From the NCBI GenBank assembly GCA_023382265.1, contig JAMCPX010000028.1:1-58301 (forward strand): 58,301 nucleotides of DNA, written 5' to 3'. This DNA comes from Deltaproteobacteria bacterium (GTDB lineage: Bacteria; JAMCPX01). Of the stretch, positions 1-58,301 are shown in pieces (the stretch's first letter is position 1; every line of letters starts with the position of its first letter). The position numbers were made by a program, and so were the translations under genes. Under the pieces are notes generated by a model. The model was not told where the DNA came from. It saw only the letters and a program-made list of their open reading frames with translations, and did not search any database.

Positions 1-82
1 CTTGTAGATTTTTCCGATATACCCGCAGCCTAACCGGCCTTTTTTTAAGCTTCGCAGATTTTAATGCGGTCTTACCAGCCAT
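1..82 (-). CDS. Partial small basic protein, N-terminus only
   Basis: A minus-strand reading frame starts at an ATG at 80-82 and runs off the left edge with no stop. An AAGGAG Shine-Dalgarno sequence lies about 8 bases upstream, which is the main reason to believe it. The 27 visible residues begin MAGKTALKSAKLKKRP and are strongly basic, suggesting a nucleic-acid-binding or ribosome-associated protein. I do not recognise the family. The start faintly recalls small ribosomal proteins such as uS14, but no zinc motif is visible, so I make no assignment. It is divergent from the antitoxin gene to its right. Confidence 0.4.
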   Translation of the reverse strand, partial: MAGKTALKSAKLKKRPVRLRVYRKNLQ

Positions 83-146
83 AAGAATTACTCCTTTGTA
101 TACCAAATATCAGGACACACTGACAGCGATGAACGTAATAACAGTC

Positions 147-174
147 TTGACTTTCTCACTTCAGACGCAATAAT
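147..174 (+). promoter_or_regulatory. Candidate sigma-70 promoter of the toxin-antitoxin pair
   Basis: TTGACT (147-152) is followed after 16 bases by AATAAT (169-174), five of six matches to the -10 consensus. It sits about 40 bases upstream of the antitoxin ATG. No other strong promoter is visible before this gene. The call is by eye. Confidence 0.45.
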
Positions 175-179
175 AGAAT

Positions 180-208
180 CATAGTGATTCACTTTTAATT
201 CCACTATG
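180..208 (+). promoter_or_regulatory. Inverted repeat, possible antitoxin operator
   Basis: CATAGTG (180-186) and CACTATG (202-208) form a perfect 7-base inverted repeat with a 15-base spacer. It lies between the candidate promoter and the ATG at 216, and the right arm touches the GAGGTG ribosome binding site. RHH antitoxins normally bind such palindromes to repress their own operon. That role is inferred from position. Confidence 0.35.
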
Positions 209-215
209 AGGTGAT

Positions 216-488
216 ATGAGACAGCTCACAATAAGTGGTATCCCAAATCAAATTGAAAATATCATTAACAGAGAGGTAAAAAGGAATGGAGTAAGCCTTA
301 ACAAGGCATTTATTTCATTACTTGAACGTGTAACCGGGATCACGACAGAAAAGAAAAAAAGCAAGACGCTATACCACGATTTGGATCATCTCTCCGGTGT
401 ATGGGCAAAAGAAGAGGCCTCACACTTTAAGAAGAATCTCGATGCACAACGAAAGATAGATGATGGGTTATGGAAAAAAACAGAATAA
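216..488 (+). CDS. RHH-type antitoxin (VapB-like)
   Basis: This 90-residue protein has the two-part form of a type II antitoxin. Residues 1-40 read as a ribbon-helix-helix DNA-binding domain (short strand MRQLTISGIP, then two helices). Residues about 50-90 form a charged tail with the pattern LDHLSGVWAKEEA, which in related antitoxins wraps around a PIN toxin. The ATG at 216 has GAGGTG three bases upstream. The last 19 bases overlap the PIN toxin gene, the usual arrangement for coupled translation. Expected roles are toxin neutralisation and operon autorepression, perhaps at the palindrome at 180-208. The partner toxin is truncated, so the antitoxin may be an orphan. The class is fairly sure; the exact VapB subtype is not. 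Confidence 0.8.
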   Translation: MRQLTISGIPNQIENIINREVKRNGVSLNKAFISLLERVTGITTEKKKSKTLYHDLDHLSGVWAKEEASHFKKNLDAQRKIDDGLWKKTE

Positions 489-736
489 TACTGGATACAT
501 CTGCATATTCTGCCTTTTTGAGAGGGCATGAGGAGCTTAAACTGTCAATACAACAAGCTGATGAAATATTTCTGAACCCCGTTATAATCGGCGAATTGTT
601 GGCTGGATTCGTAATGGGAAAGCATGAAAAGAAGAACAGGACTTTTCTTGAGGAGTGCATCTCCTCACCACGAGTAAGCATAATTAGCATTGATGAGGAG
701 ACCTCGGAAAGATATGCTGTTATAAGGAAAGTTTGA
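470..736 (+). pseudogene. Truncated PIN-domain toxin (VapC-like)
   Basis: The N-terminal two thirds of a PIN ribonuclease are present. The first acidic motif is ILDTSAYSAFL (Asp9), and the second lies in the helix NPVIIGELLAGF (Glu near 43). Full VapC proteins run about 130 residues and carry a third conserved Asp in a TND-x-W-IAA type segment near the C-terminus. Here a TGA stops the protein after 88 residues, just past SERYAVIRKV. No reading frame in the 24 bases before the next gene restores the missing segment, so this is a deletion or replacement and not a simple frameshift. Without the third metal ligand it should be inactive. It may still bind the antitoxin. Confidence 0.75.
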
Positions 737-760
737 GATGAGCAAAAAGATGGTGAATAG

Positions 761-1582
761 ATGACCGGAACAGCCTCTTCCTCTGAATCGTCCCTGAGGT
801 GCGTTATCATACGGCTCCTGAAAGGCCTGTACATGCTGGTGATGTTTGCGGTGTTCGGTATTGCAATACTCCTTGGACATTTTATCACGCCATTCTTGCT
901 GCTGTACGATAGACTTGCCGGGCCTGATCCGTTTCGCAATCAGAGGGTTTACAGGGGATTTGTCGTCCTGTGGCTATGGCTCATGGGAAAGGGAGGACTG
1001 CTCAAAACGCTTCCTAACAAGGGAACGATTATGGAGGGACCCTGTGTAGTAATAGCCAATCATCCGGGCCTTTTCGATGTCCTCGTCCTGATCCGCGATG
1101 TTCCGAAAATGTCCCTTATAGCCAAACAGCCGCTCCGCACCAGACTGGGAATGGCCTATTTATTCAAACTCGCAGGATGGATCTTCGCAACCGGCAATGC
1201 GAATGCCGCTACGGCAGCGGCAACCACGAATAACGCAGTGGAAGTGCTGGGAAAAGGCTATAAGTTTATGCTCTTCCCGGAAGGCACGCGTTCTCCGAAA
1301 GGCAGTTTGCTGCGCTTCAAGGCCGGTGCGTTCAAGCTTGCCAGACTGGCCAATGTCCCTATTCAACCGGTACTCATCAGGAACACACCGCCTTTCCTGC
1401 CCCACGAGGACCGCTGGTATTTCCCGCCGTATGAAACATCCTCTATCCGTCTCGAGTTTTTAGAGCCGATCCCTCCGCCTCGCGAGAAGGAAGAACGCAA
1501 GGTTGCAGCCATGGTGGAAACCATGTTTCGCATTGCACTGGGCATAGATCAAAATACTGCTTTTCTAAACATAAAAAATTAA
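761..1582 (+). CDS. Lysophospholipid-type acyltransferase (PlsC superfamily)
   Basis: This 273-residue membrane-associated acyltransferase has one hydrophobic segment near residues 24-50. The catalytic HX4D motif is NHPGLFD and the acceptor-binding motif is FPEGTRSPKG. It should transfer an acyl chain from acyl-ACP or acyl-CoA to a lysolipid or other hydroxyl acceptor. The segment PHEDRWYFPP after the catalytic core resembles acyltransferases found in aryl-polyene gene clusters more than housekeeping PlsC; that is my reading from memory of the family. No strong ribosome binding site precedes the ATG, which follows the broken PIN gene. Codon use is GC-rich, unlike the AT-rich methyltransferase downstream but like the cluster at 51-58 kb. 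The fold is sure; the acceptor is unknown. Confidence 0.85.
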   Translation: MTGTASSSESSLRCVIIRLLKGLYMLVMFAVFGIAILLGHFITPFLLLYDRLAGPDPFRNQRVYRGFVVLWLWLMGKGGLLKTLPNKGTIMEGPCVVIANHPGLFDVLVLIRDVPKMSLIAKQPLRTRLGMAYLFKLAGWIFATGNANAATAAATTNNAVEVLGKGYKFMLFPEGTRSPKGSLLRFKAGAFKLARLANVPIQPVLIRNTPPFLPHEDRWYFPPYETSSIRLEFLEPIPPPREKEERKVAAMVETMFRIALGIDQNTAFLNIKN

Positions 1583-1694
1583 AAACACAAAACCTTAATA
1601 TTTAAATAAGTCAATGATATTTCCTTATTTTATTTTTTGAGTTAAGAATTATCAGGTGCAAGGCTTGGATTTTGAAAAGTGGAGGACTATATAT

Positions 1695-2903
1695 ATGTCA
1701 GAAACAATTATAAAAAAAAGCAAGATCCTTATTACCTGTGCAAAAGGGATAGCGCCTTTTTTGAAGGAAGAACTACTCATGCTGGGATTCCCGGTAGTCA
1801 CTGAGACTATCGCGGGAATAGCAACCGAGGGTACTATGGACGATACACTCCGGCTTAATCTCATGCTCCGCACAGCACACCGAGTGCTTTTCCTCCTTAA
1901 GCGATTATCCGCACATGATGCCGATGGCATGTATCTCTCACTCTTGGAAATAGCATGGGAAGAACATATAGCTGAGGATGGATATGTCTGTGTAACATCC
2001 AGTGTGGATAATCCGAGTGTCAGGGACTCACGCTACGTAAATGTAAAAAGCAAGGATGCCATTGTCGACAGAATAAATGCAAAGTGCGGGCGGCGTCCTG
2101 ATTCGGGGCATGATAAAGGAAAGACCGTGATTAATATCTACTGGAAAGACGAGGACTGTTCAGTGTATTTTGATACCTCTGGTGAAGCCCTTTCTAAACG
2201 CGGGTACAGGAAAATCCCTATGGCAGCACCTATGCAGGAGACACTTGCTGCTGCAGTTATCATGGCAACAGGATGGAACGGGAGCCGGAATTTCATCAAC
2301 CCTATGTGCGGCAGCGGTACCCTTGCCATTGAAGCCGCTTTAATTGCACTTAACAGAGCGCCGGGCCTTTTGCGAAACAATTATGGTTTCATGCATATAA
2401 AGGGATTTAACGAATCACTATGGAACGGTCTTCTTGTACAAGCAAAGAAGGATATTAAGAATGACATTAATTGTAGGATCATTGCCACCGATATCAGAAA
2501 AGAGGCAGTAGAAGCAGCAAAGAAAAATGCTGCGGCAGCAGGTGTTGAACACCTGATCGAATTCGCTGTGTGTGATTATTCGGAAACCATAGTTCCGGAA
2601 AACGGCGGGACAATAATACTCAACCCTGAATATGGAAAGAGAATGGGAAGAGCCGAAGAGCTTGAGAGCATTTACAAAGGCATCGGCGATTATTTTAAAA
2701 AAAAGTGCAGTGGATATACAGGATATGTTTTTACCGGTAATCTCGACATGGCAAAGAAGGTAGGTTTGAAAGCAAAACGAAGAATCCCATTTTTTAATGG
2801 GGATATAGAATGCAGGCTCCTCGAGTATGAACTGTACTCGGGAAGCAGAAGGAAAAAACGGGGTGAAAACAAATCATGGATGGAACAAGACGCTCAGATA
2901 TAA
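1695..2903 (+). CDS. THUMP-domain class I rRNA methyltransferase (RlmL/RlmK-like)
   Basis: The protein has 402 residues. An N-terminal THUMP-type RNA-binding region is followed by a Rossmann methyltransferase domain from about residue 175. The SAM-binding motif is NPMCGSGTLAIEAA. The family (COG0116) methylates the N2 of a guanine in 23S rRNA. The catalytic tetrad, usually NPPY, reads NPEYGKR here. I chose the ATG at 1695 because GGAGG sits 9 bases upstream; a GTG at 1656 would add 13 residues but has no such site. The 3' end overlaps the YwbE-like gene by 28 bases. The class is confident; the modified nucleotide is not. Confidence 0.85.
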   Translation: MSETIIKKSKILITCAKGIAPFLKEELLMLGFPVVTETIAGIATEGTMDDTLRLNLMLRTAHRVLFLLKRLSAHDADGMYLSLLEIAWEEHIAEDGYVCVTSSVDNPSVRDSRYVNVKSKDAIVDRINAKCGRRPDSGHDKGKTVINIYWKDEDCSVYFDTSGEALSKRGYRKIPMAAPMQETLAAAVIMATGWNGSRNFINPMCGSGTLAIEAALIALNRAPGLLRNNYGFMHIKGFNESLWNGLLVQAKKDIKNDINCRIIATDIRKEAVEAAKKNAAAAGVEHLIEFAVCDYSETIVPENGGTIILNPEYGKRMGRAEELESIYKGIGDYFKKKCSGYTGYVFTGNLDMAKKVGLKAKRRIPFFNGDIECRLLEYELYSGSRRKKRGENKSWMEQDAQI

Positions 2904-3067
2904 GACCGGGATTGCATGTTTCTATTGTACTTAAGAAAGACCAGCAAAACGGAAAGCTAACGAAGGGTATCGTAAAAGATATTCTAACCGGTTCGCCCGT
3001 GCATCCACACGGGATCAAAGTCCGTTTGGAAAGCGGAGAAGTAGGGCGAGTGAAAGAGATATTTTAG
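2876..3067 (+). CDS. ywbE: YwbE family protein
   Basis: This 63-residue protein matches the small YwbE/DUF2196 family over its length. The recognisable core is RPGLHVSIVLKKDQ, followed by GIVKDILT and HPHGIKVRLESGEVGRVKEI. The family looks like a small SH3/KOW-type beta barrel and has no established biochemical role. The gene overlaps the end of the RNA methyltransferase by 28 bases in another frame, so the two are probably co-translated. An RNA-related job would fit but is inference. It is convergent with hemE. Confidence 0.85.
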   Translation: MDGTRRSDIRPGLHVSIVLKKDQQNGKLTKGIVKDILTGSPVHPHGIKVRLESGEVGRVKEIF

Positions 3068-3166
3068 ACGGGAGAGTGTATTGTTCCACTCGCTTAGAAC
3101 GAAATAGTGGAGGAATAAACCCTGACACTACGAACGGAAGATTTAATAAAACACAGGTATTTTATT

Positions 3167-4213
3167 TCATCTTTCTGACAGTTCATGTACGAATTCTATC
3201 AGAACTTTTACATTGGATTCCGGCGTTGTCGGAAGAACACCGTGGCCGAGATTGAATATATGACCATTGCGTTTGCCGGTCATTTTCAGTATGGCTTTTA
3301 CATGCTTTTTTATTTCTTCAGGTGAAGCAAACAGCACTGCCGGGTCGAGGTTGCCCTGAATAGCCTTTTTGTAGCCTATGCGCTTCCATGCCTTATCAAT
3401 ACTTATTCGCCAATCAATGCCTATAACATCCCCGCCTGAATTGCTCATCAATTCAAGCAGTCCCGCGTTGTTGGTTGAAAAGTTGATAATGGGGATGTCA
3501 TATTTTTTCAAGCCGTCAAGTATCCGTTTATTATACGGCATTACATACCGTTCGTAATCGTAGGGACTTAAACAGCCTGCCCAGGAGTCAAACAACTGTA
3601 CTGCGTCAGCCCCTGCCTTTATCTGAGACCCGAGATAGAGCAAAACTATTTTTGAAAGTTTATTCATAATCGCATGCCAGGTATTCGTTGCATCCATCAT
3701 CATCTTTTTTGTTAACAGATAATCCTGTGAATGCCCGCCTTCTATCAGATAGCTTGCCATGGTAAAGGGTGCACCCGAAAAACCTATAAGAGGGGTATCG
3801 CTGCCGAGTTCCCTCTTTACAAGCTTTATAGCCGATAGTACATAACTGAGAGACTCTTCCGGCTGCGGTATAATCAATTTGCTCACTTGATTTGCTGTTC
3901 TTATCGGGTTGTGAATAACTGGTCCATCATGGGTTGTAAAACCAAATCCAACACCCATACCTTCAAGAGGTAAAAGTATATCGGCGAAGATAATGGCAGC
4001 ATCCACATTAAGTTTTTTTACGGGGAGAAGCGTTACCGCAGTGGCTATCTCCGGCTCTTTACACATTTCTATAAATGCATATTTTCTCCTTATGTCCCTG
4101 TACTCTTTTAAAAACCTGCCTGCCTGTCTCATGATCCATACCGGTGTCATATCAACAGGAAGTCTTTTACAGGCATTTAAAAATCTCTTTTTCTTTGTAA
4201 ATTCATTTCTCAT
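3167..4213 (-). CDS. hemE: Uroporphyrinogen decarboxylase
   Basis: HemE removes four acetate carboxyl groups from uroporphyrinogen III to give coproporphyrinogen III, in cytosolic heme synthesis. The 348-residue length is normal. Signature segments are PVWIMRQAGRFLKEYR near residue 25, which binds substrate carboxylates; FADILLPLEGMG near 85, holding the conserved Asp; GFSGAPFTMASYLIEGG in the middle; and HIFNLGHGVLP near the C-terminus. The ATG at 4213 suits the family start. The gene stands alone, divergent from the P-type ATPase and convergent with ywbE; no other heme gene is in the window. Confidence 0.97.
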   Translation of the reverse strand: MRNEFTKKKRFLNACKRLPVDMTPVWIMRQAGRFLKEYRDIRRKYAFIEMCKEPEIATAVTLLPVKKLNVDAAIIFADILLPLEGMGVGFGFTTHDGPVIHNPIRTANQVSKLIIPQPEESLSYVLSAIKLVKRELGSDTPLIGFSGAPFTMASYLIEGGHSQDYLLTKKMMMDATNTWHAIMNKLSKIVLLYLGSQIKAGADAVQLFDSWAGCLSPYDYERYVMPYNKRILDGLKKYDIPIINFSTNNAGLLELMSNSGGDVIGIDWRISIDKAWKRIGYKKAIQGNLDPAVLFASPEEIKKHVKAILKMTGKRNGHIFNLGHGVLPTTPESNVKVLIEFVHELSER

Positions 4214-4285
4214 ACCTACTTCATTAACACACTATGCAAATTGTTGTAAAACGGTATTTAACTCAAATAATGCATTTAAAAAATG

Positions 4286-4313
4286 TTGAACTGCTGTCCG
4301 ATATTATTATAAT
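4286..4313 (+). promoter_or_regulatory. Candidate sigma-70 promoter of the P-type ATPase
   Basis: TTGAAC (4286-4291), a 16-base spacer, then a perfect TATAAT (4308-4313). The predicted transcript start near 4320 lies about 60 bases before the ATPase ATG, in the hemE-ATPase divergent region. Confidence 0.6.
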
Positions 4314-4378
4314 GCTTGCTTGATGTGAATTTTTCTGATTGACTGAATTTTTATATTTTTGAATATGCGGGTGCTGAA

Positions 4379-6718
4379 ATGAATCAAAGTAACGAGTATG
4401 ATAAAAATAAAACAGGGTTAACGACAGCCGAGATACAGGAGCGTTTGGCTAAGTATGGGCCAAACACTGTTGATGAGGAGAAAAAGCGGCCATTCAGGCT
4501 GTTCTTATTAAAGCTATGGGGACCGGTACCATGGATGCTTGAGTTTACTTTTATTTTAGAAATTGTACTTGGTAAGTATACAGAAGCTGTTATTATTTCT
4601 GCACTGCTTATATTAAATGCCGTTTTAGGTTTTAGTCAGGAACACAAGGCAGAGGCAGCCCTTGAACTATTAAGAAAAAGGCTGAGAATTTTTGCAAGGG
4701 TTCTACGGAACGGTGCATGGAACCGCATAAGCGCAGAGGAGCTCGTCCCCGATGATATCGTACATGTCCGGATGGGAGATCTTGTCCCTGCCGATCTAAG
4801 TATTATGGATGGGAATGTGTTGATAGATCAATCCGTTTTGACAGGAGAATCCCAGCCTGTAGAAAGGACAAACGGGGAGAAATTATTCTCCGGATCAATA
4901 GTAAAGCGCGGTGAGGCTACTGGTAAGGTCAACGCAACAGGTGCTTCAAGTTATTTTGGCAAGACTGCCGAACTTGTTAGAACTGCAAAAACAACAGGCC
5001 ATCTCGCGGAATTAATATTTCGTATTGTTAAGTACCTTGTTGCGATGGATGTGATTTTAGTTATTGCCATTTTTGTATATGCAATGGTGACCGGTATCAA
5101 TCTTGTAGAGATCCTGCCGTTTGCCTTGATCCTTTTAGTGGCTTCTGTTCCTGTAGCTCTTCCCGCTACTTTTACACTTGCCACAGCTATTGCCTCGCTT
5201 ACTTTAACCAAAAGAGGTGTTTTGGTTACGCATCTCTCTGCAATAGAAGACGCAGCATCAATGGAAGAGCTGTGTAGTGACAAAACGGGTACATTAACAT
5301 TAAATACTTTAAGTCTTGCTAAGTACAAGGTTTTCCCCCCATTTAGTGATGCTGAAGCTTGCTCCTATGCTGTAATTGCTTCAAATGAAGCAACGCAGGA
5401 TCCCATAGATCTCGCCATCATTAATTATGCAAAGAGCAGGATAAAAATCGATACTGTAGAAAGAATAAATTTTATACCTTTTGATCCGGCGACAAAAAGG
5501 GCGGAAGCGGTCATAAAGAGAGCAGGGATTACGATCCGCGTTGTTAAGGGAGCTCCATCAGTAATAGCACAGTTGATAAGTGAGAAAAATGAGTTGATAG
5601 AAGAGTCAAGCAAGCTTGAGGAGCAGGGTTACAGAGTTTTAGCCGTTGCAGTAGCTTCGGATGAAAAATTTAAACCCGTTTGCCTGCTAGCACTTTCAGA
5701 TCCCCCAAGGCATGATTCAAAAAGCTTGTTGGAGCAGTTAAAAGGTCTTGGAATTAAGGTTAGGATGGTAACCGGCGATAGCACGCTTACTGCAAAATCA
5801 ATGGCAAAAGAAATAGGTCTCGGAACAAACATATGCACAAAAGAGACTATTAATAATCCGGACGACTGTGACGTGTTTGCCGGTGTTTTTCCCGAAGATA
5901 AATTTTATTTGGTCAAAGCTTTGCAAAAGCAAGGCAAGATTACAGGTATGACAGGGGATGGGGTAAACGATGCGCCTGCGCTGAAACAGGCTGAAGTGGG
6001 TATTGCAGTATCAAACGCAACCGACGTAGCAAAAGCTGCCGCGAGTCTCGTTTTAACCCAGCCCGGTCTGGTAAACCTTCTTGATGCCATTAAGACCGGC
6101 AGGATGGTTTATCAACGTATGCTTACGTATACGATAAACAAAATCTCAAAAACGTTTCAGATATCGCTTTTTCTAAGCCTCGGGCTTTTATTTTTTGGTG
6201 TATTTGTTACAACCCCAAGACTGGTTCTTTTACTCCTGTTTGCCAACGATTTTGTTACCATGTCTTTGTCAAACGATAGGGTTGGTTATTCAAGTAAGCC
6301 TGACAAATGGAATGTACCCGTATTGATCGGCATATCGCTTGTTGTGGCAGGTGCATGGCTGGCTTACTCATTTGGTGTTTATGCAATAGGACATTATGTC
6401 CTGAGAATGCCTTTATCTAATATTCAGACATTCGTTTTCCTGTCATTGGTTTTTAGCGGTCAGGCTACGGTATACCTTGTAAGAGAAAGAGAACATCTCT
6501 GGTATTCCCGGCCTGCAACAATTATGCTGCTTGCAACGAGTATGGATCTTGTAATCGTTTCCATTATGGCTGTGTACGGCATTTTGATGACGCCAATACC
6601 TTTTACTATAGTGATGAGTCTTTTATTTGGCACATTTATTTTTATGCTTATACTTGATTTTATCAAGGTGCCGTTGATGCATAGAAATGGCTTTGCAAGT
6701 ACCGAATTACGTGTATAG
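4379..6718 (+). CDS. Plasma-membrane proton-type P-type ATPase (P3A)
   Basis: The 779-residue protein has all P-type ATPase landmarks: TGES in the actuator domain (155-158), phosphorylated Asp301 in DKTGTLT, and TGDGVNDAPALK in the hinge. It resembles P3A proton pumps of fungi and plants. Evidence is the N-terminal pattern WGPVPWMLEF, the membrane motif PVALPATFTLA in place of the PEGLP of calcium pumps, and the lack of metal-binding N-terminal domains. It is shorter than eukaryotic PMA1, lacking the long regulatory tail. The likely role is ATP-driven proton export across the inner membrane, for pH homeostasis or energisation. Codon use is AT-rich like the core genes. Ion specificity is inferred from family resemblance. 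Confidence 0.88.
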   Translation: MNQSNEYDKNKTGLTTAEIQERLAKYGPNTVDEEKKRPFRLFLLKLWGPVPWMLEFTFILEIVLGKYTEAVIISALLILNAVLGFSQEHKAEAALELLRKRLRIFARVLRNGAWNRISAEELVPDDIVHVRMGDLVPADLSIMDGNVLIDQSVLTGESQPVERTNGEKLFSGSIVKRGEATGKVNATGASSYFGKTAELVRTAKTTGHLAELIFRIVKYLVAMDVILVIAIFVYAMVTGINLVEILPFALILLVASVPVALPATFTLATAIASLTLTKRGVLVTHLSAIEDAASMEELCSDKTGTLTLNTLSLAKYKVFPPFSDAEACSYAVIASNEATQDPIDLAIINYAKSRIKIDTVERINFIPFDPATKRAEAVIKRAGITIRVVKGAPSVIAQLISEKNELIEESSKLEEQGYRVLAVAVASDEKFKPVCLLALSDPPRHDSKSLLEQLKGLGIKVRMVTGDSTLTAKSMAKEIGLGTNICTKETINNPDDCDVFAGVFPEDKFYLVKALQKQGKITGMTGDGVNDAPALKQAEVGIAVSNATDVAKAAASLVLTQPGLVNLLDAIKTGRMVYQRMLTYTINKISKTFQISLFLSLGLLFFGVFVTTPRLVLLLLFANDFVTMSLSNDRVGYSSKPDKWNVPVLIGISLVVAGAWLAYSFGVYAIGHYVLRMPLSNIQTFVFLSLVFSGQATVYLVREREHLWYSRPATIMLLATSMDLVIVSIMAVYGILMTPIPFTIVMSLLFGTFIFMLILDFIKVPLMHRNGFASTELRV

Positions 6719-6817
6719 TGATCGATTTTGTTTGGTGACGCTCTCTGCCCCTGTTCTTGACAGAGATTAAATGTATTGCTACCTAAAGTACAATGAGACA
6801 ATTTGTATTTTATTCAG

Positions 6818-6892
6818 AGGCACGTAGCTCAATGGTAGAGCGCTGCTTTCACACGGCAGAGGTCGACGGTTCAATCCCGTCCGTGCCTACCA
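6818..6892 (+). tRNA. tRNA-Val (anticodon CAC)
   Basis: A complete cloverleaf can be folded by eye. The acceptor stem AGGCACG pairs with CGTGCCT, the D stem is GCTC/GAGC, the anticodon stem CTGCT/GGCAG encloses the loop TTCACAC (anticodon CAC), and the T stem GACGG/CCGTC encloses TTCAATC. Discriminator A and an encoded CCA follow (6890-6892). It reads GUG codons. Confidence 0.95.
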
Positions 6893-6928
6893 TGTGTGGT
6901 ATTAAAAGACGAAATTATGTGGATAACT

Positions 6929-6956
6929 TTGACATTCACAAGCTGTAATGTATAGT
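6929..6956 (+). promoter_or_regulatory. Sigma-70 promoter before tRNA-Val(GAC) and thrS
   Basis: A perfect TTGACA (6929-6934), a 16-base spacer, then TATAGT (6951-6956, five of six). The predicted start near 6964 gives a leader of about 75 bases before the second valine tRNA. It could drive that tRNA together with thrS-infC and the genes behind them, since no terminator is visible between the tRNA and thrS. Confidence 0.65.
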
Positions 6957-7039
6957 AAAAACGATATGCGTTGTTCAGTTAATAACAGCAGACCATTAAA
7001 AATTGATTTCTGTATTTTTAAAGACTACGGAGGCATAAT

Positions 7040-7114
7040 AGGCACGTAGCTCAGGGGGAGAGCGCTACCTTGACACGGTAGAGGTCGGCGGTTCGAGACC
7101 GCCCGTGCCTACCA
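7040..7114 (+). tRNA. tRNA-Val (anticodon GAC)
   Basis: The cloverleaf has acceptor AGGCACG/CGTGCCT, identical to the CAC isoacceptor upstream, D stem GCTC/GAGC, anticodon stem CTACC/GGTAG with loop TTGACAC (anticodon GAC), and T stem GGCGG/CCGCC. CCA is encoded at 7112-7114. It reads GUC and GUU codons. The thrS ATG follows 13 bases later. Confidence 0.96.
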
Positions 7115-7127
7115 TTCAGGAATCCGG

Positions 7128-9038
7128 ATGATAAATATTATCTTTGAAAACAAGAACTATTCAATAGAGCAAGGAATCACTATAAAAGATTTCTTGAAAA
7201 GTATTGATAAATTATCAGATAAGATTGTAATTGCTAAACTCAATGACGGTTATGTTGATATTTCACATCAATTATCTGAAGATAATGGAGTTCTAAAACC
7301 GGTTACCATTGATGAGCCTGAGGGTATAGAAGCACTAAGGCACTCTGCATCGCATTTAATGGCACAGGCAATAAAACAGCTTTTCCCTGATGCGGTACTT
7401 GCCATAGGACCCGCCATTGAGGATGGATTTTATTATGATGTTTCTATTCCAACACCGTTCACTACTCAGGAGCTTGAAAAGATTGAAGAACGCATGAAGA
7501 AGCTCGCAGAACAGGATATTCCTATAGAACGTATTGAACTTACGAAACCCGAGGCGCAGAAGCTGTTTTCAGAAAAGAAAGAACATTATAAACTCGAACT
7601 GCTCAAAGAGATTGAAGGCAAACCGTCTGTATATAAGCAAGGTGATTTTGTTGATCTTTGTAAAGGACCTCACGTACCGTCGACAGGTTATATCAAGACA
7701 TTTAAATTGCTTTCTACAGCAGGTGCTTACTGGAAGGGTGATGAACATAACGAAATGCTGAAAAGGATATATGGTATCGCATTTCCTGATAAGTCATCTT
7801 TAAAGACCTACCTTAATAATATCGAGGAAGCGAAAAAAAGGGATCATAGAAGACTCGGTAAAGAGCTTGATCTGTTTTCTATTGAAGATGAGATAGGTGC
7901 TGGGCTTGTTCTGTGGCATCCAAAGGGTGCAATATTACGTCAGATAATCGAGAATTACTGGAAGGAGCTTCATCTTGCATCAGGTTATGGGTTTGTTTAC
8001 ACCCCTCATATTGCAAAGCTGTCTTTGTGGGAAACAAGCGGGCATCTCGGGTTTTACAGAGAAAATATGTTTCCCGCAATGGAACTTGAGAATGTGGATT
8101 ACCAATTGAAGCCGATGAATTGTCCATTCCATATATCAATATACAAAACAGCCATGCGCAGCTATAGGGATTTGCCAATAAGATGGGCAGAGCTTGGGAC
8201 TGTGTATAGATTTGAGAGAACAGGGGTTATGCATGGACTTATGAGGGTAAGGGGGTTCACCCAGGATGATGCCCACATATTTGTAACACAGGAGCAGCTT
8301 CAGGATGAGATATTAAAGATCCTTAATCTGGCAATAGAATATTTAAAAAGGTTTGGATTTGATCGGTTTAATATTTATCTGTCAACAATGCCTGCAAAAC
8401 ACGTGGGTACGCTTGAGAACTGGGATAAGGCAGAATCGGCACTCAAAGGGGCGCTTGGGGAAAAGGGCTTGACATACAACGTAGATCCTGGAGAGGGCGT
8501 ATTTTATGGGCCCAAAATAGATATAAAAATAAAAGATGTACTCGGCAGGGAATGGCAGTGTTCTACAATCCAGATAGACTTTAATTTGCCGGAAAGATTT
8601 GATGTAGACTACACTGGAGATGATAACAAAAAGCACAGGGTAGTGATGATCCACAGGGCAATAATGGGATCACTTGAAAGATTTATAGGTGTTCTTATAG
8701 AACATTACGGCGGAGATTTTCCATTCTGGCTTGCACCAGTTCAGGTAAAGGTAATCGCTATAAACACAAGAAATGTTGATTATTCAAAGAGAATAGTGTT
8801 AAAGCTTAAGAATATGGGCATAAGAGTAGAAGAGGATTACAGGGAAGAAACGCTTTCTCATAAAATTAGAGAGGCAACTGTTGAAAAGGTTCCTTATGTT
8901 TTTGTAATCGGTGATAGAGAAGAACAGACAAATACTGTAAATATAAGAAAGAAGAAAGATGCAGGGCAAATAACAATGAATGTTGAAGAGATTTCAGAAA
9001 TGCTTCATACGAAAAATATAGAAAAGGAGAATATATAG
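7128..9038 (+). CDS. thrS: Threonyl-tRNA synthetase
   Basis: Full-length ThrS (636 residues), which charges tRNA-Thr in the cytosol. Domains in order: TGS domain (about 1-62), editing domain with HxxxH (His72, His76) and a later CKGPHV motif, class II catalytic core (about 240-530) with MNCPFH carrying the zinc-ligand Cys, and the C-terminal anticodon-binding domain. It is first in the block thrS-infC-rpmI-rplT-pheS-pheT-ihfA, a widespread bacterial order. Its stop codon overlaps the unusual AUA start of infC, so the two are translationally coupled. The ATG at 7128 fits the TGS start. Confidence 0.98.
   Translation: MINIIFENKNYSIEQGITIKDFLKSIDKLSDKIVIAKLNDGYVDISHQLSEDNGVLKPVTIDEPEGIEALRHSASHLMAQAIKQLFPDAVLAIGPAIEDGFYYDVSIPTPFTTQELEKIEERMKKLAEQDIPIERIELTKPEAQKLFSEKKEHYKLELLKEIEGKPSVYKQGDFVDLCKGPHVPSTGYIKTFKLLSTAGAYWKGDEHNEMLKRIYGIAFPDKSSLKTYLNNIEEAKKRDHRRLGKELDLFSIEDEIGAGLVLWHPKGAILRQIIENYWKELHLASGYGFVYTPHIAKLSLWETSGHLGFYRENMFPAMELENVDYQLKPMNCPFHISIYKTAMRSYRDLPIRWAELGTVYRFERTGVMHGLMRVRGFTQDDAHIFVTQEQLQDEILKILNLAIEYLKRFGFDRFNIYLSTMPAKHVGTLENWDKAESALKGALGEKGLTYNVDPGEGVFYGPKIDIKIKDVLGREWQCSTIQIDFNLPERFDVDYTGDDNKKHRVVMIHRAIMGSLERFIGVLIEHYGGDFPFWLAPVQVKVIAINTRNVDYSKRIVLKLKNMGIRVEEDYREETLSHKIREATVEKVPYVFVIGDREEQTNTVNIRKKKDAGQITMNVEEISEMLHTKNIEKENI
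9024..9037 (+). promoter_or_regulatory. Ribosome binding site and AUA start of infC
   Basis: AAGGAG (9024-9029), a 5-base spacer, then ATA (9035-9037), in frame with the conserved N-terminus of IF3. The ATA overlaps the thrS stop TAG (9036-9038). IF3 rejects non-AUG starts, so a non-canonical start on infC gives negative autoregulation, as known for AUU in Escherichia coli. The first in-frame ATG (9119) would delete 28 conserved residues. Confidence 0.8.
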
Positions 9039-9544
9039 AAAAGGAACTTAAATATAATAATAAAATCCAGGCAAGAGAGGTTTTACTTATAGATGCAAGC
9101 GGTACACAGCTTGGTAAAATGCCTTTATATCAGGCAATCTCAATTGCAGAACAGGTAGGTTTAGATGTCGTAGAGGTTTCCCCGAATAGTAGTCCACCCG
9201 TTTGCAGATTGATGGATTTTGGGAAATATAAATATCAGTTAAAGAAAAAGAGCAAGGATTCGAAAAAGGGTCAAACCGTAATCAAAACAAAAGAAATAAA
9301 ATTAAGACCAACAACGGATGAGCATGATGTAAAGGTGAAAGTTGACAGAATAAAAAATTTTTTAAAGGATGGATATCGTATAAAAATAGGGATATTCTTA
9401 AAAGGCAGAGAGATGATGTATTCAGAAAGAGCATTTAAAATGCTAAATAATATAATAGGCGTACTTTCAGAAGAAGCCATGGTTTCTGAAACGCCAAAAC
9501 AAATGGGAAAAAGTATTTTTGCGATAGTATCGCCAAAGAGATAA
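9035..9544 (+). CDS. infC: Translation initiation factor IF-3, AUA start
   Basis: IF3 binds the 30S subunit, blocks premature 50S joining and checks the start codon. From the ATA at 9035 the protein has 169 residues, close to the family norm. The N-domain has the classic pattern NNKIQAREVLLIDASGTQLG, followed by PLYQAISIAEQVGLDVVEVSP, a linker, and the C-domain with KEIKLRPTTDEHDVKVK. The conserved N-terminal residues lie upstream of the first ATG (9119), so that ATG cannot be the real start. A good Shine-Dalgarno sequence supports ATA. The gene sits between thrS (4-base overlap) and rpmI, and is probably autoregulated through its start codon. Confidence 0.93.
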   Translation: MEKELKYNNKIQAREVLLIDASGTQLGKMPLYQAISIAEQVGLDVVEVSPNSSPPVCRLMDFGKYKYQLKKKSKDSKKGQTVIKTKEIKLRPTTDEHDVKVKVDRIKNFLKDGYRIKIGIFLKGREMMYSERAFKMLNNIIGVLSEEAMVSETPKQMGKSIFAIVSPKR

Positions 9545-9568
9545 AAGGATTTTTTTAGGAGGATTTGA

Positions 9569-9766
9569 ATGCCGAAGATTAAAACAAAATCAGGTGCAAA
9601 GAAGCGTTTTTCTATTACAGGAACCGGTAAGATAAGAGTAAAAGGAGCAGGTAGAAGACATATACTTGAACATAAAACAAGTGCGCAGAAAAAGCGATTG
9701 AAAAAGTATATCATACTTTCCGGTTCTATTAAAAAGCAGGTTAAAAGATTGATTCCAACAATGTAG
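9569..9766 (+). CDS. rpmI: 50S ribosomal protein L35 (bL35)
   Basis: The 65-residue, very basic protein begins [14 protein letters not shown], the standard bL35 start, with [14 protein letters not shown] in the middle and KRLIPTM at the end. AGGAGG just upstream of the ATG gives a strong ribosome binding site. bL35 is a late-assembling protein of the large subunit. It lies between infC and rplT as in most bacteria; in Escherichia coli this pair is repressed by L20 binding its own mRNA. I saw no clear leader structure here. Confidence 0.97.
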
Positions 9767-9802
9767 TAATGATAACTACATGACGATTAAAGAGGTGAAG
9801 AA

Positions 9803-10162
9803 ATGAGAGTAAAAAAGGGAGTAACAGCAAGGAAAAGGCATAAAAAATACCTTAAACTTGCCAAAGGCTACTGGGGCAGAAAACATTTGATATTTAAAAC
9901 AGCCAAAGAAGCTGTCGATAAAGCACTTAAGTACAGCTACAGAGATAGAAGGGCGCGCAAACGTGATTTCAGAGCATTATGGATTATAAGAATCAATGCA
10001 GCGGTAAGAGAATTCAATATGAGCTACAGTAAATTCATGGCCGGCTTGAACAAGGCAGGTATTGTTGTTAACAGAAAGATGCTTGCAGAGCTTGCTGTCA
10101 ACAAGCCTGCGGCTTTTCAAAAGCTTGTTGAGTCATCAAAAAAGGCTCAGGGTATAGCATGA
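9803..10162 (+). CDS. rplT: 50S ribosomal protein L20 (bL20)
   Basis: The 119-residue basic protein has the typical L20 start [15 protein letters not shown], then [25 protein letters not shown] and [16 protein letters not shown]. It binds 23S rRNA early in large-subunit assembly and in many bacteria represses the rpmI-rplT mRNA. AGAGGTG lies just before the ATG. It is 36 bases after rpmI, and pheS follows after 3 bases. Confidence 0.98.
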
Positions 10163-10165
10163 TCT

Positions 10166-11197
10166 ATGACTACCCTCAAGGAACTGATTGATAAGCTTGA
10201 TAGTATTGGAAGTGACGCAGAGCAGGCATTATTAGCAATAGAAAACCTCGAACAGCTCGAGTCGTTTAGAATAAAATATCTTGGAAGGTCATCTGGTGCA
10301 TTAACAGCTCTTTTCAAGCAGATGTCTGGGCTTACTGACGAAGAAATGCCCGTTTTCGGTAAAAAGGCAAATCAATTAAAACAGTTTATACAGAGCCTTT
10401 ACGAAGATAGGCATGAGCTTATAACACATAAACTTGATGGGGAAAGTGATTTGCCTTCTATAGATATTACCCTTCCGGGAAGGTCAATAAGAAAAGGGCA
10501 TACCCATCCAATAACAAAGGCCATGAATGAGATCATATCCATATTTACATCAATGGGTTTTCAGACTGTTGATGGTCCCGAGATAGAGCTTGATTACTAT
10601 AATTTTGAGGCACTTAATATGCCTAAAGAACATCCGGCAAGAGACATGCAGGATACTTTTTATTTTCCGGACGGCTTTCTTTTAAGAACGCAAACGTCAC
10701 CCGTACAGATAAGAACGATGGAGACGAAAAAACCTCCTGTGAGTGTAATCGCACCGGGCAGGGTATTCAGAAGGGATTGGGATATAACACATACACCCAT
10801 GTTTCATCAGGTGGAAGGATTGCTTGTTGATAATGGTATAAGTATGGCTAATTTAAAAGGCGTTCTTGAGGAATTTCTTATAGGTTTTTTTGGAAAGGAT
10901 ACAAAGGTAAGGTTTAGACCAAGCTATTTTCCCTTCACAGAGCCAAGCGTAGAAGTTGATATAGGCTGTTTACTCTGTAATGGGGATGGATGCAGGGTAT
11001 GCAAAGGAACGGGCTGGCTTGAAGTACTCGGCGCCGGTATGGTGCATCCGGAGGTTTTGAGAAGGGTTAAGTATGACGCATCAACCTACACAGGGTTTGC
11101 ATTTGGTATGGGGGTGGAAAGACTTGCCATGCTTAAATACAATATCAATGATCTTAGATTATTTTTTGAAAATGATTTAAGGTTTTTGAGACAATAA
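10166..11197 (+). CDS. pheS: Phenylalanyl-tRNA synthetase alpha subunit
   Basis: The 343-residue alpha subunit of the heterotetrameric enzyme. An N-terminal coiled coil (about 1-95) binds tRNA, and a class II catalytic core follows. Visible landmarks are GFQTVDGPEIE, NMPKEHPARDMQDTFY, the motif 2 region GRVFRRDWDITHTPMFHQVEG, a four-Cys segment CLLCNGDGCRVC near 268-279 seen in many bacterial PheS proteins, and the motif 3 region GFAFGMGVERLAML. The gene is 3 bases after rplT and 1 base before pheT. No clear ribosome binding site precedes the ATG, so coupling to rplT is likely. Confidence 0.98.
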   Translation: MTTLKELIDKLDSIGSDAEQALLAIENLEQLESFRIKYLGRSSGALTALFKQMSGLTDEEMPVFGKKANQLKQFIQSLYEDRHELITHKLDGESDLPSIDITLPGRSIRKGHTHPITKAMNEIISIFTSMGFQTVDGPEIELDYYNFEALNMPKEHPARDMQDTFYFPDGFLLRTQTSPVQIRTMETKKPPVSVIAPGRVFRRDWDITHTPMFHQVEGLLVDNGISMANLKGVLEEFLIGFFGKDTKVRFRPSYFPFTEPSVEVDIGCLLCNGDGCRVCKGTGWLEVLGAGMVHPEVLRRVKYDASTYTGFAFGMGVERLAMLKYNINDLRLFFENDLRFLRQ

Positions 11198-11198
11198 A

Positions 11199-13586
11199 AT
11201 GCTTTATTCTTATAATTGGATCAAAAAATTCTTAAATAAAATACCGCCTGTCGGTGACATTTCAAATAGACTAACCATGTCGGGGTTTGAGGTAGAGTCT
11301 GTAGAAAGATTATTTGGAGATTTAAAAGGTATTGTTACCGCAGTTGTAAATGGGGTAAAGCCGCATCCATCCGATAAAAATCTATCTGTTGTAAATGTTT
11401 CTGCAGGAGAGCATGAATTTATAACAGTTACGGGTGCAAAAGGAATTACGCAGGGAATGATTGTTGCCTACGCGCAGCCAGGGTCTGTTGTTGCAAATAA
11501 AAAAACAATTTTAGAACTGAACATTAAGGGCGTAAAATCAGCGGGCATGATCATCTCGGAGGATGAACTTGGAATATTTGAAGCTAAAAGAGAAATTATT
11601 ATATTTGATAAAGCAGTAAAGCCCGGGTTGGATGTAAAATCCGTGCTTGAACTTGATGACTGGGTACTGGATGTGGCAGTAATGCCCAATAGATCTGATG
11701 TTCTAAGCCATTTTGGTATAGCCAGGGAGATTGCGACCATATTTCATTTGAATGTGATACAGCCTTCGTTTGAACTTGATACTATTAGTTATAATAAAGA
11801 GAATAAACCCATTGATGTTGAGGTTGAAAATCCTGATGATTGTCCAAGATACGCTATCAGGTTTCTTTCGGATGTAAAGATCGCACAATCACCTTTATGG
11901 CTAAGGCTTATACTTGGTAAGATCAAGCAGAAGCCTATAAATAATGTTGTTGATATAACAAACTATGTAATGTTCGCAATAGGACAACCTTTACATGCAT
12001 TTGATGGCGAAAAGGTGCATGGTGGAAAGATTATAGTAAGGCGTGCAAAGAATGAAAAATTGATTACACTTGATGGGGTGGAGCGTATACTTACCGATCA
12101 ATCCCTTGTCATAGCAGACGATTCTAAACCTGTTGCAATAGCAGGTATAATGGGTGGAGCTATCAGCGGTATAACAGAGAATACGCGGTATGTGCTTCTT
12201 GAAAGTGCATTATTTGATTCCGGACTTGTAAGAACAACAGGCAGAAATCTTGGTTTATCTACAGAAGCCGGATACAGATTTGAAAGGGGTGTTGACTCAA
12301 ACCTTCCAAGGCTTGCATCGGATATGGCATCTTACCTTGTATCGGGATTGGCAGGTGCAAAGGTTTACAGGCTTGTAGATAGTTACAAAAAAAGATACAA
12401 GAAGCGCAGAGTTACTACTACAATACAGGTATTAGGGAGATTGATAGGCATTCAGCTTAACATTAAAACCGTACAATCGGTTTTAAGATCCATACACTGT
12501 GATGTTAATAGGATTCGTGCAAATACGCTGTCTATAGAACCGCCGTCATTCAGGCTTGATCTTAAGGAGTCTGCTGATTTTTCGGAGGAGATTGCAAGGC
12601 TTATAGGTTATGAGAAGATACCATCTGTTTTACCTTTAAAGGCTGCCGCTAATGTTGCACCTCCACTGCCTTATAAATATATAAATATTATCAAAGAAAG
12701 GCTTTTATCTATGGGTTTTGATGAGGTGATCAATTACAGTTTTTATAGCGATACGGATCACAGTATTGTTGGAGGAGATGCTTTAAGGCTTACAAATCCG
12801 CTTAATGAACAAACAACAAATATGCGTAAAAACTTGATACCGCTATTGATCAAAAACACGCAGTTTAATCTTTTCAGGCAGATAGAAGATCAGAAATTAT
12901 TTGAGATAGGGAATGTTTATTTTAAACAGGCAGGAAAATATGTAGAGGAATTACACCTGGCGGGAACTATAACTGGAAATCGTTATCCTTTGCACTGGGC
13001 TTTTAAAAGCGAGCATACCGACATATTTGATTCTATTGGTATAGTCGAAGACATTATGAATGTCCTTGGTTTTAACGATAAAATAACTAAAGAAAAAACA
13101 TCTCATAATTTTCTTAACGATGATTCGGTGTTGTTTAGTTATAACAATATGAATATCGGATATGCAGGCGGACTGACGAATGACTTGCTTGATAAGTATG
13201 ATATAAAACAAAAAGTTTTTGTCTTTGATGTATCACTTGACCATATATTAATGAATGTAAAACCAGAAACGAGATACAGAGAGGTCCCTAAGTATCCTCA
13301 TATAGTAAGGGATCTTTCAATCGTAAAACCCGTTTCTCTTACCTCGGCTAAAATTATAAATGGGATTAAATCACTTGGTATTGATTTACTTATTGATATT
13401 TCTCCTTTTGATCTGTATATTGACAATAAGGATATATCAAAGCATAGTATAACCTATAGGTTTATTTTTAGGGCTGAGGATAGAACATTAAAAGATGAAG
13501 AAGTTGATTTATATATGAAGACAATAATGAATCATGTTGTTAACCAATACGGTGTTAAGTTGAAGATTCAAGGAGGCATACTATGA
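11199..13586 (+). CDS. pheT: Phenylalanyl-tRNA synthetase beta subunit
   Basis: The 795-residue beta subunit. An OB-fold tRNA-binding domain (about 40-150), the B3/B4 editing domain with NNVVDITNYVMF and GQPLHAFD, the B5 domain, a catalytically inactive class II core, and the C-terminal FDX-ACB domain (about 700-795, with FRAEDRTLKDEEV) are all recognisable. Length is normal. It pairs with the alpha subunit one base upstream, and the last 4 bases overlap ihfA. No frameshift or missing domain was seen. Confidence 0.98.
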   Translation: MLYSYNWIKKFLNKIPPVGDISNRLTMSGFEVESVERLFGDLKGIVTAVVNGVKPHPSDKNLSVVNVSAGEHEFITVTGAKGITQGMIVAYAQPGSVVANKKTILELNIKGVKSAGMIISEDELGIFEAKREIIIFDKAVKPGLDVKSVLELDDWVLDVAVMPNRSDVLSHFGIAREIATIFHLNVIQPSFELDTISYNKENKPIDVEVENPDDCPRYAIRFLSDVKIAQSPLWLRLILGKIKQKPINNVVDITNYVMFAIGQPLHAFDGEKVHGGKIIVRRAKNEKLITLDGVERILTDQSLVIADDSKPVAIAGIMGGAISGITENTRYVLLESALFDSGLVRTTGRNLGLSTEAGYRFERGVDSNLPRLASDMASYLVSGLAGAKVYRLVDSYKKRYKKRRVTTTIQVLGRLIGIQLNIKTVQSVLRSIHCDVNRIRANTLSIEPPSFRLDLKESADFSEEIARLIGYEKIPSVLPLKAAANVAPPLPYKYINIIKERLLSMGFDEVINYSFYSDTDHSIVGGDALRLTNPLNEQTTNMRKNLIPLLIKNTQFNLFRQIEDQKLFEIGNVYFKQAGKYVEELHLAGTITGNRYPLHWAFKSEHTDIFDSIGIVEDIMNVLGFNDKITKEKTSHNFLNDDSVLFSYNNMNIGYAGGLTNDLLDKYDIKQKVFVFDVSLDHILMNVKPETRYREVPKYPHIVRDLSIVKPVSLTSAKIINGIKSLGIDLLIDISPFDLYIDNKDISKHSITYRFIFRAEDRTLKDEEVDLYMKTIMNHVVNQYGVKLKIQGGIL

Positions 13587-13900
13587 CAGTAACCAAGGCA
13601 GATCTTGCAGAACTCATATATCAAAATATAGGATTTGCAAAAAAGGATGCTGCGGATTTGGTAGATACCTTTTTCAACCTTATAAAAGAAGCAATGATTA
13701 AAGAAGAGCAGGTAAAAATAAAAGGTATCGGAACTTTTTATACACGCTCAAAAAGGGCAAGGAAGGGTAGAAATCCTAAAACAAATGAATCCTTAACGAT
13801 CTCGGCCAGAAAGGTTGTATCTTATAAAGCAGGAACCTCTCTCAAGAAGCTGCTAAAAGTAAATAAAAAAAATAAAACAGCTCCACATGACGGAGACTGA
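13583..13900 (+). CDS. ihfA: Integration host factor alpha-type DNA-bending protein
   Basis: The 105-residue HU/IHF-family protein starts MTVTKADLAELIYQ and carries the DNA-intercalating arm GRNPKTNE followed by ISARKVVSYKAG, an arrangement nearer IhfA than HU. The fold is two helices, a beta saddle and the arm. It bends DNA and helps sigma-54 promoters and recombination; a sigma-54 activator, pilR, is in this window. The ATG overlaps the pheT stop by 4 bases, and pheT-ihfA is a conserved pair in proteobacteria. The last dozen residues are Lys-rich and extend past the usual end. Confidence 0.93.
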   Translation: MTVTKADLAELIYQNIGFAKKDAADLVDTFFNLIKEAMIKEEQVKIKGIGTFYTRSKRARKGRNPKTNESLTISARKVVSYKAGTSLKKLLKVNKKNKTAPHDGD

Positions 13901-14231
13901 ACTTAAAGGTAAGGAGTACTATAGAATCGGTGAAGTTAGCAAGTTAACCGATGTAAAAGACTATATTATTCGTTACTGGGTTTCAGAACTTCCATCTATA
14001 AAACCCATAGTAACCCCAACAGGATACAGACTTTTTAAAAAAAATGATATTGAAATTATAAGAACGTTGAAACGTTTGATATATGATGATGGGCTGACCC
14101 TTGAGGGTGCAAAAAAAAGATTATTCTCAGATAAGGATGAGCAGAAAGAGCAAAAGATGAAACAGTTGAAAAACATACTTAATACTGTTAAACAAAATTT
14201 GATGGAGCTTAAGCACAGGCTTGATACATAA
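13887..14231 (+). CDS. MerR-family transcriptional regulator
   Basis: This 114-residue protein has an N-terminal MerR winged helix: YYRIGEVSKLTDVKDYIIRYW with the wing TPTGYRLF and helix IEIIRTLKRLIYDDGLTLEGAKKRL. A short coiled-coil tail (about 85-114) follows with no effector-binding domain or metal-binding cysteines. Such short MerR proteins often follow ihfA in delta-proteobacterial genomes; their targets are unknown. The gene overlaps ihfA by 14 bases and precedes tRNA-Pro by 6 bases, so the tRNA may be processed from this transcript. Confidence 0.85.
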   Translation: MTETELKGKEYYRIGEVSKLTDVKDYIIRYWVSELPSIKPIVTPTGYRLFKKNDIEIIRTLKRLIYDDGLTLEGAKKRLFSDKDEQKEQKMKQLKNILNTVKQNLMELKHRLDT

Positions 14232-14237
14232 TTATGT

Positions 14238-14312
14238 CGGGGCGTGGCGCAGTTTGGCTAGCGCACTCGCTTGGGGTGCGAGAGGCCGCCCGTTCGAATC
14301 GGGTCGCCCCGA
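14238..14312 (+). tRNA. tRNA-Pro (anticodon GGG)
   Basis: The acceptor CGGGGCG pairs with CGCCCCG, the D stem is GCGC/GCGC, the anticodon stem CTCGC/GCGAG encloses loop TTGGGGT (anticodon GGG), and the T stem GCCCG/CGGGT encloses TTCGAAT. CCA is not encoded, unlike the two valine tRNAs. It reads CCC and CCU codons. The surE ATG follows 15 bases later. Confidence 0.95.
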
Positions 14313-14327
14313 TAGCTGGATTCTTTG

Positions 14328-15077
14328 ATGACCGTTAATATCCTTGTAACCAATGATGATGGTGTTTATTCAAATGGTATAAAGTCGCTTGCTCATGAGA
14401 TGAGCAAGATTGGCAATGTTTATGTAGTAGCGCCTTTGACAGAAAAAAGTGCAACAAGCCATTCTTTAACGCTTCACAGGCCCTTAAGGGTCAAGCAGAT
14501 AAATAAACACTCGGTATATGCTGTTAATGGAACTCCAACAGATTGTGTAAACCTCGCGATCAACGGGCTTTTAAAAATAAAAACGGATATTATCATATCG
14601 GGAATAAATATTGGCCCGAATCTGGCGGACGATATTACATATTCAGGTACTGTAGCAGCGGCAATTGAAGGCACGTTACAGGGCATACCTTCAATAGCTA
14701 TCTCGGTAGCTGGAAGAAAAAAAATATATTTTAAACCTGCACAAGATGTTGCTAATAAACTTATAAGAAAGGTGCTTAAAAACGGTTTGCCTGAAAATGT
14801 ATTCTTAAATGTTAACGTACCCAACATACCTTCGAACAAGATCATGGGCTACAGATATACGCGTCTCGGCAAAAGACGTTACGGTGAACCGATTGTAGAA
14901 AAGGCAGATCCGAGAGGAGAAAAATATTACTGGATAGGCGGTGATGTGCTTGGAGACACGCCTGTTGAGAATTCCGACATAAAGGCTGTGGAGCACGGTT
15001 ATATATCTATTACACCAATCAAGCTTGATCTTACCGATTATAATTTTTTGGTACATTTGCTAAACTGGAGGCTGTGA
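14328..15077 (+). CDS. surE: 5'-nucleotidase / survival protein SurE
   Basis: SurE dephosphorylates nucleoside monophosphates and other phosphate esters and is linked to stationary-phase survival. The 249-residue protein starts MTVNILVTNDDGVYSNG, in which the adjacent Asp10 and Asp11 bind the metal. Other landmarks are YVVAPLTEKSATSHSLT, VNGTPTDCVNLAI and SGINIGPNLADDITYSGTV. I chose the ATG at 14328 over a TTG three bases earlier because it fits the family start. It is followed directly by pcm, giving the surE-pcm-nlpD order known from Escherichia coli. Confidence 0.97.
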   Translation: MTVNILVTNDDGVYSNGIKSLAHEMSKIGNVYVVAPLTEKSATSHSLTLHRPLRVKQINKHSVYAVNGTPTDCVNLAINGLLKIKTDIIISGINIGPNLADDITYSGTVAAAIEGTLQGIPSIAISVAGRKKIYFKPAQDVANKLIRKVLKNGLPENVFLNVNVPNIPSNKIMGYRYTRLGKRRYGEPIVEKADPRGEKYYWIGGDVLGDTPVENSDIKAVEHGYISITPIKLDLTDYNFLVHLLNWRL

Positions 15078-15740
15078 TTGAAACTAGATTCCGGCAATCA
15101 TGCTTTATCATACGGCAGAGAGAAGATGGTTCAGGAGCAGTTGATCAATAGAGGTATCAAAACAAAAAGGGTGATAGATGCATTTAAAAAGGTTCCCCGG
15201 CATTTGTTCATAGAGGACGGACTTATCTATCAGGCGTATAGCGATCATCCTTTACCGATAAGTGAAGGGCAAACCATATCTCAGCCTTATATTGCTGCTC
15301 TTATGACAGAATATCTTAAACCTGAATGCGATGATACTATACTTGAAATAGGTACCGGATCCGGTTATCAAACAGCAATACTTGCAGAACTATCCTTGAA
15401 GGTTTACTCCGTAGAACGGATTGGCAGTATTGCATCGAATGCAAGGAAGCTTCTGGATAAACTTGGGTATCATAATGTAATGATTATTATTGGAGATGGG
15501 ACAAAGGGTTTTCAAGAAAAGGCTCCTTATGATGGTATTATAGTAACTGCGGCAGCACCAGATATCCCAGAGCCATTTCTTCAACAGTTGAAAGATGGAG
15601 GCAGAATTATTATACCTGTCGGAGATGAGTATTCTCAAACGCTTGTAAGGATAACTAAAAATGGCAGGGATTTTAATAGAGAAGAACTCAATGCATGCAG
15701 GTTTGTTAAGTTAATAGGTGAATATGGCTGGAAGGCATAA
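15078..15740 (+). CDS. pcm: Protein-L-isoaspartate O-methyltransferase, TTG start
   Basis: Pcm methylates isoaspartate in aged proteins, starting their repair. The 220-residue protein has REKMVQEQLINRGI, VPRHLFIEDGLIYQAY, SEGQTISQPYIAALM and the SAM motif EIGTGSGYQTAILAEL. The start is a TTG directly after the surE stop, with GGAGG six bases upstream; the first in-frame ATG (15126) would cut into the conserved REKMVQEQ segment. It overlaps the nlpD-like gene by a few codons, so surE, pcm and the peptidase gene are coupled. Confidence 0.95.
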   Translation: MKLDSGNHALSYGREKMVQEQLINRGIKTKRVIDAFKKVPRHLFIEDGLIYQAYSDHPLPISEGQTISQPYIAALMTEYLKPECDDTILEIGTGSGYQTAILAELSLKVYSVERIGSIASNARKLLDKLGYHNVMIIIGDGTKGFQEKAPYDGIIVTAAAPDIPEPFLQQLKDGGRIIIPVGDEYSQTLVRITKNGRDFNREELNACRFVKLIGEYGWKA

Positions 15741-16557
15741 AAAACATCACTTTATGACACGATGGTATTTCAGAGGGATCTCAGATTTTGGTAGCAGGGC
15801 AGGGTTTCAAACCCAGACCTGCAATCCTGTTGCATTTCGGGGATTAACATATCTCTCTGCGATCCTTTTTATATGGTTTGTAACAGCATGCGGTATTCCT
15901 TATGGCGTTTACCATACTGTTGAAAAAGGTCAAACACTTTACACCATATCCCGTGTCTACGATGTTCCGCTTAAAGATATAGAAAAGGCAAACGGAATAA
16001 ATGATCCGTCAGCCATTAAACCGGGTGAAGAGCTATTCATACCAGGTGCACAAAAGACTATGAATGTGCCTCCAACTGCGGAACAGAATAATGTGCAGCA
16101 ACCTTATCCTATTCAGCATGAACCGGTAAAGCATGCAAACATGAAGAGTATTTATTATAATAAAAATGCGCACAGCATACCGGGCGTCTTTATCTGGCCT
16201 GTACGTGGAACGGTTACACAAGACTTCAACACATCAAACGGTGATAGACATGACGGCATAGATATTAAAGCGCAAACGGGTACGCCGATACTGGCAGCAG
16301 CAGCAGGTACGGTTATATACAGTAATGATACCATCAAGGGTTATGGAGATATGGTTATCATCAAGCATAATGATGGTTTTGTAACCGTATATGCCCATAA
16401 TGCCGTTAATCTTGTAAAACAGGGCCAGGAGGTAAAACAGGGTGAAATCATAGCAAAGGTCGGGCGGACAGGGTATACTACGGGTCCGCATCTTCATTTT
16501 GAAATAAGGCTGCATGCAATACCGGTTGATCCTCTAAAATATTTATCAAGACAGTAA
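15724..16557 (+). CDS. NlpD-like lipoprotein, LysM and M23 peptidase domains
   Basis: The 277-residue lipoprotein has a hydrophobic segment ending in a lipobox (FVTAC, Cys56), one LysM domain (about 63-107, VEKGQTLYTISRVYDVPL) that binds peptidoglycan, a linker, and a C-terminal M23 domain (about 170-273). Zinc ligands HDGID, YAH and HLHFE are present, so unlike Escherichia coli NlpD it may be an active endopeptidase. About 55 residues precede the lipobox Cys, far more than normal, and part of this stretch is encoded by a palindromic repeat at 15794-15822. No ATG, GTG or TTG lies in frame after the repeat. The ATG at 15724 has AGGTG four bases upstream; 15754 is the alternative. Likely roles are cell separation and wall remodelling. 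Confidence 0.88.
   Translation: MAGRHKKHHFMTRWYFRGISDFGSRAGFQTQTCNPVAFRGLTYLSAILFIWFVTACGIPYGVYHTVEKGQTLYTISRVYDVPLKDIEKANGINDPSAIKPGEELFIPGAQKTMNVPPTAEQNNVQQPYPIQHEPVKHANMKSIYYNKNAHSIPGVFIWPVRGTVTQDFNTSNGDRHDGIDIKAQTGTPILAAAAGTVIYSNDTIKGYGDMVIIKHNDGFVTVYAHNAVNLVKQGQEVKQGEIIAKVGRTGYTTGPHLHFEIRLHAIPVDPLKYLSRQ
15794..15822. repeat. REP-like palindrome inside the nlpD-like gene
   Basis: GCAGG (15794-15798) pairs with CCTGC (15818-15822), and inside lies the near-perfect hairpin GGGTTT-C-AAACCC (15802-15814). Palindromes of this kind are common dispersed intergenic repeats in bacterial genomes. Here it sits in frame in the lipoprotein pre-region, coding roughly for RAGFQTQTC. Assignment as a dispersed repeat is inference from the pattern. 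Confidence 0.5.
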
Positions 16558-16571
16558 TAAACATAAAGACT

Positions 16572-17744
16572 ATGTGGAATATAATCATTACCGGCTTAAC
16601 ATCGCTTTTTACAGACATATCGAGTGAGATGATCTATCCTCTCATCTCGCTTTATCTGCTCGCTCTTGGTTCAAGCCCTGCACTTATCGGACTTATTGAA
16701 GGCTTTGCAGAGAGTACTGCAAGTATCGTTAAGGTTTTTTCAGGTGCTCTATCCGACAGGATTAGAAAAAGAAAATCGCTCGCGATTCTTGGATACGCAT
16801 TCTCGCCTATCGGGAAATTCTTTATGTGGCTGGCAAAAGGCTGGAGTCTTGTGTTTGTAGGCAGAACACTGGACAGGTTCGGTAAAGGTATAAGAACAGC
16901 ACCAAGAGATGCAATTATAGCGGAATCAAGCAGTTCTGAAAAAAGAGGTGCATCCTTTGGTCTTCATAGAGCCATGGACACACTCGGCGCTGTCATTGGC
17001 ATTGTAATAGCCATTATTATAATGAAGTATCTCGGGCTTAATGAGGGCTTGCACACCGTGCAGAATATTCAATCTTATCTGCCTGCATTCAAAACAATCA
17101 TACTCATAAGTCTTATTCCTGCTGCTATAGGTGTTGCAGTCCTGTTCCTTGTAAAGGAAACAGGCACCGGCAAACCGCTGGCACACAACATCTCATTGGG
17201 ATGGTCAAAGCTCGACAGAAAGTTGAAGGCTTTTCTTATCGTAACATTTATATTTACACTCGGGAACTCTTCAAACCAATTCTTACTGATGCGTGCCAAG
17301 GGCATCGGTTTTTCAGTTGAAGGGGTACTACTTTTATATCTTGTTTACAATCTTGTTTATGGAATTATTTCATGGCCTGCGGGAAGGCTTTCAGACAGGA
17401 TAGGAAGGAAAACGCTGATCTCTTCAGGCTATTTTGTTTATGCAATCGTTTACGTGGGCTTTGGTTTGACCAACACAGGCTCTGCCATGTGGATATTGTT
17501 CTCAGTTTATGGTCTGTATATAGCCTTTACAGAAGGAGTCGAAAAGGCGCTGGTTTCGGATATAGCACCAAAGGATCTCAAGGCTACTTTAATAGGTTTG
17601 CATGCGACGCTTGTTGGGATAGGTCTGTTTCCAGCTTCGTTGCTTGCCGGACTTATATGGGATACTCTTGGACCCCAGTTCACATTCTACTTTGGTGGCA
17701 TAATGGGTATTATAGCGGCTGTTGGAATGCTGATAGTGTTGTGA
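16572..17744 (+). CDS. MFS transporter, exporter-like
   Basis: A 390-residue integral membrane protein with the hydrophobic pattern of a 12-helix major facilitator. The MFS signature loop appears twice, as expected from the internal duplication: GALSDRIRKRKS after helix 2 and GRLSDRIGRKT after helix 8. The segment RTLDRFGKGIRTAPRDAIIAE is typical of a drug/metabolite efflux subfamily. Substrate is unknown. The gene starts 14 bases after the nlpD-like gene, in the place where many proteobacteria carry rpoS. A REP-like palindrome block follows it. Confidence 0.85.
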   Translation: MWNIIITGLTSLFTDISSEMIYPLISLYLLALGSSPALIGLIEGFAESTASIVKVFSGALSDRIRKRKSLAILGYAFSPIGKFFMWLAKGWSLVFVGRTLDRFGKGIRTAPRDAIIAESSSSEKRGASFGLHRAMDTLGAVIGIVIAIIIMKYLGLNEGLHTVQNIQSYLPAFKTIILISLIPAAIGVAVLFLVKETGTGKPLAHNISLGWSKLDRKLKAFLIVTFIFTLGNSSNQFLLMRAKGIGFSVEGVLLLYLVYNLVYGIISWPAGRLSDRIGRKTLISSGYFVYAIVYVGFGLTNTGSAMWILFSVYGLYIAFTEGVEKALVSDIAPKDLKATLIGLHATLVGIGLFPASLLAGLIWDTLGPQFTFYFGGIMGIIAAVGMLIVL

Positions 17745-17838
17745 TTGATATTGTCAGGGGGGCTTTATAAGTATATGCCGGTGATTGCCGACTTCAAAGT
17801 ATTCCACAAGAAGTCTTTACTACTTTTAAAAGCATCTG

Positions 17839-17910
17839 GATTCCCCGTGGGGTTTATCCCTCCTGCGGCGGGACGGGAATGACACAGGGAGGATAATACC
17901 GCCCGGGCGG
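17839..17910. repeat. REP-like palindromic block after the MFS gene
   Basis: GGATTCCCCGT (17838-17848) and ACGGGAATGAC (17873-17883) form an imperfect inverted repeat around a GC-rich core, and a perfect palindrome CCGCCCGGGCGG follows at 17899-17910. The outer arms resemble the GGATTCC...GGAATGA type of dispersed repeat; a related hairpin is at 24873. The block fills the gap between the convergent MFS and pyrD genes and could stop transcription, though it has no T-tract. Confidence 0.5.
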
Positions 17911-17928
17911 GAAATTAACAATCCAGAG

Positions 17929-18852
17929 TCAGGGTAAAATTTTTGCCGCGCCAATAAGAGAGGTGAATTGTTTGATACCTGCATCTGAGATATAATCACG
18001 GAGCTGCCCTACAATCGCCGATGTAATAGCCGGGTTTATGAAATTTGCAGTGCCTACCTGAACCGCTGCTGCACCTGCAAGGGCATATTCTATTACATCT
18101 TCTGCAGTAGAGATGCCCCCACAACCTATTATTGGGATACGAAGCATGCCATAGGTATCATATACGAGCTTTAGTGTTATAGGCTTGATTGCGGGTCCTG
18201 ACAGCCCGCCTGTCTTTGCACCGAGGAACGGACGTTTATTTTTCATATCGATAGCCATTGCAGGATAGGTGTTTGCAATGCTCACAGCATCTGCCCCTCC
18301 TTTCTGGGCAGAGACCGCAGTATCAATTATACTGGTAACCATGGGTGACAGCTTAACAATAAGGGTTTTACCGGTTTTGTTTCTTACCTTTTGTGTAATT
18401 GCATGCACAACAAAGGGATCCTTCCCAAACTCAGCACCGCCTGCCTTTACGTTCGGGCATGATATGTTCAGTTCAATACCGTCTATACGTTTAATCCTGT
18501 CCAACCTCCCGGCAAGCTCCGCGTATTCGTCTATAGAGGTACCGAAGATATTGACGATAATCTTAGTGTCGATGTTTTTTAATTGAGGCAGAACACCGCT
18601 GAGAAATGCGTCCAGTCCTATATTCTCAAGACCGATAGAGTTTATCAATCCAGAAGGGGTCTCCTTGATCCTCGGCTCAGGATTGCCTTTTCTCGGCTCA
18701 AGGGACAACCCCTTTGTTACAAACCCGCCGATACTTTCGAGGGAGATAAAATTTTTATATTCAATTCCGTAGCCGAATGTGCCGGAAGCACCTATGATTG
18801 CGTTCTTAAGGCATATCCGTCCGATTTTTACCTGTAATAATTTTTTATTCAT
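17929..18852 (-). CDS. pyrD: Dihydroorotate dehydrogenase, class 1B type
   Basis: PyrD oxidises dihydroorotate to orotate in pyrimidine synthesis, using FMN. The 307-residue protein has GASGTFGYG, KGLSLEPRKGNPEPR, NSIGLEN, and the active-site segment NISCPNVK with Cys132 as catalytic base. That Cys marks the soluble class 1 enzymes, and the sequence pattern is closest to subclass 1B. I chose the ATG at 18852, which gives the normal length, over one 42 bases upstream. Class 1B normally works with the PyrK electron-transfer subunit, but no pyrK is adjacent; the gene is alone, divergent from the GC-rich ATPase. Confidence 0.93.
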   Translation of the reverse strand: MNKKLLQVKIGRICLKNAIIGASGTFGYGIEYKNFISLESIGGFVTKGLSLEPRKGNPEPRIKETPSGLINSIGLENIGLDAFLSGVLPQLKNIDTKIIVNIFGTSIDEYAELAGRLDRIKRIDGIELNISCPNVKAGGAEFGKDPFVVHAITQKVRNKTGKTLIVKLSPMVTSIIDTAVSAQKGGADAVSIANTYPAMAIDMKNKRPFLGAKTGGLSGPAIKPITLKLVYDTYGMLRIPIIGCGGISTAEDVIEYALAGAAAVQVGTANFINPAITSAIVGQLRDYISDAGIKQFTSLIGAAKILP

Positions 18853-18982
18853 TTTTCTCACATCCCTGAATTCTTGCGTGAAATCTTGAATCATCAGCCG
18901 GAAAATTGCAACAAGAAAATGAGAACCCCCTCTGATACTTTTATTGACGCCTGTATATCAGCTCTGATAAGTCTGGCTTACT

Positions 18983-21532
18983 ATGGATCAACAGGCAGCA
19001 GACACGACAGGCGTCTCATCCGGAGAGGCATTAAAAAGGCTGAAGCAGGACGGCTATAACGAATTGCCGTTTTCAAAACGGAGAAGCATCCTAAGGATCG
19101 CCTTCGATGTCATCAAGGAACCCATGCTGCTTCTGTTAGTGGCATGCGGTACGCTATACTTCACAATCGGAGACATCAAGGAGGCGGCGATCCTCGTCAG
19201 CTTTGTGTTTGTGGTCATAGGCATTACCCTGTACCAGGAGAGGAAAACCGAGAGGGCACTTGAGGCACTCAGAGACCTCTCCAGCCCGAGAGCCATGGTC
19301 ATACGGGACGGAAAACACATCAGGATCCCGGGCAGGGAGGTTGTAACAGACGACATCGTGATAGTTTCAGAGGGCGACCGTGTACCCGCTGATGCCGTGC
19401 TTTTAAATTCCAACAACGTGACCGTGGATGAATCACTCCTTACCGGCGAGTCTGTCCCTGTGCGGAAATCGGCATGGGACGGGGTGCAGGAAATGAACAG
19501 TCCCGGCGGAGACGACCTGCCGTTCATTTATTCGGGCACCCTCGTGGTACAGGGTCAGGGTACGGCAAGGGTCATCAGGACAGGACTGAATACAGAGCTG
19601 GGTAAGATAGGAAAGATACTGCAGGTCCTTGAGCCCGAGGAGACCTTACTTCACCGTGAGACACGACAGCTTGTGCGCAATTTCACAATCTTCGCTGTGG
19701 CCCTCTCAGCTCTTGTGATAGTCATCTACGGCATCACAAGGGCAAACTGGTCCAATGGCTTTCTCGCGGGGCTTACCCTTGCCATGGCCATACTGCCGGA
19801 GGAATTCCCTGTTGTACTTACCATATTCCTTGCACTCGGTGCATGGAGGATTTCAAAAGAGCACGTCCTGACCCGCAGGGTGTCGGCCATCGAGACCCTC
19901 GGTGCTGCGACCGTCCTATGTGTGGACAAAACAGGTACACTGACGCAGAACAGGATGTCCGTTGCAAAATTATACTCCAGCAACGAATTCTTTGACCTTG
20001 CCCCGAATTATAAAAAATCGCTGCCCGAAAACTTCCACCAGCTTCTTGAGTTTGCGATCCTCTCAAGTCAGAGTGATCCGAGAGATCCCATGGAAAGCGC
20101 CCTGAAGGGCCTTGGGAACGATCTGCTGTCGCATACGGGACACCTGCATACGGACTGGGAAATGGAGCATGAATATTCGCTTTCAAAAGAACTGCTTGCC
20201 ATGTCGCGGGTCTGGAAATCCGCAGACGGGAAAGATTACGTAATAGCTGCCAAGGGTGCACCCGAGGCAATAGCGGATCTGTGCCACCTGAGTCCCGGAG
20301 AAAAAGAACGCCTCGCGGAAAATGTCAGTATCATGGCAGGGGAAGGTCTCAGGGTCCTAGGCATAGCCAAGGCGTATTTCAGCCTGCACGACCTGCCGCG
20401 GATCCAGCACGACTTTGATTTTCAGTTCATAGGTATTATCGGGTTCGCCGACCCCATACGGCCGTCTGTACCAGAAGCACTAAGGGAATGCTATGGTGCG
20501 GGGATACGGGTGATTATGATAACAGGTGATTATCCTCTTACTGCCAAAAGCATCGCCGCACAGATCGGGCTAAAGGCGTCGGACGAGGTGCTCACAGGAG
20601 CGGAACTTGACCGTATGCACGACGATGAGCTGATGGTGAGGCTGAAGACCGTGAATATCTTTGCACGGGCAGTACCCGAACAGAAGCTGCGCATCGTCAA
20701 TGCACTCAAGGCCAATGGGGAGATCGTTGCTATGACCGGCGACGGAGTAAACGATGCACCTGCACTGAAGGCCGCGCACATAGGCATAGCCATGGGGGCG
20801 AGAGGGACGGATGTGGCCAGGGAGGCTGCTTCCCTTGTGCTTCTGGACGATGACTTCTCATCCATCGTGAAATCCGTCAGGATGGGAAGGAGAATATACT
20901 ACAACCTTAAGAAGGCAATGGCATATATTCTCGCCATACACGTACCGATCGCGGGTATATCCCTTATACCCGTGCTGTTCGGATGGCCGCTGATCCTGAT
21001 GCCCGTACACATAGCGTTTCTCGAACTCATCATAGACCCGTCAAGCTCTGTCGTGTTCGAGGCAGAGGCTGAAGAAACGGACGTAATGAAACGCAGGCCG
21101 CGCAGGTTTGAAGAACGGCTGTTCAACAGGCGGACGTTTGGCATAAGTATACTGCAGGGAGGTATAGTTCTCGCCATCGTGCTCGCTATTTTCATTATTT
21201 CGATGCACATGGGACAAACAGAGACGGAATCCAGGACGCTTACTGTTACAACTCTGATCATAGCAAACCTCGGGCTTATCCTGACCAACCGTTCATGGTC
21301 CAGGACCATAGTGTCGACGCTGGGTATAAAGAACAGGGCACTTTGGGGGGTCGTTTCTGGTGCGATGGTGTTCCTTGTCCTTACTATCTACGTACCGTTT
21401 CTGCAAAGCCTTTTTAGATTCTCAACACTCAAGCCTCTTGACATAGGCATCTGTTTTGGTGCAGGGCTGCTAAGTATCGGGTGGTTTGAGACAATAAAGC
21501 TTTACGCACAATTAAAAAGAAAAAACATGTAA
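18983..21532 (+). CDS. Cation-translocating P-type ATPase (P2-like, PEEFP type)
   Basis: The 849-residue pump has TGES (154-157), phosphorylated Asp315 in DKTGTLTQ, and TGDGVNDAPALK. The membrane helix 4 motif is ILPEEFPVVLT (272-276 PEEFP), where calcium pumps have PEGLP. The C-terminal half carries six predicted helices including LELIIDPSSSVVFEAE. This places it among bacterial P2-like pumps of uncertain ion specificity. Base composition is clearly GC-richer than neighbouring genes, suggesting recent transfer. It is flanked by pyrD (divergent) and the GH15-like gene (convergent), with paired inverted repeats after its stop. No strong ribosome binding site was seen at the ATG. Confidence 0.88.
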   Translation: MDQQAADTTGVSSGEALKRLKQDGYNELPFSKRRSILRIAFDVIKEPMLLLLVACGTLYFTIGDIKEAAILVSFVFVVIGITLYQERKTERALEALRDLSSPRAMVIRDGKHIRIPGREVVTDDIVIVSEGDRVPADAVLLNSNNVTVDESLLTGESVPVRKSAWDGVQEMNSPGGDDLPFIYSGTLVVQGQGTARVIRTGLNTELGKIGKILQVLEPEETLLHRETRQLVRNFTIFAVALSALVIVIYGITRANWSNGFLAGLTLAMAILPEEFPVVLTIFLALGAWRISKEHVLTRRVSAIETLGAATVLCVDKTGTLTQNRMSVAKLYSSNEFFDLAPNYKKSLPENFHQLLEFAILSSQSDPRDPMESALKGLGNDLLSHTGHLHTDWEMEHEYSLSKELLAMSRVWKSADGKDYVIAAKGAPEAIADLCHLSPGEKERLAENVSIMAGEGLRVLGIAKAYFSLHDLPRIQHDFDFQFIGIIGFADPIRPSVPEALRECYGAGIRVIMITGDYPLTAKSIAAQIGLKASDEVLTGAELDRMHDDELMVRLKTVNIFARAVPEQKLRIVNALKANGEIVAMTGDGVNDAPALKAAHIGIAMGARGTDVAREAASLVLLDDDFSSIVKSVRMGRRIYYNLKKAMAYILAIHVPIAGISLIPVLFGWPLILMPVHIAFLELIIDPSSSVVFEAEAEETDVMKRRPRRFEERLFNRRTFGISILQGGIVLAIVLAIFIISMHMGQTETESRTLTVTTLIIANLGLILTNRSWSRTIVSTLGIKNRALWGVVSGAMVFLVLTIYVPFLQSLFRFSTLKPLDIGICFGAGLLSIGWFETIKLYAQLKRKNM

Positions 21533-21548
21533 ATTTATTGGATAAGCT

Positions 21549-21628
21549 AAGAACAACTGTCGGTCTGTGTAGCCCTTCTTGTTCTTATAAAACTACTTTA
21601 ACCCAAGCAATGCATTTTTTGGTTAAAG
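21549..21628. terminator. Two inverted repeats between convergent genes
   Basis: AAGAACAA (21549-21556) pairs with TTGTTCTT (21579-21586), and CTTTAACC (21596-21603) pairs with GGTTAAAG (21621-21628). Both are perfect 8-base arms in the 118-base gap between the stops of the P-type ATPase and the GH15-like gene. They probably act as transcription barriers for one or both strands. Neither has a strong T-run. Confidence 0.45.
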
Positions 21629-21650
21629 TTGAAAGATGAACTGTAGTACT

Positions 21651-24011
21651 TTAAACTCTGATAATGAGTTTCTTGATAATCACATACGCGAGAGGGATAA
21701 GAATAATCAGGAATAGTAGATCGTACACGGATACCCTGCCCGTTGTATTGCAACTACAACCGGCAGATGATGGACATGTTTCAGGTCCATCAGGCAGGTA
21801 CGGTGGATAGAAGTTCTGAGGGTTATACCTTGCCATTAAAGTAAGATAAGACAGAGTTGCCTCCCATACATGAGGTATTGCAACTCTATCGTTATAATAT
21901 TCTTTGCCTGTGGTAGTATTTGTCATTACTACGGCAACCTCTCCCATATGCCCGGTATCCTGTGTTGGTACGTTATAAAGTAGATCGTATATCAATGGAT
22001 CTAAATGATTAATTCCGGATGCGTTATTCTGGAACATGGCTGCAAGTGCAACTGTTGCCTTACCAATATATGAAATAACAGGTACCTGATACGTAAGTGC
22101 AGGCGTGATCTGCCCCAGAAGATAATTAGACTGATCCTGCATTATTGTAGATGTGTACGGCAAAAACTCTGCAGGCCAGATTGCCCATGACGCTGCACCA
22201 ATATTATTAGTATATTGAGTTGATGATACATAAAAATTGGTGATTATTGCCTGTTTTAATTGATCAGCCCTGACCTGCCACTGTGCCGCATCATTTGTAT
22301 CATTCATGTATTTTGCAGCCTGGATGCCCGACTCTATGCCAAGCCATGCTGCAATAGCACCCTGTAATGTTTGTGTTTGTACAGGGTTATCATCTTCGTT
22401 TGCATAACATTGCAGATTATTTGATGTATCTTTACAATTGACCAGTGCTTGTGTGCCGAGTTTTATGGAAGACCAAACCCGATTCATGTAATTTACTCTT
22501 TCGCATGCTGCTGGCAGAAAACCCGTATGTATCCACATTGTCCAGACGGCAAGTCCTGTTTCATCGATCTCAAAAGGTATTGGTCCGCCGGGCATGCCGT
22601 CGGCATAAAAATTCATATCAAAGCTGCCGGCAGGGCCGTTATTGGTGGCAGTTTTTCTTTGAACCTTTGCATAAAATAAGTTATGCTTTGTGACCATATC
22701 ATGATAACCCGCTATATCAAGCGCATAATTAATAAAAGAACCGTCTCTGGGCCAGTCTTCTGCATAAGGAGGCTGTGTTGATATTGAAGCAACAATAGAG
22801 CCTGTTATATTGTCTGTTGCTAATCTGATGGTGATTAATGTTCTTTTTGAAAAATTCAGGATCGTCTTATCCTGCGTGGAAGGCAGTTGCGCCGTGGAGA
22901 GCCAATTATGCCACCACGTATTCGTGTTATCAAGTATAGCCTGCCAGCCAAGATTTTTAGCATAATCAATGTCAGATTGCGCATCGGTATAATCTTTTGC
23001 AAATGAGAAATAAACCGTAAAGCTCATCTTGCCTTGTGCATCAAGGGAGAATTGCTTTATTACAGCTCCGTCCGCTTCGCATTCTGCTGCAAGACTATCT
23101 TGTAAATCGCCATTGTAAGCCGCATAATAGGCATCCTGCGGAGTATAGGGATTTATTACATTTCTGCCTGGGGAGCACAATGTTACAGAATCATTGCCTA
23201 CCTGAAAGCTGTCGGGCGTAAAGTCAAAACCTATAACTCCATAAACACCGTTTGGCAGGTTATTGATGTTTGATAAGAAAGACTGCACCGATGATTGATC
23301 AGGTATGCCTGAGAATAAGGTCGCTACATGAGAAAAATTTTGATCCCCCGGCATAAAATGTACAAGCTCATTATCTGAGGTATCATAAAGGCATGCATAA
23401 TCATTCTGTGTTTCATCAACCCAATCATCCATTGGCAAATATTCTGTTTTGTTGAGGCAAGGACCGAGATTTTCAAAGTACACGAATTTCAGGTTATTTA
23501 TTGAATTGATGGTAAGATTGTCTATAACATAATGTCTGACGAGTACGTCTTTATCGGGCATAACAAGATCATACTGTGTAACCATTATACCATTTGCGAT
23601 CGATGTGTACTGCGTAACAAGCACGTCAGAATCGGCTGATAGATAGTATTGTTGTGTTGTAAATGTTGGATCCCTTAACCATACCATACCCGAGATAGGC
23701 ATACCTGCTGTAAAATATAGGCCCGCAAAACTACCCATATTATCTGCGGCACCAAAATGCGGTAGAGTTCTTGCTGATTCTGTTGGTAAGACACCGGATG
23801 ATGCAGTTTTGTAAGTAAGTTGATTATAATAACTCGGATTTGGCCATCTGAGAACCGTTATTGTTCCATGCTGTGATATCCCAACACTTAAACCTCCATT
23901 TCCCACCTCTCCATTAATATTAGTAGCACCAAATGGTTCTATCGAATCAGCATATAGATTTGTACTAAAATTTATTATAAGCAGAGCCAGACATACTTTT
24001 AATAACTTCAT
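21651..24011 (-). CDS. Secreted GH15-like glucoamylase-type glycoside hydrolase
   Basis: The 786-residue exported protein has a signal peptide (1-21, cut after NLYA), a beta-rich N-terminal region, and an (alpha/alpha)6-barrel pattern. GH15-like landmarks are AEDWPRDGSFINYALDIAGY (substrate pocket), FEIDETGLAVW (probable acid catalyst Glu) and PHVWEATLSYLTLM near 725 (probable base Glu). These enzymes release glucose from the ends of alpha-glucans or related sugars. The end is odd: a short Cys cluster (CPSSAGCSC), a hydrophobic segment of about 18 residues, and a basic tail (KKLIIRV), which would hold the enzyme in a membrane or act as a sorting signal. It stands alone in its own transcription unit. 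Family is likely; substrate unknown. Confidence 0.75.
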   Translation of the reverse strand: MKLLKVCLALLIINFSTNLYADSIEPFGATNINGEVGNGGLSVGISQHGTITVLRWPNPSYYNQLTYKTASSGVLPTESARTLPHFGAADNMGSFAGLYFTAGMPISGMVWLRDPTFTTQQYYLSADSDVLVTQYTSIANGIMVTQYDLVMPDKDVLVRHYVIDNLTINSINNLKFVYFENLGPCLNKTEYLPMDDWVDETQNDYACLYDTSDNELVHFMPGDQNFSHVATLFSGIPDQSSVQSFLSNINNLPNGVYGVIGFDFTPDSFQVGNDSVTLCSPGRNVINPYTPQDAYYAAYNGDLQDSLAAECEADGAVIKQFSLDAQGKMSFTVYFSFAKDYTDAQSDIDYAKNLGWQAILDNTNTWWHNWLSTAQLPSTQDKTILNFSKRTLITIRLATDNITGSIVASISTQPPYAEDWPRDGSFINYALDIAGYHDMVTKHNLFYAKVQRKTATNNGPAGSFDMNFYADGMPGGPIPFEIDETGLAVWTMWIHTGFLPAACERVNYMNRVWSSIKLGTQALVNCKDTSNNLQCYANEDDNPVQTQTLQGAIAAWLGIESGIQAAKYMNDTNDAAQWQVRADQLKQAIITNFYVSSTQYTNNIGAASWAIWPAEFLPYTSTIMQDQSNYLLGQITPALTYQVPVISYIGKATVALAAMFQNNASGINHLDPLIYDLLYNVPTQDTGHMGEVAVVMTNTTTGKEYYNDRVAIPHVWEATLSYLTLMARYNPQNFYPPYLPDGPETCPSSAGCSCNTTGRVSVYDLLFLIILIPLAYVIIKKLIIRV

Positions 24012-24102
24012 ATAATTTTACCCCCCCTTGTACAATATAATTGAATCATTTATTTACTTCAATTTGCATTTTCCGGTATTAACTTTTAACATAGGATATA
24101 TT

Positions 24103-24756
24103 TTATACAGTGGATTTTTTGAGCTTTTCCCAATCTTTATTAAATATATCAATACCTTTATCCGTTAATGGATGCTTAATAAGCTTTTCAAGCACATTGA
24201 ATGGGACTGTAGCTATATGCGTGCCTATGAGTGCTGCCTGAACAAAATGAAGCGGGTGCCTTATACTTGCCGCAATGATCTCTGTTTCAAATAAATAATT
24301 ATCAAATATGGTAACGAGCTGTTCCAAGAGATCCATGCCGTTGCCCGATATATCATCTATTCTGCCTATGAATGGACTTACGTATCTTGCACCTGCTTTT
24401 GCAGCAAGTAATGCCTGTGAAGCTGAAAAGATCAATGTAATATTTGTTTTAATGCCTTTTCCCTTAAGTCTTTTTACGGCTATTAATCCCTGTTCACACA
24501 TAGGCACTTTTATTACTATCTTTTCACTCAACTTTGAGAGTGCTTCTGCTTCTTTAATCATTCCGTCTGCATCCGGCGAAACCACCTCCGCATTTATGGG
24601 ACCATCTACCAATCTTATTATCTGCTTAAGCTGTTCTATCGGCTCCTTACCTTCTTTTGCTAAAAGGCTTGGATTTGTTGTTATTCCGTCAACAACGCCG
24701 ATTGCTATGCCATTTTTTATATCTTCAATATTTGCGGTATCAAGAAAGATTTTCAT
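24103..24756 (-). CDS. tal: Transaldolase / fructose-6-phosphate aldolase family
   Basis: The 217-residue short-form transaldolase has [27 protein letters not shown], and the Schiff-base Lys83 in [10 protein letters not shown], followed by [23 protein letters not shown] and PFIGRIDD. It is the small subfamily (TalC/MipB type, about 215 residues) that moves a three-carbon unit between sugar phosphates in the non-oxidative pentose phosphate pathway; some members act as fructose-6-phosphate aldolases. The gene ends 92 bases before the GH15-like gene and has its own upstream region with a hairpin at 24873-24892. Confidence 0.93.
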
Positions 24757-24872
24757 ATTTTAGCTCCTTTATGTTTATCTATTGAACAAGACCTCCGGTT
24801 TTATACAAACCGGCAGAATCTATATTTTAGCAAAAAAGCAAACAGTACATTTATTAACCATCGCTTTCCCGG

Positions 24873-24892
24873 ATTCCAGTTTACACTGGAAT
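24873..24892. repeat. Hairpin / REP-like inverted repeat
   Basis: ATTCCAGT (24873-24880), a 4-base loop TTAC, then ACTGGAAT (24885-24892): a perfect 8-base stem. The flanks read GGATTCC...GGAATGA, like the repeat at 17839. It lies about 45 bases downstream of the beta-barrel gene stop (minus strand) and may end that transcript. Confidence 0.5.
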
Positions 24893-24935
24893 GATACTCA
24901 GTAACGATGTAGCAAGCTATAGCGGTATTAGCATC

Positions 24936-25610
24936 TTAAAAGAACGTATATCCAATACTTCCTTCTATAGATTGCCTATCAAACATATGCGCCTCAAAAT
25001 TGAAAAACAGATATGGGTTAATAAACTGATCCATACCGAACACAGCACCTACATTATACGTTGAATTGTAAGTTATGCCTGGAAATGAAAGATTAACATT
25101 AGAACCATTCAATCCGCAATAGAGGATTGTATTCGCATTTTTTACGGCCCCCAGAATAGCCCCTTCATACTCAAAGTATTGTGCCGTTTGGTTGCTATTA
25201 CCGCTCTGGATATTGTAAACATCGGCAGATATGTTTACCGTGAACCTGCTCCTGTGCGGATCCGGCAAAGAAAGTCTTACCCCGCCGCCAAAAGCACCGC
25301 CCATATAACCTTTAAAAGACGGGTTTGACAACCATAGATCGGAGAACCCTCCATCAGCAAATATACTCAATTCGCTTACAGGGTCATATCTTAATAAAGC
25401 TGTAAATCCTTTTGACGTTATATTCGTATCCGGCAACCTTTGTTTATTTGGAGATACGTTGATCATCTCAAAATTGATACCGAAATCCAATGATAGATCC
25501 CCCGACTTCTGTCCTACGGCTAAAGAGCCTATTGGAACTGCTATCGCTTTACCTGCAAATAATAGCACGATCACACAAGCAAATAAAACTTTTGCATGGT
25601 ATAACTTCAT
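24936..25610 (-). CDS. Outer membrane beta-barrel protein, unknown family
   Basis: The 224-residue protein begins with a clear signal peptide (MKLYHAKVLFACVIVLLFAG, cut after KAIA). The mature part is made of alternating polar and hydrophobic stretches typical of amphipathic strands, such as SIFADGGFSDLWL and FTVNISADVYNI. It ends GSIGYTFF, with the terminal Phe that the Bam complex recognises. I count roughly eight to ten candidate strands, so a small barrel is likely. No substrate or enzymatic motif is visible. The gene stands alone between tal and the kelch relic. Confidence 0.75.
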   Translation of the reverse strand: MKLYHAKVLFACVIVLLFAGKAIAVPIGSLAVGQKSGDLSLDFGINFEMINVSPNKQRLPDTNITSKGFTALLRYDPVSELSIFADGGFSDLWLSNPSFKGYMGGAFGGGVRLSLPDPHRSRFTVNISADVYNIQSGNSNQTAQYFEYEGAILGAVKNANTILYCGLNGSNVNLSFPGITYNSTYNVGAVFGMDQFINPYLFFNFEAHMFDRQSIEGSIGYTFF

Positions 25611-25699
25611 ACTGACACAATATGTAACGAATAAAGCTATGAAGTGTCAAGAGATTGTAGGGGGACATGGTTAAATAAATTTCACAAGGCAGAGCAAAC

Positions 25700-25849
25700 T
25701 TAATACACCTTTGTTGCTTCTATGGTATCAAGCGGTGTGCCATTGGGTGTTGATATGCCACCAAGTGCATATACATATCCATTATAACTTACTGCTGAAA
25801 GCTTGTATCTGTGAAGATTCAATGGGGTAGCTGTCTGCCAGCTAACCAT
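25700..25849 (-). pseudogene. Relic of a kelch-repeat protein, C-terminal end
   Basis: On the minus strand a 49-codon frame ends in TAA (25700-25702) and reads as one kelch blade: NLHRYKLSAVSYNGYVYALGG, then a TPNGTPLDTIEATKVY end. The GG doublet after YVYAL and the hydrophobic strand before it fit the kelch pattern. An in-frame stop lies about 35 bases upstream of the ATG, and no further blades are visible in any frame before the lipoprotein gene at 25902. It is the tail of a former beta-propeller, not a working gene. Confidence 0.6.
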
Positions 25850-25901
25850 CCCCTGTTCATTTAAAATTAGAGCACAAAAGGTATATATTTTTTATTAAAT
25901 T

Positions 25902-26606
25902 TTACTGTATCTTTTTAAGTATCTGTGTAGCGGTGATCAGCCATCTGTTATTATCATTTACAAATGTCCACTGCACTTCTGTTAATTCTGTAATCGTCTC
26001 GGGTATAAGGCTTTTTGTTACTATTGATGTCTTTTGATTCATGATTGCTGTGGCCGTATTACCTGACACATTGATGGATATTTTTGAGAATGAAACATCT
26101 ATTTTCTGATAACGATTAAAGTAATTCTCAAGGGTACTCGCATTTTGAGCTCTATTTCCTGCGAGATCCTCAAGAGCTAAACCTACGTTCTTTTGCGCCA
26201 TTGCCTGTTTCTGTCTATTTATTATGGCTATGATCTCTTTTTTTGCTACATCCGCTGGAGACGGCTGAAGCTTTGAAGAAGGCACATTAACGGTTACTTC
26301 TTCGGGTTGTTTTTTTGCAGGAGTTGAAGATGTTGTTTTGACGTATATCTCTCTGTGTAAAGGTTTTACATGTTTCTTAGGATTTTCAGCTTTTGCTTTA
26401 TTCGTTGCCGGTTCTTTGTTTGATTCAATAGGTCTTGGTACAGGCTGGAGTTGAGACGGTATGGAAGTCTGCGATGGTGCAGTACCTTCCGTTTTTAGTG
26501 TGATGGTGATCTCTTCCTCTTTTTTCTTTTTTGAGCATGCCGTTATAATCAGACCAAAAACGGTAACCGTGGTAACGCTTATGTAGATGAGTTTTTTATA
26601 ATTCAT
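25902..26606 (-). CDS. Lipoprotein with a C-terminal NTF2-like domain
   Basis: From the ATG at 26606 the protein has 234 residues. The signal peptide MNYKKLIYISVTTVTVFG ends in a lipobox (IITAC), so it is lipid-anchored. Residues about 25-120 are low-complexity, rich in Lys, Pro, Ser and Thr. The C-terminal 110 residues, starting KKEIIAIINRQKQAMAQKN and ending TEVQWTFVNDNNRWLITA, look like a small NTF2/DUF4440-type domain by secondary-structure pattern; this is tentative. The start overlaps the end of the adenylate cyclase gene by 11 bases, so it is the last gene of the seven-gene operon. A sensing or scaffold role beside the cyclase is inference. Confidence 0.7.
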   Translation of the reverse strand: MNYKKLIYISVTTVTVFGLIITACSKKKKEEEITITLKTEGTAPSQTSIPSQLQPVPRPIESNKEPATNKAKAENPKKHVKPLHREIYVKTTSSTPAKKQPEEVTVNVPSSKLQPSPADVAKKEIIAIINRQKQAMAQKNVGLALEDLAGNRAQNASTLENYFNRYQKIDVSFSKISINVSGNTATAIMNQKTSIVTKSLIPETITELTEVQWTFVNDNNRWLITATQILKKIQ

Positions 26607-28014
26607 ATGCAATCTCATATATCTGCTGGGCATCTTTTTTACCTTTTACATATACCTTTTCAAGCGGGTTTGCATGCACGTTGTCCTTTATAGCCTGATA
26701 CGTTATTTCACTTACAAGGATCTGTCCACCTTTTGTAAGTCCCTCAATCCTTGAGGCGAGGTTAACAGTATCTCCTATTACAGTATATTCAAGTCTTCTT
26801 TCAGACCCAACGCTTCCTGCCACAACGGGTCCTGTCGCAATACCGCAGCCAACCTGAAGATGCCTTGTTTTGCCGTTTTTTTCCCATTCATCATTTAGCT
26901 TTTTCAAAGCCTTTTGCATGTCGATCGCAGTTTTCACAGCCCTTAACGGGTCATCTGTGTGTGCATAAGGAGTCCCAAAAACTGCCATTATCGCATCTCC
27001 GATATATTTATCCAGTGTACCTTCATATTGAAAAATTACGTCAACCATTGCCGTAAAATATTCTTTAAGTATGCTCACAACCTCTTCCGGTGAAAGTTGT
27101 TCCGACATGGATGTAAACCCTCTTATATCCTGAAATAGAACCGTTGTAATCCTCTTTTCCCCTGTTATGGCAACGCCTTTCTCCTTTATCAATGCCTCTG
27201 CAACGTGTTCCGATACGTATCGTTTAAAGGTTTGTTTTATGTGTTCTCGCTCCCTTAAACCTTCAATCATAAAATTAAAGCTTGATGCAAGCATCTGTAT
27301 CTCATCCCTTGTTTTTACATCTACATATTGATTAAGATCCCCATGCTCTACATTTTTCATGGCATCGACTATCTTATAAATGGGTTTTGTAATATTCAAG
27401 GATAATCCAAATGAAGCCATAATGCCAATAATAATAAATGCAAGTGTGAAAAATAGCGTAACAATTCTTGCACTACTTACAGATGCATCAAATCTATACA
27501 GAGAATATCCGATACTCATTGTTCCTATAAAGCGATTGGCGGGTTTTAATACTACATCTATTGGAAGTAAATGCCCGAGTTGATCAAGCACATTATCTGC
27601 AGAGGATTCGGGTGCCTTTGTTATCTTATCTTTTATTGCATCCTGGATCTCTCCGGCGAGTATATTACTTTGAGTTCCTGTTATTCTTGTGAGTAAAGGG
27701 AGATTGATCTCCGTATCAATTATATTACCTTTCTCATCAGCAATAACAACATAGAGTATGTTGTTATCAAGCTGCGGTGCGAATTTTAAAAACTGTTTCG
27801 CAAATGCCCATGGATCTGTACCATTCCCTCCAAGCAGTGCAAGGGCGCCCGTAATCTGAGCCATGCTTATAGCTTTTGACCTTATTTCGGTGCGCATGGT
27901 TGACTCCTGCCGTATTACGGATGTGTATGCAACTATGATCATGATGATCAAAATAAGCATTGCAACGAGCAACCCAAGTTTGAGTTTTAGACTGAAAAAA
28001 CCTGTACTACTCAT
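26596..28014 (-). CDS. Membrane adenylate cyclase (class III) with HAMP domain
   Basis: The 472-residue protein has TM1 (about 11-31), a periplasmic sensor region (about 32-182), TM2 (183-204), a HAMP linker (205-257) and a class III cyclase domain (about 285-460). Metal-binding Asp296 (FQDIRGFTS) and Asp340 (DKYIGDAIMAVFG) are present, as is YTVIGDTVNLASRIEG, the usual transition-state and base-selecting segment. Lys in LDKYIGD and the Asp of VIGD point to ATP as substrate, hence cAMP. The ATG overlaps the stop of the upstream beta-barrel gene (ATGA), so it belongs to the envelope operon. The periplasmic sensor fold is unrecognised. Confidence 0.9.
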   Translation of the reverse strand: MSSTGFFSLKLKLGLLVAMLILIIMIIVAYTSVIRQESTMRTEIRSKAISMAQITGALALLGGNGTDPWAFAKQFLKFAPQLDNNILYVVIADEKGNIIDTEINLPLLTRITGTQSNILAGEIQDAIKDKITKAPESSADNVLDQLGHLLPIDVVLKPANRFIGTMSIGYSLYRFDASVSSARIVTLFFTLAFIIIGIMASFGLSLNITKPIYKIVDAMKNVEHGDLNQYVDVKTRDEIQMLASSFNFMIEGLREREHIKQTFKRYVSEHVAEALIKEKGVAITGEKRITTVLFQDIRGFTSMSEQLSPEEVVSILKEYFTAMVDVIFQYEGTLDKYIGDAIMAVFGTPYAHTDDPLRAVKTAIDMQKALKKLNDEWEKNGKTRHLQVGCGIATGPVVAGSVGSERRLEYTVIGDTVNLASRIEGLTKGGQILVSEITYQAIKDNVHANPLEKVYVKGKKDAQQIYEIAYEL

Positions 28015-28901
28015 AACATAAGGTAGTCAAGACCCATTACATAGATATAATGATAGCCAAGAATAAATGAATCATAAGGAGCATATTTCATAGAAGCTGT
28101 AAAAAATAATTTTGGAGTTATGCTGACCCGTATGCCTGGGACAAGATCAAGTTTCCACTGCAGTATTGTTGTATTGTTTGCTAAATTTTCAACGTTGCCT
28201 CCATACATCCAGTTAAGTTCAAAAAATCCTGAAAAAGATAATCCAAGCGGTACGCTAAAAGCTGTGTTTGCAACGATTATATTGTTTTGCTTGGTATTTG
28301 TTGAAGGCTGCCTGCCGGTGTATCTATATCCGGCATTTGAATCCCACTGAACAATCCCAAGCTCTTTTGTGTATGCAAGATCAACCTCAAGATCGGTACC
28401 TTCGCTTCCCACCTGTTCAAACCCTGTTGGTAAATATACGGTACCGTATACCGCAAGCATTGGCGCTTTTAGAAATTGATACATAAGCCTTATAGCGGGA
28501 TTGCTTAAGCCGCCACCTGTGTTTGAAATATAGAATGCATTTGTAGTTAGATTCGTCTGTCCCCAGTCAAAAGACACATAAGGGATGCTCATAGAAAGAT
28601 TCATATCCGATGTGATATTATAACTTGCATTCAATATCTTATATATAAGCCTTTCTCTTGGATTTCCACTAAACTCATCCCATATATCTTTCCCGAGATA
28701 ACGATCGACCTGAACATAATACACATAAAACCCCGTATCCATCATCCCCCCCTGGCCGGTTTTTGCCGTTAATGTGAACAAGGGGAATGTTGTCTGACTT
28801 TTACCCTGTATTGATGCAATACCTCCTATTGCGCCAAGCTGGGCATAAGCATTGGTTTCGACAGCCATTAATAATATTATTAAGTATAGAAACCTTTTCA
28901 T
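28011..28901 (-). CDS. Outer membrane beta-barrel, MetA-like porin/transporter
   Basis: The 296-residue protein has a signal peptide (cut near NAYA, residue 20) and a mature part full of amphipathic strands: TGFYVYYVQVDRYL, LNASYNITSDMNLSMSIPYVSFDWG, LAVYGTVYLPTGFEQVG. The pattern of a folded strand pair with LPTG and a strand on PGIRVSITPKLFFTASMKYAPYD resembles the MetA-pathway type outer membrane proteins (PF13557-like), proposed to pass hydrophobic compounds. It ends GLDYLML, without a terminal aromatic. It is 12 bases after the hydrolase gene and overlaps the cyclase by 4 bases. Confidence 0.7.
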   Translation of the reverse strand: MKRFLYLIILLMAVETNAYAQLGAIGGIASIQGKSQTTFPLFTLTAKTGQGGMMDTGFYVYYVQVDRYLGKDIWDEFSGNPRERLIYKILNASYNITSDMNLSMSIPYVSFDWGQTNLTTNAFYISNTGGGLSNPAIRLMYQFLKAPMLAVYGTVYLPTGFEQVGSEGTDLEVDLAYTKELGIVQWDSNAGYRYTGRQPSTNTKQNNIIVANTAFSVPLGLSFSGFFELNWMYGGNVENLANNTTILQWKLDLVPGIRVSITPKLFFTASMKYAPYDSFILGYHYIYVMGLDYLML

Positions 28902-28913
28902 CCACTCACATTT

Positions 28914-30569
28914 TTATTTGAGGTTTGGTACCGGCATTGTTGTACTCACATGGGATTCAATCCAGTTATACATAATGGAATCAAGCTTTGAAACGTTCGG
29001 ATCTGATAAAAGCATATCAAGGTGCGTATGCATCGGCATGATATGTATGTCGAAACCGCATGAAGTTCTCAGTTGATTATTACAGTTCCTTGCCGATGGT
29101 AGCATATCCCTGTATTTATAAAAAACCGTCTCCGATTGCTCAAGACCGCTGCCTCCGCCAAGTGCAAGAACGGGTGCATCCATCTGCGGAGTATGGATTA
29201 CATACATACCCTGCTGCCACCTCCAATCCGACGTTCCTCTGACACCGTAATCATCGCCTATTGATAAAACATCAAGTGCTAGTCTCAACGGAAAATACCA
29301 CTCAAAAAAGCTTGTATAGGTATTTGAAAGTGCTGCTGCGAGGTCATTTATGTATGTTATGTGTCCTGCGCTGTTCCATGTATAAATCATTGTGCCTTGA
29401 TCCGTCGGCTGTGAAATGGTTACACCGGGAAACAATGTATTTGTCGCCGTTTTAAGCGGTCCATTCGCGCTACCCAATGTTCCGATAAGGATACTGATAG
29501 GGTTAAAGTGCCTGTCTATTGTAAACCCGAGCATTGCCTGATTTGTAGCTTTGAATTGGGTATTGCCGTATAACAATGCTGCAATAAGCGAGAAAACCGG
29601 GTCTTTGAGCAGGGTTGTCTGCACATCTGGTTCAAAGTAGTCATACAAGCCTTCTATCTCAAAAAATACCAGCAGTTTGTTTACCATACTGCCAAGGGAA
29701 GGACTGATGTAATTAAACAGGCTTGCAGCTAATACATTATCAGGGGTTGAGCGTATCTGATACAAACCGGGTATGGGAATTGTAAAACCTGAAAGCTCTA
29801 TCGAGTTGCCTGTTTGTGTGGATATGTAATCAGAAGACGTCATTGTTTGGAATAATCCGGAACCACCGCCGTCAATCAGTATAAGCCCTGCTATTTGATT
29901 GTAACCCGCATCGGATGTTGTGGAAGGGTTTCCATCAAAGTCATAAGCAGCATAATCCTCCGAGAGCCATGCACCGAGTGAATGCCCTCCAACGAATACA
30001 TTTGTTTTGCGGTACTGGGGCGGGATCAAAGATACAATGGTATTGAGATCCCTCAGGGTCATATCGAGTCCCCATTCAGACATGTATGTAATAGTTGATG
30101 GTGTAACAAAACCGGCAAAGGTCTTTCCATTAACAGATGCGTTATTGAAATAATAATTATAGGCAATAGCCGGATCGTGATTATTCCATGCCGATATTAA
30201 ACCTGTCCTATCATCAAGCAATACAGATCGCCTGTCAATTGTCCAGACTTCAATATTACCGTGGCTCATTGCTACGAGGGACTTTGCCATTTTATCAAAG
30301 CCGCCTGCTCCCATAAAGATCCCCGGCATTAGTATAAGCACTGCCTTGATATCTTTTGGTTCCTGACTGTAATAATATCTTGTAAACACTGAATAATTAT
30401 ATTCCAATGGTGTGGGTGCGTTTGTTATGGGATTGGGAGGTACTGTATAATTTGTGGGTATTGTATAGGCGGTCATTAGAACAGGTGACGTTGAGGAGCT
30501 ATTTGAATTTGAGCATGATATTATAAACAAACCCAGCAGTAGTGTTGAAATGAATATTTTTTTCAACAT
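28914..30569 (-). CDS. Lipoprotein alpha/beta hydrolase
   Basis: From the ATG at 30569 the protein has 551 residues, with a lipoprotein signal MLKKIFISTLLLGLFIISC (Cys19). The nucleophile elbow is GGHSLGAW (Ser197). An oxyanion-type segment ILMPGIFMGAGGFDKMA precedes it, and a C-terminal His in THLDMLL is the probable catalytic His. It should be an esterase or lipase-like enzyme in the periplasm or on the outer membrane. The insert between Ser and His (about 270 residues) is long. I preferred MLKK over two upstream starts because only it begins with a normal n-region; the ATG follows the GH1 stop by one base. Substrate unknown. Confidence 0.8.
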   Translation of the reverse strand: MLKKIFISTLLLGLFIISCSNSNSSSTSPVLMTAYTIPTNYTVPPNPITNAPTPLEYNYSVFTRYYYSQEPKDIKAVLILMPGIFMGAGGFDKMAKSLVAMSHGNIEVWTIDRRSVLLDDRTGLISAWNNHDPAIAYNYYFNNASVNGKTFAGFVTPSTITYMSEWGLDMTLRDLNTIVSLIPPQYRKTNVFVGGHSLGAWLSEDYAAYDFDGNPSTTSDAGYNQIAGLILIDGGGSGLFQTMTSSDYISTQTGNSIELSGFTIPIPGLYQIRSTPDNVLAASLFNYISPSLGSMVNKLLVFFEIEGLYDYFEPDVQTTLLKDPVFSLIAALLYGNTQFKATNQAMLGFTIDRHFNPISILIGTLGSANGPLKTATNTLFPGVTISQPTDQGTMIYTWNSAGHITYINDLAAALSNTYTSFFEWYFPLRLALDVLSIGDDYGVRGTSDWRWQQGMYVIHTPQMDAPVLALGGGSGLEQSETVFYKYRDMLPSARNCNNQLRTSCGFDIHIMPMHTHLDMLLSDPNVSKLDSIMYNWIESHVSTTMPVPNLK

Positions 30570-30570
30570 A

Positions 30571-32157
30571 TCAGTGTCCATATTGATCAATAATTGAAGG
30601 GCTTATACTGTTACCTGCGGCTATCGCAGAATAAACATCAACCGCGGGCTGGACAGCTGTTCTTGTAAAATCCGTCCCTGTAGTCGGGCTCCAACCACCG
30701 CACGCCGGTACAGTGCATCTTGTAAAATCATCAACAGTAAACAAACCAAAATTTTGGGCATAGCCGGATGTCCATTCATAATCATAGTCCATTGTCCAGT
30801 ACATATAACCAAGTATATCTGACCCATGGTTTATGGCGTTCTTCACAGCCATAATGTTCTGCACAATGTATGCTGTTTTTGCGATAGGATCTCCTGAACC
30901 CGAGCCGTTTTCTGTTATCAGCATGGGCAGGTGATAGAGGTTTGTATATTCTACAAGCATATTAGTAAACCCTTGTGTCTCGGATGGATTAAGGAGCACT
31001 CTTGTTCCGTTTGACTCGGTTGTATACGGGCAACCCATTGATGTGAGCACCCCGGGTAAATAAGCATTAAGTGTCTGATCGCAGGGGATAGCATTTATAG
31101 GCGCGAGTATGCCTGGGGCAGGTATTACATAATCATTTGCATAGTAATTTACACCGATAAAATCTATGGTATTCGCCCAGTCAGTATGCGTTTCTGTGAA
31201 TGTTGTGCCTGTTAAGCCTTTATCAAAAACACCTTTCGTAACGGCATTGAGATAGGTTAGATTATAAGCATGATCAAAGGCATTTGCAGCCTCAGTAGAA
31301 CCGGCCACGTTTGGTGCCGGTGTTGTAAAGATAGAATTCTTTGCAATACTTACCATTGCATTTGGTTCTGCTGCATGGATTGCCTTGTATGCGAGTACAT
31401 GCCCGAGAATCATGTTTCTTGCAACATCAACCGCACTTGTGGAAAATGGCATTGTTGTTGTAGTTAGATTTAAATTTATTGGAAATCCAGGAGGATATTC
31501 ATCAAGAACATAACCAACAAGCACATCAACCATAGGCTCATTCTCTGTAAGCAAGTATGTTACTGTTGTTGAAAACTGCTGTGCCATAAAGCCGGCATAG
31601 TTTTCAAATGCATAAGCAGTAAGTGTATTGGTCCAGCCTGCAAGGCTTGTTGTACTCCGGGTATAGTTGTTGGCCGCAAGGTCTTGCGGATCATCCACCC
31701 ATATTGGTAACGTATAATGTGTCAGTGTAACAACGGGTGTAAGCCCATGGGCCTCTAAAGAGTTTATTACCTCCTGATAGTGACGGACCTCTGCCATATC
31801 AACATCACCTTTATTTAAAGGCATTCCTATAACTGAAGGTGCATGTGGCTCAATCCTTGACCACTCGAAGGTAAGCCTGAATGCGTTCATGTGCATTGCC
31901 TGCGCATTGGTAAAATCCTGTGCGTAAAGGTTATAAAAATTATCAGCAAGCCCAACAGGCGGTGTTTTGCCCATCTGCTCCCATACATACCAGTCATTGT
32001 TTGTAATCCCGCCCTCGCTCTGCTCCGCCGCCGTTGACACGCCCCATAAAAATCCCTTTGGAAAAGTTTTCGTGTTGCTGCTGCTCGAGCAGGATATCAG
32101 GGAAATGCCAAAAATAGACAGGAGCAAAGCTGCAATAACAAATGAATACTTTTTCAT
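30571..32157 (-). CDS. Lipoprotein GH1-family beta-glycosidase
   Basis: The 528-residue protein has a lipoprotein signal (lipobox LISC, Cys23) and then a GH1 TIM barrel. The GH1 N-terminal signature FPKGFLWGVSTAAEQSEGG is at 32-50. The acid/base is Glu207 in TENEP and the nucleophile is Glu416 in LITENGSG; the C-terminal MYWTMDYDYEW is the usual +1/-1 subsite segment. GH1 enzymes cut beta-glucosides, galactosides or related sugars and are mostly cytosolic, so export as a lipoprotein is unusual. AAGGA lies 7 bases before the ATG. It follows the START-like gene by 9 bases and is followed immediately by the lipoprotein hydrolase. Confidence 0.88.
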   Translation of the reverse strand: MKKYSFVIAALLLSIFGISLISCSSSSNTKTFPKGFLWGVSTAAEQSEGGITNNDWYVWEQMGKTPPVGLADNFYNLYAQDFTNAQAMHMNAFRLTFEWSRIEPHAPSVIGMPLNKGDVDMAEVRHYQEVINSLEAHGLTPVVTLTHYTLPIWVDDPQDLAANNYTRSTTSLAGWTNTLTAYAFENYAGFMAQQFSTTVTYLLTENEPMVDVLVGYVLDEYPPGFPINLNLTTTTMPFSTSAVDVARNMILGHVLAYKAIHAAEPNAMVSIAKNSIFTTPAPNVAGSTEAANAFDHAYNLTYLNAVTKGVFDKGLTGTTFTETHTDWANTIDFIGVNYYANDYVIPAPGILAPINAIPCDQTLNAYLPGVLTSMGCPYTTESNGTRVLLNPSETQGFTNMLVEYTNLYHLPMLITENGSGSGDPIAKTAYIVQNIMAVKNAINHGSDILGYMYWTMDYDYEWTSGYAQNFGLFTVDDFTRCTVPACGGWSPTTGTDFTRTAVQPAVDVYSAIAAGNSISPSIIDQYGH

Positions 32158-32166
32158 ATAGTTTCC

Positions 32167-32871
32167 TTATTTTTTACTGAACTCTTCTTTTACTCTTTTT
32201 CTAACAGCTTCAATAACACCGGGCAATGTTACATTTGTGCCGAGGTTTATCAAAAAGTCCGGGACACTCCCTCCCGGATCTGTAAATAGTGTATATGTTA
32301 CAAGAGTTCTTCTTTTATCGAGAGGAACAAGTTCCCATGATCCGTTATTGGTTTTTACATTGCCCATGACCATTATCCAGTGCTGAAACCACCTGCTGCT
32401 GGTTACAAAATCTTCAAGTTTAATAATATACCATCTATTGACAAGCGGCCAGGGCATGTTTAATAAACTAAAAAAGTATCCTGTTGTACCGGTCATTTTT
32501 TCTGCACGGTGTTGTCTTAGATATTTTATAAGAGCCTTCGGATCCGGTGTATTGTGATCAAACTTTAAGGCTACTGCCCCTGGAATAGCAGAGGGATGTA
32601 CAAGTATGCTTTTTATGGTCCTCGGCATAAATGCTTTAAAATCATTGTTCTGGTGTAAAACAGCCCAGATATCTTCAGGTGAAGCATTAACAATACCGAT
32701 GGCTACGCCCTTCTTGACTTCTGTGCCTTTTACGGGTTCAAGCCATTTTACAACCTCTCCCTTCTTTAGCATTTTCCATTGGGCAGGACTTATATCAACG
32801 GCATAAGCATTGATCGTAAAAATAATTATTAAAAAAACAGAAAGGATTATCTTAAACATTCTAAAAAGCAT
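32167..32871 (-). CDS. Exported START/SRPBCC-like lipid-binding protein
   Basis: The 234-residue protein has a signal peptide (to about residue 24, AYA) and a mature SRPBCC-type domain. The pattern is typical: an early strand VKKGVAIGIVNASPEDIWAVLHQNNDFKAFMP, a basic middle region, a PWPLVNRWYIIKLEDF strand, then WELVPLDKRRTLVTYTLFTDPGG and a long C-terminal helix. SRPBCC folds bind hydrophobic ligands such as lipids or polyketides in a deep cavity. The ATG at 32871 has GGAGG six bases upstream and overlaps the upstream gene by 11 bases. It probably carries a hydrophobic molecule in the periplasm; the ligand is unknown. Confidence 0.75.
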   Translation of the reverse strand: MLFRMFKIILSVFLIIIFTINAYAVDISPAQWKMLKKGEVVKWLEPVKGTEVKKGVAIGIVNASPEDIWAVLHQNNDFKAFMPRTIKSILVHPSAIPGAVALKFDHNTPDPKALIKYLRQHRAEKMTGTTGYFFSLLNMPWPLVNRWYIIKLEDFVTSSRWFQHWIMVMGNVKTNNGSWELVPLDKRRTLVTYTLFTDPGGSVPDFLINLGTNVTLPGVIEAVRKRVKEEFSKK

Positions 32872-34210
32872 ATTTTTCCTCCATGTGTTTAGATTTTTTT
32901 AGTTCAACCTTTATAGGTTTTACTAATTTCCCCTGATAGTAGATCATAGTTATGATTGGATAGTCAATAATATTAAGCCATGCCCTTTCGTCGCCCGGTT
33001 TGTATCCAACAGGCACATAAATATAGGAAGTGAATGTATAAACCCCCTGATGTGCCTTTATGAGATTTCCAAAATTGTATCCTGTATCTGCTATCTCTCC
33101 TTTTCTTTCATCATCAACAAAGTACAGATCCTTTGTAAATGGAACATCTTTACCCAAAACTACACGGTTCATCCATGCACCCTGAGGGCCTGCTATCACG
33201 GCCCAGTCATACGGGCCCATGTTAAGGTGCTTCTGTGCATAGCTCATCTTTCCGGTTATCTTTAATCCCCGCGGATTGTTGGAGTTGTAGAAAATCATGC
33301 CAATTGCGTTTTTGTTGAAATTGGTCGTTGTGAGCAGTTTACCGTTGCTCAGGATACTTAGATTCATAGGTATGTTTACAATAGAAGGAAACTCAAAATA
33401 ATCCGGATAAAAGGAACTATCGGAAAGTATAGATGGAGATTGAATCCCAAGCATAACATTCATGGAATTTTTGACCCGCCTAATGACCATTATGGGACCG
33501 AGTATATAATCAACAAGCCGCGACTTAAAATCATGCTCATCACGGTGTATCTTCAGTTTGCCCCAGAATGCACTTATATCAATACTCATCCTGAAGCCTC
33601 TAAAAAGATTGATCCCTCCTCCGCCTGCCGATTTTGGGACTAAAAAATAGTTATACTCAAGCGGTTCTTTTTTTAAAAAACCGACGGTATACAGATCAGT
33701 GCTTACCCGATCCGGTCCGGACTCAAAATGGATATACTTTACCGGAGATAAAGGAGGGGCATTTCGCTGGAAAAATACAAGATATGCGTACGCGTGAGAT
33801 CGAGTTAAAGGATCGGTCAATATTATCTCAATGAATTTGTCCCCGCGTAAAAAAAGATTAGGTATGCCCATTTTGATTCCAGCATCCTTTGCCATAAAAA
33901 CAAGCTCATCTTGTTGCGCTAGTGTTGTTCTCTTCAATGGTAAGGGATGCCCCTCGCCATCAAAGTTAAAAATCCAGTCTCCATGCTTATTTCTTTCATT
34001 TATCTGGAAAGGTATGGGTTCCAAAACCTGTTTACCACTTTTATTTGAAACTTTATAAAGTCTTAGAGAGGATATATCCGTTCCTATAAATGGTGAGAGT
34101 TGAGTCCCATGTATAATTACGGGATCAACGTTTCTGTCAAAAGCAGGCCTGGCATAAACATTTGTAACCAATGATAAAGAAATTATCATCAACGGTATAA
34201 TTTTTTTCAT
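32861..34210 (-). CDS. Exported protein of unknown family
   Basis: The 449-residue protein has a signal peptide (MKKIIPLMIISLSLVTNVYA). I do not recognise a family. The mature part looks beta-rich throughout: LRLYKVSNKSGKQVLEPIPFQINE, DELVFMAKDAGIK, HAYAYLVFFQRN. The first 90 mature residues resemble a beta-sandwich domain seen in some exported proteins, with the segment EPIPFQINE, but this is only a loose impression. No catalytic motif or cysteine pattern stands out. It ends basic (KVELKKSKHMEEKYAF). It is first in the seven-gene operon and overlaps the START-like gene. The divergent region to its right holds the candidate promoter area. Confidence 0.65.
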   Translation of the reverse strand: MKKIIPLMIISLSLVTNVYARPAFDRNVDPVIIHGTQLSPFIGTDISSLRLYKVSNKSGKQVLEPIPFQINERNKHGDWIFNFDGEGHPLPLKRTTLAQQDELVFMAKDAGIKMGIPNLFLRGDKFIEIILTDPLTRSHAYAYLVFFQRNAPPLSPVKYIHFESGPDRVSTDLYTVGFLKKEPLEYNYFLVPKSAGGGGINLFRGFRMSIDISAFWGKLKIHRDEHDFKSRLVDYILGPIMVIRRVKNSMNVMLGIQSPSILSDSSFYPDYFEFPSIVNIPMNLSILSNGKLLTTTNFNKNAIGMIFYNSNNPRGLKITGKMSYAQKHLNMGPYDWAVIAGPQGAWMNRVVLGKDVPFTKDLYFVDDERKGEIADTGYNFGNLIKAHQGVYTFTSYIYVPVGYKPGDERAWLNIIDYPIITMIYYQGKLVKPIKVELKKSKHMEEKYAF

Positions 34211-34316
34211 CCGCCGCCAAGGACCTCCATACTATTTAGGATCTTTTAACATAGTTGCATTATCAATAGCAAGCCGCACGTTTGCAATTACAATGGAGCA
34301 TACTTTTACACTTAAA

Positions 34317-34335
34317 TTTTTAGTTAACCTAAAAA
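34317..34335. promoter_or_regulatory. 19-base palindrome, possible operator
   Basis: TTTTTAG (34317-34323), a 5-base spacer TTAAC, then CTAAAAA (34329-34335): a perfect inverted repeat. It lies in the divergent region between the envelope operon and the acyl-CoA synthetase, about 85 bases before the latter. The size and symmetry suit a dimeric repressor, or an AT-rich hairpin. No regulator is identified. Confidence 0.35.
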
Positions 34336-34420
34336 TAGACAAAATGGTTGTTTTTTATTTCAATAAAGATAAAGATGACATGTAGAAATGTTAAAATATT
34401 TTAATTAAAAAAGAGGTTAT

Positions 34421-36211
34421 ATGGATTACAGATCAATACCTGAAATGTATTATAAGCAAGCGGATAGAAACAAAGGCAGGGTTATTATAAAACATAAAAA
34501 GGACGGCAAATGGTTTGATATTACATGGGATCAAAATAGAGAACTTACTGAGGCACTTGCGTGTGGATTAATAAAACTCGGGATAAAACCTCAGGAAAAG
34601 GTATGCATCTTATCAGAGAATCGTAATGAGTGGTACGTTAGCGATATTGCCATACAGAGTGCTGGTGCTGTTACCGTACCTGTTTATGCCACCAATACCC
34701 CTGACCAGGTTGCTTATATTGTTAATGACTCAGATGCTGTTGCAATAATAATTTCTACTGCACAACAGTATAATAAGATAAAAACAAAAAGAAATGAAAT
34801 GCCCAATTTAAAGTATGTTATATCTATGGACAAGCTTAACAATGAAAACGGAATAATGTGGTTTTATGATGTCACAGCTTCAGGACGGTCAAACGAGTTA
34901 AAAGATGGATTAGATAAAATACTTAATGCCATAAATCCTCAAGATCTCGCAACCATCATTTATACATCAGGCACAACGGGTGATCCAAAGGGTGTTATGC
35001 TTACTCAGGGTAATCTTCTTTCAATTACGGATGCTTCTTATGATGCATTTAAAGATGAGCTTACGGATGAAGTGATGCTTTCATTCCTTCCTCTAAGCCA
35101 CGGCTATGCAAGGATAGCTGATTTTTATGTACCGCTCTACCATGCCAAAGGTATCCAGGCTATAGCAGAAAGCATAGATAAGATAGCCGATAATTTGAAG
35201 GAAATACATCCAACAATGTTTGTATCCGTACCGCGGGTATATGAGAAGGTTTATGGAAGAATCATATCACAGGTTGAGGCAGACAAACCTATAAAAAAGA
35301 AGATATTTTATTGGGCAATATCGGTAGGCAGGAAGGCTGCTCCATATCTTATGGAAAGCAAGTCATTACCTCTGTCGTTAGCTTTCCAGTATCAGTTTGC
35401 GAATATCCTTGTATTTAAAAAAATTAAACAGGCCGTCGGCGGCAGACTTAAGTTCGCGATAGCAGGCGGTGCACCTCTTTCAAAAGAGCTTGGTGAATTT
35501 TTCTTTGCACTTGGCATAAAGATCATAGAAGGATATGGACTTACAGAAACAAGCGCTATTTTTATGGCAAATCCGCCAAAAAAAATAAAGTTTGGAACCG
35601 TAGGAAAGCCATTCAAAGGATATGAACTGAGAATAGCCTCTGACGGAGAAATCCTGTTAAAAGGATCAAACGTAATGAAAGGCTATTATAAGAAACCGGA
35701 AGCTACAAAAGAGATTCTTGATAAAGATGGATGGCTATATTCCGGGGATATCGGTTTTGTTGATAGTGAGGGATATTTACATATTACAGACAGAAAGAAG
35801 GATCTTATTGTTACAGCAGGCGGTAAAAATATTGCACCTCAACCGATTGAGAATAAACTAAAAATGAATAAGTACATAGATGAAGCGGTTATGATAGGTG
35901 ATAAAAGGCCATACTGTGTAGCACTAATAGTCCCGTCATTTGAAATGCTTGAAGATGCGGCAAAAAAAGAAGGCATCGCTTACAACGACAAAGAAGATTT
36001 GATCGGTAAACCACGCATAAACGAACTCATTTCTGCTGCAATCGAAGATGTAAATAAGGGACTCGCCAGATTCGAAACAATAAAGAAATTTATTTTGATT
36101 CCGCAGTTATTTTCACAGGAATCGGGGGAACTAACGCCAACCATTAAGGTCAAAAGAAGCGCTGTTGAGAAGAAATATAAGGACGTGATAGAAGAACTCT
36201 ACAGAGCGTAA
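34421..36211 (+). CDS. Long-chain acyl-CoA synthetase (AMP-binding)
   Basis: A 596-residue ANL-superfamily ligase that activates a fatty acid with ATP and joins it to CoA. The P-loop-like motif is YTSGTTGDPKGVM (181-193), and the adenylate motifs GYGLTETSA and YSGDIGFVD with TDRKKDLIVTAGGKNI follow. Length and the bipartite form match the FadD15-like long-chain group. An AGAGG site precedes the ATG. It is divergent from the envelope operon and followed by the ABC exporter genes; no beta-oxidation gene is adjacent. Chain length is inferred from family resemblance only. Confidence 0.9.
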   Translation: MDYRSIPEMYYKQADRNKGRVIIKHKKDGKWFDITWDQNRELTEALACGLIKLGIKPQEKVCILSENRNEWYVSDIAIQSAGAVTVPVYATNTPDQVAYIVNDSDAVAIIISTAQQYNKIKTKRNEMPNLKYVISMDKLNNENGIMWFYDVTASGRSNELKDGLDKILNAINPQDLATIIYTSGTTGDPKGVMLTQGNLLSITDASYDAFKDELTDEVMLSFLPLSHGYARIADFYVPLYHAKGIQAIAESIDKIADNLKEIHPTMFVSVPRVYEKVYGRIISQVEADKPIKKKIFYWAISVGRKAAPYLMESKSLPLSLAFQYQFANILVFKKIKQAVGGRLKFAIAGGAPLSKELGEFFFALGIKIIEGYGLTETSAIFMANPPKKIKFGTVGKPFKGYELRIASDGEILLKGSNVMKGYYKKPEATKEILDKDGWLYSGDIGFVDSEGYLHITDRKKDLIVTAGGKNIAPQPIENKLKMNKYIDEAVMIGDKRPYCVALIVPSFEMLEDAAKKEGIAYNDKEDLIGKPRINELISAAIEDVNKGLARFETIKKFILIPQLFSQESGELTPTIKVKRSAVEKKYKDVIEELYRA

Positions 36212-36348
36212 TAGGTTTTTTGCCTTAAGATCGGGAGAACTAAAAATATAACCCGCAAGCGGTGCAGAACTAACGAGCATAGGCGGATTTAAAGTCTGTT
36301 TTTACAGTTTATGAAGATCGATATCATTATTTATGAAGAGGAATCGTT

Positions 36349-37176
36349 ATGGACACGGGTCAGGATAATATAAACATAATTGTTGTTTCAAATCTGGTTA
36401 AAAAATTTGGTAGGTTCACCGCCGTTGATAATATCTCTTTCAATGTAAAAAAAAGTGAAATCTTTGCTTTCCTGGGTCCTAACGGGGCAGGCAAATCTAC
36501 TACAATAAAGATGCTTACCACTTTACTCAATCCGGACGGCGGAGACATAACCATTAATAAAAGCAATGCCGCCGTTGATAAAGACAGTGTCAGAAAATCT
36601 ATCGGTATAGTTTTTCAAGATCCGAGCCTGGATGATGATCTTACTGCTACGGAAAATATGCAGTTTCATGCTGTCTGTTACAAAGTTCCTAAGGGCACCA
36701 GAAAACAACGAATAGAGGAACTATTGCGGTTTGTAGAACTCTGGGAAAGAAGGGATGATCTTGTCAAAACCTTTTCCGGCGGAATGAAACGGAGATTGGA
36801 GATCGCACGTGGACTGCTGCATCACCCTACTATCCTTTTTTTGGATGAGCCTACACTGGGTCTTGATCCCCAGACAAGGAATCACATGTGGAGCTATGTG
36901 AAGGACATCAACAAGAAAGAGAGTATGACTGTCTTTTTAACCACTCATTATATGGAAGAAGCAGAAAAGGTTGCTGATCGTATTGCCATAATCGATCATG
37001 GTAAAATCATATCGATTGGCACTGCAGAGCAACTCAAGAAACAGACAGGTTCGAATTCACTTGAGGAGGCATTCCTAAGTCTGACAGGAGAGAAAATAAG
37101 AGAAGAAGAGGCGAACGGATTAGATCACATGAGGACAATGAGACAAATGTGGGGAGGAGGTAGGAAATGGGTGTAA
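36349..37176 (+). CDS. ABC exporter ATP-binding protein (DrrA-like)
   Basis: The 275-residue ATPase has Walker A GPNGAGKSTTIK, Q-loop FQDPSLDDDLT, signature FSGGMKRRLEIARGL and Walker B ILFLDEPTLGLD, with the switch His in TTHYMEEAEKVADR. The order and the HYMEEAE pattern match the ABC-2/DrrA group that exports drugs, lipids or polysaccharides. The permease follows with a 10-base overlap, so the two form one transporter. The C-terminal 30 residues are variable and basic. Substrate unknown. Confidence 0.92.
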   Translation: MDTGQDNINIIVVSNLVKKFGRFTAVDNISFNVKKSEIFAFLGPNGAGKSTTIKMLTTLLNPDGGDITINKSNAAVDKDSVRKSIGIVFQDPSLDDDLTATENMQFHAVCYKVPKGTRKQRIEELLRFVELWERRDDLVKTFSGGMKRRLEIARGLLHHPTILFLDEPTLGLDPQTRNHMWSYVKDINKKESMTVFLTTHYMEEAEKVADRIAIIDHGKIISIGTAEQLKKQTGSNSLEEAFLSLTGEKIREEEANGLDHMRTMRQMWGGGRKWV

Positions 37177-37916
37177 TATATATTTTGTGGTTGAGGCAGC
37201 TTAAAAAATATTTCAGGTCAAGGTCAAGGATTATAGGTTCGCTTGGTCAGCCGCTGCTCTTTCTTTTGGCTTTCGGGTTTGGCTTCGCTTCAATCTACAA
37301 AAAAGCTGGAGAGGGTAACTATATCCAGTTTCTGGCTCCCGGAATAATCCTTATGAGCGTGCTCTTCACAGCCATTTTTTCAGGTATAGATATGATCTGG
37401 GACAGGCAGTTCGGTTTTTTAAAAGAGACAATGGTAGCACCGGTGTCGAGATTGAAAATCATGTTAGGTAAAGCCTTTGGCGGAGCTACAGTAGCCTCAT
37501 TACAGGGATTGCTTGTTTTCATATTAACACTTCTTATAGGATTTAAACCCCACAATCTATTTTTGCTTCCCGCTGCCGCGCTATTTGTCTTTCTGATCGC
37601 TCTCCTGTTTACTGCCCTTGGTATAACTATAGCTTCCATGTTAGAGGATATGCAGGGTTTTCAACTGATCATAAACTTTCTGGTTATGCCGATCTTTTTT
37701 TTGTCGGGAGCTCTTTTCCCTCTTCAAGGTGCACCCAGAGTAATAGACATTATAGCGAGTGTTGATCCACTGAGCTATGGAGTAAGCGGTTTGAGATATG
37801 CGCTTCTATCTTCGGGAATTGGCTACGGTATGATAACCGATTTGATCGTACTTGTTTCTTTGACAGCAGTACTGTTGTGGTTAGGGAATTATATGTTTGA
37901 AAAAATACAGATCTAA
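37167..37916 (+). CDS. ABC-2 type transporter permease
   Basis: A 249-residue integral membrane protein with six predicted helices. The ABC-2 signature segment is present as FLSGALFPLQGAPRVIDIIASVDPLSYGVSGLRYAL, and the N-terminal RQLKKYFRSRSRIIGSLGQP is typical of DrrB-like permeases. It overlaps the ATPase gene by 10 bases and pairs with it. The next gene (secA) converges on it with a 37-base gap. Confidence 0.9.
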   Translation: MGVIYILWLRQLKKYFRSRSRIIGSLGQPLLFLLAFGFGFASIYKKAGEGNYIQFLAPGIILMSVLFTAIFSGIDMIWDRQFGFLKETMVAPVSRLKIMLGKAFGGATVASLQGLLVFILTLLIGFKPHNLFLLPAAALFVFLIALLFTALGITIASMLEDMQGFQLIINFLVMPIFFLSGALFPLQGAPRVIDIIASVDPLSYGVSGLRYALLSSGIGYGMITDLIVLVSLTAVLLWLGNYMFEKIQI

Positions 37917-37953
37917 AAAAGAGAAGGCTGTTCTTTTAAATGAATTTTTCGGG

Positions 37954-40614
37954 TTAAGCAGTTTTCCCATGGCAGTTTTTGTATTTTTTCCCGCTTCCGC
38001 ACCAGCATGGATCGTTTCTCCCGACCTTTTTTTCTCTCTTGATTGGTGCAGTAACACCCGGTGAAACTGATGCCGCTGCCGCTTGTTGTGACGGCTGTGT
38101 TAAATTAAGATTGAGGGACAATGGAGCCATTTTCCTTAACGGGACATGGGGTTCTTCTTCTTTTAGATGGATCTTGAATAACCTTGATACGGATTCCTCT
38201 CTTATTGTAACAAGCATTTTCTGGAACATATCAAATGCCTCTTTCTTGTATTCAACAAGAGGGTCCTTCTGAGCGTATCCACGTAATCCGACGCCTTCTT
38301 TAAGGTGATCCATATTCAATAAAAAATCTTTCCAGTTGCTGTCTACAACCTGAAGGAACAGAAATTTTGTGACTTCTGAGAATGTTTCTTTTGACATCAA
38401 CTGCTGCTGTTCCTCAACCCTTGCGCCCGCCTGTTTTAAAAGCATGTCTTTCAGTTCGTATGCCGTTATCTCTTTCTTTTTATCTTCGGCAAAGTCGGGT
38501 TTTATGGATAACATGCTGTCAAGCGCATTATCTATTACCGTGAAATCCCATTCTTCTGGTCTATCCGGGTCTTCTATGTATTTGTGAAGGATATCATCAA
38601 TAGTCTCTTCTATCATATCATTAATAAGGGACTCGAGTTTCTCTCCTTTTAATATCTCCTTCCTCATTTCATAGATGACCTCTCTTTGTTTATTCATAAC
38701 ATCATCATATTCAAGAAGGTGCTTTCTTATCTCAAAGTTATGCTCTTCAACTTTTTTTTGTGCGGATGCTATAGCCTTTGTAAGCCACGGATGCGTTATA
38801 GGCTCTCCTTGTCCCATACTTTTCTGCATAAATGAGGATATGCGTTCAGAACCGAAGCGTCTTAAAAGGTCGTCTTGAAGGGATAAATAAAACCTTGATG
38901 CCCCTGGATCTCCCTGTCTTCCCGATCGTCCTCTTAACTGATTATCTATTCGTCTTGCCTCATGCCTCTCAGTACCTATAATGTGTAATCCCCCCGAATT
39001 CAAAACCACTTCTTTTTCTTCGTCGCAGATACGTTTTGCTGTTTCGTAAAGCTGTTGAAAATCTTCCTGCTTTGCATCGCCTTTCTTAATTTTTTCTTTA
39101 ACTATGTATTCGGGGTTTCCGCCAAGTAAAATATCAACACCCCTCCCGGCCATGTTTGTAGCAATTGTTACAGAGCCTTTTCTTCCTGCCTGAGCTATGA
39201 TCCCAGCCTCCTTTTCATGATGTTTGGCGTTTAGAACGTGGTGTTTAACCCCGCGCTTTGTCAGCATTTTACTTAATGTTTCCGATTTCTCTATGGAGAT
39301 TGTGCCCACAAGCACAGGAGTGCCTGCTTTATTTAATTTTAAGATTTCTTCTATCACCGCATTAAATTTTTCCTCTTCTGTCCCGTAGATGCTGTCTTCC
39401 TGATCCAGACGGATCATCTCTAAGTTGGTCGGGATTATATTTACGTCAAGGTTGTATATCTTTTTAAACTCTGATGCCTCTGTATCGGCAGTACCGGTCA
39501 TTCCTGCAAGTTTTTTATACATTCTGAAGTAGTTTTGGAATGTTACGGTTGCAAGGGTTTGGTTTTCGTTTTCTATCTTTACACCTTCTTTTGCCTCAAT
39601 TGCCTGATGCAGCCCATCACTCCATCTTCTGCCCGGCATCAACCTGCCGGTAAACTCATCGACAATGACGACCTCCCCATCTTTAATCATGTAGTCAACA
39701 TCCTTTTTAAAAATTACATGGGCCTTTAACGCCTGATTGACATGGTGGAGTATCTCAATCTGAGACGGTTCAAAAAGGTTTTTTATAGAAAGCAGCTGTT
39801 CTACTTTGACTGCACCTTCTTCGGTTAATATGACTTGCTTGTACTTTTCATCTACTGTGTAATCCGCATCTTTTTTGAGTTTTGGAATGATCTTATCTAT
39901 CGTATAGTATTTGCTTGTTGATTCCTCTGCGGGCCCGGAAATAATGAGCGGCGTTCTTGCTTCATCGATTAAGATACTGTCAACCTCATCTACAATTGCG
40001 TAGTTAAGCTCTTTTTGAACCATCTCGTTTATATCGAATTTCATGTTATCCCGCAGATAGTCGAAGCCGAATTCGTTGTTGGTTCCATAAGTGATATCCG
40101 AGTTATATGCCGCCTGTCTTTCCTTATCGTCAAGTTCGTGAACAACAACACCTACACTCAGGCCTAAAAAACTATATATCTCGCCCATCCATTCTGAATC
40201 ACGTTTTGCAAGATAATCATTAACGGTTATAATATGCACCCCCCTGCCGTCAAGTGCATTTAAATATGCTGGAAGTGTTGCAACCAGTGTTTTACCTTCG
40301 CCCGTCTTCATCTCGGCTATTCTGCCCTTGTGCAGTATAATACCGCCGATAAGCTGAACATCAAAGTGACGCATTCTTAGAGTTCTTTTTGACGCCTCCC
40401 TTACAACCGCAAAAGCTTCAATAAGAAGATCTTCAATGGTTTCTCCGTTTTCAAGCCTTTTTTTAAACTCATCCGTTTTAGCCCTTAGTTCATTATCGGA
40501 AAGTACAGAAATGGACGGCTCAAGTTTATTTATGCTATCAACGATAGGTTCAACCATTTTCAGGTCTCTTTCATTCTGTGTACCCAGGATCTTTTTAAAT
40601 ACAAAATCAAACAT
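37954..40614 (-). CDS. secA: Preprotein translocase ATPase SecA
   Basis: SecA drives protein export through SecYEG. The 886-residue protein has the Walker A region [15 protein letters not shown], the DEAD-type motif [32 protein letters not shown], and the C-terminal zinc motif [14 protein letters not shown] that binds SecB or membrane lipid. I chose the ATG at 40614, with AGGTGG upstream, over a GTG three codons earlier. The gene is alone, convergent with the ABC exporter and divergent from the Liv-type binding protein. Its many exported neighbours depend on it, but that is general. Confidence 0.98.
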
Positions 40615-40833
40615 AAATACCACCTTTAATTAAAATAAATTATATTGACTATCCTGACAAAGTCAAACAATGTGTTTCATAATTTATCATATTGCATATT
40701 AAGTGAGAAGTAGAAGTAATGGATTTTCAACTTTAGATCCCTCGAGATCGCTTCACTTTTCAAGTTTAAATGATAAAGTATCTTGACTATATTGAGTCGA
40801 TATTTAATAAAATATAGAGTTCGGAGGCAATGT

Positions 40834-41925
40834 ATGAAATGGATCATAAGTGTATTGTTTGTGTTTGCTGTACTGGTTGGATGTACAAAAAAAACAAATG
40901 TAATACAGATAGGTGTTGCAGGCCCGATGACAGGTGATCAGTCCGTATTCGGTCAGGATGAGGCACACGGCGTTGAGCTTGCCGTTAAAGAATGGAATGA
41001 GAAGGGCGGGATTTTAGGAAAGAAAATCATTGCCGTTGTTGAAGATGACCAGCATGATCCAAGACAGGCCGTAGCTGTAGCAAACAGGCTTGTTGATGAT
41101 GGAGTTGTCGGGGTTATCGGACATTTTAACAGCAATTGCTCTATCCCTGCATCCGTTGTCTATCATAAGGCAGGTATTTCCATGATCTCTCATGGCTCAA
41201 CAAATCCCCAGCTAACGGAACAGGGTTTTAATAATGTGTTTCGCGTTTGCGGAAGAGATGATCAGCAGGGCAGGATTGCAGCACAATTCGTAACAAATAA
41301 ACTTAAACTAACAAGGATTGCCGTTATAGATGATAGGACAACTTATGGACAGGGTCTTACGGATCAATTCAAAAAATGGCTTGGAAAGGCATGCAAGGTT
41401 GTGTATTCAAGTTCGATTATCCAGGGAGATAAAGACTTTAGAGCAGTCCTGACCGATATTAAGGCGGCCGATCCCCAACTCATTTATTACGGCGGCGTTT
41501 ATCCTGAAGGCGGGCTCCTTGTAAATCAAGCAAGACAGCTTGGCATAAATGCTTTATTCATGGGCGGTGATGGGATTATGGGACCTGAGTTTATAAAAAT
41601 AGCAGGCAGTTCTGCGAATGGTGTATATGCAACCTTTGGTCCCGACATAACCAGGTTTAAACAGGCAAAAGGGTTCATAAAAAGTTACAAAAGGCTTTAC
41701 GGGGATCCTGGCCCTTATTCTATTTACGCTTATATAGCTGCGAACATCCTGCTTGGTTCAATCAGTGCTGCCGGGACTACAAACTCCAGGGCTATTATAA
41801 ACTACATGCATACCCATAGTTTTGATACCGCGCTTGGTCCTATCCGGTTTGACAATAAAGGCGATGTCGTACACAGCCCTTATGTTATATGGCAGGTAAA
41901 GGACGGGCGGTTTGTGCAGTTGTAG
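40834..41925 (+). CDS. Liv-type periplasmic binding lipoprotein
   Basis: From the ATG at 40834 (GGAGG six bases upstream) the protein has 363 residues, with a lipoprotein signal ending VLVGC (Cys17). The type I periplasmic-binding fold is clear: IQIGVAGPMTGDQSVFGQDEAHGVELAV, VVEDDQHDPRQAVAVANRLV, VVGVIGHFNSNCSIPAS and a C-terminal GALGPIRFD-type segment. Such proteins carry branched-chain amino acids or amides to LivHMGF. No permease or ATPase of that system is adjacent. It is separated from secA by a 219-base divergent region. Confidence 0.9.
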   Translation: MKWIISVLFVFAVLVGCTKKTNVIQIGVAGPMTGDQSVFGQDEAHGVELAVKEWNEKGGILGKKIIAVVEDDQHDPRQAVAVANRLVDDGVVGVIGHFNSNCSIPASVVYHKAGISMISHGSTNPQLTEQGFNNVFRVCGRDDQQGRIAAQFVTNKLKLTRIAVIDDRTTYGQGLTDQFKKWLGKACKVVYSSSIIQGDKDFRAVLTDIKAADPQLIYYGGVYPEGGLLVNQARQLGINALFMGGDGIMGPEFIKIAGSSANGVYATFGPDITRFKQAKGFIKSYKRLYGDPGPYSIYAYIAANILLGSISAAGTTNSRAIINYMHTHSFDTALGPIRFDNKGDVVHSPYVIWQVKDGRFVQL

Positions 41926-42014
41926 TCACATATACAGTTTCCTGTGACATTATTGTTGCTCCAGCGATGCATTTAAGAATATAAGAATGGCTGTAAAGGG
42001 GGTAAAGATCCCCC
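41925..42014 (+). terminator. Two hairpins after the Liv-type gene
   Basis: GTCACA (41925-41930) pairs with TGTGAC (41943-41948) directly at the stop codon, and GGGGG (41998-42002) pairs with CCCCC (42010-42014) further on. Either could end the binding-protein transcript before the pil promoter at 42053. T-tracts are weak. Confidence 0.4.
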
Positions 42015-42052
42015 ATTTCATTAAAAATCCTGGGACAATAAACAATCCATTC

Positions 42053-42081
42053 TTGACAGGATTGATAGTTTTCCGTATACT
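42053..42081 (+). promoter_or_regulatory. Strong sigma-70 promoter of the pil operon
   Basis: A perfect TTGACA (42053-42058), an optimal 17-base spacer, then TATACT (42076-42081, five of six). Predicted start near 42088; the pilB ATG at 42112 has GGAGGAGG (42095-42102) upstream. Promoter and ribosome site are both close to consensus, so high expression is likely. Confidence 0.75.
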
Positions 42082-42111
42082 CCATACAAACACTGGAGGA
42101 GGCTTATATTT

Positions 42112-43803
42112 ATGGCATCGAGGCTTGGAGAATTACTTATTAAAGAAAACCTCATAACCACTGAACAGCTTAAACAAGCAATAGATGAACAAAAAGCATC
42201 AGGCGGCAGACTTGGGGCAAGTTTAACAAAGCTTGGATTTGTGTCTGATCAGGAATTGATATCCTTTATCAGCAAACAATACAATGTACCGGCTATTAAC
42301 CTTGAAGAGTTTGAGATTGATAAAGAGATAGCAAAAAAGATACCCGAAAGTGTGGCAAGAAAACATTTTGTTATTCCAGTTAATCAGACAGGCTCTACAC
42401 TCATAGTTGCCACATCGGATCCAACAAACCTATCCGTTATTGATGAAATAAAATTTTTGACGGGCTACAATGTGGAGTTCGTAGTGGCAACAGAAACAGC
42501 TATCAAGAAGGCTGTAGAAAAATATTTTGAGGTATCAACGGATTATCAGGAATTGCTTAACGAAGCTGCACAGGAGTATGAGGTTATAGATGATGATGAC
42601 AATATTGATGTCAAAAGTCTTGAAAAGGCGAGTGAAGAGGCCCCTGTTATTAAACTTGTTAATTCTATTTTAAATGATGCAATAAAAAAAGGCGCAAGCG
42701 ATATACACGTTGAGCCTTATGAGAAGACCTTCAGGGTGAGATTCCGGATAGATGGCATGCTCTATGAAGTGATGAAGCCTCAGCTTACTTTAAAAAATGC
42801 AATAGCATCAAGATTAAAGATTATGGCAAAGCTTGATATCGCAGAGAGAAGAAGGCCCCAGGATGGCAGAATCAAGATCCGCTACGCTGATGGAAAGGAT
42901 ATGGATTTTCGCGTCTCCGTACTCCCAACATTGTTTGGTGAGAAAATTGTTTTGAGACTGCTTGATAAATCCAATCTTCAGCTTGATATGACAAAACTTG
43001 GATTTTTCGACAATCAGTTAAAAGACTTTAAGGACTCTGTCCATAAACCTTATGGCATGGTTCTTGTTACCGGACCTACAGGAAGCGGTAAAACAACAAC
43101 ACTATACTCTGCATTGTCAGAACTGAACCAGATAACAAAAAACATATCAACAGCAGAAGATCCCGTTGAATACAACATGCCTGGGATAAATCAAGTTCAA
43201 ATGCATGAAGAGATCGGCTTAAATTTTGCTTCTGCATTAAGATCCTTTTTAAGACAGGACCCTAACATAATTATGGTTGGTGAGATAAGGGACTACGAAA
43301 CAGCAGAGATCGGTATAAAAGCAGCATTGACGGGACACCTTGTTCTTTCCACGCTCCATACAAATGATGCACCAAGTGCTATCAACAGATTATTAAATAT
43401 GGGGATAGAACCTTTCCTCGTTGCGTCATCGGTACACTGTATTATTGCTCAAAGGCTTGTACGGAAAGTTTGCGAGAAATGCAGAGAACCTATCAGTGTA
43501 GAGAAAGCAGTGTTGATAGAACTGGGAATGTCAGAAGAGGATGCAAAAAACACAAAAGTTTACAAAGGTATGGGGTGTAACAGCTGTAATAATACCGGAT
43601 ATAAAGGAAGAATGGCGGTTTATGAGGTGCTTGTTATTGGTGAGGAGTTAAAAGAATTGGTGCTTTCCGGTGCATCAGCAAGCGAGATAAAAAAAGAGGC
43701 AATAAGGCTTGGAATGATGACAATGAGGCAGAGTGCGCTTAAACATTTTAAAACAGGGTTAACGACGGTGGAAGAGGTTGTAAGGGTAACTGTAAAAGAT
43801 TAA
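42112..43803 (+). CDS. pilB: Type IV pilus assembly ATPase PilB
   Basis: PilB powers pilus extension. The 563-residue protein has an N-terminal MshEN/GspE-N domain (about 1-140), the two-part hexameric core with Walker A GPTGSGKTTT (321-330), Asp box GEIRDYETAEIG, Walker B-region GHLVLSTLHTNDAPSA, and a tetracysteine zinc motif (CEKCREPI and CNSCNNTG). All catalytic elements are intact. It is first in the pilB-pilT-pilC-pilS-pilR operon, with 14 bases to pilT. Confidence 0.97.
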   Translation: MASRLGELLIKENLITTEQLKQAIDEQKASGGRLGASLTKLGFVSDQELISFISKQYNVPAINLEEFEIDKEIAKKIPESVARKHFVIPVNQTGSTLIVATSDPTNLSVIDEIKFLTGYNVEFVVATETAIKKAVEKYFEVSTDYQELLNEAAQEYEVIDDDDNIDVKSLEKASEEAPVIKLVNSILNDAIKKGASDIHVEPYEKTFRVRFRIDGMLYEVMKPQLTLKNAIASRLKIMAKLDIAERRRPQDGRIKIRYADGKDMDFRVSVLPTLFGEKIVLRLLDKSNLQLDMTKLGFFDNQLKDFKDSVHKPYGMVLVTGPTGSGKTTTLYSALSELNQITKNISTAEDPVEYNMPGINQVQMHEEIGLNFASALRSFLRQDPNIIMVGEIRDYETAEIGIKAALTGHLVLSTLHTNDAPSAINRLLNMGIEPFLVASSVHCIIAQRLVRKVCEKCREPISVEKAVLIELGMSEEDAKNTKVYKGMGCNSCNNTGYKGRMAVYEVLVIGEELKELVLSGASASEIKKEAIRLGMMTMRQSALKHFKTGLTTVEEVVRVTVKD

Positions 43804-43817
43804 GATAAGGAGTAATT

Positions 43818-44951
43818 ATGAGTATCAATTTACACCAGTTATTAAAGATAATGATAGAAAAAGGGTCGAGCGATTTACATGTCACTACTGGAACACCACC
43901 TCAGTTAAGGATAGATGGGACCCTTACACCATTAGGGATTCCGCCTCTTACTGCTATAGAGACAAAGCAGCTCTGTTACAGCATACTTACGGATGCACAG
44001 AAACAAAAATTTGAATCGGAAAATGAACTTGATCTTTCATTTGGAGTAAAGGGGTTGAGTAGATTTAGAGCCAATATATTTATGCAAAGGGGTGCTGTTG
44101 CAGGAGCCTTCAGGACAATACCCTTTAAGATCCTCGGTTTTAATGATCTTGGTCTTCCGCCGGTTGTTTCTGAATTTACAAAAAGGGCGCGCGGATTGAT
44201 TTTAGTAACAGGTCCTACCGGGAGTGGGAAATCTACCACACTTGCCTCCATTATAGACAAAATAAACGAAGACAGGCATGAGCATATCATAACAATCGAA
44301 GATCCTATAGAATATCTGCACCCACACAAGCACTGTATTGTAAATCAAAGAGAGGTTGGAGCCGATACAAAAAGTTTTCCACAGGCCTTAAAATACATAC
44401 TTAGACAGGATCCGGATATTGTTTTAATAGGTGAAATGAGAGACCTTGAAACAATAGAGTCGGCGCTTAATACTGCAGAAACAGGTCACCTCGTCCTTGC
44501 CACATTACACACAAACTCGGCGGTGCAAACAATAAACAGGATTATAGATGCCTTTCCATCGCATCAGCAGCCTCAGGTAAGGGCCCAGTTATCATTTGTT
44601 TTGGAAGGGGTTCTGACTCAGGCACTAATACCAAAGTACAATCAGCCCGGCAGGGCACTCGCTGTAGAGGTATTGGTACCAACTCCGGCCATAAGGAATC
44701 TTATAAGGGAAGAGAAGGTCCATCAGATATACTCACACATGCAGGTAGGGCAGGCCAAATTCGGAATGCAAACGATGAATCAATCTCTGTTCAGTTTATA
44801 CCAGAAAAAACTGATATCCCTTGATGATGCCATGATATATTCTACTGATCTTGAAGAATTAAAACAGATGTTGCAGAATAGTTCTGCGACCCCACAGGGT
44901 GTTCAAGCACAGGCAAGGCTGCAATCACAAACAGTACAAAGGAGTTTTTAA
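43818..44951 (+). CDS. pilT: Pilus retraction ATPase PilT
   Basis: PilT depolymerises the pilus and gives retraction force and twitching. The 377-residue protein has the N-terminal PAS-like half (KGSSDLHVTTGTPPQLRIDG), Walker A TGPTGSGKST (131-140), GEMRDLETIESALNTAETGHLVLATLHTNSA and a C-terminal helix with GMQTMNQSLF and DLEELKQML. The tail ends PQGVQAQARLQSQTVQRSF. Together with PilB it gives both extension and retraction motors. 12 bases separate it from pilC. Confidence 0.97.
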   Translation: MSINLHQLLKIMIEKGSSDLHVTTGTPPQLRIDGTLTPLGIPPLTAIETKQLCYSILTDAQKQKFESENELDLSFGVKGLSRFRANIFMQRGAVAGAFRTIPFKILGFNDLGLPPVVSEFTKRARGLILVTGPTGSGKSTTLASIIDKINEDRHEHIITIEDPIEYLHPHKHCIVNQREVGADTKSFPQALKYILRQDPDIVLIGEMRDLETIESALNTAETGHLVLATLHTNSAVQTINRIIDAFPSHQQPQVRAQLSFVLEGVLTQALIPKYNQPGRALAVEVLVPTPAIRNLIREEKVHQIYSHMQVGQAKFGMQTMNQSLFSLYQKKLISLDDAMIYSTDLEELKQMLQNSSATPQGVQAQARLQSQTVQRSF

Positions 44952-44963
44952 AGGAGAACGTTT

Positions 44964-46175
44964 ATGGCACTATTTACATGGGAAGGTATGAAAAAAACAG
45001 GTGAGGCAGTAAAGGGCTCTACAGAGGCACAAAGTGAGTCTGCTGTCATAGCCTTATTAAGACAGCAGGATATCAGACCCACATCTGTTAAAGAGAAGAA
45101 ATCTGCTTTTAATCTTGGCTCTATAAACATATTCAAGGAGAAGATTAAAGGTAAGGATATAGCTATTTTTACAAGACAGTTTGCTACGATGATTGATGCC
45201 GGCTTACCGCTTGTTCAGTGTCTTGACATACTCGGAGATCAACAGCCAAATAAAACTTTTCAGAAGACGATAAAAGATATAAAGGTTTCTATAGAAGGTG
45301 GTTCTACCTTCGCCGCTGCATTAAAAAAACATCCCGATGTCTTTGATAACCTTTATACAAATCTTATTGCAGCAGGTGAGGTAGGAGGTATGCTTGATAC
45401 AATACTGAACAGGCTTGCAGTTTATATTGAAAAGGCGGACAAGCTAAAAAGCAGGGTAAAGGGGGCTATGGTCTATCCTATCGTTGTTTTAACGGTTGCT
45501 GCCGGTGCAGTAGCGATACTGCTTGTTTTTGTTATCCCTGTTTTTGCAAAGATGTTTGCTGATATGGGTGCTCAACTGCCCGGGCCTACATTGGTTGTTA
45601 TGAAAATCAGTTATATCTTGCGGCATTACCTAATATATATGATCATAGGTGTTGTAGGAATAATATTCGCTTTCAGGACGTATTATAAAACACCGAATGG
45701 TACATTGGTTATAGATAGTATAACTTTAAAACTACCCGTGTTCGGAGATTTGATAAAAAAGAATGCAGTAGCAAGGTTTACAAGAACGCTATCCACGATG
45801 ATGTCAAGTGGAGTCCCCATAATGGATGCACTTGAGATAGTCGCCAGAACATCAGGCAACAAAGTTATCGAAAATGCAATTATGAAAGCCAGGGAAAGTA
45901 TTGCATCGGGTAAAACCATAGCAGAGCCCCTTGGCCAGAGTAAGGTTTTCCCTTCAATGGTTATTCAGATGATCTCGGTGGGTGAAGCTACAGGTAATAT
46001 GGATGCCATGCTTGGAAAGATTGCAGATTCTTATGATGAAGAGGTTGATAATGCTGTGGCTGCAATGACATCACTTATTGAGCCTATAATGATAGTGTTC
46101 CTTGGCGTGATAATAGGCGGGCTTGTCGTTGCGATGTATCTGCCTATATTTAAGATTGCAAGTACAGTTCATTAA
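44964..46175 (+). CDS. pilC: Type IV pilus inner membrane platform protein PilC
   Basis: The 403-residue membrane protein is the platform on which PilB and PilT act. It begins with a soluble domain, FTWEGMKKTGEAVKGS, then two GspF-type domains (KGKDIAIFTRQFATMIDAGLPLVQCLDIL and the repeat FTRTLSTMMSSGVPIMDALEI), three hydrophobic helices, and MIQMISVGEATGNMDAMLGKIADSYDEEVD near the end. Length and architecture are normal. The stop TAA shares one base with the pilS ATG. Confidence 0.97.
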   Translation: MALFTWEGMKKTGEAVKGSTEAQSESAVIALLRQQDIRPTSVKEKKSAFNLGSINIFKEKIKGKDIAIFTRQFATMIDAGLPLVQCLDILGDQQPNKTFQKTIKDIKVSIEGGSTFAAALKKHPDVFDNLYTNLIAAGEVGGMLDTILNRLAVYIEKADKLKSRVKGAMVYPIVVLTVAAGAVAILLVFVIPVFAKMFADMGAQLPGPTLVVMKISYILRHYLIYMIIGVVGIIFAFRTYYKTPNGTLVIDSITLKLPVFGDLIKKNAVARFTRTLSTMMSSGVPIMDALEIVARTSGNKVIENAIMKARESIASGKTIAEPLGQSKVFPSMVIQMISVGEATGNMDAMLGKIADSYDEEVDNAVAAMTSLIEPIMIVFLGVIIGGLVVAMYLPIFKIASTVH

Positions 46176-47839
46176 TGACAGATATCCTACCATCCGGCAA
46201 CCAGCATAACTCTTTATCCTCAACAGGTTTTAACGAGCAGCGAGAGCTGTTGAATAGGCTTTACTGGTCTATATGGATAAGGCTTTTTATCATAACGCTT
46301 ATCATAGGAACCGCTTTAATATTATACGAACATGCCTCCATTTTCAGAATAATACCATGGCTGTCTCCTTTAATTATACTTGTTATATCCGCATATCTAT
46401 TCAGTCTTATTGAATTTTTTATTCTTAAAAAAGAATCCACATTAAAACGAGTTGCATTACTTACATTGATATTTGATGTTATGTTGACATCAGCAATTGT
46501 TATTCTGACAAGCGGGGTAGATAGCATATATGCATTCCTCTATCTTTTTGTAGCAATAGAGGGTGGATTTTTATTATCAAAAAAGGGCGGGCTTATTTTT
46601 GCTTCTGCTTCAGCCATAATGTATGGGCTTATTGTAGATTTTCAGTATTACAGATTAATCCCGTCAGCAATAATGCCGTTTCAAACAATTCATTCCGTTA
46701 AAGAGATCATCGTTAATCTTATTACTTATATCCTAACAACATTTCTGATTGGAATATTGGGGGCATACCTTGGTGATAATCTTATAAAGGCAAAAAAAGA
46801 GTTATCAATAAGTGCAACGGATTTGAGAAAATTGAGTAAAATCCATTCTATCATTATAAACAGTATAGATTCCGGATTAGTAACGCTCGATGAAGGGTAT
46901 AAAATAAAAACCACTAACCCGGCGGCAGAACGTATTACTGGATATACCCTGACAGAAATCTACGATATGCAGGTAAATAAAATGATGCCCGAGTTTAAAC
47001 CTCAAAATACGGTTATAAGAGCAGAAACCTTTATAAATAAGAAAAATGGGGAAATCATACCTGTTGGATACAATATTTCCAAATTGAATGATGAAACCGG
47101 TAAGGTAGTAGGTACAGTTATAACATTTCAGGATTTGACAGAAATGAAAAAATTAGAGGCAAAGCTGAAAAGAGCGGATATTCTTGCCACAGCAGGTAAG
47201 CTCGCAACGAGTGTAGCCCATGAGATACGTAATCCTCTTGCTTCTATGAGTGGATCTGCACAGCTGCTACTTGAAGATACAAATATCAAGAATAGCAGGG
47301 AATCTTCGCAGTTGATGCAACTCATTTATAGGGAGATTGACAGGATAAATGGCCTGGTTACAGAATTCCTCAACATGTCAAAACCCGTTTCAAATATAAC
47401 AAACAATGTGTCAGTAAAACCTATTATAGACGAATCATGGGAGAGCATAACTAAGAGAGCAGATTTTAATCCATTAATAAAACTGCATCTGCTTGTTTCG
47501 GAGGATTCTACAATAAGAGCAGATAGTACAAAACTAAAACAGGTATTTTATAATCTTTTCCTTAATTCGGTCAGCGCAATAAAGAAAGAAGGTAATATAA
47601 ATGTAGAGTTTGCTGTAAAAGATAATTGTACTGTACTATCTATTAAAGATGATGGCGAGGGAATGGATTATAAAGAGTTGAAAATGGCATTGGAGCCTTT
47701 CTGGACAACAATGCCGGGTGGGACGGGACTGGGATTGCCGGTTGTTCAATCTATAATAGAGCAGCACAGCGGTACCATAAAAATTACGAGTGAGAAAGGC
47801 AAAGGAACTGTTGTTACAATGAGTTTACCCTTAAATTAG
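46175..47839 (+). CDS. pilS: Sensor histidine kinase PilS
   Basis: The 554-residue kinase has about six N-terminal helices (35-200), a PAS domain (about 225-325, NSIDSGLVTLDEGYKIKTTN), and a HisKA/HATPase core. The phospho-acceptor is His349 in SVAHEIRNPLASMSGS; the ATP-binding boxes are DDGEGMDYKEL and GGTGLGLPVVQSIIEQH. It is the partner of PilR, which activates sigma-54 transcription of pilin genes in other bacteria. The ATG overlaps the pilC stop by one base. Confidence 0.93.
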   Translation: MTDILPSGNQHNSLSSTGFNEQRELLNRLYWSIWIRLFIITLIIGTALILYEHASIFRIIPWLSPLIILVISAYLFSLIEFFILKKESTLKRVALLTLIFDVMLTSAIVILTSGVDSIYAFLYLFVAIEGGFLLSKKGGLIFASASAIMYGLIVDFQYYRLIPSAIMPFQTIHSVKEIIVNLITYILTTFLIGILGAYLGDNLIKAKKELSISATDLRKLSKIHSIIINSIDSGLVTLDEGYKIKTTNPAAERITGYTLTEIYDMQVNKMMPEFKPQNTVIRAETFINKKNGEIIPVGYNISKLNDETGKVVGTVITFQDLTEMKKLEAKLKRADILATAGKLATSVAHEIRNPLASMSGSAQLLLEDTNIKNSRESSQLMQLIYREIDRINGLVTEFLNMSKPVSNITNNVSVKPIIDESWESITKRADFNPLIKLHLLVSEDSTIRADSTKLKQVFYNLFLNSVSAIKKEGNINVEFAVKDNCTVLSIKDDGEGMDYKELKMALEPFWTTMPGGTGLGLPVVQSIIEQHSGTIKITSEKGKGTVVTMSLPLN

Positions 47840-47848
47840 AGATTATAT

Positions 47849-49225
47849 ATGGTGAATATACTCGTGGTGGATGATGACAAAAGCATGCGGGAATTCCTTG
47901 AGCTTATGCTAAGGCGGGAGCGGTATAATATTACAACTGCAAAAGATGGGGCTGATGCTATACTGTTGTTAAAGGAAAATTATTTTGAACTGCTCATATC
48001 GGATCTTACGATGCCAGCCATAACCGGATTAGAGCTATTAAAAAAATCAAGAGAATTATATCCCGATATAAAGGTTATAATGATCACCGCATTTGGGACA
48101 GTGGAGACTGCTGTAGAGGCAATGAAACTTGGTGCTTACGATTATATAACAAAACCATTTAACAACGATGACCTTAGAATAAAGATAAGGAGGGCAATAG
48201 AAAGTCAAAAAATAGAACATGAGAACCTTCGTCTTAAACAGCAGCTTGGTATTAAAGACGGCAAATGGGATATCATAGGCGTAAGCGATAGCATGCAGCA
48301 ATTATTCAATATGATAGACAGAGTTAAAGACACAAGAACAAACGTGTTGATTACAGGTGAATCTGGAACCGGGAAGGAACTCGTTGCAAGGGCTATCCAT
48401 TATCAGGGAATCAGGAAAGATAGCGCATTCGTTCCTATAAACTGCGGTGCCATACCGGAGAATCTTGTTGAAAGCGAACTTTTCGGGCATAAAAGAGGTG
48501 CGTTTACAGGGGCAGTAGAAAACAAGAGAGGTCTTTTTCTGGAAGCCGATACAGGCACAATCTTTCTTGATGAAGTAAGTGAACTGCCGTTACAAACACA
48601 GGTAAAGCTTTTGCGTGTCATACAGGAAAGAAGGGTGAAGCCTGTTGGCGATTCTGCAGAATTTTCCGTTGATGTGAGGATTATTACGGCCACCAATAAA
48701 GATATAAAAAAACTGTTAAAAGAGGGTAAATTCAGAGAAGACCTTTTTTACAGGCTAAATGTTATGCAAATAGAGTTAAAACCATTAAGAGAACGAAGAG
48801 AGGATATACTCCCTTTGCTCAGATATTTTCTTGAAAAATATAACAAAGAACTTGGTAAGGATATAAAAGATTTTTCAAATGAATCAATAGAACGATTAAA
48901 GAGCTATTCTTACCCGGGAAATGTTAGAGAATTGGAGAATATTGTAGAAAGAGCTGTTGCTATCGAATCAAGCCAACGGATACTTCCTGAATCTTTACCC
49001 AATGAGATCATTTGCACAACTTCAAATGAACATAATAAGATCTATACACTCGATGATATCTCGATTTATTTTAATGGAGTCATTGATAACCTGCTCTTTT
49101 CAGTTGAGAAGGAACTCATTATAGATGCTCTAAACGCGGTATCGGGTGATAAACAAAAAGCGTGCGAACTTCTTGGAATACCCATGAGATCTCTAAGGTA
49201 CAGGATAAAAAAATACGGGTTATGA
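47849..49225 (+). CDS. pilR: Sigma-54 response regulator PilR
   Basis: The 458-residue NtrC-family activator has a receiver domain with phospho-Asp52 (LLISDLTMPAITG), an AAA+ domain with Walker A GESGTGKE (170-177) and the sigma-54-contact loop GAFTGA (217-222), and a C-terminal Fis-type helix-turn-helix (ACELLGIPMRSLRYRIKK). In relatives it turns on pilA. No pilA follows here; the gene after it runs the other way, its stop beginning one base after the pilR stop. Confidence 0.95.
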   Translation: MVNILVVDDDKSMREFLELMLRRERYNITTAKDGADAILLLKENYFELLISDLTMPAITGLELLKKSRELYPDIKVIMITAFGTVETAVEAMKLGAYDYITKPFNNDDLRIKIRRAIESQKIEHENLRLKQQLGIKDGKWDIIGVSDSMQQLFNMIDRVKDTRTNVLITGESGTGKELVARAIHYQGIRKDSAFVPINCGAIPENLVESELFGHKRGAFTGAVENKRGLFLEADTGTIFLDEVSELPLQTQVKLLRVIQERRVKPVGDSAEFSVDVRIITATNKDIKKLLKEGKFREDLFYRLNVMQIELKPLRERREDILPLLRYFLEKYNKELGKDIKDFSNESIERLKSYSYPGNVRELENIVERAVAIESSQRILPESLPNEIICTTSNEHNKIYTLDDISIYFNGVIDNLLFSVEKELIIDALNAVSGDKQKACELLGIPMRSLRYRIKKYGL

Positions 49226-49226
49226 T

Positions 49227-50744
49227 CTAATCTGAGAGATACGCTTTCTCAATCCCGTCATATCCGCCTCCGCGGCGCGGTATAAAGTTATGCAACCTTC
49301 TATTCATAACAGTTATGTCATCCATATACCACAAACTTACATAAGGGAGGTCTTTTGCAGCAAGTCTCTGAACCGATTCATAAAGAGCAAGGGCTTTATC
49401 TCTTTTAAGAATTGTTCTTGCGGTCTCCAACAATTGATTCATCTCAGGATTTATATAGTATCCCCTGTTAGCTCCAAAAGGCGGCACACTTTTTGAATCA
49501 AATGCATAATAAAAAATGTCCGGATCCATGACTCCAACCCATCTTAGTGAATACATCTGGAAATTGCTATGTCTGATATCATTGTAAAAAGTTCCCCACT
49601 CATATGGCATTAAAATGATCTTTATACCGATCTGTCCAAGCTCGTAGGCGATTGTCTGTGCGATCCTTACCGATAAGGGGTTGTTTGAGGTTTTGTAAGT
49701 AAGAGTAAACCTATGCCCATGATTTAGAGGATAACCTGCTTGATCAAGCAATGATTTCGCTTTAGACGGTTCATAAGGGTAAATATCTACATCACTTGTA
49801 TATGCCCAGTTCCATGGCGGCAGTATTCCTGTTGCTGGTTCCGCAAGATTAAATAATACATATCTAATAATATCATTTCTATTTATTGCATAAGCAATAG
49901 CCTGTCTTACCTTTTTTATTTTGAGAATGGGGTCCTTCATATTGAAGCCAACATATTCATAGTTATTTCCCGCACCTACAATGACTTTTAATTGTTTATC
50001 CTTCATGAGGCTTTTGACAGAATCAGGCGGCACTGAATTAACAAGCAACCCTATCGAGCCTTTTTCTAATTCAAGCACCCTTGTAAGATCATCCGGTATG
50101 ATTTTAAATATAAGGGTTGATATCCGGGGTTTACCATTGGAGTAATATTTATTAGCTTCAAGTTTTACATACTTTGCCGGTCTGTAATCTACGAGTTTAT
50201 ATGGGCCAGTACCTATAAGATTTTTTAGAGTTATATTCTTATCTTCTGCATATTTGGCTGGGAGTATACCAAGTGTAAGTGCTGATAAAATAGGCGCATA
50301 AGGCTCTGTCAAATGAATGACCAGATTAAAAGGATTTGATATGGAAATACATTCTATATGTAAAAACGCCTCTGTATATGGTGAATATTCTTTCCCATGG
50401 ATGATACTGTTAATTGTAGCAGCAACGTCTGCCGCACTGAAATATGTGCCATCCTGAAACCTGATATTCCTTTTTAATATTATATCTATTGTAGTGTTAT
50501 TCTTTATATTTATAGCTCTTGCAAGGTCGGGAACTAGGCGTCCGTTATTTGTGAATCTCATTAGTCCATTAAATGATAACATTGCTATTTGTTCAGAAAA
50601 GGCATCCGTAGCATATCTTGGATCAAGGTTTGTAGGACTTCCTTCAATCCCGATAACCAATACCGAGCCTTTATAATCTTTATGAATGCAAGACGAGAAT
50701 AGAAGTATAAAAACTAATACTGTTATTTTTAAATAAAACCTCAT
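49227..50744 (-). CDS. Peptide/oligosaccharide-type ABC binding lipoprotein (family 5)
   Basis: From the ATG at 50744 (AGG-containing site upstream) the protein has 505 residues, with a lipoprotein signal MRFYLKITVLVFILLFSSC (Cys19). The family 5 solute-binding fold is clear: GSPTNLDPRYATDAFSEQIAMLSFNGLMRF, WNWAYTSDVDIYPYEPSKAKSLLDQAGY and IGIKIILMPYEWGTFYNDI. Such proteins bring peptides, sugars or metals to ABC importers. No permease is adjacent. It is convergent with pilR and lies beside the right-hand GC-rich cluster. I preferred this start because the upstream extension has no signal-peptide form. Confidence 0.9.
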   Translation of the reverse strand: MRFYLKITVLVFILLFSSCIHKDYKGSVLVIGIEGSPTNLDPRYATDAFSEQIAMLSFNGLMRFTNNGRLVPDLARAINIKNNTTIDIILKRNIRFQDGTYFSAADVAATINSIIHGKEYSPYTEAFLHIECISISNPFNLVIHLTEPYAPILSALTLGILPAKYAEDKNITLKNLIGTGPYKLVDYRPAKYVKLEANKYYSNGKPRISTLIFKIIPDDLTRVLELEKGSIGLLVNSVPPDSVKSLMKDKQLKVIVGAGNNYEYVGFNMKDPILKIKKVRQAIAYAINRNDIIRYVLFNLAEPATGILPPWNWAYTSDVDIYPYEPSKAKSLLDQAGYPLNHGHRFTLTYKTSNNPLSVRIAQTIAYELGQIGIKIILMPYEWGTFYNDIRHSNFQMYSLRWVGVMDPDIFYYAFDSKSVPPFGANRGYYINPEMNQLLETARTILKRDKALALYESVQRLAAKDLPYVSLWYMDDITVMNRRLHNFIPRRGGGYDGIEKAYLSD

Positions 50745-50810
50745 TTTGACCTGAAGATACAATAGGTGAGCAGCAGGCTCTAAACACCTCACTGCATATT
50801 TTGCTCAACC

Positions 50811-51113
50811 TTGTTTATTATCAAACACAGTTTTTTTATAAAATCAATCAGAAATTCAACTGCCTTCGATTTCATTCCGTACTTTAGGCGATTACAGCTT
50901 ATTACATGTCCGTTTATACTCAAAGAATTTGAAAGCATACTTGCTAAAAAATTAAAAGCTTCAAATAATGAAGTAAAGACCGTATTGGAACTTATCAGTC
51001 AAACGGTTTATGAAATAGTGTATCTATCAGGAGTAAAAATTGATGTATGCAGGGGAAAGTGGACTACCTCAGCCGGCTATGCGCCCGGTATTTGCAGGAC
51101 AGTGAACAAATGA
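50811..51113 (+). pseudogene. Relic of a PIN-domain toxin (COG1569-like)
   Basis: An open frame of 100 residues contains about 48 residues (coding 50892-51035) that fit the middle of a PIN-family toxin: LITCPFILKEFESILAKKLK, then NNEVKTVLELISQTVYEIV. In COG1569 proteins this part follows a DTNV motif with the first Asp, which is missing here, and the C-terminal acidic residues are replaced by an unrelated segment running into the convergent dehydratase gene. The start is only TTG. It looks like a broken toxin left at the cluster border. Homology rests on pattern only. Confidence 0.5.
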
Positions 51114-52561
51114 TCGTCTACAGCAGTATGTGCCGCCTCAACAGCCTTACCTTCAATAGATACTATGCTCCGGTCCTCTTTAATCTCCTTCAGCTCAGCC
51201 CTGAACCACATGGCTGCAATCGGGATATCAAGTGCCTTGGCTGCACATTCCTTTGTCGTCCAGACCCTGATGGCTGCGTGTTTCTGACCGAGGGGAGATC
51301 GTGCACACAGGGCCTGCTCGCTTGATGTCATATAGACATGCGTGCCTTTCAAAAGGGTATCTTTAATCCGTTCTACATCTACACCTATGGGATGGTTTCC
51401 CCCTACAGCAACAGCGAAGCGGTCATCATGAGACGCACTGCAGTAAAAGCCCTGTTTGTTCCCTGATGGAACGCACGCAGGATGTATGCCGTCCGGGGCT
51501 ATCGTTTCTATGAGTGAGGGATCATCCGGGACCCCGGTTCTGTAGAGGATACGCGATAGACGCTTGAGTGCAATCCTTGCACCTATGTGCATGTTTCTTT
51601 TGCCCGGATGACGCCTGCGTACTATCTCAAGCTCATGCGGCGATAATATGTTTTCCGCAAACGGCAAAATGCTTGCCAGCTCTACCACAGACATGCCCAT
51701 GCTTCTTTCCTTTATGACCCGGAGCTTGTCCGTGCCGATATCTATCACCCATTCCGGCACCTGTATCTTGTTTTTGAATACATCCTTCATTCTTACGCCT
51801 GAAACAGCCTCGCAGAGTTCTCCATTTTTGTCATATATCCATATATCAAAAACGAGCGTGTCTGCTTCATCAGCCATTGGTATAACCCTGCAAAAATACG
51901 ATTCCCCGGCTATAGCGGGGTGAATAATTGTTCTGACAGCATAGCCGACCGGGAAGGCAATGTAGCCTCGATAGCGTTGTCCCCATGCACTGGCAACATG
52001 GAACGCAGCATCAAGAACAAACGGAGAGCCCAGAGGCGGGTTGGGGATTCCTATGACGGGTGCCTGAAGGGTTGCCACGGCTCCGTCGTGGAATAGGAAC
52101 ACGGTTCCCACTGCGTTATGGAATGACGCACCGAATTTCACCATCTCTTTGTAAAGTCTTTCTGCCGTTACCGCATAGCATAGCCCCTCTCCTGCACACG
52201 CTATGTCCAGAGGTATGGGCACAGGAGGGGGTATATCGGAAAATGTTACACGGGCGTGCTCACGGATACGTGAAATGGAGACACCCGGTGCACGCACGAA
52301 GGTGCCGATGGAGGCAGTTACCTCACCGTTTTCTTTCGTCTCAATGTCAGCGACAACTTCAGCAGAAGATTTTTCAGCAGGGAGCACAAGGAACCTTAAA
52401 AATTCCGCATCACAGGAATTCATGACTTTTCTTCCGGGACATCCGGACGTTACAGCTTCGGCAAGCCTCTCAAGAGATTCCACAGCCGGATACACGGCAC
52501 GCCCCTCTACACTATGATCAAAAAGATAAGGATGATTTTCTATCCGAATGATGGAACGCAT
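51077..52561 (-). CDS. Polyketide-type dehydratase fused to phosphopantetheinyl transferase
   Basis: A 494-residue two-domain protein. The N-terminal half has a hotdog dehydratase start with HPYLFDHSVEGRAVYPAVE (His10 is the probable base) and a second catalytic element SPFVLDAAFHVAS (Asp184), as in polyketide synthase DH domains. The C-terminal half (about 310-494) is a Sfp-type phosphopantetheinyl transferase with metal motif GVDVERIKD and WTTKECAAKAL. It could both dehydrate 3-hydroxyacyl chains and activate a carrier protein. It is the last gene of a coupled set with the ketosynthases and thioesterase. The ATG at 52561 gives the conserved DH start; a GTG 30 bases earlier overlaps the thioesterase gene. 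The fusion reading is sure; substrate unknown. Confidence 0.85.
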   Translation of the reverse strand: MRSIIRIENHPYLFDHSVEGRAVYPAVESLERLAEAVTSGCPGRKVMNSCDAEFLRFLVLPAEKSSAEVVADIETKENGEVTASIGTFVRAPGVSISRIREHARVTFSDIPPPVPIPLDIACAGEGLCYAVTAERLYKEMVKFGASFHNAVGTVFLFHDGAVATLQAPVIGIPNPPLGSPFVLDAAFHVASAWGQRYRGYIAFPVGYAVRTIIHPAIAGESYFCRVIPMADEADTLVFDIWIYDKNGELCEAVSGVRMKDVFKNKIQVPEWVIDIGTDKLRVIKERSMGMSVVELASILPFAENILSPHELEIVRRRHPGKRNMHIGARIALKRLSRILYRTGVPDDPSLIETIAPDGIHPACVPSGNKQGFYCSASHDDRFAVAVGGNHPIGVDVERIKDTLLKGTHVYMTSSEQALCARSPLGQKHAAIRVWTTKECAAKALDIPIAAMWFRAELKEIKEDRSIVSIEGKAVEAAHTAVDDHLFTVLQIPGA

Positions 52562-52569
52562 GGTGCAAT

Positions 52570-53064
52570 TTATTTCGGGAATGTTTTCCACAGCTGAACA
52601 GTTTTTTTATCAATAGCGATAGGCCATCCTGATTGGTTTATTGCACAATGTTGTGTAAATCCAATACATACAATTTTATTTGTTTCCGCATGGGCAATGA
52701 TGTAATTGAATGCAACCTTGACACGGCTTATCTCACCTGGACGCGTGTAAATCCACATAGGATCGTCGTAATACAGGGGTGAATGATAAGTTACGCCCAG
52801 ATCTATAATAGGATACACATAACCGCTGTCTTCCACCTCTTTGTAGGGGTATCCAACATCCCTCATCAAACACGAGCGACCTAGTTCGAAATACCTGAGA
52901 TAATTTGCATGGTAAACGACCCCTGATCTATCAGTATCCGCATACAGTGTCCTGTTGAACACCTTGTGCCAGACAAGCTTACCGACAGTGTCCCTGACAA
53001 AATTAGCTCCATCAAACGGATGATTCGTGGTTGTTGCTTCAGGTTTAAATGGTGAGGGTCTCAT
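52570..53064 (-). CDS. Hotdog acyl-CoA/ACP thioesterase (4HBT/YbgC type)
   Basis: The 164-residue single hotdog protein has the 4-hydroxybenzoyl-CoA thioesterase signature YADTDRSGVVYHANYLRYFE with the catalytic Asp (43 or 45), then DLGVTYHSPLYYDDPMWI. It should release a chain from CoA or a carrier protein, or edit one. A 30-residue N-terminal extension precedes the domain. The ATG overlaps the stop of the second ketosynthase by 4 bases (ATGA), a translational-coupling arrangement. Thioesterases of this type occur in aryl-polyene and related clusters. The released product is unknown. Confidence 0.85.
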   Translation of the reverse strand: MRPSPFKPEATTTNHPFDGANFVRDTVGKLVWHKVFNRTLYADTDRSGVVYHANYLRYFELGRSCLMRDVGYPYKEVEDSGYVYPIIDLGVTYHSPLYYDDPMWIYTRPGEISRVKVAFNYIIAHAETNKIVCIGFTQHCAINQSGWPIAIDKKTVQLWKTFPK

Positions 53065-54329
53065 TTACACCCCATGAACACGATGCAGCAGTTTGTCCCG
53101 CCGAAACCAAAAGCATTGGACATGGCAATTTCCACCTTCTGTTTCCGTGCCTCATTGGGTACAACGTCGACATCCTGAAAGCCCGGGTCAGGGATGTGGT
53201 TCATGGTTGGGAGGATAATCCCTTGGTGCATGCCCTCTATTGTCAATGCACCCTCGATTGCAGCCGCAGCTCCCAGGGTATGACCGATCTGGGATTTATT
53301 GGATGAAATAGGGGTATGCTCAAGCGCTTTGCCGAACACCTCCCGTATACAATTTATCTCGTTCAAATCACCCTTGGGTGTAGAAGTGCCGTGCGTGTTT
53401 ATGTACTGGATATCTGCGGGACTCATGCCAGCATCATCAATGGCCTCCTGCATTGCCCGGACAACCGTGGGTCCGTTCGGCCTTGTAAAATGGTAGGCAT
53501 CGGATGTCCAGCCTACGCCGATGACCTCGGCCCTGGGCTTTAGACCATAGATGGACATCATCTCTTCAGCTGCCAGAACAACGACTCCTGCACCTTCGGA
53601 CAGAACAAAACCCTGGCGGTCGATACTGAACGGTCTGGACGCCTGTCCGGGATCATTCCATGCACGGTCTTTTTCCGTCACTTTTATTACCGCATTCATG
53701 TTGGCAAATCCGTGAAGGATCTCAGGCATAATCGGGGTATCTACCCCGCCGGCGAGAACAAAATCACTGTCTCCGTCCCGTATCATCCTGGCGCCGATCC
53801 CGATGGCGTAATTTCCTGAAGCACATGCCGCCTGCGGAGAGAAGATCGGGCCCGTGAAGCCTAAAAGCATGCTTGCCTTTCCTGAAGGCAGGTTGGCGCA
53901 AAGGTTCGGGAGAAGGTAGTTGCTGACGCTGTTGGGACCCTTCTCCTGCAAATTGATCATTGCTTTCCTATAGGCATCATGTCCGTTTATCGCGGAACCG
54001 ATCATACAGGCGGTCCTTTCTTTTACACCGTCGACCATCTCAAGTCCTGCGTTTGTCAATGCATCTTTGCATACCGACATAGTAAGGATCACGTACATTG
54101 CGTTCCATTCCTTGGCTTCTTTCTCACTAGAAAAATCCAGACCAGCAGGGTTCCAATCGGGAATTTCTCCAACAATATTGGCAGACGTATCCACCGTGCA
54201 CCTTGTAACGCGGCGGAACCCGGTTTCCCCTTTTACAGCTCTATTCCATGTTTCTTCCATGGTTTTTCCTAATGGGGTTGCAACTGCATATCCTACTACA
54301 AAAACCCGTCTATTTTTAGGTGATTTCAT
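53061..54329 (-). CDS. Beta-ketoacyl-ACP synthase (FabF-like), second copy
   Basis: The 422-residue condensing enzyme has a complete triad: Cys169 in QAACASGNY, His313 in NTHGTSTPKGD and His350 in NKSQIGHTLGAAAAIEG. The fold is FabF-like (KAS II). It extends acyl chains with malonyl-ACP. It is not a chain-length factor, which would lack the Cys. The GC-rich gene starts 7 bases after the first ketosynthase and overlaps the thioesterase, so the four are one operon. The chain it builds cannot be read. A related but distinct sequence follows upstream, so the pair is not a recent exact duplication. Confidence 0.93.
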   Translation of the reverse strand: MKSPKNRRVFVVGYAVATPLGKTMEETWNRAVKGETGFRRVTRCTVDTSANIVGEIPDWNPAGLDFSSEKEAKEWNAMYVILTMSVCKDALTNAGLEMVDGVKERTACMIGSAINGHDAYRKAMINLQEKGPNSVSNYLLPNLCANLPSGKASMLLGFTGPIFSPQAACASGNYAIGIGARMIRDGDSDFVLAGGVDTPIMPEILHGFANMNAVIKVTEKDRAWNDPGQASRPFSIDRQGFVLSEGAGVVVLAAEEMMSIYGLKPRAEVIGVGWTSDAYHFTRPNGPTVVRAMQEAIDDAGMSPADIQYINTHGTSTPKGDLNEINCIREVFGKALEHTPISSNKSQIGHTLGAAAAIEGALTIEGMHQGIILPTMNHIPDPGFQDVDVVPNEARKQKVEIAMSNAFGFGGTNCCIVFMGCK

Positions 54330-54336
54330 ACTTCTC

Positions 54337-55587
54337 TCATTTAATCCTGTGAAATATTATGCAGGCATTGGCTCCACCGAATCCGAATGCGTTCTTTAAA
54401 ACATATTTTTGTTTCAGCGTTCTAACAGATCCGGGAACACAGTCAATGCTTATTGACGGGTCAGGCTTATAGTTTATCGTTGGAAGAATAGCGTCCCTCA
54501 TCATGCCTTCCATGGCAAATATACTCTCCAGGGCACTGGATGCACCCATTGCATGGCCGATCATGGATTTGTTGGCACTGACCGGAGGAATATTATTCTG
54601 AAAGATCTTCCTGAGTGCCAGATATTCAACATCATCGCCTACCTTGGTTGAGGTCGCATGTGCATTGACCGCACTGATATCCCCTGGTGCTATGCCTGCA
54701 TGCTTTATGGCACCATCGATACAATGTACGATAGTATCCTGCCGTGGCGCTACGGAGTGATATGCATCGGCTGTCATGGCCCACCCTGCCAGCTCTATGG
54801 AGTAGTTTAATCCGTGCGCCTTTGCAAACTCCTTTGTTGACAGTATTATACATCCTGCCCCCTCTGAAATGATGAACCCGCGCCTGTTGATGGAAAACGG
54901 CCTGCTGGCCAGTGAAGGCGTTTCCGGAGCGGACTCCGCACTGTTCTGGTATGCACCGTTCATAGTGGCAAACCCGGCCACAATGCTTTCCACAAGAGGG
55001 AAATCCACTGCCCCGCAAATGGCAACATCAGCCATGCCGCTCTGCAATAACATGGCCCCGATAATCATCGAGGTGCTTCCCGTGGCACAGGCCGTGACCG
55101 TGGTAAGAATAGGGCCTGTGGCATTGGTAAGGATCGATATCTTGCCTCCGACCATATTGATGCAGGAATTCGGGTTCACATACGGCTTGGGCAGTTGTCC
55201 GGATTGCACCATGGTCCTGTCCGCATCGAGCACAGCATCAAGTCCCCCGATAGCCGTACTGAACGTGGTTGCTATTCTTGGTGATAACTCACCGGTAATG
55301 TCCAGTTTGATCTTCTTTAAGGTACGATGGACCACGAGCATGCCGTATTTAAAGATTGGTGATTTCCAGTGTACCATTTCCCTTGGTCTTAAGAATGGGT
55401 ACGGTGCAACATCAACGTCCGCAACCTCTCCAGCAATCTGCACCGGAAAATTCTCTCGCAATGGGAACCGCGTCAGTGGACCTATACCGCTCTGTCCCTC
55501 TGCAGCCCTGTTCCATTGATCCTCAAAGACAGTACCGAGTGGAGACACGGCATCGTATCCCAAAACCACGGGCACGGGTGTTTTCAT
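54337..55587 (-). CDS. Beta-ketoacyl-ACP synthase (FabF-like), first copy
   Basis: The 416-residue condensing enzyme has Cys167 in TVTACATGST, His310 in VNAHATSTKVGD and His345 in NKSMIGHAMGASSALES, so it is catalytically complete. N-terminal residues VVLGYDAVSPLGTVFEDQWNRAAEG match FabF folds. Aryl-polyene clusters also pair two FabF-like synthases, one sometimes a chain-length factor; here both keep Cys. AGGAGC is six bases before the ATG. It is first in the operon; a long AT-rich repeat separates it from the radical SAM genes. Differences from the second copy in the pocket region point to a different substrate, as inference. Confidence 0.93.
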   Translation of the reverse strand: MKTPVPVVLGYDAVSPLGTVFEDQWNRAAEGQSGIGPLTRFPLRENFPVQIAGEVADVDVAPYPFLRPREMVHWKSPIFKYGMLVVHRTLKKIKLDITGELSPRIATTFSTAIGGLDAVLDADRTMVQSGQLPKPYVNPNSCINMVGGKISILTNATGPILTTVTACATGSTSMIIGAMLLQSGMADVAICGAVDFPLVESIVAGFATMNGAYQNSAESAPETPSLASRPFSINRRGFIISEGAGCIILSTKEFAKAHGLNYSIELAGWAMTADAYHSVAPRQDTIVHCIDGAIKHAGIAPGDISAVNAHATSTKVGDDVEYLALRKIFQNNIPPVSANKSMIGHAMGASSALESIFAMEGMMRDAILPTINYKPDPSISIDCVPGSVRTLKQKYVLKNAFGFGGANACIIFHRIK

Positions 55588-55684
55588 AACCAGCTCCTAT
55601 CCGTATTCAACCAAAAAAATGTAGTGAGGAAGTTTTCCAATAATTCTGCTGTTTGCTCAAACTTTCCGATCCGCGTTTTCTTAA

Positions 55685-55828
55685 ATACTAAATTCCGATA
55701 TCTAAATTCCAAACAAATCCTAAATCTTAAACTCAAATATTCAAAACAGAGTGGTATACCGTTTTGATTTTTTGTCATTTGATATCGTTTAGAAATCAGG
55801 ATTTTGAATTCGGAATTTGATATTATAT
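55685..55828. repeat. AT-rich imperfect palindrome between KAS and radical SAM genes
   Basis: The 309 bases between the two gene groups hold no credible gene. Two arms of about 60 bases mirror each other imperfectly: the left has AAATTCCGA, AAATCCT and TCAAAAC, and the right carries their reverse complements in matching order around a centre near 55750. Words like AAATTCC and CAAAT recur. Such degenerate intergenic repeats are known in some delta-proteobacterial and planctomycete genomes. It could form a large hairpin that separates the two transcription units. Confidence 0.5.
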
Positions 55829-55896
55829 GTTTATTCAAATATTTACTCACTGCACAAATCCCCTTATTTTTAAATGCAATTTTTTTGATCAATGGA

Positions 55897-56898
55897 TTAC
55901 CACGGGATGAAGCGGTATAATTTGGCGAACATTTCATAGACCTCAACCCAGTGCTGGAAATCCTCGGGGCTGCGCATATGTGCCCGCTTATTTACCATTA
56001 CCCAGCTCATGTGTGCGGCTCCATCCTTACATGTTGAACACTCACGGGTGGCTGATGTGCAGCACCTATGCGTTGTTTTTAGATCGGCTCCCCATCTTAT
56101 GAACCGTATTAGCCTCTTGGGTTGAGGGTCACGAGTATCCATCGGCTCTGTTACAGAAGGACATTCCATCCATCCCCATGTCTTGTCGAGCATCTTTCCG
56201 CTTGTTATTATTTTATGGTAGTACTTACTGGATATAACGGTATCGCTGTACCTTTCCAGCATATCATCCATTTCATCGCGTGCACGCTCGAGTATCTCTG
56301 GAGTCCACACGAAGCCTTCCACCTCCTCATCATTCGAGAACAACTGCAGATGTACTTTTAACCCGGCATCCGAGATCTTTTTAATAATCCGTTCAATCGT
56401 ACCGGTCCCAACCTGTCTGGGCGTTATCGTGTACAGATAATACGTATAAGGGTCGCCTTTATAATTCTTCAGGGATATGCCAAAGGTATTTTTACCCCGC
56501 AGGACTTGTTCTTCGTTTTCATCTCCCCACAGGGAGATTCCTACCATCATGTCAGGGAAACGGTCCCTGGGAATTTTGATAAGGCCGTTTGTTGCGCAAT
56601 ACGTGGGGATGCGTTTGTAAAATGCCCCAATTCTGTCAAGGAAGAGCGTGGGTTCTCCGCCGATCAATATCGCAAGATTCACCCCTCTCTCTTTCTCCTT
56701 ATCTACAAATTTCTCCCATTTCCCGAGGTCTGTTTCCTCCTCCAGTTTGTGTTCGTCAGAGGAAAAAAAGAAACAACCTTTGCATCTCAGGTTGCACTTG
56801 TTCGTCATATCATAGATAGAGCTGCGTATATTGAGGTTAGAAATGGCGTTATAACGTTTTTTCCATTCTCCGCTGAGAAGCGTACTTACCGTGTGCAT
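55897..56898 (-). CDS. Radical SAM enzyme, first of two paralogs (GGEP type)
   Basis: The 333-residue protein binds a radical-SAM 4Fe-4S cluster with CNLRCKGC (Cys35, 39, 42) and has the SAM-binding GGEP motif in ILIGGEPTL. A C-terminal cysteine group (RCCTSATRECSTC, about 283-290) is like an auxiliary-cluster or SPASM-type region, but shorter. I chose the ATG at 56898, which has GAAGGA five bases upstream; a TTG 27 bases earlier lies in the same frame. It is the paralog of the gene at 57023, with shared segments LSGEWKK and YDMTNKCNLRC. Its substrate is unknown; the condensing enzymes next door suggest an acyl or peptidyl chain, as inference. Confidence 0.85.
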   Translation of the reverse strand: MHTVSTLLSGEWKKRYNAISNLNIRSSIYDMTNKCNLRCKGCFFFSSDEHKLEEETDLGKWEKFVDKEKERGVNLAILIGGEPTLFLDRIGAFYKRIPTYCATNGLIKIPRDRFPDMMVGISLWGDENEEQVLRGKNTFGISLKNYKGDPYTYYLYTITPRQVGTGTIERIIKKISDAGLKVHLQLFSNDEEVEGFVWTPEILERARDEMDDMLERYSDTVISSKYYHKIITSGKMLDKTWGWMECPSVTEPMDTRDPQPKRLIRFIRWGADLKTTHRCCTSATRECSTCKDGAAHMSWVMVNKRAHMRSPEDFQHWVEVYEMFAKLYRFIPW

Positions 56899-56948
56899 GC
56901 ATCCTTCTCTTTCAGAAATGCACAATAAATGTTATTTCGCTTTCTCAT
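56886..56948 (-). CDS. Candidate 20-residue small ORF before the first radical SAM gene
   Basis: A 20-codon frame with two Cys starts at the ATG at 56948, with AGGAG (56955-56959) six bases upstream and a TAA at 56886. It overlaps the radical SAM start by 13 bases in another frame, so it may be a coupling leader peptide, or by analogy with radical SAM peptide pathways a precursor. Frames this short occur by chance; the ribosome site is the only support. Confidence 0.25.
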   Translation of the reverse strand: MRKRNNIYCAFLKEKDACTR

Positions 56949-57022
56949 AATCCACTCCTTTAGGTTTAATCGTTGTTTTTTTTAACAGAGAGTATTTCAT
57001 TGTCTGTAGAATTTGTATTAAA

Positions 57023-58111
57023 TTAAAAACCGGGCGGCTGTTCAATATGGGAACAAAGATTTTCTCCCTTATCGTATCCTTTAACCCAGACAGCAAGGTA
57101 CGTATCCACGTAATCAAGCCATGATTTAAAGATCTCCGCATTCCCGGTATGTCTGCTCAGCTTTGATGTAACTATAGCACTTCCTGCGGCATAATGTCTG
57201 CAGTCATTGCAATCCGTATCCGGAACACAACATGCCGCTGCCCTGTCCCATGTAAGATCAGTTCTGTACTGACGGAAAGATCTGCCGAGTCCGAATGCAA
57301 CAGACGGGTTCATACGTGGATATGGACATGAAAATAGCTGATACAGGCTGTTTTTGTGGGTATGTACAACCGAATTATAATATGAGAATAATACCGATTC
57401 CGGATACTTTTCCATGAGATCTATCATCACGTTGCGGACTTTATCCAGGGTCCCCGGCGTGTGCAACAGATTCCCCGAATAGTTCAATGGTGCGGAAAAC
57501 ATGTTGAACGTTATTTTGCAGTTGTGTGATGCCAGGAGTTCTGCAGCCTCGTATGCTTCATCAATTGTATCTTTACAAAAAGTGTAGACGAAAACCGCGC
57601 GCGGGTCTCCCTCGTAGTTGTCGATCTGTTTCTTAAGAAGGTTTTTAGCCTTTCTGATTCTAAAACTGGTATCGTCATTGCCCCAAACTGAAATATGTAT
57701 CTTATATCCGACTGATTCCGGAATACGGTTAAGTCCGTTTGTAGCTATACAACCCAGGGGGATTTCATCATAACACGCCTGCAGCAGATCAGGGACCAGA
57801 GAAGGCTCTGCTCCGGCAAGAACCACAAATGTTATACCTCTGTTTTTCTCCTGACGAAAAAGATCTCGCCATGCCTTTGGATCGAGATTTTCCTGTGTAA
57901 ATTGTTTCTCGCCGTTATAGTAGTAACAGCCATCGCACCGCATGTTGCACCTTGTGGCCATATCATATGTTGATTCCCGTAGAAAAAAGTATTTTCTCAC
58001 CTTTTCCCATCGTTCCCGCACACGTGTTTCATGGAGAAGATCTACAAATTTCCATTCCCCGGATAACTGTAACTTTTCCGAAAAAATTAGTGCTGTGTTG
58101 TCCGACACCAT
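57023..58111 (-). CDS. Radical SAM enzyme, second of two paralogs (GAEP type)
   Basis: The 362-residue protein has CNMRCDGC (Cys55, 59, 62) and the SAM-binding motif reads LAGAEPSL, where the paralog and most relatives have GGEP. A C-terminal Cys group (CCVPDTDCNDC) parallels the paralog. I chose the ATG at 58111; a TTG start at 58186 falls inside the insertion-sequence repeat and is not credible. A TTGACA-TATCTT promoter lies just upstream. With the first copy it forms a tandem pair separated by 124 bases. Whether both act on the same chain, or one handles the other's product, is open. Confidence 0.85.
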   Translation of the reverse strand: MVSDNTALIFSEKLQLSGEWKFVDLLHETRVRERWEKVRKYFFLRESTYDMATRCNMRCDGCYYYNGEKQFTQENLDPKAWRDLFRQEKNRGITFVVLAGAEPSLVPDLLQACYDEIPLGCIATNGLNRIPESVGYKIHISVWGNDDTSFRIRKAKNLLKKQIDNYEGDPRAVFVYTFCKDTIDEAYEAAELLASHNCKITFNMFSAPLNYSGNLLHTPGTLDKVRNVMIDLMEKYPESVLFSYYNSVVHTHKNSLYQLFSCPYPRMNPSVAFGLGRSFRQYRTDLTWDRAAACCVPDTDCNDCRHYAAGSAIVTSKLSRHTGNAEIFKSWLDYVDTYLAVWVKGYDKGENLCSHIEQPPGF

Positions 58112-58130
58112 TATATTTATACCCCAAAAA

Positions 58131-58158
58131 AAGATACACGTTTCTAATTTGTTGTCAA
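58131..58158 (-). promoter_or_regulatory. Candidate promoter of the radical SAM pair
   Basis: On the minus strand TTGACA (58153-58158), a 16-base spacer, then TATCTT (58131-58136, four of six). Predicted start near 58124, about 13 bases before the ATG at 58111. It lies between the gene and the insertion-sequence repeats, so the cluster probably begins here. Confidence 0.45.
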
Positions 58159-58181
58159 TACTTTGTAATTGTTGTGTGATA

Positions 58182-58224
58182 GCCAAGTGAAAATGTCATC
58201 TCTAACTGCCGAGTGAAAATGTCA
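58182..58224. mobile_element. Insertion-sequence end with tandem repeats
   Basis: Two near-identical copies of a 17-base word, GCCaAGTGAAAATGTCA (58182-58198) and GCCgAGTGAAAATGTCA (58208-58224), lie 26 bases apart. Multiple terminal repeats of this kind are typical of IS21-like element ends. The start of a transposase-like frame follows. The outer boundary is near 58170 but no target duplication can be checked, as the other end is outside the window. Confidence 0.55.
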
Positions 58225-58258
58225 GTAGTATATCCTGTCATAAAGACAGGAGGAAGGG

Positions 58259-58301
58259 ATGATACTGACAATGAATGATAAAAAGAGAGCAAATGTAATA
58301 G
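58259..58301 (+). CDS. Partial transposase-like protein, N-terminus only
   Basis: An ATG at 58259 has a strong AGGAGG (58248-58253) five bases upstream. Fourteen residues are visible, MILTMNDKKRANVI, before the window ends. The start and its position behind the IS end repeats suggest a transposase of the IS21 or ISNCY group; I cannot separate these from so little. Frame and start are supported; the family is inferred from context. Confidence 0.5.
   Translation, partial: MILTMNDKKRANVI

Follow-up and report, generated by a model that had tools for sequence, protein, structure and literature searches.

The window, that is, the whole stretch of DNA analysed in our study, was 58,301 nucleotides long and corresponded to contig C28 of the source genome (G000), a draft of 2.63 Mb in 73 contigs. 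The list of open reading frames of the window contained all seven genes of a minus-strand run from 34210 to 25902, here called A to G, and the order of genes in the window was A-B-C-[D-E-F-G]-OMP-TAL. The features of the locus were as follows.

32861..34210, minus strand: A, exported protein of 449 aa, Pfam orphan, predicted galactose-mutarotase-like beta-supersandwich (open reading frame, model and fold matches).
32167..32871, minus strand: B, exported START/SRPBCC-type protein of 234 aa (PF03364).
30571..32157, minus strand: C, GH1 beta-glycosidase lipoprotein of 528 aa (PF00232, lipobox, catalytic motifs).
28914..30569, minus strand: D, putative alpha/beta-hydrolase lipoprotein, 551 aa from ATG 30569 (GHSLG elbow).
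28011..28901, minus strand: E, MetA-pathway-like outer-membrane barrel of 296 aa (PF13557).
26596..28014, minus strand: F, class III adenylate cyclase (HAMP and Guanylate_cyc, catalytic motifs).
25902..26606, minus strand: G, lipoprotein of 234 aa with a low-complexity linker and a conserved C-terminal domain (lipobox, alignment).
25611..25901, minus strand: spacer of 291 bases with a short Kelch-like open fragment, whose frame 1 reading ends SYNGYVYALGGISTPNGTPLDTIEATKVY and a stop.
24936..25610, minus strand: OMP, exported, probable outer-membrane protein of 224 aa, found directly after C in sister genomes.
24103..24756, minus strand: TAL, transaldolase, found after OMP in sister genomes (74-75% identity).
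21651-24011, minus strand (the same strand): GH15-like exported protein (glucoamylase type) of 786 aa, downstream of TAL.

The junctions within the run were re-measured as -11 (A/B), +9 (B/C), +1 (C/D), +12 (D/E), -4 (E/F) and -11 bases (F/G), in agreement with an earlier note on this DNA that had described every junction as an overlap or a gap of 12 bases or less; G was separated from the next gene by 291 bases. These figures take ATG 30569 as the start of D and ATG 26606 as the start of G. The starts given earlier, TTG 30590 for D and ATG 26633 for G, were those of the longest open reading frames, and the shorter ones were preferred because of their better signal-peptide fit, with the lipobox cysteine at residue 19 in D and residue 24 in G. 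For D, TTG 30590 and ATG 30581 are possible as alternative starts. Judged by the lengths of the junctions alone, the seven genes probably form one transcript in the source genome. No convincing terminator was found inside the run, and the scanned region contained six terminator-like matches against a chance expectation of 8.9. The promoter scan, which returned 49 matches against 33 expected, was unusable as evidence, and the Rfam search found two tRNAs only.

The neighbourhoods of these genes were compared in the nine genomes that represented this small phylum, which belong to one family and four genera and comprise eight sisters besides the source genome. The seven genes were not found contiguous in any of the eight sister genomes. 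Instead, two units were found. The first contained A-B-C followed by OMP and TAL; A-B-C was directly followed by OMP and TAL in G001 and G003, and in G004, G005 and G006 the same order was seen in the parts covered by short contigs, with no B seen between A and C in G004. In genus g4, A stood alone beside a sugar-epimerase-like gene and B-C were still adjacent (G007:C2 and G008:C84). B-C were linked in all four genera and A-B in three. The second unit contained E-F-G, sometimes preceded by D, and E-F-G was contiguous in six sisters (G001, G002, G003, G006, G007 and G008), near dnaB, a ubiX-like flavoprotein gene, an adenosine-specific kinase gene and ribD. Homologues of D occurred in five sister genomes, directly upstream of E only in G007 and G008 of genus g4, by itself at another site in G003 and G006, and broken across the ends of two contigs in G004. 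The two units were on different contigs or in different places in every sister where they were visible, and only in the source genome, among the nine of the phylum, did D-E-F-G stand between C and OMP.

The run therefore very probably consists of two functional modules joined in the source genome, A-B-C and D-E-F-G, and what looks like one seven-gene system is probably two clusters that were joined locally. The earlier note had read the run as one seven-gene system, and the comparison of neighbourhoods, which it had itself named as able to refute that idea, shows two separate units in the sisters. Its further proposal, that the genes act on one substrate and report its status through cAMP, is not borne out by conservation, since D-E-F-G lies beside C only in the source genome and the cAMP is not tied in this way to a GH1/START substrate. 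The idea of a lipid- or sugar-linked substrate found support for A-B-C (B-C in four genera, A-B in three, A with a START gene in three distant lineages) and lost it for the run as a whole. Genes that are tightly packed in a single genome need not form one system, and the comparison corrects a likely over-reading. A single transcript could let the source organism co-regulate both modules. The Kelch-like frame SYNGYVYALGGISTPNGTPLDTIEATKVY at 25611-25901 was without a surrounding gene and is a possible remnant ending the D-E-F-G block. Lying between G and OMP, it would fit a possible rearrangement scar; by itself it proves nothing.

The types of protein named in the earlier note were essentially right, with the caveats that D was recognised by below-threshold matches and a GHSLG elbow and that A had no family. 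In the first module, C matched GH1 (PF00232) at 7e-53 with 180 bits against a cut-off of 22.6, contained both catalytic glutamates, E207 (TENEP at 204) and E416 (ITENG at 414), and was a lipoprotein with an N-terminal lipobox. B carried a signal peptide and matched Polyketide_cyc (PF03364) at 9.2e-06 with 26.4 bits against a cut-off of 23.4, which places it in the START/SRPBCC type with putative lipid binding. A START paralogue resembling B, apparently without a signal peptide, was present in genus g3 (L200:3894-6781 and L201:4184-5836), where it adjoined a biotin-carrier-like gene and a probable methylmalonyl-CoA mutase gene, both named by eye. In genus g4, a second GH1 lipoprotein gene was found among exported GH5-type and GH42-like genes (L203:4815-10286), which shows that exported glycosidases recur in the lineage.

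No Pfam family was found for A, and six of its distant relatives were likewise without a meaningful match over the shared region. The contig scan with A alone as the query gave no match; an alignment-based scan succeeded. A profile built from seven A proteins matched 114 coding stretches, of which 80 were retained, in Delta- and Gammaproteobacteria, Oligoflexales, Chitinispirillales, KSB1, Calditrichota, Planctomycetota and others; tblastn of A against plasmids gave no match. In an alignment of 44 sequences, P67, Q69, E72, D109, G111, Y143 and G238 were invariant, and the AlphaFold2 model made from this alignment had a mean pLDDT of 91.7 and a pTM of 0.89. The Foldseek search of this model against the PDB found 34 chains at E <=0.001, nearly all of them carbohydrate-active enzymes, and the matched fold was the galactose-mutarotase-like beta-supersandwich of GH38, LacZ, PL26 and the putative mutarotase 3mwx. 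The matches to the GH38, 3mwx and PL26 chains had E-values of 1.6e-06 to 1e-4 with TM-scores of about 0.5 at best, modest values at which the predicted supersandwich names a fold class and not an activity or a function. A second, gapped copy of A, together with a 313-aa beta-propeller-like gene and a 223-aa gene, was present on another contig of the source genome (G000:C18, about 32100-35700; L021:7104-10703). This stretch was visibly far closer to G003:C69 (L013:16252-19894) than the identity of about 60% among the other A copies, and may have passed recently from one genus to another, or else be a contaminant or a misjoin.

Among the distant A loci, START-type genes related to B occurred only close to A, in loci that had been cut around A and thus favour nearby matches. 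A START gene was immediately upstream of A in L111 (12 bases), L142 and L150 (103 bases each) and L145 (81 bases), and one MMPL/RND gene away from A in L109. With L142, L145 and L150 being close relatives, the A-START arrangement occurred in three lineages of the 74 distant A loci, a recurrence that suggests a linkage without proving it statistically. Some of the distant A genes adjoined AMP-binding and acyl-CoA dehydrogenase-like genes. The locus L109:9995-15888, from a Deltaproteobacteria metagenome-assembled genome, contained the A relative, an MMPL/RND gene with a sterol-sensing-like match and a two-domain START protein, and looks like a lipid-transport locus. No description of the A and START arrangement was found in the literature searched. 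Tentatively, A and an exported START protein may work as a periplasmic pair, widespread across several phyla and so far undescribed, whose substrate would be a glycosylated or otherwise polar lipid; in some cases an MMPL/RND exporter (L109) or, in this phylum, a GH1 enzyme would join them.

In the second module, D matched alpha/beta hydrolases below the cut-off only (Abhydrolase_6, 19.7 bits against 26.3) and contained a GHSLG elbow at 195, of the GxSxG nucleophile-elbow form; its class as an alpha/beta hydrolase is thus putative and weak. E matched Phenol_MetA_deg (PF13557) at 1.1e-06 with 29.3 bits against a cut-off of 22, and its identity across the sisters was 62-67%. F contained a transmembrane segment at about 11-30, a periplasmic domain of about 150 aa, a second transmembrane segment at about 182-205, a HAMP domain at 204-255 and the cyclase domain, which matched Guanylate_cyc at 1.9e-33. 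The catalytic residues D296, D340, K336, D415, N418 and R422 were present, which supply the two metal Asp, the Lys/Asp pair for adenine binding, and the Asn and Arg of the transition state; the motifs FQDIRGFT (294), KYIGDA (336) and GDTVNLASR (414) were invariant in seven genomes, and the identity of F across the four genera was 72-76%. G had a faint SnoaL-like match, and its single-sequence fold (pLDDT 48) contained low-confidence helices followed by four strands. The source genome contained six cNMP_binding matches over the cut-off and other cyclase-domain matches (on C30 and C35), so F is not the sole possible source of cAMP. Outside the phylum, a search of 386 broader relatives with profiles of E and G did not recover the E-F-G trio: the E profile gave one weak, unconvincing match in G126, beside clpS/clpA and not a cyclase, and the G profile a marginal match in G351. 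E-F-G is best read as a separate, lineage-specific module that would sense the envelope and signal through cAMP.

From what is known of the protein families, it is possible, although it would not be our firm expectation, that module 1 handles a glycosylated lipid or a similar glycoside in the periplasm. The GH1 lipoprotein C would cut the sugar, A would hold or present the glycan part, and the exported START protein B would bind and shuttle the hydrophobic part. On the same kind of grounds, we would only hesitantly suggest that module 2 senses the state of the envelope with cAMP as its output. The barrel E would let a molecule in or anchor the lipoprotein G, the periplasmic domain of F would read a signal from the side of E and G, and its cytoplasmic cyclase domain would make cAMP for the cNMP-binding proteins encoded by the genome. 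The data themselves show the anatomy of the run, its domains and catalytic residues, the conserved and separate state of the two modules, the linkage of A with START and the existence of cNMP-binding proteins, whereas we infer the substrates, the order of action, the co-transcription and any contact between the modules. Taken whole, two joined modules together with these functions, the explanation stands about evenly between being right and being wrong.

Against the two-module reading, the run could be a single seven-gene system in which the envelope enzymes share a lipid- or sugar-linked substrate and F reports it as cAMP, the order being ancestral and split in the sisters. The junctions of -11 to +12 bases, C/D included, would agree with this, as would the retention of D-E-F-G in genus g4 too and a tree of F that does not place the window genus g1 inside the sisters. 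Yet no sister has both halves together, the halves stand in two different, internally conserved neighbourhoods, and in g2 and g3 OMP lies directly after C with no trace of D-G between them; we therefore consider one system very unlikely. We make no claim about the direction of the event, since g1 falls at an open fork in the tree of F and the ancestral order could be the seven-gene one, with the split coming afterwards. A mis-assembly of two unrelated pieces might be suspected in a draft of 73 contigs, with the stretch on C18 looking foreign or misjoined. However, a single base separates the two intact reading frames at the C/D joint, and the other side, where G is followed by OMP and TAL, also agrees with a genuine insertion between C and OMP. 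Misjoining by chance at both ends would seldom give such a pattern, which makes an artefact scarcely credible.

The two-module reading leaves the role of module 1 to be weighed, and a purely saccharolytic one is rather improbable in our estimation: C and the GH15-like protein would digest external glucosides, TAL would pass the sugar on to the pentose phosphate pathway, and neither A nor B would have to do with lipids. It draws on the intact catalytic residues of C, whose closest solved relatives are GH1 enzymes, on the TAL gene conserved downstream, on the exported GH15-like protein at 21651-24011, on further exported glycoside hydrolases encoded next to paralogues of A or C in G007 and G008, and on the sugar-type fold of A. 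It is hard to see, however, what part an exported START protein would play in digesting sugars, and yet the best-conserved pair is B-C; in addition, START, MMPL/RND, AMP-binding and acyl-CoA dehydrogenase-like genes are neighbours of distant A genes.

All of the enzymes come from known families, the run is real and was probably put together locally, and A with its START partner is the part most worth following. A represents an unnamed exported family whose members are spread over many phyla, whose fold is predicted with confidence and which repeatedly has a START partner; the pair offers a testable lead on how such bacteria might move or trim the polar lipids of their envelope. Retained in four genera, the compact E-F-G trio is a candidate periplasm-to-cAMP sensor.

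In comparison with the GH1 beta-glycosidases (CAZy GH1; archaeal BgaS/beta-glucosidase type), C likewise has a full GH1 domain with both catalytic glutamates, and its closest solved relatives are beta-glucosidases and beta-galactosidases; it differs in being a lipoprotein with an N-terminal lipobox and in scoring far below the NCBIfam equivalog cut-offs. B shares with the exported START/SRPBCC lipid-binding proteins (PF03364) the Polyketide_cyc match above the cut-off and the signal peptide, but it is a small single domain without a known ligand, encoded with A and a GH1 enzyme. In the literature searched, neither a system of START, GH1 and steryl glucoside nor a trio of barrel, cyclase and lipoprotein was found. 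The BstABC sterol transport of Methylococcus (PMC10942540) shares the idea of envelope proteins passing on a hydrophobic molecule, and the L109 locus, with A, MMPL/RND with its sterol-sensing-like match, and START, is a further likeness; neither BstB nor BstC, however, is a START or beta-supersandwich protein. An assignment of the window run to Bst-type sterol transport was rejected, the run containing no RND gene and no BstB- or BstC-like Pfam matches, and the likeness is one of analogy only. F shares the order of transmembrane segment, periplasmic domain, transmembrane segment, HAMP and cyclase, together with the catalytic residues, with the HAMP-linked class III cyclases that carry an extracytoplasmic sensor (solved domains, e.g., CyaB of Pseudomonas, 3r5g), and differs from them in its fixed neighbours, a MetA-like barrel and a lipoprotein.
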